A stretch of DNA of 64,000 bases from Sipunculus nudus (Eukaryota > Annelida > Sipuncula > Golfingiida > Sipunculidae). Under the pieces are notes generated by a model. It was not told the origin of the DNA. It was given only the letters and a program-made list of their open reading frames with translations, and made no database searches. Position 1 is the stretch's first letter. Each line of letters opens with the position of its first letter. Shown here in pieces: positions 1 through 64,000 of the stretch. The DNA lies in assembly GCA_026874595.1 (NCBI GenBank), contig CM049316.1:27697339-27761338 (forward strand), in the 5' to 3' direction. Made by a program: the position numbers and the translations under genes.

Positions 1-261
1 AAAAAAATTTTTAAGAGTAATAGGCATATCAAACAGCACAAACTGCAAAGATATGAAAATATATGAAGCTCGTATTTGAATGAAAATCCAGGATTTTCTG
101 TAATAAATATAATACTTAAAGTATTATCCAATATCCTAAATGTCCTGAGAGAGTTGACACTTTTAAAAGTATTATGTAAATGTCCAATGCTTCCATTGCA
201 AGAAGAATACAGAGAGGGCAAAGGCAGGAAATACTTTTCCAAAACAACATTTAGATCTGAC
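1..261. other. AT-rich sequence with no recognised feature
   Basis: The sequence is rich in A and T, with short open frames only. Nothing supports a gene or mobile element here. Confidence 0.5.
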
Positions 262-905
262 AACCATAGCCAATAGCAGGACCTGTCAATCATAGCCAAT
301 TGCAGGACTTGTCAATCAAAGCTAATAGCAGGACCTGTCAATCGAGAACAGCAGCAGGACCTGTCAATAGCAGACAGTGGCAGGACCTCTCAATCACAGA
401 CAGTAGCAGGACCTGACAATCACAGACAACAGCATGCCCTGTCAATCATAGTCAATAGCAGGACCTGTCAATCATAGCCAGTAGCAGGACCTGTCAATCA
501 TAGTGAGCAGCAGGATGTGTCAATCAAAGACAGCAGCAGGACCTGTCAATCACAGACAGTGGCAGGACCTGTCAATCACAGATAGCAGCAGGACCTGTCA
601 ATCACAGATAGCAGCATGCATGACCTGTCAATCACAGACAGCAGTCAGACCTGTCAGTCACAGACAACAGCACGGAACCTGTCAATCACAAACAGTAGCA
701 GAACCTCTCAATCAGAGACAAGAAGCATGACGTGTCAATTACAGACAGTGGCAGGACCTGTCAATCTCAGAAGATAGCAAGACCAGTCAATCACAGAAAG
801 TAGCAAGACCTGTCAGACAGAAGCAGGACCTGTCAATCACATGCAGGCAGTAGCATGACCTGTCAATCATAGAAAGCAGCAGGACCTGTCAATCACCCAC
901 AGCAG
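262..905. repeat. Minisatellite, about 26-bp unit, roughly 25 degenerate copies
   Basis: Units of the type GCAGGACCTGTCAATCACAG plus six more bases repeat head to tail. Unit length is 26 in the cleanest part (541-620), with small insertions and deletions elsewhere (for example an extra GCATG near 614). The 75-codon plus-strand ORF inside is only the repeat translated (CQSQTAA-like periods) and is not counted as a gene. Confidence 0.93.
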
Positions 906-1872
906 TAGGACTTTGATATCCAAGACAACAGCAGACTCTACACATGGTATAACATGCAGCAAATAACAAGGACGGAGCTAACAGTATAAATGAAATAGCC
1001 CAATTAAATGAAATAGCCCAATTAACTATTCACATGAATTACTGTCAACAATAATAAAATTGAATTATTCATTTAACATGAAACAACTGCATGAAAAGTT
1101 AAGTGCATGTGAAAGTCCCCAATCAAAACAAGAAAATCCTCAGATACTTTCAAAACAATGCAAAAAATCAGACCCTTGATACTTGACTTGTCAGCTGGCG
1201 GTTGTATCAACACACAGGTTCCTAACAGCACAAAAGTAACAATTGATTTGTGCCCCACAGGAGCGAAAAGAAAATATCATAAGAGTTACAGGGGGAAAGG
1301 TCTGAAGTAAAGCATAGCCTATGAACTGTCTGGCCCCCTTGGCTTAAGTGACATTGACAAAATAGCCCAGGGCTGAATACAAAAAGACCACTTCCTCAGT
1401 GATTGTATTCACATGTTTTGACCGTTTCTTCACTGGAATCTAGTACACCTTCGCGATCAATCAGTCACTTGAATTATTGATCATCTCAGAATCCTGGAGA
1501 GCAGTGAGTAAACAACAGGTCAGTTCACAGCACCGGTAATCAATTATTATAAATCCCCTCGACCTGTTCATTAGATAGCGGCGGTTGACTCTGATGTTTA
1601 ATAAGAACAGTTTACACATTAATTACTTATAATCTGCATCTGATCAATAAATGACCCCACAGGGAAATCAGACTTGTGAGAATCGCAATAATCAAGTCAC
1701 TACAAAATTTTACATCCTAAAATAGCAGATAACAATTGAAACATGTAAGTTATTCTTATTTTCCTGACAAACAAATTTTACTAGTAAGAAATTAAAAACA
1801 TTAAAATAGTTTCACTGGAGAACAAGGAATTATGAAAAGACAGTATTACTTAAGTAGATGTCTGATATTACC
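906..1872. other. Single-copy stretch with a homeodomain-motif-rich core
   Basis: No repeat is recognised. A short tandem of AATGAAATAGCCCAATTAA occurs near 990-1024. The part 1430-1700 is more complex, with GATCAATCA, GTAATCAATTATTATAAATC and CATTAATTACTTATAATC, which are homeodomain/PBX-like AT-rich motifs. It may be regulatory; there is no coding evidence. Confidence 0.35.
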
Positions 1873-2090
1873 GGCTTCTGTGGCTCAAGGGTAGAGCACA
1901 GCTAGGACTCAAAGCCGGCAGGTCATGAGTTCAAATCTCAGTCATTCCCCATCTCAGGGGAGCACCCTGCAGACTTAACCAGAAGGCTATGCCCCACAGC
2001 CATGTATCACTAACAAACAAGTGCATCTTTGGGGGGGTTCCAAGGTGTTATGACCCAGCAATGGGCATGATTACACACCCAGGACCTGCG
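1873..2090 (+). mobile_element. tRNA-derived SINE, full-length copy A
   Basis: The head TGGCTCAAGGGTAGAGC (from 1881) resembles a pol III A box and GAGTTCAAATCTC (1927-1939) a B box, as in tRNA-derived SINEs. The body then runs through CACCCTGCAG, CCAGCAATGGGCATGATTAC and CACACCCAGGACCTGC. The same head and body recur, rearranged, at 16142-16796, 21829-23130 and 58582-58790, which establishes a dispersed family. An 18-G tract (2092-2109) follows directly. It is not a functional tRNA: the acceptor and anticodon arms do not pair well. Confidence 0.85.
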
Positions 2091-2091
2091 A

Positions 2092-2109
2092 GGGGGGGGG
2101 GGGGGGGGG
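2092..2109 (+). repeat. 18-base G homopolymer after the SINE
   Basis: Uninterrupted G tract directly after the SINE's 3' part. It may be a simple-repeat tail or a slippage product. It could form a G-quadruplex and is also prone to sequencing error. Confidence 0.8.
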
Positions 2110-2464
2110 TTTAGACACCGGGTATGAGTGATACTCAGAATACAAAAATAATATGCCAGGAAGTGTGTGCTACCACCCAGTCACTTAATTCCAAACCAAT
2201 ATGGAACTCTGCAGAGGTATAAACTCAGATTATGAAATTAATAAGGGTGCATAAAAAGGCAGTAACGTCCACACAAAAAAATCTGTAAAAAAGTAGTCCG
2301 ATATCACTTGCTATCAGATGATCACAGGTGTAACATCAATGTACAGATCTGCAGGGACATCCGATGATACTGATAAAATATTTGATTTTGTATTGCACCA
2401 GTGTACCTGTACAGCCATAGACTTAGCTATACTGTCAACATATTTTTGTCACATGAAGTCTTAC

Positions 2465-2623
2465 CACATAAAGCTATAACAATAAATGGTATTACTCTTT
2501 GAACAGTTTTCTCATGAACTACGGAGTCAATATCCAGGATACTTTGCACCAGATCAAGGACCAAGACTTCTATGTCCTGCCCCTGGCAGTGTTCAAGGCA
2601 TTTTCCCAAAAACATGAATGTCA
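2465..2623 (-). CDS. Candidate internal exon, 53 codons, unknown family
   Basis: On the minus strand an open segment reads MFLGKCLEHCQGQ... then DIEVLVLDLVQSILDIDSVV and ends ...FIVIALCG. An AG precedes it at 2625-2624 and a good donor GTAAGA follows at 2464. The segment is 159 bases with the same phase (1) at both ends, as real internal exons often have. The sequence looks like an amphipathic helix-rich protein, but I cannot name a family. Against it: the pyrimidine tract before the acceptor is poor, and no partner exon was found nearby. If real, it belongs to a gene on the same strand as PPP1R16, possibly nested in its intron. Confidence 0.27.
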
Positions 2624-2639
2624 CTGATCAGCTTATTAT

Positions 2640-4789
2640 CATGTGACATTGTGTCAGTGCTGACAAATGCTGTCACCATAGCAACCCAGAAAATCTCAGT
2701 CAAGAAATATTAGTGGTCTATCTGTGTCAACATGGTCAGTCTCTAACCTGATCCCCACCTTTCTATACTAAAATCATGCAATATTTTACAGGTCTCTGCT
2801 GAATAATATGGAATGTTTATATAATGAATATTTTTTTTCTTATCAAGAATAAGGATCTATCAAACTGGCTTGAGTGAAGCTGTGTCTGTGTGATTATAAG
2901 TCCTCAAAAATTTATGTGAGTATATCACTGAAATTTGACAGCTAGATTTGAAAATTAAATTATTGGAACTCATTATCACAGGAATTATATCTTATATAAT
3001 AATCTTTTATTGTCTGACCTCTATTGCCTATCATAGAATTTACAAAAGTTTTGATATATTATTGTGAAGATGAAGGCTTTGATGCAAGGAACATGCAGTC
3101 AATTAAACTTGATCTGTAATTGATCTGGAGCATGAAGTAGATGATCTATTTGTACATCCATTGTCTATCAAGGAACTGTCACTGGTCAAACATCTGTTGG
3201 ACAAAACTGGTAACATCACAGTACTGTTAAGGAATAAGACTGGCAGCTTGTAATTAAGACTGGGGGTGATCTTGATGGAAAGTCGAGCCCTTCCAGAAGT
3301 TACATACTCTCTCTGAGGGCCATCTGGTAGCAGAGAGAATCTGCAAAGGCATGCCATTATTCCTGACAATTTAGAACAAATGCTAAACCATTAGTCCTGA
3401 TGAGCACTACCCACAGACATTGCTTCTCTTAGGGAGAATTAGATGCTTTTAACTTTTCAGGAAGGGACTTGTCGTCTCACAGTCTGTCCCAGACAACAGC
3501 CCCTCCTGGATTGGCATGTGGCTAGTGGTCTATCCTGAGGCAAGACAACTTTAAAATGCACGAAAATTTACTGTACAACACTCTCTGAAGTTGTCATTGG
3601 CACTCTGGTATATACTTATATATAGTACAATACACAATTAATTTACTAAATAATTTGCATATCTGAAGCTATCTCAGGCCAAATGTTTGTGCATCTAAAT
3701 GCTTATCTCTCTGATAATGCTGTATATATATTCTGTCACATTTTAAATAAATGCAATGCTAAACATTGCTGAACTATAGTACTATCATTAAAAGTCAACA
3801 AAAAAAGTCTCAGAAACTCAGATTTAAGGTACAGGAATACTTAAGAATACATATCTAACAATTATTAAATTTTATTTTTTATTTAAATATCTCTTCTAAA
3901 CTCATGTTTTCATTCATGTCTGTCTGCTTGTTAGTCTGTTTGGTGTAAATGCTATTGAGCTGAACTTATTTCCAGGAAAATTTGAGCAGGGATGTGACAC
4001 AGACAAAGGAAAACCACACAATTTTGGTACAGAGCTTTATAAATAGGACATGCTAAGCCCTGGTGAAGGTATGATCTCTTCTGAGTGTTGTGAATTCTGA
4101 CACAACATTACACTTAATTATGGACCATATATTTAACAAAATTACATGGATGCTCTATGCAAAGTCATTCAAAATTTCTATGGATATCAAGACATAGCAT
4201 TTTACTTATGGACCATATCAGTAACAGATCGACATGCTTCAAGTTCGGTCATTCTAAATGTCCTACATATTATCTGTTTAACCATTACACATTTGAATGT
4301 CTGAGCTGCACCCCTTTATTTGTTTGACCTTTCCCCCTAGTCCCATTTGTCCACTGATCATTCTCTCGATACTAGGCCTTTATGTCACAGCATGAACTGG
4401 AATACCACTTTTGAGAAAGACAAATCGCTTACGTTGTTTTAAAATAGCACAGCTTCTTGCATCCTTGTGTCACTGGTATGGCCAATTGTCCTGATTTACA
4501 AAGCACTGTAAGTTGTCTGGTTCTTTCTGAAGAAATCAAAATGTTCTTTACATGTCTACTGGCTTGTCTGTCTCTTGTGAAACTATCAGCCACCTCTGCT
4601 ATCAAGACTCTTACAGCTGGGCAATATATATTTGAGCTCAGACCAAGATGCTGGTTGAAATCCAACCACAAACCAGCCAACTGAAGGTTTTACTGTAAAC
4701 CCCTGAATCCTGAATTTATTGGATGTCCCAAAGGTCCCTTTCATTTTTCTGGACAAAATTGGCCAAGTCTATGAAAAAAAATCCAAGAC
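2640..4789. other. Mostly single-copy AT-rich stretch
   Basis: No repeats or RNA genes are recognised. It contains one candidate decayed frame on the plus strand (3108-3401, listed separately). The small ORFs at 4429-4684 overlap on both strands and show no family features. Confidence 0.4.
3108..3401 (+). pseudogene. Possible decayed coding fragment
   Basis: One plus-strand frame from 3118 reads IDLEHEVDDLFVHPLSIKEL and continues through KHLLDKTGNITVLLRNKTGSL. It has only a TAA and a TGA in about 97 codons, and could be extended upstream by one frameshift. The opposite strand also has an 88-codon ORF (3103-3369), so the openness could be compositional. No family is recognised. This could be an old retroposed or exon fragment, or chance. 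Confidence 0.2.
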
Positions 4790-5740
4790 TTTTTTTAGAA
4801 GAGCAGAAGAGGCAGAGAGGAGAAGAGAAGGAAAGAGGAAAAGAGAAAAGGGATGGAAAAGATGAAAAGAGGTGAGGGAGAATATGGAAAGAGAAAAAGA
4901 CTAGCAAAGGAAAGGAGAAGAAGGGAGAGAATAAGTAATTGGAAAAAGAAGAAGAGAGAAAAAGATAAGGATAGAGAGAATAGAGAAAGTGAAGAAGATT
5001 GAAAAGATAAGGAGAAAGAGAACAGGGAAAGTGAAGAAGATTGAAAGAGGACAAGAGAATCAGGGAGCGAATATGGAAAGAGAAGATTGGGATAAGAAAA
5101 GATAGAGAGAATAGGGAAAGAGAAGAAGATGGAGAGAGGACAAGAGAATCAGGAAGCGAATATGGAAAGAGAAGATTGGGATAAGAAAAGATAGAGAGAA
5201 TAGGGAAAGAGAAGAAGATGGAGAGAGGACAAAAGAATCAGGGAGAGAATAGGGAAAGAGGAGAAGATGAGGAGAGGAAAAGTGGAGAAAAAGAATAGGG
5301 AAAGAGAAGATAGAGAAAAGAAAAGAGAATCAGGGAGAATCCTGAAAGTGCAGAGGACAGAGAGAGGAAAAGAGAAGACAGAGAGAGGAAAAGAGGAGAG
5401 AGAATAGAGAAAGAGAAGAAGATGGAGGGAGAAAAAGAGCAGGAGAGAGAGAATAGGGAAAGAGAAGCAGATGGAGAAAGGAAAACAGGAGAGAGGATAT
5501 AAGAAGTGGAGTTGGAAAAGGGGGAGAGGAAAAGAGGGAAAGAAAAAAAAATAATAGGTTGAGGAAAAGAAAAGAGGAAGTGAGGAAAAGAAGAGGAAGA
5601 GAGAAGAGGGAGGGAGGAGACGAGAGGAGGGGGAGAGGGGAAGAGAAAGATGGAGAAGAAAAGAGACACAAGGCATAAGGTGGAGGATGCACTGTACCAA
5701 AGAAAAGACAGAAACAGAGACAGAGAGATAAAGACAAAAC
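4790..5740 (+). repeat. 0.95-kb polypurine (GA-rich) tract with an 89-bp internal tandem
   Basis: The plus strand is almost all A and G. Within it GAGGACAAGAGAATCAGG starts at 5047, 5136 and (with changes) 5225, an exact 89-base period. The rest is degenerate GGAAAGAGAAGAAGAT motifs. Long minus-strand ORFs here (up to 201 codons of Ser/Phe/Leu) arise because a pyrimidine strand cannot spell stop codons; they are not genes. Such tracts can form triplex (H-) DNA. Confidence 0.92.
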
Positions 5741-6860
5741 ATACCAGGAGACATATTCAGAGAGACAGAAGAGATGGATTTCTTACATTTATTTATCTTT
5801 TCCAGGGCACAGGAAGAAAAACTGTTATGAAGTGATGGGCAGGGTACTAAAATGTGGTAGAAGAATGAAGAAATAGAGGGAAAGTGGCCTACATTTATTG
5901 ATTGAAAATCCTGGTATTTATTTAGAAATTTTAATATGGATAAAGACTGAAAGAACCAAAACCTAAAGAAAGAGCCAGTCCTGGGTCTCCAGATCCATCA
6001 TATATCTTCAAATCATAATATTCTGGAGAAGTTAAATGAACAGTGACTGAATATTTTTTTTCTTTATCTTAATAACTGCATTAACTTAATTTGATGACGT
6101 CCATAAAGTTTGTCTCTGTTTGAAAACAAAGGCTTATCGTGGTCCTATCTTGATCAATGCTGACAGATACTTCTTTGCATTTCCAAAAATTTTCCAACTT
6201 AATTATAAGTCAGCAACTCCACAATCCGAGGGATGCATTTCTTCACTCTACAGGTTTCAACATCTGCTGCAAGCGAGTCCGGCAAGTACATCAACCAATG
6301 AATAGCTTTATTAGCCATCATTGGTATCCTGAGACACACGATTAGTGTCCCCAGACGACTAATAGCAAATCAATGACAACTAATCAGGTTTTATTCAAGT
6401 CTAGTCTGTCAATCTTCATACTCATGAATATTCATATCACTCCTCTACTAATGAAGGAATTGATAAATTCTCTGACAGCAGGAAGTTCAAACAAAGGATA
6501 TCTGAACAGTACAAAAAAATTGAAATTAATATTAAGCTAGGATAAAGACAGTGCATCAACTTAATTCCTGTTACATCTTTCTTCAGTGAGTGCACATTAA
6601 AGATAAAAGACCTTTTGATGTCATCAAATTACTGTTATTTTTAAAGTTCCAAAGAATATATTGAGCAAATAAGCAGAAGCCAATTCACGATGTGCAAAAT
6701 GGGCAGCAGTTGAAATTAAAAAGATCTATTTACAGAAAACTTTACAATAATGACCAAAGATTTTGGTGTGGATCCACCACATGATCCGGAATCAGTAACC
6801 TCATTTTAGAATAATCAATATTCACAATTATATAATCAAATACACAAATGAACCAGTAAT
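5741..6860. other. Single-copy stretch with an enhancer-like core at 6060-6460
   Basis: No repeat is recognised. The core contains a CRE-like TGACGTC (6095-6101), AACAAAGG (6125-6132, SOX/TCF type), CTTAATTATAAG and several CTAATCA/GATTAG motifs in a locally more complex sequence. Two short overlapping ORFs (6120-6345) have no family resemblance. A regulatory role is inference only. Confidence 0.3.
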
Positions 6861-6876
6861 AACTGATTTTTTTTTT

Positions 6877-6945
6877 TCGGGGGGCGGGGGGGGGGGGGGG
6901 GGGACAACCAACAATAGGGACCCCCCCCCCACCCCACCCCACAAG
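6877..6945. repeat. G tract facing a C tract (hairpin-capable)
   Basis: A run of about 24 G with one C (from 6880) is followed after some 18 bases by CCCCCCCCCCACCCCACCCC. The two can fold into a G:C stem, or each strand can form a quadruplex or i-motif. It is a simple-sequence feature. Confidence 0.75.
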
Positions 6946-7199
6946 GCAGAATCTTGAATTCCTTTGAATGAAGTATCTATTTTCAATATCTCTTAAGAAT
7001 GACAAAACTTTTAATTTTTTTTATAAAGCACACAATTTTAAGCAGCTAGCAATTAAGGCCAAAAAGTAGCTGAATATTTAACTACATGACAATGTCTGAT
7101 TTGTTCTTTCTCTACCATGTTCCTTTTTTTACTAAAATTTCAATTTTAAAGTTCAGTAAGAAATTTTAAATTGGTTTTTATAAAATTTATAAATACATC

Positions 7200-7350
7200 T
7201 ATATATGTCACAGATTAGATGGGAATCCAGTTGAGGTCCTGTTGAGTTCAGAACTCAGCTGGTTGAGACAGGAATTCCAAAGTCAACTAGTTGAGATGGG
7301 AATTCCCAACTAAATGGTTGAGATGGGAATAGTCACTTAACTAGTTGACA
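7200..7350. repeat. Short degenerate tandem around AGTTGAGATGGGAATTCC
   Basis: Four to five units share GTTGAGAYGGGAAT with CAACTAGTTGA/TCAGCTGGTTGA spacers, at about 33-37 bases. No function is inferred. Confidence 0.6.
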
Positions 7351-7379
7351 TGGGCTGACCATTGTCCATCTGGACTATT

Positions 7380-8910
7380 ATTTGTAGCAAATATGACCAA
7401 GTACATTCAAACTAGGCCATTAATTCATACGATAAGAACCATTTAATTTTTTTTATATTAGTCACCAGAGAGGGTTAAAGTTCATCAAGACCCCAAGCTC
7501 CCCCTAGTGGCATGATTGCTGTTCACTCAGACTAAAGTTGTCAATTAGAACCTAAGATTCAATTTGCTACCAAAAAATAAACTTTTGCATCAATTTGAAA
7601 TCACTGGTTGCCAGGGCTCCCCACTACAGGTCTAACACATGGCCAAAACCAGTCTTTATTAAATGACCAATTAAAAGTTACAATTATCTGTTAAAGGATC
7701 CTTAAAAAGTACCTGTTAAACTTTAAAGGATCTATTACAAAAAAGTATCCATGAAAGGATCTGAAGAACATTACACCATAAAAAAAAGTCACTATGGACC
7801 ATAAAATAATGTACTGATGGGAAAAGTATTATGAAGATATTAACAATAAAATATATGAAACAATTAAAACAGAACCTGAATTACCATAAAGGGAAGTATA
7901 AAAGAAAAAGGGGTAACCTCCCAACTATCTAAATATCCAGGGCATACATAAAATCAATACACACTCATATTCTGGGGAAAAAAGGAAACTTTTATTACTG
8001 TTGGCTGGTCATAAAACGGTCTTCTTCTAAAGAAAATGTTTTCTCGTGAGGAAGGTAATATCCCTATTGCCCCCTGGAGCCCCATCGATGTCACTTCCGG
8101 TCACCCTGCAGAGAATGTCTACAGCCCTGCTTAAGCGGTTTGTCTCTATAAGAAGCTATTAAAGTCAAAAGGATGGCTTAGCCTTGTTTTTACGCTCTTT
8201 GGCCCTTTCCCCTCCCTTTAGATCTGCTGTAGAGGATATTGATACTGATTATACTAAAATACTGACCATGATATATTTCATTATCTTTTTAACTACTGTA
8301 TTTATTCCAATTTGGCGATCCCTCTTAAGGACCAAAAGACTTGTGCAATAATATTCAGATATGCATATCCTCACACACAATAAGTTAATTGATTCCAAAG
8401 TTTAGACTTTAGGACTTGGTAAGTCACTAAGTGTTACTTGGACTCATGTACACCTTTAGGACAAGTAACACATGAAGTATATATCAATCAATTCCTGATA
8501 GCACTATGAGGGGAGTATCATTTTAAAAAAATGACTGCTATTTACAGTCAAAATGGATGCTGAAGATGTTTACACACCAATATCATACTGTACACTTACT
8601 TGTGACCATGGGTGATGGCACTCAGCTGAAGTGAGAGCCAGTGACATCATGACCAAGTGATAACTGAGAATTTCAGATGATCAGACACTACTGGCATTAA
8701 TTTTTGACACTTCCTAATTAAGTATACTGATATTTAAAATCAATTTTATGTTTTTTTTAAATAGATTTTTCTTTTAATAATTTTACAAACCCTGTGATCG
8801 TACAATGGTCTTCTGGTTTCTGGTAGTGCTAGACTAGTTTACATGTGGGTAAAAAGTTTAGTTTATAGTTTAAATTAAAATATGACAAACAGAAACAGGT
8901 TTGTATCAAT
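7380..8910. other. Mostly single-copy; GC-richer promoter-like patch near 8030-8240
   Basis: No repeat family is recognised apart from short AAAGGATC repeats (7690-7770). The patch at 8030-8240 is more GC-rich, with a perfect ETS-type ACTTCCGG (8093-8100) and pyrimidine-rich CCCTTTCCCCTCCC. It could be a promoter or enhancer; no open frame of note accompanies it. Confidence 0.3.
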
Positions 8911-8929
8911 GTGCACAAGGGAACAAAAA

Positions 8930-10290
8930 TTCTACTGGATCAAATCATATTAAAGAAGATATGTTTGAAATGTGCGCAATACAAAATCACCGATTGTATT
9001 CTAGTGGCCTTATTTGATTTTGGACGGAGTTGTAATTCTATAGGGATGGAGTCCTCATACACACCATTCATTCCTGTGAATTTGACAAAGATTTAAGTTA
9101 TTCCGTTTGTGAAAATGTGTGCGACAGAAAATCTCTGATTGTGGTCTGCTTGTCATAATATGCGAGTCAGAAATTCTCTGATCATCCTTTGGCGGCCATA
9201 TTTGATTTGGATTGGGTCTGTAAATGAAAGGGACGGTGTCCTCATCCCTGTAAATTTGAAAAAGATTCAAAGTTCTGTTTGTGAAAATTTTTGAAAAACA
9301 GAAAATCTCTGAACGTTGTCTGGTTTGGGTGGCTCTGTTAAAATGTTGGAATGATATGAGTTTTTGATATCATGATAATTATTCAAGTTTTATCGCAATA
9401 TATCGTGAAATCACAATATTATTAATTATATATAATGACATTGTAAAATATGCAACCCGTAAGGAATGTACGATCCATTGGTGCCACTTTTATGCTGACA
9501 TTTTTGTTCCATGCATTAAAAGCATAAATATGTTTATTTATTGCTCTTTCCTTATATTACTATTTTCTCCTGGAATTCTCAGGCTTTATTCCTCTGTTTT
9601 ATCCTGCTACTTCCAGATATTTTTCCGACTAATTCCAAAGTCCGTAAGCACACGGTTCCACCCACACACAGGTATTCAGATATATGTGGTTTATAAAAGT
9701 AAATGTGATTCTTGAAAATAAATTTATTTTGAACATGGGCAGACTCTAATGATGCACACTCAAAAATTGATATCATGATATTGCGATACTAGGAAAGTTG
9801 ACGGTATGATTACTGTGGCTGTCGAATATCCTGATAATACCATATACCGGTAACCGTACCAACGCTAGTCTGTAAATTGATAGGGATGGAGTCCACATAG
9901 GCACCAATCATCCCTGTGAATATGAGAAAGATCAAGCATGTTCTTGTTGAGATATCACACATGAAAGAAAATCACCGATTGTACCATGGTGGAATTGGAA
10001 AATGATAGTTTTGTAAATCAATAGGTCTGGAGCCCTCATAGGTACCAATTATCCCTGTGAATATGAGAAAGACCAAACATGTATTGTTGAGATATCACAC
10101 ATGAAAGAAATTCACTGATTGTGCCCTGGTGGTCATACTGAAATTCCAACAGGTCTGTAATTCGATATGGATGGAGTCCTTATTGGTACCAATCATCCCT
10201 GTGAATATGAGAATGAACTAGCATGTTCTTGTTGAGATATCGCTAGGTAAAGAAGGGGTCATTGATAGACAGCCGGAAGGACAGACGGAC
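8930..10290 (+). repeat. Tandem array of ~142-bp units, split by an insertion at 9339-9867
   Basis: Units share GGGATGGAGTCCTCATA, ATCCCTGTGAATATGAG (spaced 141 and 144 bases around 9910, 10051 and 10195) and GTTGAGATATCACACATGAA. The array ends in a GACAGCCGGAAGGACAGACGG-like tail. Older, more diverged units lie left of the insertion (8950-9330) and better ones to the right. This style of array ending in GACAGACGG is typical of bivalve repeats. Short ORFs inside are repeat translations. Confidence 0.8.
9339..9867. mobile_element. hAT-like non-autonomous insertion inside the 142-bp array
   Basis: It interrupts the tandem array. Left end TAAAATGTTGGAATGATATG and right end (reverse complement) TAGCGTTGGTACGGTTACC resemble hAT-type termini (TAGNGTTGG). 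Subterminal TTGATATCATGAT occurs near both ends. TCTGT is found on both sides but a clean 8-bp target duplication is not visible. No transposase ORF is present. Confidence 0.5.
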
Positions 10291-10319
10291 TGACACGATG
10301 ATCATTATAGAGCACTGCT

Positions 10320-11285
10320 TTTCAAGCGGGGCCCTGATTACAAATACTGTAATAAATATATCAGATGTATATTCACAGAAATCTAACCACTTCTGTAATA
10401 CAGAAGAAACCTGATTTTATCTATGGGCATGTGAAGGAGGCAATTATGGATCTCCATCAATCTGTGACTAAGGTTGGTTTAATTTTTCCATATTCTTCAC
10501 GGGGAAAAGCTTGCCTGATTCTGGTGTCAACCACAATAATTACAATAGTAGGCTTTGCCACATGTTCAATCCTGAATTAAAACTATTCATTAATCCCAAT
10601 CATCGGGCTATTTCCTGTGTGGCACCAAAACCAGCTACTGTTACAGAAAGTACAGACGAGTCTTTATAACTTAATGACATGAGGTGCAAAACTTACGAAG
10701 GATTCAGTTGTGAACCCATGAATTTCTAAAAGATTTCCAAGAATTCAAAAAATGACATTTCATTCTAATAACAACTGAAACAGAATTTTCCCACTAAAAA
10801 CTGTCCCATATGACCTATCCGGCCATCTCGACTCATTTATATCCATCAGCCATTGTACATTTAGTGTAATTAATTAAACTTTTTTCTTAAATGACTGAGT
10901 CCCTACTTAAATGAAGAACTTTTTTTGGAACCATTTAAAAAATTTTTTTTTTACAAATATGATTTGATAATTTCCACTTGAAAAATTGTTATAATAAAAT
11001 GCTAAATGTGCTCTTGATTGAAATGGACCAAAATATTTATTTTCTAGAATTTGTGACATTGTCAAACACCTAAAAAAAAATAATTACAATACTCACAAAA
11101 TTTGGTATATTATATTACTGATACACTGCTACTGGTAATACTGTGAAACAGCATCAGACCTTAGTGACACTTTTACTTTCATTAATATAATATAATGAAT
11201 TAATTACAATCACTGAAAGAAAGATAGTTGCTTATTTATGCTAACTATAGAAATCTGCATTCTAAGGAATGCAAGGCTATGCCAT
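10320..11285. other. AT-rich stretch without recognised features
   Basis: One 71-codon ORF (10365-10580) has no family features. AT-rich single-copy sequence continues to the G tract. Confidence 0.4.
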
Positions 11286-11306
11286 GGGGGGGGGGGGGGG
11301 GGGGGT
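11286..11306 (+). repeat. G homopolymer of about 20 bases
   Basis: GCCAT is followed by about 20 G and then TGGGTCC. It is a third G tract in the window with the same orientation as those at 2092 and 6880. Confidence 0.8.
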
Positions 11307-11639
11307 GGGTCCCTATGGAGAGATGCTCCAAAAACCATGTTTGCATTCACTTATTTGGCTCATATTCCATGTTCATTCATGCATAAGTGAAAAAGTATAG
11401 GATAATATAGGAGATAAGGCCTAAATGCTGGAAAATATACAAAATTATAGGAGACAATTTGACATAGAAATATGGAATAATTAGGAATTAGAAAAGTCGC
11501 TGGAAACCCTGTTTTACCACAAGAGTAAACTGTTTTCTTTCAATGAGAAAACACTTTTTTTCAAGAAGAGTGATATTTATCATTATCCATCTAGTGCAAA
11601 CTACATGAGAAAACTAGCTACAGATTCATTCCCATGGCT

Positions 11640-11925
11640 CAATTCCCAACAGGCTCAAATCATGTTTTTCCTTTTATAGCTGACAAAGAATATAGGTTAT
11701 GGTGACTTTATTTCATGTTTCTGATCCAAGGACATTTATCAAGGATCTCCCTGAAGATCAGAAGATTCTAAGCCAAATGGATGTACAATTTGTGCCCTGG
11801 CAATCTGACACTCTGGGTGCTCAAAATCATGTTTTGGGCCAGTAGCTCATAGAGTATAAGTCACCATGACCTTATTAAAGGTTTCCGAGGAAATTTGCCT
11901 AGAACCTCCCTGAATGTACAGTTAA
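11640..11925 (+). repeat. Fragment of modular bivalve repeat (family 1)
   Basis: TTTGTGCCCTGGCAATCTGA, CCAGTAGCTCATAGAGTATA and CACCATGACCTTATT are close to 23210-23335 and to the 3' parts of the long copies at 32190-32300 and 46240-46350. It therefore belongs to the same dispersed family, here without the GACAGACGG tail. Confidence 0.6.
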
Positions 11926-12029
11926 AAGAACATAATTAGGCCATATATTATGCTTATTCAGTCACACCATCAGTTCAGTGTTCCTTTATAGAAAAGTTTC
12001 CCCAGCAAAACTATCCCAGCACCCAGTCC

Positions 12030-12120
12030 CAGTACCTCACATACAGCTGTTTAACACCTTGTTATGGCTCTGTGTGTTAGTTAACACAGTCCACGTGTGT
12101 CTGTTTATGATAACATGGCC
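12030..12120 (-). repeat. Family 2 repeat fragment
   Basis: Read on the minus strand, CACGTGGACTGTGTTAACTA and the bases after it match the GTGGACTGTGTTTACTCACA core found at 38229, 46857 and 62508. The foldback element at 12181 begins just after this fragment. Confidence 0.5.
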
Positions 12121-12180
12121 GAGTGACCAGAGGTCTGATTTTGAGCCGCAACACCCCTTGTTTCAGCAAGAGGTTACATG

Positions 12181-12935
12181 TATTTGTCGAGGGAAGAATG
12201 AGGATCTGGGAAGATCCGGAATCCTCCCGGGAAAAATTAAATTCTGATTTTTCCCGGGAAAAATGAGAATCCAGAGATGGTATGAAGTTATTTCCATTCT
12301 TCCCGGGAATGAGAGAAGAATGAGAATTCTCATTCTTCCTGGGACAAATGAGAATTCCAGTCTCTCCTGGGAAAATTGAGAATTCTAATTTTTCCCTGGG
12401 GAGAGAGTTGAATTCAGTGTTATTTCCAGGAAGAATTTGAATAATTGATGCCAACTTAACTCTTTTAATTTTTTTCATACTTAGTCAATCTAACATAGAT
12501 GTTTATTTTCACTGAATTGTAGTTTAAAAATATTCACATCTAGAAATCTTTATAATTGAATCATGTGTGCTAAGAACTAATGCGTAAATATCAGGTGTGG
12601 TTGTTTTCAACTTACATTTATGTAATGGGTTTAGTACTATCATGTTTGAATAAAACTGATTTTAACAGAAATGTGTTTTCTACTTTTTTTTCAGGACAAA
12701 AAAATGTTACTGTTCTTTTAGCAATGGTCAGTTAATAACATAAAAATTTGCTTATATTACCGTAGTAAAATATGCAAACTAAACCCAACTTAACTATTAA
12801 AAGGATATCATTTAACAAATTGGAGCTGGCTGGGAAAAATAAGAATTCTGGTTTTTCCCAGGAAAAATCAGAACTCTCATTTTTCCCTGGAGGATTCCGG
12901 ATCTTCACAGATTCTCATTCTCCCCTCGACATATA
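12181..12935. mobile_element. Foldback / MITE-like element with ~100-bp inverted arms and TTCCCGGGAA palindromes
   Basis: The left arm begins TATTTGTCGAGGGAAGAATG; the right end, reverse complemented, begins TATATGTCGAGGGGAGAATG. Both continue with GAAGATCCGGAATCCTCC and then a reiterated TTTTTCCCGGGAAAAA unit. Perfect TTCCCGGGAA occurs at 12251-12260 and 12300-12309, with variants around 12225, 12336 and 12828-12880. The centre (12430-12800) is AT-rich. No transposase is present. The 133-codon minus-strand ORF over the left arm is repeat translation. Target duplication is unclear. Confidence 0.72.
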
Positions 12936-13254
12936 CATTCAGGGCATCTCCTGATTAACACGTGTTGTGGCTCCACAATGCACACGGCCCCACGCGCTGT
13001 GTTTATGTTGCCACCTGTGATCACGCCCGATTCACTATTTTTAACATTTGTTTACAAGAGTAAGCAAACGGTTTTCAAGCAATATTTTGGCAGGTACCGA
13101 TTTATTTTATAGGGAAGAAGGTATTTTTCGTGTTAATTCAACATGCTTTATAGGTGATTGGGCCCCTTCAAAAGTTTCAAGTTCTGATGGTTACAGTTTG
13201 TTCCCTGCTATTGGCCAGACTGCTTCATTTGAAGGTATCAAATGATAGGAAACT

Positions 13255-13345
13255 TCATAAAATGTTTTAAAAAATACAGCTGGTACAACCAGTGGTTAGA
13301 AACTAATGAAACACTCCATGATGAATATCCATAGAAAGAATCGTG
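13255..13345 (+). repeat. Fragment of the module found at 43858-44417
   Basis: TGGTTAGAAACTAATGAAAC and CTCCATGATGAATATCCATA correspond to the 322-bp units at 43858 and 44180. Confidence 0.5.
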
Positions 13346-13824
13346 GCACACATTGCATTAAATTAATATGCCTATGAATGTTCAAGTCTGTTCAAAATTA
13401 CTAGACAACGACAAAACTACTGTTGAGCTTTTTTCTTCCACAAATACTTTGTTATGAATGTAAAAAGTTAGAAAAGGCAGACATAAATTCCAAATGAAAT
13501 TATTCAAAAAAAATATTCCACAGTATCTCTCAATCCAATCGAGGATTTTGTGACAATATGATGGTGTTCATATGTAGGTCCATATAGTACGATAAAAGAT
13601 ACAGCAGCTCAGAGATGATATGAATTCGAGGACAATATTCTGACCCACACCTTAAAATCCTTGTAACCAGAGCTCAGATGTTTTCCAGTTATAGCTCAGC
13701 TGAAGGCTTGAAAATAGATGATGAAACCCAATGCAGTGTCATTTTCCTAATGTGCATGGCTTTGTGGCACAGCATGATGTCTGTTGGTTCTAGGGTATAG
13801 TAACGATTTATCATTGCGCTGAGA

Positions 13825-14090
13825 CATTGCAATACAAGTTCAAATATTGTATTGGTACATTCAATGTGCTGACAATACAAGACTGTCCAACAGAATGTCC
13901 AACATTTAACTAGTGACCTCTCACATTAAATAATAATCATTAATCAGCAATAATGAGTAAATAATAACCATTTACCAGGGCCCCAAGACATCACAATACA
14001 ATTCAAATACTGTATTGGTACCTTCAATGTGCTGATGATACATGACTGTCCAACAGAAAATCCAACATTCACCTAGTGACCTCAGCAGCC
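13825..14090 (+). repeat. Two tandem units of ~162 bp
   Basis: TATTGTATTGGTACATTCAA at 13846 recurs as TACTGTATTGGTACCTTCAA at 14008, and CCAACATTTAACTAGTGACC recurs as CCAACATTCACCTAGTGACC. This is a local duplication of unknown origin. Confidence 0.75.
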
Positions 14091-14169
14091 CAGCACATTA
14101 AAGGTAAAACATCACTGGCCAAGACAATTGTTATCTGACTGGCTTACTACTGGACTTTCAACTGCAGCA

Positions 14170-15005
14170 ACTTAGACAAAAACAAGATTTTCAGGCTTCC
14201 AACCAGTGTCTGACAAACTTGTATGTTCATCTTTCTCTTCCACGTTTGTGAGTTTTTGCAGGTGTGCAAGATTAGAACTCCAGTCATGCAGTCCTGTTTT
14301 TTGTAAACAAACAAAGGTGCACTGTGTTTTCTCACATACAGAAGTAGTGATGGACTGATGATCGATTATAACTGATGATCGGTCGGGTTCATGCAAATAA
14401 TCTGATGACCGATGTTACAATATGCCATAATCGACTGCAAATTTTACCATCTAACTTAGGCTTTGTGACAAAATGTGTGCTTTTATATGCATTAATTATG
14501 CCAGCAAACTAGGACAAAGTCTGCGTTAAAAATAACTCCTAAGTTACTATATATACATGTAGGTAATTCTATCCTAAGTTACTATATATACATGTAGGCT
14601 ATAAATTATGACTTTATTTGCCTGAATTTAGGTCTGCATACCAGTTGAACTGATGTACCAGTCCATATATGGTCTGAAAGTTCATACTTCTAAACAACCG
14701 ATAATTTCCGGTTATCAGTCAGTAGAGGTCAACTGATTTTTACTGTTGATCGAACATGAAATAACAACCGATTCCAAACACTACAAAGAACTGAAACAAT
14801 ATACAAATAAGTGATCTGGAGATGCTAGTTGTATGCAGGAGTAGCTTTGTTGCAAAACTTTTGCTTTTGGGCAAAATTAATGAAAATGAACTGATAGCGG
14901 GATATAATACACATATCATTTCAAATGATTATTTTTGTGCCTTTAAATGTCTTGCTTGGTAGAGGTATGCTCTTTACGGAGTTTCATTCAAGTTTTGAAC
15001 CAGCT
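14170..15005 (+). repeat. Family 2 repeat, split by a hAT MITE
   Basis: The left part (14170-14344) has AACTCCAGTCATGCAGTCCT and CACTGTGTTTTCTCACATAC. The right part (14784-15005) has CAAATAAGTGATCTGGAGAT, AAAACTTTTGCTTTTGGGC and ATATAATACACATATCATTT. Unsplit relatives are at 37975-38410 and 62270-62680. Joined across the insert at 14345-14783 they follow the family order. The ORFs at 14147-14396 are repeat translations. Confidence 0.7.
14345..14783. mobile_element. hAT-type MITE nested in a family 2 repeat
   Basis: Ends are TAGTGATGGACTGATGATCG (left) and, reverse complemented, TAGTGTTTGGAATCGGTTGT (right), of the TAGTGNTGG hAT kind. Flanks TACAGAAG and CAAAGAAC agree at 5 of 8 positions, a decayed 8-bp duplication. 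It carries an internal duplication of TCCTAAGTTACTATATATAC at 14537 and 14572 (35-base period). It has no coding capacity. Confidence 0.65.
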
Positions 15006-15479
15006 GACTGAAAAAGGTACTGGTACTAAACAAGGATGCACTGATTAAAAGCTAGGTGTAACCATTCACAGATAACCCTGAGGGTATTTTATCTGTCATA
15101 ATCAGTTCTAAGGCCTGCATTATAGTAACACATGTTCAGAAGGATCCTGGATAATATTTGTCAATTAATTAACACAGTAAACATATTCATTAGGGCAATT
15201 TGAAAGATACTGGGGCTGACTAATCATACAGCTTGATAAGCCGTCAACCTTTATATATGTGACAATGCTTTGATATTGTTGTAAGTTCTGCAAAGTTCTC
15301 CAAGGTTTCAAAGAGAGAAAGAAAAACATACTATTAAAGCAAAATACATTGTACATTTATAATCATATGCAGCTTACCTTTACTTGTGCAGCTGTACATG
15401 GAATATGTAAAGTTGTAATTATGGATTTGTACAGTATTTAAAATTAAAAGTAATTTTTTAGTCCCATGACTGAACATGA

Positions 15480-15840
15480 GCACCGCAAACACCCATAATA
15501 CACCAATCTAATGTCTTGGGACCAATGACCTCATCAAATATGTGTGAATTTTGCAAAGAATTCAATCCAGGTGAGAAACTATATTGGTTCTTATTTATAA
15601 AGGGTTTTATGAATATACATCAGATTTTTGGAAGTCATCTTGTCTCCATCAAAGTCTGGTGACCTCTGACCTCATTTAATATGCATGGATGTTTCTGGGT
15701 ATCAAAGTTAGGAAATATATTATACTGAATAATATTTCTGTTATCTTGATCGATTATATTCCTGAAAAATATCACGGCAACACTTAAAGTTAATGGATGC
15801 ACAGGCCGTGGATATACCATAAAACATTCTGTCATAGTAT
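15480..15840 (+). repeat. Dispersed repeat fragment (GTGACCTCTGACCTCATT type, family 4)
   Basis: GGTGACCTCTGACCTCATTT and AATATGCATGGATGTTTCTG recur in similar form at 17890-18075 and 20990-21275, each with a trailing TGCACAGGCCGTGGATATAC or equivalent. This is a common style of bivalve interspersed repeat. ORF 15635-15835 is not a gene. Confidence 0.65.
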
Positions 15841-16141
15841 ATGATAATTAATAGAGCAATTCTTGTTCAGCTATAAATTACTTGACTAGACCAAAGTTTC
15901 TGGTCCCTTGGATTTTCACAGCTTTGGTGTTGGGTTCTGCAGGTTTGTATTCATGCTGACCTTGTATCAGTTAATTACAAGTTTTTTTTTGGTGGAGGCA
16001 ACTAACTCCATTTTTTAATGCTGACTTATCTCATTCTTAAGCTAAGTATTTACATCTGCAGAGTTCCATTTAAGTTTGGGACTACATGACAGGACGTTAG
16101 CAATCGCTTCCTGTCATTTATTTCATATCCAGGTCTTCTGC

Positions 16142-16796
16142 ACCTGCAGGTCCTGGGTGTGTAATCATCCCCATTGCTGGGTCAAAACACTGAGGAACCT
16201 CCCAAAGATGCACTCATTTGTGAGTGATACATGGCCGTGGGGTACAGCCTTCCAATTAGGCCTGCAGATTAGGGCTGAAAGGAGTACTCGAGTACTCGAG
16301 TCCTGGTAATACTTACCGAGTACTCAAGTCCAAGATTTGGACTCGAGTACTCTTGTATGTACATGCATATATGTATATTACTGCAAATTTTAGGACAGTC
16401 CGTAGGATTATTTATCCATTGTCATTGCCTGGCGTAGGGCTCTAAACATATGCTAGTCAAATTAATCGAGGTCTTGTTATGACATATATCTATGCCCTTG
16501 TTGCGATAAAGTTTAGCTGTCACTAAGTTAAATTTATGCATATTTTGCATCGGTAAACAGATGTTTGTTTTATCTTCACAGCATTGCCATGGTAACGAAT
16601 TCTCGAGTCCGAGTCGGGTAATGCCTATCCGGTACTCAAGTCCAAAATTTTGTACCCGTTTCAGCCCTACTGCAGATTGCTCACCCTTATGGGGCTGACC
16701 GTGAAAATCTCATTTCTCCTCGGCTATGAGTTGAACTCATGACCTTCTAGCTTCGAGTCCTGTGCTCTACCCATGAGGCACAGAAGCCAGTTCTAA
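16142..16796 (-). mobile_element. tRNA-derived SINE copy B, split by a hAT MITE
   Basis: Read on the minus strand the head GGCTTCTGTGCCTCATGGGT and the B box GAGTTCAACTCATAG are at the right. The body then runs to CAATCTGCAG, is interrupted at 16669-16270, and resumes with CCTAATTGGAAGGC... to CACACCCAGGACCTGC. Order and sequence match copy A at 1873-2090. The 77-codon ORF at 16076-16309 is antisense SINE. Confidence 0.82.
16270..16669. mobile_element. 400-bp hAT MITE with perfect 8-bp target duplication
   Basis: Termini are TAGGGCTGAAA and TTTCAGCCCTA, an 11-bp perfect inverted repeat. The flanks CTGCAGAT (16262-16269) and CTGCAGAT (16670-16677) are identical 8-mers, the hallmark of hAT insertion. 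Subterminal repeats of ACTCGAGTAC/GTACTCAAGTCC occur near both ends. No transposase ORF is present. The SINE body is restored exactly by removing the element and one duplication. Confidence 0.9.
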
Positions 16797-16799
16797 AAT

Positions 16800-17880
16800 T
16801 TCCTTCCCTGGCATAATATATTCAGCAGTGGCTCAAGTCCGACTACTCCAACGCAATCAGATTAATTACAATGTTGCAGTGAATTATATAATACACATTC
16901 GGAGTATGATATTTTTCTTTCAATTACATATTCACTAGTACCATTAGATCAATAATATATTCACTCACAATGTACCATCAAATAAGATCCACCTTATTAT
17001 CAATATGACTTGGTCTAAACCAAAAACAGTCTGTTGTGTCACTTTACAATAAAAGTGCTTCTGTCACACAATGTTTCTGTCCTTGACCACTGCTGTGAGT
17101 ATATACCTCTAATGAGGTAGAACTTTCTATGAGGCAGTGACACAATTATCCCCTACAGGCTGGACCTATAACTGTAAGAATGCAAATCCTCCTAGGATAT
17201 ACCCTAACCAAGAGTTAGCACACTGGACTGCTCCACGGATCAATCAACTGGCCAAAGAACCAATCTGTATTCCATGAAACTTGTTATTTTAACTGAGTGT
17301 AGTGATGATAAGAGAGCAAGTTTCTACAGACAAGAGGTAAGATACTAGATCTAAATCCAAATACACATCAAAGATTTACCTTGATGCAAAAAATCATTAT
17401 TATGAATTTGTTGTCAAATCTGATGGAGTGATCCTTCAAATGTATTAACAGATAAACAATGGAGAAAAGACAATCTTCTTGGAGGAAATGTATTAAACAA
17501 CTGAGTAAATCATCAAACTAAGTTATGCCAATTTCTATTGAAAATCAATCAGTATATTTAATTGTGATCTTCAGACAAGATCAGCTGACAAACCCAAGTA
17601 AAAATATAACCTCCATGCCAGAGATGTTTCATTTATTATCTTATCTGGATATCCTGGAGATGGTATGATAGGTATTGTGGACTGAACAGTTACATGACAA
17701 CAAGAGATGTCAATGCATGATGAAGAAAATCACTGCCATTGGAGCACTATCACAAACCTGATATGTTATTTACCAGTGCACCTGCAGTATACAAAGATGG
17801 AAGAAAACTGATGAAAAACAGGATGCCGCTTAGTAGAGCACTAAGGCAAAACAAGAGATCCATGTAAGAAAATATGGCCA
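16800..17880. other. AT-rich single-copy stretch
   Basis: No repeat family, RNA gene or credible exon was recognised. Confidence 0.4.
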
Positions 17881-18080
17881 CTGTGTGTCTTGTGACCTCT
17901 GACCCCATTAAATATAGGTGGGTTTTGCAGAGGATTAAATTCAGGTGAGAGACTAATGGTAAATATTTCTAATGATTTTCATGAAAAAGTCATCATGGTG
18001 CCACCAAAGTCTAGTGACCTCTGACCTCATTAATATGCATGGATTTTGCTGAGAATCAAACTTGGCTGAGATATGATAAT
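17880..18080 (+). repeat. Family 4 repeat fragment
   Basis: It carries TCTTGTGACCTCTGACCCCA, then TGGTGCCACCAAAGTCTAGT and GACCTCTGACCTCATTAATA, as in 15480-15840 and 20990-21275. Confidence 0.65.
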
Positions 18081-18399
18081 GGTTAATATTACTTGAACCA
18101 ACTAATAAGCAGATTCAATATTTGGACACATCTGTTTAACTATCATTCCACCCTGGTCATATATATATATTTTGATATGATAACTGAAGTTCAAACAACA
18201 TGTGAACTGAATATGCCAATGCAAATGACAAGCCACTACATGGAGTCAGATATCAGTAAGTCACTGAGAAACTAATGAGTCATTCATGGCCACACCTGCA
18301 GAATACAAATGTTAATAGAAAAATTAACATGCAGGTAAAAAAAGTCTCTGAACAATTGTCCATTTTAAAAGCAGAGTAGAATACAAGATCTGAAAGAAG

Positions 18400-18980
18400 A
18401 ATTTGTAACTCTGTTGTTCTCAAGTCTTGATATCACAAATAGCTGTGACCATATTGACATTATCATGCTTTCATTAAATGAGGTCTTGTGCTGTTAATTA
18501 CTGGGATGGAAGACAGTGGCAAGGAAATGAGGCCATGCATATTGAAGCCCAGGACGTTAGACCCTTTCACCTATGGCAGCCAGTATTAGCTCCCCTTGTT
18601 TGTTGACATGCTAGTCACAAAGGAGTCCATGTTTTCTCTTGAATGATTCAATCAAAGCAAGAAACACTGGCCCATTTCCACAATGATATATTTATTTTCC
18701 ATTAATTAAGAATGATGGCAACAATGGCAGGATCAATAAACCTTACTCTGACCATAGGATATTTTGGCTGCTCACTAGACTTGCTGTCTTTCCTCACAAT
18801 TCTATTTCTTCTACTTCATAAACTGTCTTTCCTTGGCTATATATGTATATGTACAGGAATGCTACCGCCATATATCAGGTCATGTTGGAAATGCATGTTT
18901 TTTATATATTTTTTGCTTATTTATGATTGAAGGGTTTCTAAAATTTCATATAATTAATGGGGTACATGATTCTTCTAAAA
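18400..18980. other. Single-copy, locally complex stretch, possibly regulatory
   Basis: No repeat is recognised. It has CTGTTAATTACTGGGATGG, GGCCATGCATATTG, TGATTCAATCAAAGC, GGCAACAATGGCAGG and CCATTAATTAAG: homeodomain, PBX and SOX-like motifs. The 72-codon ORF at 18712-18930 (hydrophobic) overlaps this and has no family signature; I do not count it as a gene. Confidence 0.25.
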
Positions 18981-19028
18981 GGGAAAGTCTTAAGCTCTGG
19001 TAATTGGTGCTCGTGACATACACTAAGG

Positions 19029-19440
19029 ATCTTTTTTTTTCTCTTTCTCTCTTTCTCTCTTTCTCTCTCTCTCACCTTCAATCTTCCAATCTCTCTCTTT
19101 CTCTCTTTCATTCTCTCTTTTATTCTGTTTCTTGTTTTCCTAGAGCTCTTCTTCTCTGTCTCTCTATCTTGTTTTTCTTTTCTCTTTTATGCTCTCTGTC
19201 ATTATTTCTCTTTGTCTTTTATTCTTTAATCTTATTCCTTTTATTCTCTCTTCTTCTTTCTTTGCCTGTCTCTCTCATACATTATTTTTTCTCTTTCATC
19301 CTCATTTAATTCCGTAGCTCTTTTCATTGTCTCTCTCACACATTCTCTCTCATTCTTTCTTTTTCTCTTTTGTTTTTTTTCTTTTTTTCTTCTCTCATTT
19401 TCTCTCATCTTTTCTTCTCTCTCTCACTCACACACTCACA
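19029..19440 (-). repeat. Polypyrimidine (CT-rich) tract of ~410 bp
   Basis: The plus strand is almost all C and T (TTTCTCTCTTTCTCTC motifs), the mirror image in strand bias of the purine tract at 4790-5740. The 101-codon plus-strand ORF of Ser/Leu/Phe is a by-product of composition. Confidence 0.9.
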
Positions 19441-20985
19441 TCTAAAAATACCTGATATTGAAGAGATTTTCTTCTTGGTGGGTTTGCTGTGTGTATGCTC
19501 CCTATAACAGTAGAGGATCGATGATTAGAACTTTTTCAGTTGTATAGTTTTAGTAGTACCCAGAATATATCATACATTAACCATGGGACACAATCCAAAT
19601 GGTGAATGATTAATAATTTTTGTTGAATAAGTAAGTAAGATATATCTATTTAGGTATAAAGAACTACCACAGACTAAATATAAATGCTGTCAATATATTA
19701 TTGAAATTCAGTTGAAAGGTCCTGCCTTACTTTGCATGAATATTGCAACAAATAACCTTTAAATTAATGGGCCCATTTATCTTGGTGGCAGTATTTTACA
19801 AAAACAATAGAGAAACTTAATTAATTAACCACCTCTGAATCACTAAAAATTGCCATGCATGCTGGAACAGGTTCGTCATGATAGAAAATTAATGCCAAGT
19901 GGTCAAATTCCTCATCAGGTCTTAAAAATAATGGCCTCCATGTCCCTAAGGTAGATATATAAAGTTGGAGATAACACTTATTTCTCACACATTGAACCTC
20001 CCCAAGGCCAGCAGGATTCTCAAGAGAGGCTCACAGGATTTGATGAGATTATTTCTATATTGACATCTGGATCATTTTCTAATGGGGTAGGGGTATCTTC
20101 TAAAGGTATTGCATATTCATCTACAAGATTTTTTTTAAATTCTGCCTTATGGTTGCACTGGATCTCAAAATTCAGTGGCTGTTTTTCCAAAAATAACCTT
20201 TGGTCAGGGTAATATAACATCTGACAGATTTGTTAAATTATTATGATTATTATTATTATTGACCTATAGAACTAGTTTTTAATGTTAATTGTACACTTAA
20301 AGACCATGTCCTTCCTTATTAATTCATTGTGTGTGATGGGAGGAGGCTTCCAGGGATCTCTGGGCAACAACCTCCCATTTGACATTAATTTGTTTGCAGC
20401 ATATCAGCTCATACAACTAAAAGGTATTCCTGATTTTTTTATTAAGACATTTTTTGTAGCTTTATGTGAAGGACCTCAAGGAAATTCAATGAAACCTTTT
20501 GAACAAAATCAATGATGGTGCAACATGATCCAATAAAAATCTACATTAATTAGGAATTTATGAAGTATATAACTGGTATCTGCAGATCGAGGTAAAAATA
20601 TATTATTCTCAAACTTGGCCAATACTGCCATACCTAAAAGATAAACTGATTTGATTTCTGCATGATGGTTTACGATTTGATCTATAAAGATACCATGAGA
20701 CCTGACCTAGACTAAAGCTTGTCAAAGTCTGAGGCAGACAGACAGATAGACTGCTTCCTCTCGCCACATTATCTCAAACACTATTTTACTGACTTCACAG
20801 ATATATATAAGACAGCAAATTCTTTATGGAAATTGGACTGACATCTCAAGACCCTGGAAATAACCAATATTTATCAAAACAAGCAATATCTACAGTCCAG
20901 AGATAAATGTTGTCTTCCTGAGAATAGTTTCCAAAGAGTCTCCTTTTGAGGACAATGGTGAACAAACCAGAGCATCACAATAGTG
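19441..20985. other. AT-rich stretch without recognised features
   Basis: ORFs 20020-20220 and 20282-20515 have no family resemblance and no splice or start context that stands out. A short GACAGACAGATAGACTG tail near 20730 suggests an old repeat end. Confidence 0.35.
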
Positions 20986-20989
20986 CATA

Positions 20990-21275
20990 ATATGCCCATC
21001 GTATGTCTTGTGACCTCTAACCTCATTAAATATGCATGGATTTTGTCAATAATTTAATTCAGGAAATCCATGGTAAATAACAATGAGTTTCATGAAAATC
21101 TATCAGTTACCACTATACCATAAAAGTCTTGTAAACTCTGGCCTTATTAAATATGCATAATTTGCTGAGATTCCAACCTACCAGGCTAGAAATTATTTTA
21201 TTTTTTTTTGTTGAGTTTCATGAAGATCAATCAAATTAAGGATGTACAGGCTGTGGGTATACCATAATATATGTG
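20990..21275 (+). repeat. Family 4 repeat fragment
   Basis: TCTTGTGACCTCTAACCTCA and TTAAATATGCATGGATTTTG, then AAGGATGTACAGGCTGTGGG and ATACCATAATAT, match the 15480 and 17880 fragments. Confidence 0.65.
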
Positions 21276-21828
21276 GATCCTACAGTTGATGAAGGGTACA
21301 CATAAAAAAGGAATACAATCAAAGAATTAAACCAAAGAAAATTTTGCAGAATCTCACTTGAAAAAAATAGTAACTCAATCTTGTCATTTATAAATTAAAG
21401 TTTAGACAACTTTAACATACCTTGTTTAATTTGATTATTTCTACATTATTTGGATACTACTGTCATTCAAGTTCAATCAACTGGCCTGACCTTTATGTCT
21501 CTCAAAACTCTGCAAATGCAAGCACTGAGCAACATCTATGAGCATATTAGATGTACTGAACAATTAATTTAGCTAGAAATGGATTTTTTTTAATTTGCCA
21601 AATTGGTTATTGGTATGTGAGAGACACCTAAAATTCAGGATCAATATTATCAGACTGGTTTGATTATATCATCTGAAACCAGGAACAAGACTCTCGGGAT
21701 ACCCTTATCTACACACAACAAGCTCACAAAGGATTATTGGGGAAACCATTTGTTTTGCAGTACGTTCTTTGACCTAAGAATGAAATGTAATCACTGAAGT
21801 CAACTGATGTGACACAAGTTATATTTCT

Positions 21829-23130
21829 CTTCTGTGGCTCAGAGGTAAAGTACAGGACTCAAAGCCAGGAGTTCAAATCTCAGTGGGCCCCCACCCAGGG
21901 TGGGCAGTCTGCAGGCTAATGCGTAGCTCACATATACACTGGGCGCCGTATGATTTTTTCAACCCGCCGGCCTGCCGTGAGTTTTCGAGACCGTACAGTC
22001 ACCATGTGGTTTTTCATCCCACGTTGTTTGCACTCACATAATCTACGGCGACCGTGCTGTGACCTCTGAAACTTGGACAGTAAGGGGGTCTTCCGGGAAC
22101 CGTAAGTGACCGTTTGGGTTCTAGCATGAATTAAGCAAGTACACCGTATGGTGCCCGGCCGGTGACCGGCAAGCGCCCGGCGGCGATCCAGGCACCGTGC
22201 GGCCACTGTAAGTATATTTTCTGCTTTATATATAGCTGCTGAACATTAAGCCAAAGAAAAAAAACAGACAAATAGGATGGAGACCAATATTATTTTTTGG
22301 GTATATTACAATCGAAGTCTTTCTTATGTAACTCGATTCGATTTTTCAATAATTAACGTTTACTACAAAATATAATTATTGGTAATCATTTATTGATATT
22401 ATATTTATTGTAGTGTCAGACCTAAGCGCTATACTTATTCATATAAATTTTCAAGGTTCAATAAAACATTTGACACATTCAGAGAAGTTCGCTTCAGCGC
22501 ACAGAGGTTCAGTGTTTATAATATATTTGTCGATGTTGCTGTATTTATATTTCCGACAGCTCAGATTCAGGGCACCATGAGGACACCGCACGGGCAAAAT
22601 TTTCATCGCAAGGGAGCCGTTCGGACCCCGCATGGCAGCCATTCAACTTTTCACATATCACAATGACCCCTTACAGGTACCGTAAGGCTATTGCACGGTG
22701 CCCGTACAGCAACGGCGGACACCGCAAGGCGCCGGTATGAATATTTTCGGGAAAATTACCCGGGAAATCCTTCGGGTGCCGCACGGATAGCGGCCAGTGC
22801 CCGTAAGGTGACCGTACGGGCTGTCTCAGCCTTTCTACAGGCTTACAGTGGGTTAAAAACGCCGGAGGAATAGAGCACAGCCAGCTCTGCACCACGGCGC
22901 CCATACGGCGAGTATAAAAATTGAACCGGCGTCCATGAAAATCGTACGGGTACCTCGCGGGCACCATGCGAATATAGCCAAAAATGGTGATTTGACTCAC
23001 CGTACGGGCCCTGTAGGCTATATGTGATAGCTGCTTAAATGAGAAGGTCATGCAAAAATGGCCAATGAGACCCATGCAGCAATGAGGACCATTACACATC
23101 CATGGCCTTCAGGTGCAGTAATCACCAGGC
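21829..23130 (+). mobile_element. tRNA-derived SINE copy C, split by a GC-rich element
   Basis: The head CTTCTGTGGCTCAGAGGTAA and B box GAGTTCAAATCTCAG run to CAGTCTGCAGGCTAATG (21920). The body resumes near 23035 with GAGAAGGTCATGC... and TTCAGGTGCAGTAATCACCA. It follows copies A and D in order. The 1.1 kb between is a separate insertion. Confidence 0.8.
21921..23034. mobile_element. 1.1-kb GC-rich non-autonomous element with CCGTACGG-type motif reiteration
   Basis: It sits inside SINE copy C. The left end GCGTAGCTCACATATACACT matches, imperfectly, the reverse complement of the right end GCAGCTATCACATATAGCCT, giving degenerate terminal inverted repeats of about 30-40 bases. Both flanks carry GC-rich blocks with many variants of ACCGTACGGTGCC, GGGCGCCGTATG and CGGGCACCGT, while the middle (22210-22560) is AT-rich. 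ORFs here (21928-22206, 22671-23099) are stop-poor only because of GC content and show no family signature. A short A+T-rich duplication (TAATG/TAAATG) is possible at the insertion point. Confidence 0.7.
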
Positions 23131-23204
23131 CTGGTTAACACCAGAATATAAAATAATAGATACTGCTGTGTCAAGTAGTTCAAAGTCATGTTAGAAGACT
23201 CTAG

Positions 23205-24390
23205 GCCAAATGGTCACATTTATGCCCTTTCTGTCTCTCTGGGTACTTAATATCAAGTTTTTGGCCTGTAGTTCACAAAATATAGGTCACTATGACCTAA
23301 TTTCAGATTTCAAAAGAGAGGACCTAGAACCTCCGTGAATACTGTGGCTGTCTTCTTATTTGCAGTGGTTTCAAATTTGCGATATTCACGGTCGCTCTCT
23401 GACCGCGAAATTGAAACCACACAGTTTTGAATGTGTATGTACCAGGCCATGATCGTTACTTTCAGAAGCTGCCGTTAGGGCCTATAATTATAGTTGGCGA
23501 CAGTTGAGATTAATCTTCAGCCACGTAGTGATGTCCATCGAGCCTCGTGCATATATAATTTAAGTGATTCAGGGAGAATTAGAAACAGGGCCCATTTAAA
23601 AAAATATTGGTTTGCTTAGATGCAAAAACCGTGAGCCTTTCCAGGGATGTGCTGATCCGGTGGGCATGCCTCGCACCTTAAAATGAATGTTGAGTAGAAG
23701 GTACTCTTTCACATTGTGCCGTATTTAGTAACTGTTAATTGTTAATAAATAAAATTTGCCACTAAAGTAGTGAACGTAGCGCCACCTTGTAACTGTATAA
23801 AGGACTAATTCTGTCACTACCAAAATCATGACGCACCAAACGATGTTTGATTGGCTAGTGATGAGGTGAATTTTGAATATATTTGAAAGGTCACAGTTCA
23901 TTATTGGGCCAAAGTGCCGTAGAACAATGGAATGTGAGTTGTTTTGAATGAGCCTTGGCACTAAACTAATCACAGCCAGTGGAGTCAATGCTCCCTGCAC
24001 GTATCGGCTCAGCCATCCATGACCGTTCAAACATGCGATATCCGGACAGAGAATTAGTAGACCTGGACAACAATGAAATCAGCGGTGTAAATGAAATAAT
24101 TTTGTCATTACAGTTCATAGTTTCATATTTGATAATTAAATATACTACTAGACTAATGATAGAGCGCGAAAAAGGAACCCCGTGAAACTTTTAAAAATAC
24201 AAAAACCGCGAAAATTCAGCCCCGCCAATATAAAGGCAACCACAGTATTCAAGTTATAAAATTTCTAGGTCCAGCAGTTACGATTTGTGCCCTGCTTACT
24301 GACACTTAGGCAGACAGCCGGACAGACAGATGACAAAAGTAACTGCTTTGGCTCAGGTGAATTTCAGTCGGCTGAGCTGAAAAAATAATT
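23205..24390 (+). repeat. Family 1 modular repeat fragment, split by a TIR element
   Basis: The left part ends CCTAGAACCTCCGTGAA. The right part (24248-24390) has TTACGATTTGTGCCCTGCTT, GACAGCCGGACAGACAGATG and TTTCAGTCGGCTGAGCTG. These match the 3' ends of the long copies at 32389 and 46446. Confidence 0.7.
23342..24245. mobile_element. 904-bp inverted-repeat element flanked by TA (Tc1/mariner-like)
   Basis: Termini CTGTGGCTGTCTT (left) and, reverse complemented, CTGTGGTTGCCTT (right) are inverted repeats flanked by TA on both sides (23340-23341, 24246-24247). This suggests TA target duplication as in the Tc1/mariner superfamily. Subterminal CGCGAAATTGAAACC and CCGCGAAAATTCAGCC are near mirror images. 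No transposase ORF is seen; ORFs 23725-24185 have no family resemblance. Confidence 0.7.
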
Positions 24391-25034
24391 TTTTTAATTT
24401 GATTTGTCCCAGATCTGTCCATTGACAACTGGGTGAGTAGCACAGCAGGCCATTTCCATTTAGTAAATCATGTTTAAATGAAAGATTTAAGAAAAGAAGA
24501 TATAAAAGAGAAGTAAACCAGAGAAGAGGAAACATATCCACATCAATACCAGCAAACCAGCTTGCACCTAAAGTCATACACAAAAGAGGCAGAAATGAGT
24601 CTAAAGACCAGCCGTTGACACAGCCACTGAGTAAGGTCTAGAAGGTATTCATCTCAAAAGTGGTTTTTTTGGCAGGTAAAACAATTAGAGGAGAAAGATG
24701 AAAAAAAAACCAAGAAATTAAGCAAATAAGAGAGAAAAGTGGGTCAGGAAATTTATATTGTAAGCTTCACTTCCATCAACAGTGCACAAGTGTCCAAATC
24801 AATAATAATCTTTTAACAGCAACTTCAACATTTTCTTGAGCAAATGAAACAAAGTCCACTGCATATTTGTAAATTTTCAGTTCAGACAAATTCTGACCAT
24901 CACAAGGAAACGGTGATTGGTTGAGATTCATGTACCTGCTTGATTCTCTGTTACGTCAGTTATTTTTACGAAGCTGACTCCCGCTTTCTGACCACAAATG
25001 AGAACAATCAATACCCAGGTGACCATTGTCATTA
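24391..25034. other. AT-rich stretch, no recognised feature
   Basis: Nothing identified apart from CRE-like TTACGTCAG near 24951 and TGACCACAAATG (RUNX-like) near 24989. If the candidate exon at 25035 is real, part of this is its 3' UTR. Confidence 0.3.
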
Positions 25035-25223
25035 GCTGTGATGGCAGTTCTTCAGAACAACAAGATTTGCCAAGACTGTTTTTGTTTCAACATTGCTGGC
25101 TGATGGTTCTGTTGATGGATCAGCGGGATGTGCTGCTTGACTGCCAATCCAGCCAGGGACAATAACAACATTCCATTTTTCCATTGCAGCATATGGTAGG
25201 CCTTTATTTTCACAGTACTGTAT
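25035..25223 (-). CDS. Candidate terminal exon of an unrecognised gene
   Basis: On the minus strand an open frame passes through LPYAAMEKWNVVIVPGWIG, then SQAAHPADPSTEPSASN, and ends ...VVLKNCHHS before TAA at 25035. AG acceptors are available at ATATACAG (before TAC TGT) and at AAATAAAG (before GCC). The latter joins in phase with the candidate exon at 25911-25980, giving ...HGLQ-C-LPYAAM... The amino-acid usage looks protein-like, but I recognise no family. Alternatively it is the tail of a mobile-element ORF, since a LINE fragment lies just upstream. Confidence 0.3.
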
Positions 25224-25513
25224 ATATGATAAGATACGAATAGTTATACTTGATTAATCCTGTGTGTCCACACAAAAATAAAAAAGAAAATATTTATTAC
25301 TATTATAAGCCTAACTAAAATACAGAATTCCCCATAAAGCACTGTATGACAGTACAAAACATGACTAGATACAACATACATGCATTCCTTACAAGATACG
25401 CATGTAAATAAATGACATTCCTATCATGCACAGACAAACACATAAACATACACATTAGAACAGACAGACGGCTGCATATTAGGATCTAACTAAAGCAAAA
25501 TGGGAAAAGAAAT

Positions 25514-25694
25514 CTAGTGAGTTAAAAGCTCATTGTAAACAGATATGGCATTTGGCAAAAAGGAATTTTTATATCGTGTACTGGTGTGTGGGGTGCGAAG
25601 ACATCCACTACTCTCAATCCGCAGTTCATCAAAGCAACGTCGAAGTGGATATGTATCTTTTGCCATAATGCAGCAAAGTTTGTCTTCAATTTAG
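25514..25694 (-). pseudogene. C-terminal fragment of a non-LTR retrotransposon ORF2 (LINE)
   Basis: The minus strand reads AKDTYPLRRCFDELRIESSG, then CLRTPHTSTRYKNSFLPNAI and SVYNELLTH before TAG at 25514. The pattern HPL...F, then a basic/small patch, then TSRYKNSFIPSAI-x-x-[LYW]N is the well-known conserved end of many LINE reverse transcriptase ORFs. About 60 codons remain and a stop (TAA) closes the frame upstream at about 25695, so it is a 5'-truncated, dead copy. Confidence 0.8.
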
Positions 25695-25739
25695 TTTGAT
25701 ACAGTATTGTATATATAAGATCAAAATTATAAATAACCT

Positions 25740-25840
25740 CAAAAACCTCAATAGTATGACCACCAACGGGACATCAATAAAGTGGTCACATTTTTGAGGT
25801 GGTCGTAAAAGGGAGATGGTCATTAGGTGAGTTTTACTTT
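25740..25840 (+). mobile_element. Fragment of the GTGGTC-type MITE found at 36649
   Basis: It carries TATGACCACCAACGGGACAT, AAAGTGGTCACATTTTTGAG and GTGGTCGTAAAAGGGAGATG. It has the same layout as 36649-36827: opposed GACCACC and GTGGTC arms around ACGGGA. Confidence 0.55.
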
Positions 25841-25910
25841 ATTTATAGTTTATTCAATGCATAATTCATACTCCTCACCTGACCTTGGTGACAGATACTT
25901 ACACTGCAAA

Positions 25911-25980
25911 CCATGACCGCCAATTAACATCAACATTTCCTTAATTTCCAGTTTTTCCTCTTTTAAAATATAGAAATTGT
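25911..25980 (-). CDS. Candidate short internal exon of an unrecognised gene
   Basis: The minus strand reads EEKLEIKEMLMLIGGHGLQ and ends CAGT before a very good donor GTAAGTAT (25910 downwards). The likely acceptor is TTTCTATATTTTAAAAG near 25967. The surrounding frame stays open as a 63-codon ORF (25850-26041). The exit phase (1) fits the candidate terminal exon at 25035-25223 through its GCC acceptor, with the dead LINE between them in the intron. No family is recognised. Confidence 0.3.
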
Positions 25981-26039
25981 GTCTTATCATAGGATCAACC
26001 AAATATGGGTTAATTGTTAACAACCAGTTTGTCTTAACC

Positions 26040-26980
26040 ACTGTTTCAAGGTTTCAAATAAGGGCAAAGTTGTCTAATAGAACCTGCGTCGCCCTCAGAT
26101 GATCAGTAACAGTGATAACAAAACATTTTTTCTTTCAGTTATTATAAAGTAGGCATATTATAAATTCTTATGAAGTTATGTAAATCTGCAAATTCCATTT
26201 TTCTGTTGGAACTGCCTGTTTGTAGCAGGGAGGTAGCACACATATAAACTTCCCCTAAAAAAAAGAAAATTCTCACCACTGGAGTTTTAAATTTACTACT
26301 TCCAAGCTTTAAATTGATTCCTTGTCTCCACCCCCAGACCAAATTATAAGGTGATCATTATTGCTGGCACAGCTAAGCTTATAAATTAATAAGTTTGTTA
26401 ATAATAAGATTTCTTATGTTATTTAGTGCTTTTAGCTGTTAAGCAAAACAGTATGTAATTATCATGCTTTTCCCTGATCATATGACATTTTTATTGAAAC
26501 ATACAAAAAGGTAAAAAAAAATTCCCCCCTCCGTATTGATTTCTGAAAAAAAAGGTGCCTGAGAACTAAACCTAAATTTTTTATTTTGGCCTAGTATCCT
26601 ATTTAATATCTTCAGCAATTCACTACAAAATCTAGACAGTGCAAGAAAGCCTTTAGGATACCATAACTGACTTACATGTGAAATCCCATCTTCTTTTTAC
26701 AAGCCAACATATATATATTCATAAAGGAAAACTTTATACTAGTCTTACTGATATTGAACACTGACATGAACATAGTATTTGTTCATGTAATGTACATTTA
26801 TATATAATACTTGAGCAACACTGTATCCATTGATCTAAGAAGTATTTGTCCCTTAACTTTGGGAAAAGTTGCAAAGTAAACATGTAGGGTTTTCAGTGCA
26901 CTGAAAGAACAAAGGGAAAAGTGGATTCGGGGTTTGGGCTGATCACGTGGACTCCAGCATAGAGGGTGCCCACATCTGCT
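26040..26980. other. AT-rich stretch, nothing certain
   Basis: A minus-strand segment ending GSSKFKTPV before GTGAGA (near 26276) could be another exon, but it lacks a convincing acceptor. No repeats are recognised. Confidence 0.25.
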
Positions 26981-26984
26981 CCCT

Positions 26985-27310
26985 CACCAATGACGAAAGA
27001 TCAGAAAAGTTAAAATTCAAGGTATTGGCCTCCACATATGGTAAGGAGAAAGTAGAGCAAAGTCTTTGAAGGTATATTCATAGATGCCACTCCAAGCCAA
27101 GTGCACAGGTGTCCAAGACAAATTCCAAGGTTAGCTCCATACCACCACATACTAAGGTTGGAGAAGATTCCAGGTACTAGCATCCAGATATTGTCAGGAG
27201 AAAATGAAGGGAAGTCTTTGAATCTATAATAGTAGATGTTATATTGCACTCCAAGCCAAGCTTAAAGGCATATTATAGACACATTCCAAGGTTAGCTCCA
27301 GACCACCTGA
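26985..27310. repeat. Two tandem units of ~161 bp
   Basis: GGTTAGCTCCA occurs at 27129 and 27290, each preceded by CACTCCAAGCCAAG and AAGTCTTTGAA. The unit has no recognised relative elsewhere in the window. ORF 27010-27249 spans the duplication and is not supported as a gene. Confidence 0.75.
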
Positions 27311-29079
27311 TTAAGAGGTCAAGACTAGAAGAATTAAGTCAGACAAGCTGGCACAGCAGCAGCAGTCACACCTACTCAGCGATGAATGCCTGAACACCCA
27401 GCCACCAGCATACCTACAGTTTGGCACTAGTCTTGAACTGTTACAACAAATTAAGATAGAGCCATCTTTGTTTACTTCATAAGCTTCAGCACAATGAAAA
27501 ACGCTTAAAAGCAGATTTATATGAACCTTTCTCAAGTGAATGCGAGTTATTTATTTACAGACTAAAAAGTCTTCCCACATGACGGAAGCACTTGCTTTTT
27601 ATCAAAACACATCTAACAGTACAGTTAGTCTTTCACGATAACAGCAGTATAATGTTCCAGGTCATACGGCCAGGTTTTTTGACTGAATTGTCTACCACTC
27701 GTCTGGTATCAAATGACACTGCTGGGATAATCAGCTTTGTCACTTAAATCATACTCTCTGGGGTCACGTTAGGATCAGGTACTTCCCACATATTCTGTTT
27801 ACTATTACAGATGGTATGTATACTCCATGTTTTGTTATGGACCATCTGAACCCAAGCTTATTACTTATCATCTGTTATCGGTAAATGTTGTTATGATTCA
27901 TATAATTGTACTCTTTTCACTCACACATATAACAATGATTCTACATATTTCTTTGGACTGTAAGCAATTCAAAACAGCTTTTCACTGTGTAAAATTTTTC
28001 CTGGACAGAGTGGTATATGCTAGTGTTGTGACAATTAATCAATTATATCCTTGAATGGTTGGTTTCTTTCACAACTGATTAAACCGGTTGCAATTTTGCA
28101 TAATCAATCAACACGATTACATATCCACATACAAAAAGTCATATTATCTTGTAACAACATTCTTATCAACATAATTAAAACTGAACCCTGTGCAATTAAT
28201 AAATGTCAACAACCTGGCAATATAAGCTTGACTTTTCAATATTTTATGTATAAACTCATTCAATATATATATTTCACGGTAATATAGAAGGTACATATAT
28301 TTTTGGATTAATAATCTATCATCTTTTTTTATATCTTTCAATCATTGAATATGATTTTACGACAATTTCAACCATTTGGAAATGTAAAGAGCTCTCCACT
28401 GGCAACCTAGTTTGGATTCACGGCATTGTTATGAGGGTGGTCCAAGGTAGGTATAGTTGTCTCTGGGTCCTTCTGTTTCTTGCACCCATATGAACTAGAG
28501 GATGCCACCATCCAAAATATGGAATGTGCCTTGTATAAGGTATTATAATAAGTTGTACAATCCATGTGAAATAAAGTTTATACATAGCCTTTATGTGTTT
28601 AATAACTTGGGTATGAAGTTATTAGTAAACACAGACTTTGCTAGAGCTTGCCCACATGACTGAATTTAATGAAAGCCATAAATCACAAAGCTTATGTTAT
28701 TTGTAAAACTTTGTAATTAATTAAAGTACTGCACAATCATTTTTCACAAACCAAATGATCCTCAATTATAATTGATCATCAGCCGATCACTATGTAAGCT
28801 TGAACCATTTGTGCCCTGTATGGTTCATGGATCATGTTAAAGGTGGTAATTAATGCTGAGAAATAATGGGATGATGTACACTCTGTTCTCAGTACTTAAC
28901 TAACACGTTGAGATCATGTGCTAGACCTACCAATGGTCATGGTGACCTGTACACTGCATACAAACAACAAGTACTTGATACACAGTGTGTACACATCATT
29001 ATTGTCGCAATCTATCCATAGGTGGAGATGTTTTTTTTTTTTACAACAGGAGTCAAATGACGGGAGTATTATGGTACAC
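27311..29079. other. AT-rich stretch without recognised gene or element
   Basis: Several short ORFs (27827-28341) overlap on both strands and have no family features. A poly-T run of about 12 occurs at 29030. GATCATCAGCCGATCAC near 28776 resembles the hAT end at 14345 but is too short to call. Confidence 0.3.
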
Positions 29080-29560
29080 CCACCGTCTGTCCGTACCTTA
29101 ACTTTTAGTGTCACCACTATAACTAACCAGGGCTCTGATGGATTTTCACTAAACTCACCATGACTACTTATCAACATATTATCTCTCCTGAGTTCGATTA
29201 TGAGCAACATCTACACATATTTAATAAGATAACAGGTCACTGGGCTACTTGGTGGTGTCACCGCCATAACTTTTGAAGAATATGACTTAAGGATTTTGAT
29301 AAAACTCATTAGAAATGTTATTCAATAAAAAATCTTACCTAAATTTGATTTCCAGCTAAAAACCAGGTATATTTAATGAGATCAGAAGTCACGCACTTTG
29401 GAGGAACGTTGGTGAATTACAAATGTACCCTATGGATTTTCATGAAACTTATCAAACATATTTACCAACATTTGCTTCTCACCTGAATTACCATCTTATC
29501 AAAATTCACTCATATTTAATGAGGTCAGAGGTCACCAGATACAAGACAGGCTTATTATGC
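29080..29560 (+). repeat. Degenerate tandem repeat, ~200-bp modules (GTCACC...CATAACTTTTGAAG type)
   Basis: Modules share a Mg-type phrase: TAGTGTCACCACTATAACT, GGTGTCACCGCCATAACTTT, then GGATTTTCACTAAACTCACC, GGATTTTGATAAAACTCATT and GGATTTTCATGAAACTTATC, ending TTTAATGAGGTCAGAGGTCA. This is a typical bivalve modular repeat; the ORFs at 28914-29210 overlap it. Confidence 0.6.
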
Positions 29561-29963
29561 CAGTTGAGGTGCTCTTCTTATATATGTGTTTGGGTATCAT
29601 GAACACTTTACATGTAATTAGTTATCATAAATTGTCACCAAGGATAGAATGTTACTCTTAACCATGAAAAGGACCTGCTACACTGACTGTTGCCCCAGTC
29701 AAATAATGCTGCACAATGATCAACTCTCCATGCATGACTGCCCTACAGAAGATGTGAAAATGGTTATCAGTCATTTTGCAGCAATGCAAACCAAAGAAAG
29801 AAGCTATTTTTGTTGTTGTTTTGCACCATCGAACAGGGCCACATAGTGCCATGTTTGGTTGTGGACAGTCAGGTTTAACTGAATTAGGGATGTAACAACT
29901 GAATTAAGAAAAGATGCATTGAACTTCAAGCCCTCAATTAAATTGTAATCGATTATGAACCTA

Positions 29964-32389
29964 AACAAGTGACCCATGGGTCATGACGCTCAGCTGCCAA
30001 GCATGACCTGCAACATCACAGGCTGCGATTCACAACTTCTAGTAAAATTGTTGCAGAACCTATATGCCAGTTTTGTTTAAACTTTCTACGTTGCAATAAA
30101 TTCTTATCATATATGTCTGGTTAAAACATAGTGAATGATGGTCTGAGGCAAAATGTATGGTTGTTGAGCTATCAGGAACTAATCCCACAGCTTGCTCGAT
30201 ACCTGTCAGTCTCAAAAGGAATACCACACAGGCCACATATAAGATCAAAATATAGCAAAAGATCAAGGAAATCCATGCAGGAATTATTGTGAAACGGGTG
30301 CTTCCATATTAATTTTTATTCAATACAAGCCAACTGTACTGAGCTTTCATAAATGATGGTCATATTTATTAAGAAATCTTTGACCCAATGCAAGATTACA
30401 TTGATATACATCCCACTGCATTCACTTTAATAGTTCTTGAGATAATATGTTCTAAAGGAATTTAAAGATGGCTTCCTGGTGGCCATATTGGATTTCTGAC
30501 AGGTCAGAATTTGAACAACAAACATCCTCTAAAAGGGACCAAACATCATAAAAAAATCACAGAAACTGCCCTGGCAAAAGGATTTCTAAAATGGCTACCT
30601 GGCAGACATAATGGTTTTCTGACAAGTCTGACATTTGATATCACACATCCTCCAATAAGACACTAAACTTGTAGCAATTGCTTCAAAGAATGTAACAGTT
30701 ATGAATGTCCAAAACAATTCAAAAGGCATGATCAGGTTGGAGAGCTCTCATATCAGATTTATGAACATGCAAATGTAAAAAGTGCATGTCCAATTTGTTT
30801 TAATTATCAGCTTGCTATTCAATGGTGTCAGTAGGGTAGGTAAACTGCAAAACCTAAAAGAAAAGAAATGCAGAAAGCATCATTAAGAGTCTTGTAATCA
30901 AATAAAGCCATCCTAAAGCCAGGTACAGATCCACATATTATCAGAACAAACACTTGCTGGTATATCTGATGATTTGTATAATAATATTCAGATATCTAGA
31001 AAACTAAGTTTACTGCTATGATTCCATGATATAAACTGCAAAATGTTCCCATCATTTTATAAATCAGTAGCTAAACCTTAACACTCAACTCTCATAGTCT
31101 TAATGCCTGGCCAAAGCATTCCGGCAACAGTGTTTTTGTTATGCACTAATGATATATCCTTATCACTCCATGAGCTGATACAAAAGGGAGTCATATATCA
31201 CAAGTGTCATTGACAATTATGGGCACACAGTGAGATGTACCAGTTGTGAGTGCCATGGTTATATATAGAGATGGTCTAAAAAATAAGTTATTGTGAACAT
31301 CCCTGACCTATGACCTTGGCTTTTTGCCCACATATCAACTGGATTCTTTCTAAATGATGGGTAACTACTAACCACTTACATCTGGCCGGGTGTAATTACT
31401 TGGCAACCAATGAGTGTATAACTTAGACCTGCAACCTTTAACCTCCTGACCAGCTGACCTCAAAATCAATTAGTTATTTCTTTATGCAAAAAGAGCCATA
31501 AATATGAAGTTTGAATCACATTCAGTGATGCATAGATGTGGCATATGTGAAAGACTGAAGGTTTGGGTTAAACAGTTTCACTTGAAATATGTTCACAAGC
31601 ATTTAGAACAATATTGTGACCTTGACCTTTGACCTTTTGAACTCAACATCAATAGGCTTCTTCCCCTATTGGTAGGTAAGCCATATATGACAGATGGAAA
31701 GTATAGATTGAAAAGTTTGCCTGAAAATGACTCCACACAAGAAGAGGGTGCTGTGAACTTGACCTTTGACCTCAAAACAACAGGTCTTTTCCCCTGTTGG
31801 CAGAGAAGCGATATCAGTGCTGAAAGGTTTGGAATGAAAGGTCTAGCTTGAAATTTGTCCACAACCTTTTCAAAGAAGTGGATCCTGTGACCCTGACCTT
31901 TGACCTTGTGACCTCAACATCTATAGGATTCTTCTCCCACTTAGTAGGTGAGCTATATGTGAAAGATCAAAGAATTGGGATGAAAGGTTTGGCTTAAAAT
32001 GCATCCTGAGGCTTTTCAAAGAAGTTGGTTCTGTGACCTTGACCTTTGACCTTGTGACCTCAAAATAATTATGGTTCTTCCCCTGTTGGTAGGTGAGCTG
32101 TATGTGAAAGATGGAAGGTTTGAGATGAAAATTTTGGCTAAAAGAATTATTTCTGGGGGGTGCAAACACACCCCATAACTTCGAGAATATAGGTCGCAGT
32201 GACCTAATTTCAGGTTTGCAAGGAGATCTTTTTAGAACCTCTAAGACTGCATAGGGTTCATGGCCCTAGCCCCTATGGTTACGATTTGTGCCCTGCTAAT
32301 GGCCGGGCGGCCAGCCAGACGGACAGACGGAAGGATGACGAACAAAGACCCATCGCTGTAGCCTAGCATGACTGAAAGTCAGCTGAGCT
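29964..32389 (+). repeat. Long modular repeat, copy 1
   Basis: It starts with a 33-bp block (29964-29996, ending GACGCTCAGCTG) and ends AAAGTCAGCTGAGCT. The segment 30349-32389 is nearly identical to 44418-46446 in the same orientation. Its right half is a tandem of ~130-147-bp units, each with TGACCTTTGACCT-type motifs (31617, 31757, 31887, 32034). The GACGGACAGACGGAAGGATG tail precedes the end. GCTCAGCTGA/TCAGCTGAGC forms a 10-bp inverted pair at the termini. ORFs 31593-32169 are repeat translations. Confidence 0.9.
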
Positions 32390-32399
32390 CAAAATTGTT

Positions 32400-33265
32400 T
32401 CATTTTGATTATTATTTTTTTGTATGTACCATCCTAAAGTCCACTATGAGCTCTTAAATTTGACAGAGCAGAAGTTTTTTATCGCGTATGAGCCCTAAAT
32501 CTCCTTTAAACATTCACTGTTTGACCACTCCACTCACTTAGAAACATATATGGTGGCAACAATCAGATTGATAGCTACATTTTCCTTTTATTTGTTGAAA
32601 TTTACTGACATCCATTTTATGAAATAGCTCTTTTAAAGTGTAATTTGTACTTCTTAAGGAAGAATTGAATTGATAATTGAATTGAAAGTCAAGAATCAAA
32701 TCATTAAATGAATCAATTCTGAGGGCCCCCACAATTCACAGGACTGAACTGTATGTACTCTGCTTTTCCCATCGTGCAGCACAGTCCAGTGCAGCATATA
32801 GGATACATGATCATCTTTGCTATAAGGCACTGACGCAGCTGATCTACACAGCCTTACTGTTGTCTCCAAGTATGGGGTAGAGATGAAACCTGCAAAAATT
32901 TACCACGATTAGGAAACAGAGACTGTCATGTAAACAAATTTGACAGATCCATTCTCTTTATGAAAGAATATTGATATTTTATCAATAATTGATCACCCCC
33001 TCTACACATACCTGACAGGTACATGCATGCCTACCATGGCGACCTAATACACCACATATATGCTCAAATATCACCTGTATATGCTCTCCACACAAACTGC
33101 AATTAGTGCATTCATAGCTCATCTCTAAATCTACAGGCCTAGAAATAGGTAAGAGTGGATGAACATTTCAATACAAAAGTTAATCATCCAGGTGAAGGAA
33201 AATAACTGATGGTACTATTAATTCAAAGTCATTGGGTTCTCTCTCCTTTATTAAACAAGCAAATT
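32400..33265. other. AT-rich stretch, no recognised feature
   Basis: No gene or repeat family was identified. Confidence 0.35.
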
Positions 33266-33670
33266 CATGGAATTTATGTCCCCTGCTTCTGCCTCTTGTT
33301 ATTTTAGCTTGCCTTCTCAATATTTTAGTTTTTATTGTCCCCTGAAGATGTCTCCACATGTCATAGTGACTGTGTTTTAGTTTTTTCTGCCCCCTGAAGA
33401 TGTTTCCACATGTCATAATTTGTTGTGAATTGGGAACCAAAGGGAAAATTTTTTTATGTTTTGGAGCTGTTAATAACAAATTTTCAGACAGACACTCCAA
33501 AACCAAATCCTACAAAGGTATGCATGAGAGCAATCACTGACCCAAATTTGAATGAAATCAGATGTTAATTAGGAAAGTTATCGCACAGAAACGAAATCCT
33601 GATGAACTGTTATACAGACAAACCCAAATCAATGTCGCCCATTTAGCAGAAGCAGGGAACAATTGAGTCA
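33266..33670 (+). repeat. Family 3 repeat, copy 1
   Basis: It carries GGAATTTATGTCCCCTGCTT, CCCTGAAGATGTCTCCACAT (partly duplicated), CAGACAGACACTCCAAAACC and AACCCAAATCAATGTCGCCC. Other copies are at 46890-47338 and 54480-54835. The 108-codon minus-strand ORF here is antisense repeat. Confidence 0.8.
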
Positions 33671-36645
33671 GTTGATCATGTTTACAGGCCTATATGTACC
33701 ACTGATAGCTAGGGCATATATGCACAAATCAATTTCCTAATGATCCAATATAAGGCCATCGGAACACAAGCCTCAACAAGATTGGAGTAGGTATACTTTT
33801 CCCTCTAAAAACATACCTATACTGACAACATTTCTAAAGTTATTACAAAGAAACACAGGACTCTGGTTGCTGATCATACTACAGCTTTTTGTCAATTTTT
33901 TTGTTAGATTACTTTTTGTTCTTTCTATTTTGAGATCACGCCAATAAAAGAATAACTAAAATTGATGAAAGATATATTTGCCCTATTGGACTCGCTTGCA
34001 ACCTATAACACAACCCTGACTAAAACCATATGCTTCCCTTTTTACAACACATTTGATGTTTCCTGTGGCGGTGGGATATATCAGAATTAAGTATCCTGGA
34101 ATGAAAAATATCATTCTCTAAATAACAGTTAAAACTAGAGCAGTAAAAATAAATACTGACTTATGAAGGGGACCTGATTTCATCTTAAAATACAGGTTGA
34201 CAAAAACATACACTTTTGGTGATTTTACAAATGAAAAAAGGTAAAACTGAAATAAAAACTGGCAGGTTGTTCTGATTTCCTGCAAAACACAAAAAAAAAT
34301 TCTTGATTTTAAGTATGCATTGTGGTAACCTGGAGAACCATAAACCAATATAAACTGTTAAATCTAATATTTATTTATGGGCAGCTTTTAGGGAAAATAT
34401 ATATTTTAAGATTATGTCCTGACAGGCTGTTGCACACATCTCAGCCTGGCATTTACAGTCCCCTGTATCACCTGATGTATTCTGCTGAAGTCAAACAATA
34501 ACGTGTCAAAACCTTGATTGACCATGCTCTTTGCTATTTAATTATCCTACAATTTCTGCAATGAGGCCCAGCATGTTATAATTACTTATATGATAAAAGG
34601 AATATCGGTCAAGTATTATGTAAACAGAATAACCATTAAGACAAGTTACCGTCAATTTTCTATTTAAATGAAAACTAATGAGTAAGCTGCCGCTTTTCAT
34701 ATTTTACAACTGTCAAGGGGCTCTCTGCCATTATACAAGAAAACCAACCTATTCCTATGAAAGATGAGCTATAACCATTCCCTTTAGTGACACTTATGAT
34801 TTCTACAAGTACACAATGATAAAATCACCTTTTTTCAATGGTTTCAGCTTGTTAGGCGTCCATGTAAGACAATTATTTCTCGAGTCTTCATGAAGCTAAT
34901 AAAACTTCTCACTAGCTGGTGTTATTCTTGAGCTTGTAAGGATTTTTTTAATAGGATTCTTTCTTATTTATAGACAAATCCATGGTACTGGGCTCATATG
35001 TTATTCTTTTCTGTTGATGTCTTTAAGGATATATTCTGTAGCTACAATATCACTATTATTCTGCCTAGTTGATTTTAAATCAGTTCAGAAATACATAAAG
35101 TGGAACAACTATATCTGTGATCCATTCAGTTTCTTTTCTATTTAAATTTTTCTTTCATACTGCAATAAATTCTGACTTCATTAGTGAAGGTACCAGGTGT
35201 TTAACATAAACTCTGACCACAAAATGACATTTATACACCCAAACTAGGATCCTTGTCTAACTTTAGTGTGTGCTTCATAGAAAATGCATGTCATGGTTTA
35301 CCATTTCCATGGTTTAATCTCAGGTGAGCTCTGCTCATTTGAACAAGGGTGGTCCTTTTGTTCATACTGGTGAACATCCCTGACCCTCATCTAGTATAAT
35401 CTAACTGCCCTATCCTATAATGGTGAAGAATCCTTTAAGTAAAAACATATCATGGTGATCCAGCTAAATTACCTCCAAAAAGCATTCCAGATTTACCAAA
35501 AATATTTAATGGCTTGTTACCCTCAGCCCAATCAAATTTCACTCAAGTCTTTGCATCACTTTCCAGTCAAGTTGCTAACAGACAACCCAGCCATACAACC
35601 AAGCAATCTGTGGATGACCAATGAACACAATACATCCAGGCAGAGATCTAATCAAATTTATGTATCTTCTCCAAAATGGGAAGAACTCTTCCTTGGTGGT
35701 GAGATATCATATATAGTACCAAATTCTTCTATCAGGGGTCAAATGCTGTTCATTCTGATCAATATCAAGACAGATGTAAATAGACAGACAATAGCTTATG
35801 TTCTAGGTGGATAAAAATTCCCATCACCTCCAAAGTTAAATACGTTACCCCTTACTTCAAGCCCAGCCATCATTCCAGCACTAAAATTTTCACAGAAATC
35901 TACAGATTTTTTTTTTTCATATATACACGCAATGACTAAAAAAGACAAACAGAGGTATATTGATTATAACCTCCATTAAATGTGGCTACCAGAAGAAGGT
36001 AAATACAAATTAAGAACATATTATACAGCATCATGTTCACCACTGGACAATAACAGATATAACTGACATGGTCATTGATTACCATGGTTACCAGCTGAGT
36101 TATAATGACCATCTAATTGTCCACAGCAAGACACACCCTGATATAACAGGTCAGCAATTGTTGCTCACCTGGAAGTCTCAATTAAGGTATCTGGCAATCT
36201 GAATACTCCACATATACCTGCCCAGGCAAATTCAAAATGCATCACATTTTCTGCATGCTGTTACCCTATGATATCCAGAAATGATATACCCTTAGGTCAC
36301 ACCAAAAAAATTACCTGTTCTGGGGACTCTGGGAAGAACAATATTTTTTAATCTACAGGTCAAGACATAAGGTAAAGAATTTTTTGAGCTTGCAAAAAAA
36401 AAATATATAATTTTCTTAAATTCTTAAAATGTTGCATATTATCATCACAAAAGTTATACAATAATCAATATATCTTTAAGAATTAATTTAAGAAATCAGG
36501 GAAAGAGCACAAATTATTGAGCAACATTAGAGAAGACCTGATCCTCATTGGCAAAAAATAGACTTATGAAAAATGGGAACAGTAAATCCAAAGAATGATT
36601 GACTATTTTTGGTGGCCTTATCTAAGCTAAACAGCTACTTCACAT
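33671..36645. other. Mostly single-copy AT-rich stretch
   Basis: No gene is supported. The 120-codon plus-strand ORF at 35452-35814 lacks any domain, splice or start support and is in a low-constraint AT-rich context. The 34480-34740 portion is more complex, with TTAATTATCC and GTTATAATTACTTATATG motifs. Confidence 0.35.
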
Positions 36646-36648
36646 TTA

Positions 36649-36827
36649 CAGTGAAATCTGTGTTGTGAGACCACCCACGGGATTGGCCAAAAGTGGTCTC
36701 AAGTAATTCACAGGTTGTCTTATTTGAGAGGCCAGTTATGACCAATATGAATTCTTTTGGTTTACAGGGTGGTCTTAATAGGTAGGTGATCTTATAAGAC
36801 AAGTGGTCTTTCAGACAGGTTCCACTG
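36649..36827. mobile_element. 179-bp MITE with CAGTG termini and GTGGTCT arms
   Basis: The left end CAGTGAAATCTGTGTTGTGA and the reverse complement of the right end CAGTGGAACCTGTCTGAAAG are imperfect inverted repeats. Inside, GAGACCACCCACGGGA and AAGTGGTCT oppose GGGTGGTCTTAATAGG. The pattern of 'CAGTGGAACCTGT...GACCAC' is a common molluscan MITE style. Target duplication is not clear. Confidence 0.65.
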
Positions 36828-36884
36828 TGCTACAAACATGAGAGCAATCTTTGTTAAATATCAATTTCGAGAAACAAAGGTGCT

Positions 36885-37085
36885 TTGTTTGTGGCACCCT
36901 ATTGGGTAACTTTGCGTAGAGAGGAGTTTCCTCACAGTGACAAACAGGTCACTGAGCAGGTTTCCCGCCAGATATAGCTGACCCAATTAGCGAGCCAATG
37001 GGAAAGGAACTGACTGGTTACATGATTGTTTTCCCCTCCGGTCGTGTCCCCAAACAGCAGACCGGACTGTTTCATAGGACAAAAA
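36885..37085. promoter_or_regulatory. Promoter-like block with CCAAT boxes and an E2F-like site
   Basis: ATTGG (36901-36905), TTTCCCGCC (36961-36969) and CCAAT (36983-36987, 36995-36999) occur within 100 bases in a GC-richer island. Spaced CCAAT boxes with an E2F-type site resemble metazoan promoters, but no transcript or ORF is evident. Also possible: part of an old repeat. Inference only. Confidence 0.25.
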
Positions 37086-37734
37086 ATTTGAATGCACTAA
37101 AATTCATTGGGCATTGATGATGAACCATCTGAACTGGCATAACTGTAAGTTTTGAGTGTAAGACCTTTTGGGGAGCCAGTCTGGGAAGATTTTTAAATAT
37201 GTAACTTAATGTTCAAGCCTGTCATATTTATTTTGTAATTTCACCTATTATGTGAAAAATATAATATATAATTATAAGATAATCATGTTAAACATTGGTA
37301 TTTAAAAGCTAAAAACTACAAATTTAGCTTGCAGAACATGTGCATTAATTCAACAAACTAAAACAAAATTTAATCAATAATAATTAATATATAGGTTAGT
37401 CAATGTTAAGCTTGTGATCCGAGACCTGTAAATTCAAAATTTTATTTGTTATTTTAAGTAATTTATCATTAATCATAAGTTGGGGTTTTTTGTATGTGAT
37501 CCCCCCCCAGTCAACCATAAAAAAATTTGCACTTATTGTAACATTGGACCTTGAAGTTATAATGTACTACATATTAAGGAAAGAAGGCCCTGAAACATCT
37601 ATTTAGATAGAACAGTGGGAACAATATTCATCAACTGTGTTTTAACTATTGAAGGTAGAGAATATTTGTATTGCAGGTTTTAACTATCTTCATTTACATT
37701 AGTAATCAGTTAACAGATAAGCTTTTTTTTAAAG

Positions 37735-37818
37735 TTTAAAACTGGTCTGGCCCAGATTAGAATTTTGATCTGGGCCGGTCCAATTCAAAATTCTGATCTG
37801 GGCTGGTCCAGTTTTAAA
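37735..37818. repeat. Compact inverted/direct repeat around ATCTGGGCCGGTCC
   Basis: TTTAAAACTGG...CCCAGAT and ATCTGGGC...CCAGTTTTAAA face each other. Nested inside are AATTTTGA and TCAAAATT, and GATCTGGGCCGGTCCAATT recurs as GATCTGGGCTGGTCCAGTT. This is probably the remnant of a small foldback element. Confidence 0.65.
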
Positions 37819-37974
37819 TTGGGCAAGAATTTAATCTGGGCCTCGACATATACAAAGAGAAAGCCAAAAATCACATCAATCCTTTTTCTAAAGGTAGATG
37901 AATTGGCACCTTTAAATATTGTGTATTCTATTTAAAATATTATGATATCTGTCAGTGTTTGTTCTCAAACCATT

Positions 37975-38410
37975 TGCAAAGTCCAGGACACAAGTTGTAA
38001 AAAGCTTGCACTGAGCATGGTCAGTGATACAAAACAAACATACCACACCACCTGGTGGCTGTAACGTGAAACTTCATAAATCATGCCTTTTTAAAGCTTT
38101 GAATCGTTGTGTATTCCATTTATCTTCTTTTCATGTTTCCTCCTCATCTTTTGGAGTTGTCGTACATATGCAAGATAAGACCTCAGGTCAAGCACTCAAG
38201 TTATGGTATTTACTACATGCAGACACACGTGGACTGTGTTTACTCACACAGAAACATACAACAAATAAAACAGGTGAACTGGAGATATTACCAATAAGCC
38301 TGTGAGCCAGGGTGGTTTTGCTAGAAAACTTTTATATTCAGCTAAAAAATGAGCTGATAAGATGAGATATTACAAATATTATTGCAAATGAATGAGAACC
38401 TTTCAGTGTA
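37975..38410 (+). repeat. Family 2 repeat, near-complete copy
   Basis: It runs from AGTCCAGGACACAAGTTGTA through CACGTGGACTGTGTTTACTC and AACAGGTGAACTGGAGATAT to TACAAATATTATTGCAAATG. The order matches 62270-62680 and the split copies at 14170-15005 and 46700-47475. The overlapping 93- and 62-codon ORFs are repeat translations. Confidence 0.75.
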
Positions 38411-38499
38411 CATGCAGTATTCTTTCAACATCAGATGATTTACTTATAGTTAAATGGGCAATTCTCCATTTTTGGAAAAACAAGATGGCAACAATCAAG

Positions 38500-38770
38500 A
38501 CAAAATGATAGCAATGCTAAATGAAGCAAGCCTGTAAAATCCTATTAACGCTATCTTGTCAGAGGGGACACTTAGCGCATTGCAGGACCATGCATCATAG
38601 TGGCCATTTTACGTTATGTGGCCATGAAGTTAATCACATTATGCCATTTTTCACACGGGATTAATTACCACTAATGTCTTGTTTCCTTCAGATCCTTTTT
38701 ATTCCTTGGCAGGGTTACTGTTTCATCACCATCATCAACTAGAGACAAAACCAAATTATGCATTCTTTAT
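38500..38770. promoter_or_regulatory. Enhancer-like single-copy block
   Basis: It is locally complex and repeat-free. GGGATTAATTA (38657-38667) combines an OTX/K50-type GGATTA with a homeodomain core. TTAATCACATTATGCC and AATTATGCATTC are further homeodomain/POU-like motifs. It lies about 2.3 kb inside the PPP1R16 intron from the donor. Function is inference. Confidence 0.25.
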
Positions 38771-39049
38771 AAATATCCTCCAAGAGGTAATTATGTACAA
38801 TTTGAAAAAAAACTTACTGATAGACAAAAACTACTGATAAAACCCTGCCAATACCAATTTATCATGTGTATGGGGAAATTCTGCACCCAGTCAGGCCCCA
38901 TCATAAACCAACCTGCCCCAATGCTTAATCAATGTCCTTCCCTTATGATACCAACCTCTTATACTTAATTAGAGGCAAACAATACAAAGATAAAAAGACA
39001 TTCAATAAACATCTGAGAAACTAACTTTCATTTTGCTTAATCACTCAAG

Positions 39050-39470
39050 TAATAAATGAAAATTACTCATGCAGACAATGTCATTTGTGTAAGCTACAGT
39101 TTCATGGTTACAAATTTTATGATGTGTGAATTTTACAAGGACAATATGACTCATCATATACACATCAGTATAATTATCAAATATACTTTGTAATAATTAT
39201 AATATAATTAACAAAACATCACAATCTTCTATAATAAAAATGATGCACACCTGGGACATGCTTAATTTGCCTAATTTATGCAAATAACATGCACAGACAA
39301 TGTCATTATCACTTAACTGACAGAGTGTCACTGATGTAAGCACACAAGCTATGCATGAATGCCAGGCTTCAATTTGCATAATTTATGCAAAATAATGAGT
39401 AGACTAGGTCATTATCGCAAAATAAAAGGTACGATCAGTCAAACTACACAAGATATGCATGAATGCAGAC
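39050..39470. repeat. Degenerate tandem (~125 bp) with POU-octamer-like sites
   Basis: Blocks of CATGCACAGACAATGTCATT and relatives recur near 39070, 39290 and 39400. ATGCAAAT (39278-39285) and ATTTGCAT (39372-39379) are exact octamer motifs in opposite orientation. ORFs at 39404-39662 overlap on both strands and are not supported. Confidence 0.5.
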
Positions 39471-40334
39471 CAGCTGAAAAAAAACAACACACCACTCTCA
39501 AGAGCACAAGTGTATGCATGGGAGCACGACTTCAATGATCGTGACTTTCTTTCATCTGATTCATCGGTGCCATTGAACCTCTTTGACATGAGAGTGCTCT
39601 CACAAGTGGGTGTTGTAATTTATCTAACGAATACACGTTTGGATATAGAATACCTGACTTAGTCTTATGCTAAACATAGGTCTCCAGTACATGTATAAAT
39701 ACTGTATACATAGACATGTCTAAATCAAGTGTTCTCAAGCACTCGTCCTGGCAAAAGACCTTAAACCCTGATCAATCTTATACAAAACATAACACATGAT
39801 CATTAATGATTTGGGGCAATCATGATAATGAATTTTGAAGTGGCACTTGAACTTTGACCTTTTAGGTATCAAAGTTATAATTTTGAGATACTGTCTGCAA
39901 TAATAAATATTTTCCTTGTAGTTTTGTGTACAAGGATATTAGGAAAGTGCCCAGTGCAGAAAGCCCAAATTAACACTAACAAGTGTTATTAAACATCAAC
40001 ACAGGGTCAGCTGCAAGATGGTTATCTGTTATGGTTATTTATATATGACAGAAAACTTCCTGTTTTCATTTATCAGCTAATCTTCCAACTTATTAATGGT
40101 GCATATTACTGTGCCTTATAGTAAAGTGTACTGAAATAAACCAGAGAATACAAATATGCTTTTCCTCATAGATCCCTTGATAGTGTTCTCTACTGGACAG
40201 AGTAGATTAACTATAGCTAGCAGATCTGCCACAGTGAACAATATAGCAGTGTTTAAATGTAAATGTCCCAAGGTACATTACTGTAGTGAGTAAACTGATG
40301 GACACTACAGTGCTATTAGAGTTAGGCAACAGTT

Positions 40335-41015
40335 TTATATAACCCCATTCACACTCCCCTCCACAAAATGTACGTCACATGTGGAAGAAGACTGCATGCA
40401 GTATTGTAGAAGATGGCAGTATGAAGTACAACAGGAGATAACAGTTAATACAGTAAGGTAAAAGATATGAATATACAGTAATGAAGAATAATATTGTATG
40501 CAGTACTTTGGAAGATTTGTGAAGGGCACATAGTGATGTAGAAGATGAGTGTTTAGTGAGTATAACAGTAAACAATTCTGTAGAAGATGACATTTACAGT
40601 ACTCTAATGTAGAAGATGAGAACATATATATAATACTGTGCAGAATGAGAACATACAGTTCTTTAGCAGATGAGAGTACACATAGCTCTAGAAGATGAAA
40701 ATATACAGTGCACTGTAGAAGACAAGATTATACAGTATTGAAAAAGATGACATTGTACAGCACGTAAGTAGATAACAGTATACAATACTGCAGGAGGTGA
40801 AGATATAGTGTTGTGGAAGGTGACATTATACATAACTATAAAAGATGAGAGCAAGCACTGTACAAGCTTTGACAGTATGTACATACAGTACTGTAAAAGA
40901 TGACAGCATACAATACTATACAGAGGCTGAGTGTATACAATACTGTAGAAGATGGCTGTATAAAGCAATGTATTATATACACAGCAGAATAATATTATCT
41001 CATACAGAACTACAG
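40335..41015. repeat. Minisatellite of ~26-bp units (AGAAGATGA...ATACAGTACTGT) next to the exon donor
   Basis: About 20 degenerate units of the form AGAAGATGACATTATACAGT(ACTGT) fill the intron up to some 30 bases from the PPP1R16 splice donor at 41042. ORFs on both strands here are repeat translations. Confidence 0.8.
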
Positions 41016-41042
41016 AATACTAACATGGGAATAACATCTTAC

Positions 41043-41328
41043 CTTCCTCCAAATCATTCCTTGCTGCGGCCTCTAACAACATGATGTTATTCTGGAACTG
41101 GACTTTCACTTGACGAACATTATTATTATTGTTCTTCTTCTGTTTTTTATTATTACTCATTTTCCGTTTTTTGTTGTTCTCTTTCTCTATCTGTTTCTCA
41201 TACTGTGTCCAACGTTTCAACTGTTGGGCTCTGCGTTTTCGCGCATGCTTCAGTCTCTCCTGCGTTGACATTTTCTCCACCAATGCAATCTCTGAAACTA
41301 ACTCCTGGTGCTCCACCATTTTGGCCAT
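41043..41328 (-). CDS. PPP1R16: First coding exon of a PPP1R16A/B-like PP1 regulatory subunit (MYPT3/TIMAP family), partial
   Basis: Reading down the minus strand, ATG at 41328 opens 95 codons. Seen: the stretch MSTQERLKHARKRRAQQLKR (residues 20-39), a basic Asn/Lys-rich linker (about 48-70), KVQF (75-78), then LLEAAARNDLEE (84-95). Known: vertebrate PPP1R16A and PPP1R16B share the same N-terminal block, a PP1-docking RVxF motif just before the ankyrin repeats, and a nearly identical LLEAAARNDLEE start of ankyrin repeat 1. They target the PP1 catalytic subunit to membranes. The exon ends after the first base of a codon at 41043, followed by a GTAAG donor; the family continues with Val here, which fits G|T. 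Two in-frame TAA codons lie just before the ATG, and its context (A at -3, G at +4) is strong; Met4 is an alternative start. The ankyrin repeats and C-terminus are not in the window. The Asn/Lys linker is longer than in vertebrates. Confidence 0.93.
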
Positions 41329-41419
41329 TGTTTATTAAGGATTTTTTTCTACAAAACCTTGCACAAAAGATACCACAACAAAATTCCTCCAGAAATACGC
41401 ACACGATATATTTGGTTTG
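41329..41419 (-). other. PPP1R16: Probable 5' UTR part of the PPP1R16 exon, with a likely splice acceptor at its edge
   Basis: On the minus strand, TTTCATTTTTCAG is followed by the 91 bases that lead to the start codon. This is a strong pyrimidine tract plus AG, so the coding exon is probably not the first transcribed exon; an untranslated exon would lie at higher coordinates. If the acceptor is not used, the AATATAT stretch near 41408 could instead be part of a promoter. RNA data are needed to choose. Confidence 0.45.
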
Positions 41420-41429
41420 CTGAAAAATG

Positions 41430-42480
41430 AAACCTCGAATCAAAAGAAGCGATACATCCCTCTGCGAACTGATCTATCCTTCATTCATCCACTTCAAATA
41501 ATGGCTCATCTGTGCATGTACGGATTTTGTATCATCACGAAAAAAAAATAAATCGAAAGTAACTTGGCACCACCTGGTTGTCACAATACACTCTTGCCGC
41601 TGGTTTTCCGTACTCCCCTGTACTACAGAACATCTGTGAAGCTCCACTGATAAAGCCCGTACCTTGAGGTTTCCAATTTAAAGGTCCACTACATCAATGT
41701 ATTAAACAGCACCCTGAAGGCACTGCTGATGTCCCAGACAGATCCAATGGTTAAGACATGCCATTTAACAGGTTTGATCCAATCGTCATGGCTGCGACAG
41801 TAAAGGCAGCCTTATCCAGCATGAAACAAGGTGATACTGAAGCCCGTTAGCAGTACTGATGCTTCCTTTCACTTGGCAGAGAGGTTTATTGAATTAGTAT
41901 GCCAGACACGCAGTAGGTCTAATCAACGAGTTCCATCATAAGCTCACGGAAACATCGAGACACATAAGCAAGCTGTGGTGATATACTTGAAAGGCTTGTG
42001 GTGGCCCACGTGGATCCTATCTGTTATCAATCATGCACAACATGAAATCATTTGTTGCTTATTTTCCCAATAAGCTGAAAGTATATCTGACCAAAAAGTC
42101 CCCCACACTGCAAATAAATCAAGCTCTTTCTTGACAAAGTTTTTAAACAGCACTTTTCTTCATTCACTGTAGGTCCCTAACTATAGTCATCCTCTGCTGT
42201 TATCTGGAAAAGCAAAAATATGCCTTAAGAAAACATGTATATAATACATTAATGCAAGACATGGCCCACTGTTTAATATAGTGTTTTGGCAATTAACTGA
42301 TTGATTACCTATGACTTGTAGGTTTTTCTTCATAATTAGTTGAAACTGATTGTATTTTTTTGTGAAATAGATAACAAACAATAATGCAAACACAAGCAAA
42401 GAGGTCTTATCAGCCAGCTTATCTTTTGAGCTGGCCAGTAAAATGAAGAGGATGGGACCAACAGTGGCCACCAAAATATA
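41430..42480. other. Single-copy sequence upstream of the PPP1R16 exon
   Basis: This stretch is more complex and less AT-rich than its surroundings up to about 42010, with several CpG dinucleotides and no recognisable repeat. It is the natural place for a proximal promoter or an untranslated first exon, but no decisive promoter motif was seen. A 95-codon minus-strand ORF at 42187-42474 shows no family resemblance and is probably chance. Confidence 0.3.
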
Positions 42481-42599
42481 AAAATGAAGCTTGGAAAAGT
42501 GGGCAAAAAAGTGCCAAATACCCAGCTGTTAAACCCGGATTAAAATCTTTATGCCATACTACAAATATATATGTTTAGGACATTATTATTTAGCGTTCA

Positions 42600-43674
42600 C
42601 TATATTACCCACAATCAGTCCATCGCCTCTACTTACTGATTATTGAATGACTGAAATTCCATCTCAAAATTTTTGTTTTTAAAACAATTTAGGCACACAA
42701 CTAGTTAACTACCAATATTATAGAAAAGACATAAGTTCAGGCAAAAAGGTGCAAATTCAAACCCAATGTGGATCTCACTGTCACATCTCTGTCAGTGCAA
42801 ATATGGCAAAAGTGAAATAACATTTATTGCCCAGTCAACACTCGACTCAAATATGACACAATTGGATATTTATCCTATTGATATGCAAGAAAAATTTACA
42901 ACTGATGTAATATCACAGCTGAAATTGAATTCATGTATAAATTTTATATATGTCAACATTCAGCAAATATCTCACATAATATAGAGTGATATATATAAAA
43001 TACTACATATATGTGTGAATACTTTGAGGACCTCTACTGCGTAGTCAAGCTTGCCTGTCAGTGACTGCAATGTTAGCAGTAATCTTATTTAATAATGCCT
43101 GATGACCTGTTCCAATCAATTTCCTAATGGTCTCTTCAAATGAGTGGAAAGGCATCTGACACCATGACAACCTGGTATACCTTAGTTACCACTGAGATCG
43201 CAAACATAACGGTGGAAATATCCACTACAGGTAAAAATATCAATGACCATTCTTATGAGTCTATAACAAAAATTACCGTCCTTTAATATATGGCATTCAT
43301 CCAGTCAAACCTGGTGAATACTCAAATAATGCATGTCTCCTCTATTACCAGACATTTTATGATTTATCTGTGCACTAAATCTGACAAATTCTTCGTTTAG
43401 TGGTTATTTTCAAATAAGTACCAAATTCTTCCACTAAATGTCAGCACCAGGATGGACTAATCCCATCAATAATTCAAGTAAGATTGTTCATACAAGCAAG
43501 ACTGATTCTGCAGAGACAATAAGAACAATCCTGCAGTGATTAAAATTTTGCTTTTTGTCAACTTCTTCCATAATTTGATCCTTTCTCTAAAACTTGTCTC
43601 TTTACAATATTTTATTTAAATATGTCTAGAATTATCTTTAAGTTCATGGATTGCACACAGACAAAGTAACAAAC
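42600..43674. other. AT-rich stretch, no recognised feature
   Basis: No gene or repeat family is recognised. The 43020-43160 part is somewhat more complex. Confidence 0.35.
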
Positions 43675-46446
43675 AACAAGTGACCCATGGGTCATGACGC
43701 TCAGCTGATTGGGAAGAGATTCGCAATAGGAAATTTTATCATCTGAATGGTAGTATATACCCATTCAACTGAAGCATCAAACAGATTAACCAGCAGGCCA
43801 AGATTGTGTCTGTATTTATATATCTCAAAAAAAGAGAAAAAATGTGTAAACTTTATAAAAAATACAGGTGGCTCCATCAGTCTGCAGAAACTAATAAAAA
43901 CACATGGTCAATATCCATGCAAAGAATCATGATGACCTTTGCATTAGTTGTTTAGATACTTCAGCTTTTGTATCAAATTGTCCATTATTCTGAGGGATAC
44001 TTCGGAGTCCTATAGCTTGAAGGATATGGGAAACAGAAACCTAATTTCAGGTTTCCACAGACACTTTTCATGGGTCTCCTTGCATGACAAGAATAAAGTT
44101 TCTAGATCCAGTTTTTAAATTTGTGCCACGTTAACAGATGACAGCATCCTTAAAGGTCTCAAAAATAGAAAAAAATTGAATAAAATATAGGTGGCACCAC
44201 CAGTCTGCAGAAACTGATGAAACACTCCATAATCAATATCCATGCAAAGAATCATGGTGATCTCTGCATTAGTTGTTCAGATACCTCAGCTTTTGTATCA
44301 AATTTTCCATTATTCTAAGGGGTACTTTCGAGTCCTATAGCTTGAAGGATATGGGAAACAGAGACCTAATTTCAGGTTTCCACAGACACTTTTCATGAGC
44401 CTCCTTGCATTACAAAAATAAATGATGGTCATATTTATTAAGAAATCTTTGACCCAATGCAATATTACATTAATATACATCCCACTGCATTCACTTTAAT
44501 AGTTTTTGAGATAATATGTTCTAAAGGAATTTAAAGATGGCTTCCTGGTGGCCATATTGGATTTCTGACAGGTCGGAAAATGAACAACAAACATCCTCTA
44601 AAAGGGACCAAACATCATAAAAAATCACAGAAACTGCCCTGGCAAAAGGATTTCTAAAATGGCTACCTGGCAGACATAATGGTTTTCTGACAAGTCTGAC
44701 ATTTGATATCACACATCCTCCAATAAGACACTAAACTTGTAGCAATTGCTCCAGAGAATGTAACAGTTATGAATATACAAAACAATTCAAAAGGCATGAT
44801 TAGGTTGGAGAGCTCTCATATCAGATTTATGAACATGCAAATGTAAAAAGTGCATGTCCAATTTGTTTTAATTATCAGCTTGCTATTCAATGGGCCAGCA
44901 GGGTAGGTAAACTGCAAAACCTAAAAGAAAAGAAATGCAGAAAGCATCACTAAGAGTCTTGTAATCAAATAAAGCCATCCTAAATCCAGGTACAGACCCA
45001 CATATTATCAGAACAAACACTTGCTGGTATATCTGATGATTTGTATAATAATTTTCAGATATCTAGAAAACTAAGTTTATTGCAATGATTCCATGATATA
45101 AGCTGCAAAATGTTCCCATCATTTTATAAATCAGTAGCTTAACGTTAACACTTAACTCTTATAGTCTTAATGCCGGCCAAAGAATTCCGGTAACAGTGTT
45201 TTTGTTATGCACTAACGATATATCCTTATCACTCCATGAGCTGATACAAAAGGGGGTCATATATCACAAGTGTCACTGACAATTATGGGCACACAGTGAG
45301 ATGAACCAGTTGTGAGTGCCATGGTTATATATACAAGAAAACAAGAAAAATAGAGATGGTCTACAAAATAAGTTATTGTGAACATCCCTGACCTATGACC
45401 TTGGCTTTTTGCCCACATATCAACTGGATTCTTTCTAAATGATGGGTAACTACTAACCACTTACATCTGGCGGGTGTAATTACTTGGCAACCAATGAGTG
45501 AATAACTTAGACCTGCAACCTTTAACCTCCTGACCAGCTGACCTCAAAATCAATTAGTTATTTCTTCATGCAAAAAGACCCATAAATATGAAATTTGAAT
45601 CACATTCAGTGATACATAGATGTGGCATATGTGAAAGACTGAAGGTTTGGGTTGAACAGTTTCACTTGAAATATGTTCATAAGCATTTAGAACAATATTG
45701 TGACCTTGACCTTTGACCTTTTGAACTCAACATCAATAGGCTTCTTCCCCTATTTGTAGGTAAGCCATATATGACAGATGGAAAGTACAGATTGAAAAGT
45801 TTGCCTGAAAATGACTCCACGCAAGAAGAGGGTGCTGTGAACTTGACCGTTGACCTCAAAATCAACAGGTCTTTTCCCCTGTTGGCAGAGAAGCGATATC
45901 AGTGCTGAAAGGTTTGGAATGAAAGGTCTAGCTTGAAATTTGTCCACAACCTTTTCAAAGAAGTGGATCCTGTGACCCTGACCTTTGACCTTGTGACCTC
46001 AACATCTATAGGATTCTTCTCCCACTTAGTAGGTGAGCTATATGTGAAAGATCAAAGAATTGGGATGAAAGGCTTTTCAAAGAAGTTGGTTCTTTGACCT
46101 TGACCTTTGACCTTGTGACCTCAAAATAATTATGGTTCTGCCCTTGTTGGTAGGTGAGCTGTATGTGAAAGATGGAAGGTTTGGGATGAAAATTTTGGCT
46201 AAAAGAATTATTTCTGGGTGGTGCAAACACACCCCATAACTTCGAGAATATAGGTCGCAGTGACCTAATTTCAGGTTTGCAAGGAGATCTTTTTAGAACC
46301 TCTAAGACTGCATAGGGTTCATGGCCCTAGCCCCTATGGTTATGATTTATGCCCTGCTAACGGCCGGACAGCCAAACAGACAGACGGAAGGATGACGGAC
46401 AAAGACCCATCGCTATAGCCCAGCATGACTGAAAGTCAGCTGAGCT
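43675..46446 (+). repeat. Long modular repeat, copy 2
   Basis: It starts with the same 33-bp block as copy 1 (43675-43707) and ends with the same TCAGCTGAGCT. Between 43708 and 44417 it carries different content from copy 1: two ~322-bp tandem units (from 43858 and 44180) with CTGCAGAAACTAATAAAAAC / CTGCAGAAACTGATGAAACA. From 44418 it is nearly identical to 30349-32389. It has a ~23-base insertion near 45332-45354 and lacks about 33 bases near 46071. ORFs 44521-46230 are repeat translations. Confidence 0.9.
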
Positions 46447-46699
46447 AAAAACAGATATGGATGAAAATTTGACCAATGTCTAAATTTGCAGGTAGAAATG
46501 ATATGTATTAAAGATAAAGATGATACGTGTTTACAAAAAAACTCCCACTGACAATCCTGACACAAGGAACAAGAAGCACAAAAGGATTTAATGGGATGTT
46601 TTCAGATTTATTGAGAACATATGTGAAATGTAGGGTATTCTCCTTAAAATATTACAGTTTCTGTAATTTTTTTGTTTTTAATCCAATTGCTTATTACTG

Positions 46700-47475
46700 T
46701 ACATATATGGAAAAAGCTTGCACCAGGTGCAGCCAGTGGTGCAAAATATATATAAACATAACATGCACACCACCTTCTTCTCCTTGTCTTGGAATTGCCA
46801 CACTCGTGCATGAGTGGGCTTCTGGTCACACAGCATTCTTATGGTAAACAGCACATGTGGACTGTGTTTACTCACAAACAGAAGTATAACAATTTACAAC
46901 AAGTAAATTCAAGGAATTTATGTCCCCTGCTTCCACCTTCAAGTCCAGGATGATTTTTAAAGTCTGTGGTGACTAGGTGCAAATAGTTTTAACCACGCTC
47001 AACAGATGGCAGCATCTGGCAGTTACTGCAAAAAATTCAAGTAATTTATGTCCACCACTAGTGACACCTGTTGGTGATAAGTGTATCTAAATGCCCTGAT
47101 TCATCATATCAAAAATGAAATAACATACTGTGTTATTATCTTGTGAGAAAGACACTCCAAAACCAATCCCAACCAAGGTATGCATGAGAGCAATTACTGA
47201 CCCAAATTTGAATAAAATCGGATAATATTTAAGAAAGTTATCACATGGAATCAAAAACCTGATGGACAGACAGACAGAGGCACAGACAGACAAACCCAAA
47301 TCAATGTCCCCCACTTTGGGAAGCATGGGAAAAACAAACAGGTGAACTGGAGATATTAGGTCTGTGTACTGAGATGGTTTTGCCAGAATTTAAAACTTTT
47401 GTATTGAACCAAATTGAGCTAATGATGTAAGATAATACACATATTATTGCAAATAATTATGAACTTTTAAAGCCA
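46700..47475 (+). repeat. Family 2 repeat split by a family 3 repeat
   Basis: The left part (46700-46889) has CATGCACACCACCTTCTTCT and ACATGTGGACTGTGTTTACT. The right part (47338-47475) has AACAGGTGAACTGGAGATAT and CATATTATTGCAAATAATTA. Uninterrupted relatives at 37975 and 62270 show the two parts are contiguous in the ancestor. Confidence 0.75.
46890..47338 (+). mobile_element. Family 3 repeat, copy 2, nested in family 2
   Basis: It carries AAGGAATTTATGTCCCCTGC, AAGTTATCACATGGAATCAA, GACAGACAGACAGAGGCACA and AACCCAAATCAATGTCCCCC. It matches 33266-33670 and 54480-54835. No protein-coding capacity or clear terminal repeat is seen, so its class is unknown. Confidence 0.7.
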
Positions 47476-49690
47476 GCTATTCACTTTCATTTATAATAGA
47501 ATATATGTGATTTCTGGCTTCCCCAGGTACACATTAATGAATTATAACTATAACAATTCTATAACAATTAACATCTCTGTGATAGATATATACGCTTGGT
47601 TATCTACAAGCTGTAAGTAAACACAGCAATGTTGACAAACAGAGAAACCATATAACTATAACCTACCGATATTGGTTGAATATGTGCAGAAATTGAAATA
47701 TGTCACTTGTTGCAAAACTGCCCACTGCATTTTAACTCTGGTTTATCTGACTAGTCTCCAGATAACCTCATTGAATGTGTGTGGATTAATTTGACAGGCC
47801 CCCATGTAATAAACATGTGGATCTATATAAACAAAACAAACAGCCTAGCTGTGTGTGTTGGGATTAGCATTTCATGGATATTTTTATAAAACGTTCAAGG
47901 GGTTATCTTTAGTCAATGGACATCAGTTTTCGAAATAAGCCCCTTATAAATCCATACTGAGCCATATCTAATGCTGTTCTGTGAACCGAACTGGAGCTGA
48001 GTTTAGACAGTGGCTGAAGCAGGATCCAAATGAATCATTTACCACTGACAGTCACTGATTGTTCACAGTAATTAGTGTAGCTGCAATCACTGTTAGCGCT
48101 CTGCTGTCCCCAACGACCTCTCCATGTGCTCATTAATGGTGATCAACAATTAGTTCTGCCATTACTTTTTTTAGCGTGAGCCGCGACACCCCAGAAACCT
48201 CAATGTGTCAGTTTTTTGTTATAAAAGACTTAGTGCTTAGACAAGTGCTTATTTAGTCCATCTCCCTACATGAAACAAAGATGGTGAAGTAATATAATAT
48301 TTGCTTCAATTCTGAAAATATGACAAGGAAATACAAAAAGAGTTGATAATGTAAAGTTGAAAATGTGACAGGAGTTTAAAGTATTCAGGATTTGATCATC
48401 TAGAGTTCAATGTACATCTGCTGAATTTAAACTTTTTTGGAGCCCCATAGGCAAGAGGCATGCATTGTTTTGGCTCAGGTCTATTTTTAAAGACTACTGA
48501 AGACAATCATCTGAGCCATGGAGAGTGCCTTGATTAGTTTAATAACTATTTGTACAATCCATGTAAAATAAATAAGTTTATATTGAGTGGTCATATATAT
48601 ACAGTGCATTTATACTGTAACTTCTTTTGCTTCACTACTGCTTGCTATAGCACAGTTTACTTGGTTTAACCACCAGGCACTTGGCACATTCTTTGTTCCT
48701 GATATGCAGTGACCTGAATCCAATGCAAATTAAATCTTTTAATAAGTGCATTGAATGATACTGAAAGTTAATTTGCCATTTTGGATTCTTTTATGCAAAT
48801 GGAAGCGTATGTCTGGATCACGGGAATTTTCAAAACCTAATTGTTTCTTCACTTGACGGACCTTTTACTTTCTCAAACAGCAAAAAAAAATCATGGAAGT
48901 TCATAAAAATACTAAAAAAATGCGATAGATTCATAAAGTGTTATTAAAATGGCCAAACTACATTTTTGCAAGGAAATTCTCATCTAATTAGAGCAGTCTT
49001 ATTTCTGCTTAACCATCTATGCCACATTTAATACAGGCACAATCAGATGGCTGGTAAATTCCCTAGCTGGCGAGTGGTGAGTGGTTTCTGTAGGGCCTGG
49101 CCTGGAATCTTCAAAAAGCAAATTTCAAACCCTGAACAATGCAGGTTTTCAGGAATTCCATCTATAAATCCCAACACCAATCATTCTGAACATATTTCCT
49201 CCAGGAAACCCTGTCTCTTCAGTATATTGTCTGCCAAGAGGAAAAAGCAATACTGATATTCTGGTTTATTCTTTTGATTAGGAAGCTTTTAATATAAAAT
49301 TTCTTTATACACATATCTAACCTTAAAACCTATAACCTGTCTGGAGCCAGAGTATCTTCACTCCACCAAATTAACACTAGCAGGCAGTTCAGACACTTGA
49401 CAAATAGTTAAATACTATGACAGTTATGGCAAGTCTAGCTCTATATATTGAAATGTATTATGGAGCATATATGGAGACTAAGTTTCCTGATATATATATA
49501 ATAATAATTTCCTTGTTTTATTAAGTTGTTAAGTGTAGTACTGGGACAAACCTGACAATATATAAGGATGACCTTCAAAACTGAACTAGAATACGGGTAG
49601 TCGACAATCGACTACGTGTATCCACCGATATAAAGAGTAGGACAGGTGAAGTGAGGCATGGATTGAGTAACACGGGGAAATAGAGTGAGG
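47476..49690. other. Mostly single-copy; enhancer-like core at 47990-48200
   Basis: The core has CACTGATTGTTCACAGTAAT, TAGCGCTCTGCTGTCCCC, CATTAATGGTGATCAACAAT and AGCGTGAGCCGCGACACC: more CpG and homeodomain-like motifs than the flanks. The remainder is AT-rich. The 69-codon ORF at 49047-49256 has no family resemblance. Confidence 0.25.
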
Positions 49691-49704
49691 TGTGTTGCAT
49701 ATTA

Positions 49705-50560
49705 GCATGGATGTCTGCAGCCGAAATGTGTATGTAGGTTGTGCCACCTACCACAAAATCCAGAAAGCTATCAAAGTTGTATACAAATGCAAAAAGTCAA
49801 ACCACTGCCGAGATATGAGTGATTTAATCCCACGGCAGACAAACAGTTGGTTGCAAAAATGGTTGCAGGTGGCGCCACCAGCTTTGCGTATGATTAAGAG
49901 CTATGTGAGATTTATACACATGAAAAATTTTGGCCCAATCGGCCAAATGGTTCCTGAGATATGAGCTTGGATGTCTGCAGGGTAAATGTGAATGTATGTG
50001 GCACCACCTGCCATTAAATCAAGAAAGCTATCCAAGATGTATAAACCTGCAAATTTTTAGGCAGATAAGTCAAACCACTGCCGAGATATGAGTGATTTTA
50101 TCCAATGGCAGACAAACAGACGGACGCTGTGCAAAAATGGTTGCAGGTGGCGCCACCAGTTTTGCGTATGAGAAAGAGCTATGTGAGATCTATACACATG
50201 CAAAATTTTGGTCCAATCGTTCAAATGGTTCCTGAGATATGAGCTTGGATGTCTGCAAGGTAAACGATAATGTAGGTGGCGCCACCTGTCATAAAATCAA
50301 GAAAGCTGTCCAGGATGTATACACATGCAAAATTTCAGATGGATATGTCCAACCAATGCAGAGATATGAGTGATTTTATCCAAAGGCAGATGAACAGATG
50401 GACGCTGTGCAAAAATGGTCGCAGGTGGCGCCACCATTTTTAAAGGTATGTTAAAAAGCTATCAAAGGGCTACATTTGTGCTAAAATTTTTTCTGGATCA
50501 GTCAAATGTTTCCTGAGATATGTGGGTCAATATGTCAAAACAGACGCACAGATGGACTAA
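49705..50560 (+). repeat. Tandem array, three to four units of 260-278 bp
   Basis: ATGTCTGCAG/ATGTCTGCAA begins units at 49711, 49971 and 50249. Units share GGTGGCGCCACC, GCAAAAATGGTTGCAGGTGG, CTGAGATATGAG and GACAAACAGACGGACGCTGT. The 90-codon ORF (49692-49964) is one unit translated. Diverged relatives occur at 51835-52080 and 53500-53600. Confidence 0.88.
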
Positions 50561-51340
50561 CTGGAGAGAGGAAAGGTCAGAGGTCAAACCAAAATCGGGG
50601 CGCAGCAGTTCACATGTGACCTGAACATAATCCTGAGTTTTGTAAAATTCCGCCCAGCGGTTATGGAGGAGTTCTCCGGACACCTATTCAGTGGCAGCGC
50701 GGTGGCGGCGTCGGGCTGAAAACATAGTATCCGCAAAACTCTGTTTTGGCAGATACAATTATCTCTACACTGAATTCTGGTTGGTGAAAATACATGTAAT
50801 GTCAGATTTCAATCCAGCAACTCCTTACTCAGTCTCAGCAGACATCTTGATCACAGGTGGGGAGTTGGTTCAGGAATCCTGTTTCTATCGTACCTGGAAT
50901 CCACTATGTTTTGAGGATTTTGATTTGGTCCTAAAAAGTGTTAATGCACTTTAAACTGGCCAATACAAACTCTCCCTGCATCCCACACCCTCAAGGAACC
51001 CTAGCTGACAGATTTGTTTCTCCCATGCAGTTTCTTGAAACTGCTCATGGAGGTCTGCCATTTTGCATACACACTAAAACCTGGATGTCAGAATAATGGT
51101 TATACCCTTTGTACCATTAACACGATGATTATAATGTTATAAACCTTCCAGAACTCTGTGATACATGTCTCCTCCAATGATATCCACAGAACATATTTTG
51201 CCATGGCATTAGGGCAGGAAGGAAAGGAGCTTTATACTTTCTTTTATATCCAAATATCATAGGAAATCAATCATATACAATCAGGAAGCCTGAAGCAAGC
51301 ATCAAAGATATATATATTAAGCAACATGTTTTTCCTAATT
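50561..51340. other. Mixed stretch with an ORF of uncertain status
   Basis: An 87-codon plus-strand ORF (50691-50954) starts MAARWRRRAENIVSAKLCFG in a GC-richer patch. No family, splice site or upstream promoter supports it, so it is not called as a gene. The sequence after it is AT-rich. Confidence 0.25.
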
Positions 51341-51342
51341 AA

Positions 51343-51801
51343 TTAAAGATTAAATTTGAATAAAACAAAACACAGACCAATGATAGTCAAGGGATTATTA
51401 TTTGATCCTAACAGCAAAGAATGCTGATGAAATGTAATCCAATTTCTAATTCCTATAAGGCATCTTTTTATGTCAACCACACTTGTGGGAAATCCTTCTA
51501 AATGAGGATGTATAAAACAACACAAACAGCCTTTTGATTTAGTCTTGTGCTGTGAGTGCAGTGAAGCCACAAAGGACTTAGACATGCAGTGAGTTGTATC
51601 AACAGTTACAAGATCTAGTACCTCAAAGGTGCATATGTTGGTGCTAGATACCAGTGAGAACAAACAACAAGGCCTCAAGGCCTGATGCGAACCTGTGCAT
51701 ATGGATAAACACCAGGTATAACGCTTCAATGCTGAACCACTACTTTTCATAAATATGAACAATGCAAGTACTAAACATTTTAAACAAGAAACAATACACA
51801 A
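51343..51801 (-). other. 152-codon open frame of doubtful status
   Basis: This is the longest minus-strand ORF outside compositional tracts. It is Cys/Ser/Leu-rich, with no domain I recognise, and starts at a Met without a clear promoter. In 64 kb of AT-rich DNA one frame of this length can arise by chance. It could alternatively be an unrecognised single-exon gene or old element. Confidence 0.2.
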
Positions 51802-51834
51802 ACATCACTGCTGAAATTCTGGCAAGGGTGCACA

Positions 51835-52080
51835 TAACGAAAATATTATTGTAGGTCGCACCACCAGTCTTGTATACGACAAAGCTATTTGACATGTATA
51901 AATATGCCCAATTTCAGGCATATATAAAATTATATGCCTATATCAAATTCCTCCGTAGAATTAAGCAGGCACATACACTTTGCAGAAGTTATTGTAGATG
52001 GCAACACCTGTCTTGTGAACGAGAAAGCCATTAAAGACACAAAGACAGGTCAGAATATCAGGCCAATACATCAAACTTAC
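51835..52080 (+). repeat. Diverged units related to the 49705 array
   Basis: It carries ATTGTAGGTCGCACCACCAG, TTGTATACGACAAAGCTATT and ATTGTAGATGGCAACACCTG. These are two short units. Confidence 0.6.
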
Positions 52081-52292
52081 CTTAAGTCTGATGCACGGGG
52101 CTGACCAGGCTTAGGTGAGAAAGGCTGAGTGAACTCTTGACCTGTTGCATAATCTGACACAGTTGGCAGTCTGCCAAAGCTATAAATAAATCCAGGCTGA
52201 CTTTTTGCCTATTGCCAAATCTGAAATAGTAGCCACACAATTGCATAAGCTCAAAGATTGGCTCCAATGCAGCCCTGAGGGGCATGACACCC

Positions 52293-52380
52293 ATGAGGTG
52301 ATCACATGATACTCATGAAGTGATCACATGCTACCCATGAGATGATCACATGCTGCCATTGAGGTGATCACATGCCTTGT
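52293..52380 (+). repeat. 22-bp tandem, four copies (TGATCACATG type)
   Basis: ATGAGGTGATCACATGATAC and three successors are spaced 22-24 bases, each containing palindromic TGATCA. Confidence 0.85.
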
Positions 52381-52529
52381 GCTTGGCTGCACTGATTGAA
52401 CTGTTGACCTAAATCATGCTGCACTGAATGAACTCTTGATCTGTTGCCAAATCTGAAACAGTTGGCAGTTTCTCAACCTATTCAAGAAAAATACACAATC
52501 TTGGCCTGTTATGTAACTCTGCTAATATT

Positions 52530-53975
52530 TATCAAACACAAACCATTTGAATAAACTTGAGAGGGCTCGCCTTTGGGATCATTTCTGTAAAATATTGAAC
52601 AATATGGCTGGACCGTTTACAAGAAGAAGACTTTTAAAGTTTCTTTCAGCTTTTTCCTGTAAAATCTAAGTAAATTCAGATAGCAAAAATAAGCTGAATC
52701 CATCAACATTTGATATGTGACAGATAATTGCATAAAATTTGGGGATGGTAGCTCCTGCTATTCCTGAGAAATTATGAGTAAGTGTACAGATGATATGTAA
52801 TATCATAAATCTACATTTTTTAAAAACTTTTAAAAAACATTCTTGTCAATATTTTCCATAGATAACCTGAAATCTAAATGTTTAGAGGCATGATGTAATG
52901 GATGCTGATAAACTGGTGCTAGGCTAGATGTATCTGCTTCACACAGCTAACATATATGGTAAAATGACTCAATTCAATCTTTATAATTCAGCCAAAATTC
53001 ATTTTTTGGAACCATAAAAGACAATTATGCTAAGAATTATTCAGGGAATTGTTCTTGCAAAATATTAAACAAACCTGCCTCAGTATCATCAGTCGAAAAA
53101 CGTTTTGTAGGTTTATAACTCATATGGGAAAATACAGCAAAATGGCAAAGTTCAGCTTCCCATAACTCAGCCAAAAATCATCGAAACAAAACCATTTGAA
53201 CAAACTTGAATTATCAACATCTAAGGATAATTAATCTGTGAGATTTAAAAATTTGGCCCAGTGGTTTTTGAGAAGAAGATCTTTGTATCCACTGAGCTAA
53301 AATGGGCTGTTATGGCATATGACTTAATTCAGCTTTCCATAACTTAGCCAAAAGTCACTGAAACGAGACCATTTTAACAAACTTCAGAAAGCACAACATA
53401 GGGTCATTTCTGTGCCATATTAAACATTTTGGCCATTTGGTTTCAGAGAGGAAGTATTTTGTAGCCCCAAGTGTGATACAGGCACTGATGACCCCGTACA
53501 AAAAAGGCTGATGCAGGTGGCACCACCAATACCTCAACTTCAGATATGACCTATGTGACCAACATTGGCATAAAATTTGGTGATGATAGCTACAGCGGTT
53601 TTCGAGATATAAATTTTAATATGCTTTTTTGCACAGTTAACAAAGTTCAACCTCCTGTAACTCAGCCAAAAATCTCCGAACTGGAACCATTCGAACAAAC
53701 TTGAGAAAGATTGTTCCAGGGATCATTTCTGTAAAATATTAGACAATTTGGCTGGGCAATTTCGGAGAAGAAGATTTTTAAAGCTTTATTAGCTTTTTCC
53801 CTATAAAATCTTAAAAAATGCAGTTAGAAAAAAAATAAACAAAATCCGATATAGTTTTTTGGATGACAGATTATTTGCAAAAAATTTGTTGATGCTAGCT
53901 CCTGCCGTTTTCGAGATAGCTATGGTTAACGTACAGACGACGCACGACACACAACGCAGCACCATTGCATAAGCT
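52530..53975 (+). repeat. Degenerate tandem array (AACCATTTGAACAAACTTGA type)
   Basis: Units begin near 52545, 53010, 53195, 53368 and 53688 with AACCATTTGAAYAAACTTGA. They continue with GGGATCATTTCTGTAAAATATT, GGCTGG/GGCCAGT and GAGAAGAAGA. CATAACTCAGCCAAAAATCA separates them. The final unit ends with TACAGACGACGCACGACACA. This is typical of bivalve modular repeats. No ORF is credible. Confidence 0.78.
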
Positions 53976-53989
53976 CACAGGTTCGCTAA

Positions 53990-54478
53990 AAAGTTTTGAA
54001 ACTGATCTGATCAAGCCACATTGCTTAAAACATTTTTTAACTGTTTGGTGTGTGATCCCATGATCTCAGGAAATCTTATGATGGAAAAAAGCACTTGTCC
54101 TAGTATTGTCACTGAGTTGCTTCCATTCACATTCAGCAAACAGCCATCTTCTGGTCATGATCCTAACCTTAAAAAGTTAATGAAAAGATAGAACCTCAGA
54201 CAACATAGGTATAAGGAAGTGGCAAACATTCTTAAATACTTCAGGACCTACATACTCTGAGGTCTCTCGTGCTTTTGGTGCCGCCAAGGTCTGTGTATAA
54301 TATTTATACAAAGTGTCTGGACCTGTACAACCAGGCTCAGAGCTACTGGCCATGCATTTGTGATTATCACTTCTAGTTTAACAGGAAGAAGTGTGCCTGA
54401 TCAGTAAGTTAACACTGGGCCGGAGTCAAATAAATTTTACTTTTTTACTTCAAGTATTGTAAGTTATCATTTTGTAAA
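53990..54478. other. No recognised feature
   Basis: AT-rich; no repeat or gene was identified. Confidence 0.35.
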
Positions 54479-54479
54479 A

Positions 54480-54835
54480 TTAACAAGCAAATTTGAGGAA
54501 TTTTAGTAACCCACTTGTGCCTCTTGTTTTCTTTCATGCTAACCTGGTCAATATGTTTCAGTTTTTATGTTTGCCTGAAGATGTCTCCACATGTTATAAT
54601 TGTGGTTGTGAAATAGGAATAAATTTTATATAAATTTTCAGACAGACATTCCAAAACCAACCCATACCAAGGTCAGCATGACAGCAAACGCTGACCCAAA
54701 TTTAAGTGAAATTGGATAATAATTAGAAAAGTGATCGCACGGAAACTAAAACCTGATGGACGGACAGACAGACAGAGGGACAGACAAACCCAAATCAATG
54801 TCCCCCATTCCAGGAAGCGGGGGACAATAAAAATA
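54480..54835 (+). repeat. Family 3 repeat, copy 3
   Basis: It carries TGCCTGAAGATGTCTCCACA, CAGACAGACATTCCAAAACC, ATGGACGGACAGACAGACAG and AACCCAAATCAATGTCCCCC, as in copies 1 and 2. ORFs 54673-54913 lie over it on both strands. Confidence 0.8.
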
Positions 54836-57550
54836 CTATATAAATTTGGCCCAGAGCTAAAGAAGATGTGTATACCCAAATATCTCAGCAAGCATGCTTA
54901 TGAGCAATACTAAAACAACCACTGATTTGCTGTCCAAGCTGATATAAACTGAATATAAATGTTCAGCCAGTGATTCTGCCAAGTGCCTCCAGTTATGACA
55001 GAGGTTCCCTAGCTCCCTGGCTCATTATTAGAATGCTTATTGACAGACCAAAATGTTTGATGCCTTGGGAAGAGGTTAAAGTTTTAAGACTTTAAGAATG
55101 CATGATATATTCCTTTGAGCAATAGGAAAATTCCTCATATGTCAGGGAGAAAAAAGAGTTTGTATTATATATAAAGTAATATACACCAAATGGGGTAAAA
55201 AACAGTTGGCACTGCAAAATATCTTCCTTCAGGCATCAGGATGTCAATCTATATGCCTCAGTGTTTAGTATCTGAGCAATCTAACCGACTGGTATAAAGT
55301 ACTATAAACAAGTCAAAACTTTCAGACCTTGAAGGTGTTATCAGTTTCCAGTTCACAGCCTAGCAAGAAAAATCTTTGGGTATATATATATAAGCTTTTC
55401 TCTTTTACTTGGAGCAAAATTTGGTATGACACTTTGAGTCACAACAACATAAAGTATTTATGGTTTGAAAAAAATGAAGAAACTGGCTTGTGGCTTAACT
55501 GGAGCTACCAACATTAAATCTTCAATACATCAAGATTTTTTAAAACTACAGTATAATTTATTTCATGAAAATTCTAAATTCATATAATTAATATATTCTA
55601 TCTAGTAACATGTTTTAATGTACTGTTTCTATTAATTTTCCTTATATTTGAAAATATTATACCACAGAATATATAATATTATTAACATGTCCTTGAAACA
55701 ATTAAAGGATAGGATATAACCTGTGGTTAAGGCATTGGAGTTTGAAGCAGAATTATGCATGGCTCAATTTGCAGTTAGTCCCTCTAAATTGAGGCAAATG
55801 GTGAAATCTTAATACACACTTACATATTCGCTGTATTGTCTATAGATAACTCTAGAGATATTAAAACTTCTGTCCACTCCTAGAGCTTGCATATAAAACC
55901 TGAAATTCTAATGTCTCAATGATATATTTTTTTTTATGGCATATGCCTACCACCTCACTCAATAGACCATATGCCACCTACAGCCAATGTATTTTTTTTA
56001 ATGAAAGTCATTAATAGAACATGCAGTATATCCATAATCTTTTCCTGTTACATCAGTCCCATGAGCTGTTTTGAGAAACTGAGGGAATAAAAGCTGTAAG
56101 GTTGCAGGGAGGCAACACATAAGTACTCCGCAGACAGTGTCCAGGTGAGAATCTATCTGTGGAAGAGAGCTGGTGGCAGTGGGATGTGTATCAGTGAAGT
56201 TTTACGTGGAATAACCCTTTTTTGAACCATGCCCTCTCATCAAAGGAGAATGGCAATTTGTTTTTTTTTTTATTTTATTTTAGGTCATCCACATGAGGCA
56301 AGAAACAATCTGTAAGTCATATTAAGCCATGCTGACACCAGTTATTCAGTCAATACACATTCTGCCTCCGTCAAACGTAGGTTCTATGTACACTACATCT
56401 AAACTCAATATACATGTACCTTTGCCAGGTGGTGAGAGGTATTTTGTTTTACCCTTGAGGTGTCTCTGAGCAACTTAACATTCTGAACAGGATTTGTTAA
56501 AATTTGTTGAGGTTTAAGATATAACACCCACGGAACAATCCATTAAATTTTGAAGGTCATCTGGATCACCGTCATATGATTTTCCATTCAAAGGTGCCTT
56601 TCTTATGGTGACATGGCTATTTCTTTTTGTCTCTCTTAAGGCCAGGATCCACTGTTATAGGGCTAACCAGTGAATGGAGTCCATGAACCATGACAAACGT
56701 ATCCAGTGTTGTTGTACAGTTTTATCAGGAACCTGGTGAAGGTTGTGACCTCTGACCAAGTGCTTTCTAATTTGCATTTAGATTCACAACCATGAAGCAT
56801 TTTCTATACAAAACTCATAAATTCTCTTCCTGCTGCAGTGACCTGAATATATGTTAACTTAAAAAAGATACTTGTTTTATACATTCCACTTCAGACATAC
56901 AGAATGCACAACACGAAGGACATTTACCTGCCAACTGATGGTAGCATATTACAAAGTTTTATGGACTTTTTTTTACGAATGTAAGCAAGATATGGAATGA
57001 ATATATGATTAATATCATAATGAATATGCCTAAATGGTGCAGTGTGAACATACAGCAGACAGAATACTTTGGGCTGAATAAAGTTTTTACATACATGTAC
57101 AATGTACAGTGAAATGCATGCAGATTAAGTCTGCAGTTCCATGCTCACTTAATTGATAAAATGAACTGATTTTTTCAATGTTTAATAAAATTGCCATGAT
57201 TCAGTTAAAATGTTATCTAATTCTGTTGACTACCAGTACTACCAACACTACTGGGCTCATATCTACCTAGAATATAAGACTAGTTTAATCAGATAATTTA
57301 TAATCACAACCCAAAAATGAACCAATTACAAACAATTTTGTCACATTAATTTATCTTACATTTTATTTTAATTTATTAACTCATATATACATAGTTATTT
57401 CAGAAAAAAAAACAAGTTCTTCACAAGATCACAGTTAGAATGCTTCTTAAAACCAGTGGGTGAAGACCATCCTGAAGAAAAGTCGCTATCAATAATATAG
57501 TACAGCAGACAATCAGTGAGAAGCGTTAAAAAGGCAAGGAGTTGTGTACC
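54836..57550. other. AT-rich stretch without recognised features
   Basis: No repeat family and no supported gene. The ORF at 55329-55517 has no family resemblance. Confidence 0.35.
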
Positions 57551-57559
57551 CTCCTGCAT

Positions 57560-57803
57560 CTATAATTCTCCCCGCAGGATCCGGGGGAGCTCTGGAGACA
57601 GTCTCTGATACCTGCCCTGACAATGATTAGACAGGCTGCCTGACACAGACTTCATCATCAAGTCTGGCCATGAACATAAGAACGGAAGATAATATTCTCG
57701 GTGAATACCTAACAAAACACTAAACTCAATAAGAGCACAATTTGTAACAAACTGCCCTGCTTTGTGAGATAAGCACCCAGCTACCCATTCTACCTGCAGC
57801 TAA
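57560..57803 (-). CDS. Candidate terminal exon, ~80 open codons, or a conserved non-coding block
   Basis: The minus-strand frame is open from 57803 to TAG at 57560, including GCLSHKAGQFVTNCALIEFS and later LSPELPRILRGEL. The frame runs on open for another ~54 codons after the TAG. AG acceptors are available at AGCTGCAG before GTAGAATGG (57803) and TTTTGTTAG before GTATTC (57708). Potential poly(A) signals AATAAA lie around 57360-57380. The same DNA is rich in homeodomain-like motifs (GCAGCTAATTAATTTG), so selection on a non-coding element is equally plausible. No family is recognised. Confidence 0.25.
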
Positions 57804-57951
57804 TTAATTTGTCACAGCTCAATCTGTCTTCAGAATTGGACTTCAATTCCTCTCAGTTTTTGTTAAGTCTGCATAAATTGCAAAACAGGAGCCCATGCAT
57901 CGGCCACCCCCAAGCAGTCAATTGTTAAAAAGTGCCGGAAAAAGAATTGGG

Positions 57952-58149
57952 TCACAGCACTTTATCCTCAGTGAATGTACAAGGGTCATAATAACACCTT
58001 TCAGCCTGTCTCAGACAGGCTAATATGTGCAGGAAAAGGCATTTTTCCTTTTGTACCAGTTCTTGGAAAGGTGAGCACCTAGATGATTTTGACATTAGTA
58101 ACTGATTAGTTGTAACAAACATGACACAAACCGAAATATATTTGCACAT
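57952..58149 (-). CDS. Candidate exon upstream of 57803, unknown family
   Basis: The minus strand reads CSPFQELVQKEKCLFLHILA then CLRQAERCYYDPCTF, an amphipathic, protein-like segment. An acceptor is possible at TCATCTAG before GTGCTCACC (58080) and a weak donor at AAAGGTGTTA. It closes at TGA (57954). Whether it joins the frame at 57560-57803 is untested; the phases do not obviously agree. Confidence 0.22.
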   Translation of the reverse strand: MCKYISVCVMFVTTNQLLMSKSSRCSPFQELVQKEKCLFLHILACLRQAERCYYDPCTFTEDKVL

Positions 58150-58581
58150 TACAGTAAGCTGGACACTCAGAACTTCTCAGTCCAATATGTATTCTAACCA
58201 AGAAAACTCAAAGATGAGGCGAGTGTAACTTGGAAATCCCCAGCTGCACTGGTACAGCACTGAGCTCTGCCATTGGCAAAGACCAGTGTGGCCATTTAAA
58301 TAGAACCGTTTGATATCATGGTAGGATGCATATTTAGTGGATAGGCAAATTTTTCTGTGGAAAGGCAAACCTTTTATTCATGCCTAAGCGTTGGAAAGGT
58401 GAACATTTCAAAGTATTACAATCCCTGTTGTAGATAAGACATGACCAGAGATAAAAAGGATAAAATATACCTCAGAATCCATGAGATTAACCATGTATAC
58501 TAAATATGTTCGAGCACTAAACATTCATCTCAGTTATCAGAGAAGTGGGTCCTGAACTTTAAACATTTCAAATGAAGAACA

Positions 58582-58790
58582 GGCTTCTGTGTCATATGGT
58601 CTCTCCCCCCACCCAAGGTGAGTGCTCTGCAGGGTAATGGGAAGGCTGTGCCAAAGGACTGTTTTCACTCACAAACGAGTGCGCCTTTCAGGGGTTACTT
58701 GGTGGTATGACCAAGCAATGGAAGCAGTTTCACACCCACAACCAACAGGTGCAGTGGTCACCAAGCCTGGTAAACATGAGATGATTACAT
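58582..58790 (+). mobile_element. tRNA-derived SINE copy D, internally deleted
   Basis: The head GGCTTCTGTG (58582) is followed after a ~50-base internal deletion by TCAT...CCCCCCACCCAAGG. The body CTCTGCAGGGTAATGGGAAG and GACCAAGCAATGGAAGCAGT runs to CACAACCAACAGGTGCAGTG. The A and B boxes are lost, so it could not be transcribed by pol III. Confidence 0.75.
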
Positions 58791-58799
58791 TTGTTCTGG

Positions 58800-59468
58800 C
58801 ATAGGGCCAAGAATCAGACCATCAAGAGCAGGTGTTGCATGTTTAAAACTTGGAGCTGGATGCACAATGAGATACCACCCTCTCATTGGTCTGATTACAA
58901 TTCTTTGCTCTGGGACAACTGCAGTGTATAACTGCTGCGTGAGGAGCGTATCTTCAGTTCCGTACATTTCTTACCCTGTATCACACATCAAAATGTTTCA
59001 ACCCCAGTTATATACAATATAAACATATATTGCCCCTTCTTTTTGGCTTAAACCATAAAATGTTATTGATCTTCTAATATTACTTTAAAAGTGTTAGGCA
59101 TTGGGTGTAAAATCATATTCAATGACTGAAAGATATAAACCAACCACTGATTGATTATAAATCAATTATTTTATGTACTATCTATATTACTGTGTCAAGA
59201 ATTCAACCAAAATATGGACCAAGTAAATATACAATAATACAATCAATTAAAATCGAATATGAAACAAAACAAATCTTTGATATAAATAATCAATTAATTG
59301 GCACACCACTACTTTATAACCATTGCACAGTGGCACAGTTATTTAAACTTATTTACAGGCTCACGCAGAAACCTGAAATTAACCTTTTCTGATCAATACT
59401 CAGCCCTCCTTTTCTGCAAGACGCTGATATACCTGCCAATTCTACATCCATAAATAATTAACTCACAA
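58800..59468. other. AT-rich stretch, no recognised feature
   Basis: ORFs 58785-58967 and 59192-59392 lack family features. Confidence 0.35.
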
Positions 59469-60184
59469 CAGGGCTTGACATTAACTTTTGAAAGAACTTG
59501 CCTGGTCTGGCAAGCAACATCTAGATTTTACTTGCCTTACATAAAGTTTTACTTGTCCTACTGACTTGTTATACTTTTGATCGCAGGCAAAAACTTTGTA
59601 TGTTCCGCATTACTGTGTTGCATGTTTATTGCATTTTTTGTTAACATGGCTCAATATTAAAGGTTAACTGCTTGCCTGGGGCAAGAAACAGTTCCAGAAA
59701 ATAGTGGAAGGGCAACTAGGAATCACCTCCTACTTTACCCAAGTAAAGGCTTGAAAAAGGATCTTTGTGTTCTTGAATACAACCAATAATATTTGTAGGG
59801 CAATTAAAAATTCAACAAGGGCAAGTTGGAGCTAGATGTTACTTGCCCACTTTCAAAAGTTAATGTCAAGGATTTGTTAACCACTCTGGTTGCTTTCATA
59901 TTCAGGAGGCTTATTTTTCACAATTTAAAATTTTTCATTGTTTTGTCAGGGATCCATTTTTGCAATCTTTTCATGCAGTAATTTTACCTACCGTTGACAC
60001 ATAGTACTATACCCATTATCAGATTATTTAATATGCATGCTAAATCTGGACAATTTGGCTGAGGTTTCTGTTGGATCCTTTGAAAGATCAAGCAAGTATA
60101 AGCTGAATTTGGTTGCATTTATACCATTTTCTGGATCATTATACTTGTCCTGAGCAAGAGGTTAACCAATAATGTTGAGCCCTG
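59469..60184. mobile_element. 716-bp TIR element with an internal second right arm
   Basis: The left end CAGGGCTTGACATTAACTTT and the reverse complement of the right end CAGGGCTCAACATTATTGG are inverted repeats flanked by direct CACAA (59464-59468 and 60185-60189). The left arm CTTGACATTAACTTTTGAAAG (from 59474) also pairs perfectly, over 21 bases, with an inverted copy near 59850-59871. Both arms carry CTTGCC/GGCAAG repeats. No transposase is present. The class is uncertain: the CAGGG end is hAT-like, but the visible duplication is 5 bp. Confidence 0.75.
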
Positions 60185-60189
60185 CACAA

Positions 60190-61495
60190 GGAATAGAAAG
60201 TTGCAATATCACTTTACTGTCCATCAAATCATGATTCTATTCGCTGTATATTGATTAATATAATGAAATGGTGAGCTCAACTGTATTTACTGATAAACAA
60301 AACACATTATTACTCTCAGAATAGAAGTCCTTGTTCTGCAGATGAAACTCATAAATTTATCAAAATATTAGGCTTCAGTAACCACAGTATACTTACTGTT
60401 AGTAAATACCCTGTGCCGAATAACTAATCTATCATATGCACCCTACTGTTAGGCTTAAAAGTAGGTAGGTAATTTTTCAGAAAGTCCCTGACCAAAGAAC
60501 ATTTTGTCATCCAGTGAAGCCCTGAACTTGTGTCACCTGACAACTCATGATTTATAAACTGAGGTTAAGCAGCCACATAACAACTGCACTATGGATGCAG
60601 AGTAGTTCTTTCACATCTCCGCAAAACATGGTTCACTGACATCCGGACATGAAACGACCATCAACAAGGCATCTGTCATATCTGACTGGCTACTGAATAA
60701 ACCTATAGATGTGCAGCCAGAAAATGAGATTATCTATTTTAGTACTTGGTTATGGACCATAATGATTAAATAAGAACAACAGCCAATAAATACATATAAA
60801 CTGTGATGGGCGTGGAAACACTGAATGATGCTCAAATGTGCAGAATAAAAAGATAAGCTGTTCTTTTAATTCCCATTATTCAAAAATAAGCCAAAAAAAA
60901 GGTAGATTCACCCAAACATGATGTTTTTATTGCTAAACTAAGGAGTAAGCAATTTTTTTACTTCGAATTGACCCCTGCAGTATTTGACCTTCATTAGATG
61001 ACCAAGAAATTAAGTCAAAGTGTACACTTACCTGTTTAGGATAAGACAGAGAAAACTTAACAAAATGGCCACGGATGAAATTAATACTCTCATATATATG
61101 CTAAGAGGTATGCTTAAATTATTTCTTTAAACCTCAATATTGTGTTTTGTATAAATTCATATTATTAGACCAAAATTTCACAGGCTTATTTAAAATTCAA
61201 TAATATAAATTTTACCAATTGCACAACGACCAATTTTTATAAAAATTTAAGTGTCATATAACCATATTTCTTATATATTTTTTTAAAAAATACTTTCTTG
61301 TAGATTGTATCCAATGGACATAGAATCCCAATAATAACACCATGAAAGTCTTGAAAACAAAGGTTTTGACATGTTTATGGCTATAAAGCAAAAGACCTAT
61401 TGATACTATGGCTGATCACTAGTATTAGGCTGCACTGACCATAACTTTATCCATGGCTTACTATTAAAGTTCAGCTGACAGGAAAATGTGCTGAT
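60190..61495. other. AT-rich single-copy stretch
   Basis: No repeat or gene was recognised. Confidence 0.35.
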
Positions 61496-61499
61496 CAGA

Positions 61500-62050
61500 C
61501 ATGTCATGTGAAAGGACAACAAGGAGAGGATGGGAAGGATGAAGGTGATGGTGTGATAATCGATCTGACAGTATTCATAAGAGAGATAACTTGGCCTTAC
61601 GCATCACGGCATGTCATAAATATTGGTTCCATAGGACGCTCAAACAGAGGACAGGGTATCTGTTATGCCTGCTGACAGCTGCCGTGCTTTGATTTAAATT
61701 TACTTGGCTTCTCATGCATTTCGTTGAAACGTCACCACCTTTCACTTTTGGGCTGCCATATTTGGATCCCCTGTGAAAACACAGACACTGCCGGAAAATC
61801 GATAGGCTTTTTTCTCTCAAACATCCTGAGCACTTAAGAACAATGGGATGCTGTTCTTAACACATTCTGTTTCTTGATTAAGAACAACAATGAACAGATT
61901 TCTTTCCACTAGAATCTTTAAACAGGCTGCCGTATTAGTATCTCCTTTGATAACACCCATCTCCCCATAAATGAATAAACTTTCTCTCAAAGACCAAGAA
62001 TCACTGAGCACTCTAATTACAGGATGCCCCACTTTTTTTACTCCATTACC
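61500..62050. promoter_or_regulatory. Enhancer-like single-copy block
   Basis: Compared with its surroundings this block is more complex and GC-richer. It has AACAATGG (61839-61846) and AACAATG (61886-61892), SOX type; CCTTTGAT (61944-61951), TCF/LEF type; CACTCTAATTACAGG, homeodomain; and CAGCTG. TTTCTCTCAAA recurs at 61812 and 61982 followed each time by GAGCAC. Two minus-strand ORFs of 68 and 71 codons overlap it without family resemblance. A regulatory role is inference. Confidence 0.3.
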
Positions 62051-62099
62051 TGATCAAGAATGGCACTAAGGGTTCGTTCACAAGATATCTATTACATCT

Positions 62100-62690
62100 C
62101 ACTAGCACCACCTATTGGTGACAACAGTCATTGAGCGTTTGGGTATTACATTATGAGAAAGATCATATATTTATATGGTTTACAGTTACATCTCATGTTC
62201 TCTCCCTGAAATATAATGATATCACCCAATGTTCTGTTCTTAAACCATTTACTAACTCCTGTACACAAGTGGAAACAAAACTTTCACAGGGCTCAGTCAG
62301 TGGTGCAAAATATAAACATAACATGCACACCACCTTGATGCAGTCCAGTGTGACATCTCAAATCAAGATCTTCAAGCTTAAAACGAGTATTTCCTTTGCT
62401 TTTACTTTCATGTTACTTCTATCTCCTTAATTGTGTGGGAGTTGTTGAGAATGTACCCAAGTTCAGAACTCTGGTCATGCAGTCTAGTTAAGAAAAAACA
62501 GGCACAAGTAGACTGTGTTTACTCACACACAGAACCATAACAACACATCAAACAGGTGAACCAGACACAATACATCCATGTCCTGAGATGATACTGCTGG
62601 GAAACTTTTGTATTCAGCTTTAAATGGACTAACAGCAGGAGATAATTAACCTTTATTACTGTAATACAAATGATTTTATGTACCTTTAAA
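62100..62690 (+). repeat. Family 2 repeat, long copy
   Basis: It carries CTCAGTCAGTGGTGCAAAAT, AACATGCACACCACCTTGAT, AGACTGTGTTTACTCACACA, AACAGGTGAACCAGACACAA and AAACTTTTGTATTCAGCTTT, in the same order as 37975-38410. ORF 62131-62430 is repeat translation. Confidence 0.7.
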
Positions 62691-62699
62691 CATTGTTAC

Positions 62700-64000
62700 A
62701 CCAGGATATCCTGGTCATATACAGTCATGTAAATTAACACATTAACTGTCTATTTGAATTGAGAAGAATGTTTGTATAAAGATCAAGTCATGCTCATTTA
62801 CATGACTTGATACCATACTGTGGTTAGCTTCATAGAATCATACTCCCCAAATTGAAATTTTGCAATATATCATTTATTTGGTGTTTTGCAAGTTTCTTTT
62901 CTGGGATTTCACCAGAAACTTATTCTATGTGTAATTTTTTTTTAATATGATTGTAATCTGATACTTGTCCTTATTTACTTAAACTAGTTGAAGTACTGGG
63001 AGAGGCTGGCTATTTCCAATAGTTACTTTGAGTATTTACTGGGTTTTTTTTTTCAAAACTGACCTACCAAGATAGGTGATACAAATAATGTGGTCATGAT
63101 ACAAATGACTGTGCAGATGCGCTGAGGGTGAGTCTTAATTTATCCCGGATGTTTCCTTTTTGTAACCTTCTCACCAATACTGTGAATTTGAAACCCTCAC
63201 AAACATAAAGAAAACCACAGTATGCCATATACTTTGGTATATATATATATCAGCTTTGAAACAATATCAATCACCCCTTCCATACAGTTACCGGTATATG
63301 TCCTAGCTAGATTCCATGTTGTCTAGTGTTTCAACAAAGAAAATCCATGCAATCTAGCATCGTAATTTATCAATGGTTTTCCCTCTTTTCAACTTTCTCA
63401 TGTCATTTCTCATAAGACCCCTGAGCCACAGCACAGAATATATGACATCTGATATCTGAAACAACTTCAAAGCTTGTGGAGCTTTTGTTCATGTAAAGGG
63501 TCCCCTTTTACCCACTGTTTATTAACACAATTACAGCAAATCTGTGCACATGAAAAACAGAAAATGTTCATAATCTGACCTTTACATCTGACCTTCATTT
63601 TGACCCTGACCTTTCACCCATAAGAAAAGCCAGACTGCACAGAATCAAACTCACAAGAGTATTATGGTTTGTGGGCATTGAATCCAAGCCCCACAATGCA
63701 CCAGGACTTCTACATACACCAGCAGTGAAGGTATTTATAAATGTAGTGAAGCGGGCAATGATGTCTGGTCAAATATGTCAGATAAGAATTGTTTCAAGGC
63801 AAATACATAAACATGGGTGATTTTATTTTAAAGACTGCACAAAAGAAATAATATTTTGTTAGCATGTACATGTGAAATGTAAACAGGTGTTTCCTTGAAA
63901 TGTGACAAATTTTTATTTTGATGTTTTTAAAGATCAGACAAGTTACTAATTAAGTCCTTGCTGGCCATTCCCACGGCGCTCCACTGGAAGACATGGAGTA
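62700..64000. other. AT-rich stretch to the window end
   Basis: No supported gene. A short TGACCTTCATTTTGACCCTG and GACCTTTCACCC run near 63585-63615 recalls the TGACCT repeat style but is too short to assign. The window ends in a GC-richer patch. Confidence 0.35.

Follow-up and report, generated by a model that had tools for sequence, protein, structure and literature searches.

What is the GC-rich island that interrupts a SINE in this AT-rich part of the Sipunculus nudus genome, and what can its copies tell about how it moved? We analysed a window of 64,000 nucleotides (the whole stretch of DNA presented here), in which a preliminary description had singled out positions 21921-23034 as a mobile, non-autonomous element with imperfect inverted ends, lying within a SINE that continues on both sides. 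This segment is a single complete copy of a dispersed repeat family. It is an ordinary kind of transposon for such a genome, with two unusual traits, an array of CCGTACGG motifs and discordant target sites. The locus is composed of the following features:

21829..21916, forward strand: host SINE, 5' part, in which stretches like the A and B boxes of tRNAs were recognised by eye
21917..21919, forward strand: left target-site copy, TAA (TWA stands before most of the listed 5' ends; the SINE consensus here is TTA)
21920..21936, forward strand: 5' terminal inverted repeat, T-GCGTAGCTCACATATA, consensus TGCCTAGCTCACATATA (aligned copies and 131 pattern matches)
21937..22212, forward strand: 5' GC-rich subterminal region (base composition and comparison with the transposase-bearing relative)
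22213..22570, forward strand: AT-rich centre, parts of which match interior blocks of the 4.5-kb relative
22571..23018, forward strand: 3' GC-rich subterminal region, with CCGTACGG-like sites in 11-bp steps and a strong single-strand fold
23019..23035, reverse strand: 3' terminal inverted repeat, reverse complement AGCAGCTATCACATATA, consensus AGCCGCTATCACATATA (111 pattern matches)
23036..23038, forward strand: right target-site copy, TAA (listed 3' ends and flank pairs)
23039..23155, forward strand: rest of the host SINE, whose paralogs go on to ACACCAG..ATATAAAAT

We searched the source genome alone, where most copies are known from their coordinates and from short pattern matches. The whole-genome search gave 54 places that match 21921-23034 with 79-87% identity to the window copy, some of them in pieces, and 17 of the 54 span the query end to end, being at most 6 bp off. 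Once aligned, these copies have a common start and stop and unrelated flanks outside, as independent copies do. Their termini, GCC or GCG at the start and GGC or TGC at the stop, fall exactly at 21921 and 23034, the limits first drawn from the window. The family consensus is 1,117 bp long, from GCC to GGC, and the copies diverge from it by about 4-8%. Patterns of 20 or 21 bp per end, with two mismatches allowed, found the 5' end in 131 places and the 3' end in 111, the reversed patterns used as controls giving 4 and 1. The terminal inverted repeats are short, about 17 bp, and imperfect, both in the consensus and in the window copy (GCGTAGCTCACATATA / GCAGCTATCACATATA). The T at either edge (21920 and 23035) belongs to the element or else to the target site (TAA-T-GCG...TGC-T-TAA). 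The island with an AT-rich centre is equally plain in the GC content of the left flank, centre and right flank (0.56, 0.29 and 0.55), and the CpG observed/expected ratio is 1.17 in the element vs 0.29 in the window. The 3' GC-rich region (22571..23018) folds strongly as a single strand (z -4.3), and a search of Rfam gave no match. The initial view of a mobile, non-autonomous element was right.

The first unusual trait is the motif array. Counting both strands of the palindrome once, the window element has 13 CCGTACGG motifs with at most one mismatch vs 0.5 +/- 0.8 in 200 dinucleotide shuffles (maximum 5), and 22 with at most two mismatches vs 5.0 +/- 2.2 in dinucleotide shuffles; the rate in the rest of the window is 0.016 per kb. 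Hence, the excess noticed on first reading stands against a shuffled control. The family consensus has 33 such sites (at most two mismatches), 11 in the left GC-rich zone, 22 in the right one, and none in the centre. Neighbours are exactly 11 bp apart in 17 of 32 cases, where random placement expects 4.8 spacings of 10-12 bp, and none of 3000 random placements reached the observed count; the window copy retains this pattern in part. Eleven base pairs make one helical turn, and the helically phased palindromes beside the ends look like a multi-site protein-binding platform, a putative role suggested by their arrangement. Proteins encoded by such elements could bind the array on both sides and bring the two ends together, and the array thereby provides a clear prediction of how the ends are recognised. 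The preliminary description had proposed either a repeated protein-binding site or a methylation target. The phasing favours the former, and the latter is not supported, since decay at CpG sites is little above that at other C/G: among the copies, C to T and G to A changes reach 5.7% and 5.3% at CpG vs 3.5% and 3.8% elsewhere, about 1.5 times more. An old tandem duplication would also leave exact 11-bp steps, and the array might be a decayed repeat of an 11-bp unit that has no present role. We find this rather unlikely, since the sites lie on both sides of the element, several steps are of 20, 31 or 35 bp, which are not multiples of one unit, and the CCGTACGG-like sites of a 4.5-kb relative (see below) are again mostly near its ends.

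The insertion in the SINE gives a direct view of the target. Paralogs of this SINE with an uninterrupted site run straight across the junction (CTGCAGGC-TTAA-TGGGAAGG), in line with the early observation that the SINE continues on both sides, while the window reads CTGCAGGC-TAA-T[element]T-TAA-ATGAGAAGG. The difference in length between occupied and empty SINE agrees with a duplication of 3 bp and a single additional T per element end. The host SINE is older than the transposon that landed in it; ARAGORN called no tRNA in 21829..21916. The other copies agree with a target of 3 bp (TWA), a length that comparison with further empty sites also gives. With end patterns that favoured T.A and left the middle base free, 5' ends among the matches listed follow TAA in 46 cases and TTA in 35 (81 of 97 are TWA), and TAA or TTA adjoins 77 of the 98 listed 3' ends. 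Among these listed matches, more than three quarters of the ends have a middle A or T.

The second unusual trait appears when the two flanks of an insertion are compared. The matches listed give 43 end pairs, of which 33 have a middle A or T at both flanks: 14 are TAA/TAA, 5 TTA/TTA, 9 TAA/TTA, and 5 TTA/TAA. For 14 of the 33 insertions in these listed matches, the middle bases of the two TWA copies thus differ, and the 19 agreeing pairs compare with 17.5 expected by chance (Fisher P 0.7, no association). Discordant copies could be ordinary identical duplications of the same transposon that mutated later. Some decay is indeed expected in copies about 4-8% off the consensus, the three members of a young subgroup (L074, L076, and L079) are all TAA/TAA, and one insertion flanked by TTA/TTA (L066) has TTA in the empty repeat. 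Yet A-T exchange inside the element amounts to 2.6% per site per copy, which predicts about 5% discordance vs the 14 of 33 seen among the matches listed (P 3e-10). In the same listed matches the excess persists when a likely duplicate is merged (13 of 32, P 2.5e-9) and when the exchange rate is made three times higher (P 4e-4). We thus regard later mutation as improbable. 

Empty sites point to where the odd base lies. L003 has flanks TTA/TAA, and its empty paralogs have TAA in 6 of 6; L008 has TAA/TTA, with an empty target of TAA in most of 6 paralogs; and L083 has TAA/TTA, with an empty target of TAA or TAT. In these three clear discordant insertions one flank keeps the base of the target and the other departs from it. 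The window insertion went from TTA to TAA/TAA, the pre-insertion base of that SINE copy being uncertain, and L014 and two nested insertions at L084 are less clear cases, with an uncertain pre-insertion base as well. The empty paralogs of L003 and L083 have both flanks in one contiguous piece, which rules out ectopic recombination for these two insertions. It is unlikely for L008, whose flanks are contiguous too, although over no more than some 14 bp past the junction. Gene conversion between copies is an unlikely source of discordance, the copies being star-like and diverged. On the star-like tree, which is without power, the left middle-base label is unclustered and the right one weakly clustered.

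To which group of transposons does the family belong? We sought long copies by matching up 5' and 3' ends according to their coordinates, and found a 4.5-kb copy at C9:61463380-61467881 (L077 + L085) bounded by the ends of the family. Its 5' end matches consensus positions 1-158 at 93% and its 3' end positions 575-1117 at 88%, and positions 1-154 of the window element are 88% identical to its 5' end. The interior of this relative holds two separate blocks that match parts of the AT-rich centre (element positions 343-434 and 430-547), and between the blocks lies a reverse-strand gene with pieces that match DDE_Tnp_4 (HARBI1-type). The individual pieces reach at best E 1.8e-9. Joined as one hypothetical reading, they match DDE_Tnp_4 with E 3e-25 over model positions 1-158 of 158, with AIDGKH, GDDAF, and VVENAFG at the expected places of the DDE triad. 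The gene is broken in this degenerate copy, none of the 150 scored matches of a genome search with DDE_Tnp_4 falls within it, and we found no intact autonomous copy with the ends of the family in this genome. Solved structures gave no sequence match. A search for the second, Myb/SANT-type ORF of PIF/Harbinger elements met a charged ORF of 123 aa on the opposite strand, which lacks a Pfam match. Two other candidates for an autonomous partner were rejected, the extra DNA being a LINE insertion in L082 and a second repeat family in L081.

Since the relative on C9 shares both ends and centre with the short element and carries a transposase, the short element is best seen as having arisen from one of this kind by internal deletion. 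The island is very probably a non-autonomous cut-and-paste transposon of PIF/Harbinger (PHIS superfamily) and descends from a longer, transposase-bearing element that lost its coding interior; the link to C9 suggests that the transposase of intact relatives would have mobilised it in trans. The idea of an undescribed class is not supported, because the same termini bound a longer copy with a PIF/Harbinger transposase; the family may already have a name in Repbase or Dfam. A foldback, Helitron-like or other undescribed element would account for the GC-rich repetitive flanks, the strong 3' fold (z -4.3), and the absence of coding capacity, but is hardly credible given the TWA target sites, the terminal inverted repeats, and the DDE_Tnp_4 transposase linked through a copy with common ends and centre.

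The assignment to PIF/Harbinger, which includes Tourist-type MITEs such as mPing, fits the DDE_Tnp_4 transposase in the same-ended relative, the 3-bp TWA target, the inverted repeats, and the short non-autonomous derivatives. At 1.1 kb the element is long for a MITE, and the 33-site CCGTACGG array also sets it apart from PIF/Harbinger and mPing. The NuwaII group has the target C|TNA|G (PMC4482050). Our family resembles it in its TNA-type 3-bp target and in a frequent C before the left TWA (13 of 20 copies). It differs in having almost only A or T as the middle base and in lacking a consistent G after the right site (A 7, G 6, C 5, T 3). PIF/Harbinger elements are expected to have identical target-site copies, whereas flanking TWA copies here often differ at the middle base. 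As both transposase and target agree with PIF/Harbinger, we regard this discordance as a variation inside that group.

The pattern at L003, L008, and L083 is most simply explained if an overhang from the donor pairs with the target. The transposase would cut in a staggered way at TWA, so that 3-nt overhangs leave with the element and pair with a TWA target; one flank would then retain the middle base of the target and the other would bring that of the donor. We tentatively propose that a TWA overhang from the donor stays on the excised element and anneals to a TNA target, such that the flanks are not a true duplication, a reading that we consider slightly less likely than not. A staggered TTA/TAA overhang of this kind is known for mPing (PMC4561436, PMC11254759): its excision leaves 5' overhangs derived from the target-site duplication (PMC4561436), and engineered insertions bring the donor TTA/TAA to the new site (PMC11254759). 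However, 45 of 46 insertions of TCA-flanked mPing in yeast were at TTA/TAA, with little sign of carry-over (PMC4561436), which argues against it as a general rule. The family bears on this question of carry-over in mPing (PMC11254759 vs PMC4561436), as old genomic insertions with discordant target-site copies would preserve a record of PIF/Harbinger end joining. Of the two unusual traits, the discordant target sites are of greater interest and still need direct proof.

A second abundant family has the ends GCCTCGGTCACAACC, with 591 + 573 ends genome-wide at no more than one mismatch, and often carries repeats of its own end, of about 76 bp, just inside. Like the present element it has CCGTACGG-like motifs and TWA-type flanks; it differs in its inverted repeat, in having A rather than T flanking, and in being far more abundant. 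Only 1 of 9 flank pairs agree in this family, a count that comprises 9 pairs only, for which the end register is uncertain, and which we do not take to prove discordance. In L081 (538-7396) it sits at the TAA at about 158-160 of the present element. Other DNA is found at the same TAA (element position about 156-161, TTGGTTGGTAAGGGGG) in L081, L083, and L007, a possible insertion hot spot. At L084 (C7:31729430-31733339), a copy of our family is nested in another copy, itself within a piece of the GCCTCGG family, and a cluster of copies at C2:77.0-80.3 Mb shares the right flank GGCACCA, apparently as one insertion duplicated with its surroundings. Elsewhere in the window there are tandem arrays at 274-911 (26-bp unit, 24 copies) and 49794-50441 (278-bp unit, 2.3 copies), and a GA-rich repeat tract with a strong purine bias at 4807-5656; the GC skew is 0.67 and the AT skew 0.60 at 5001-6000.
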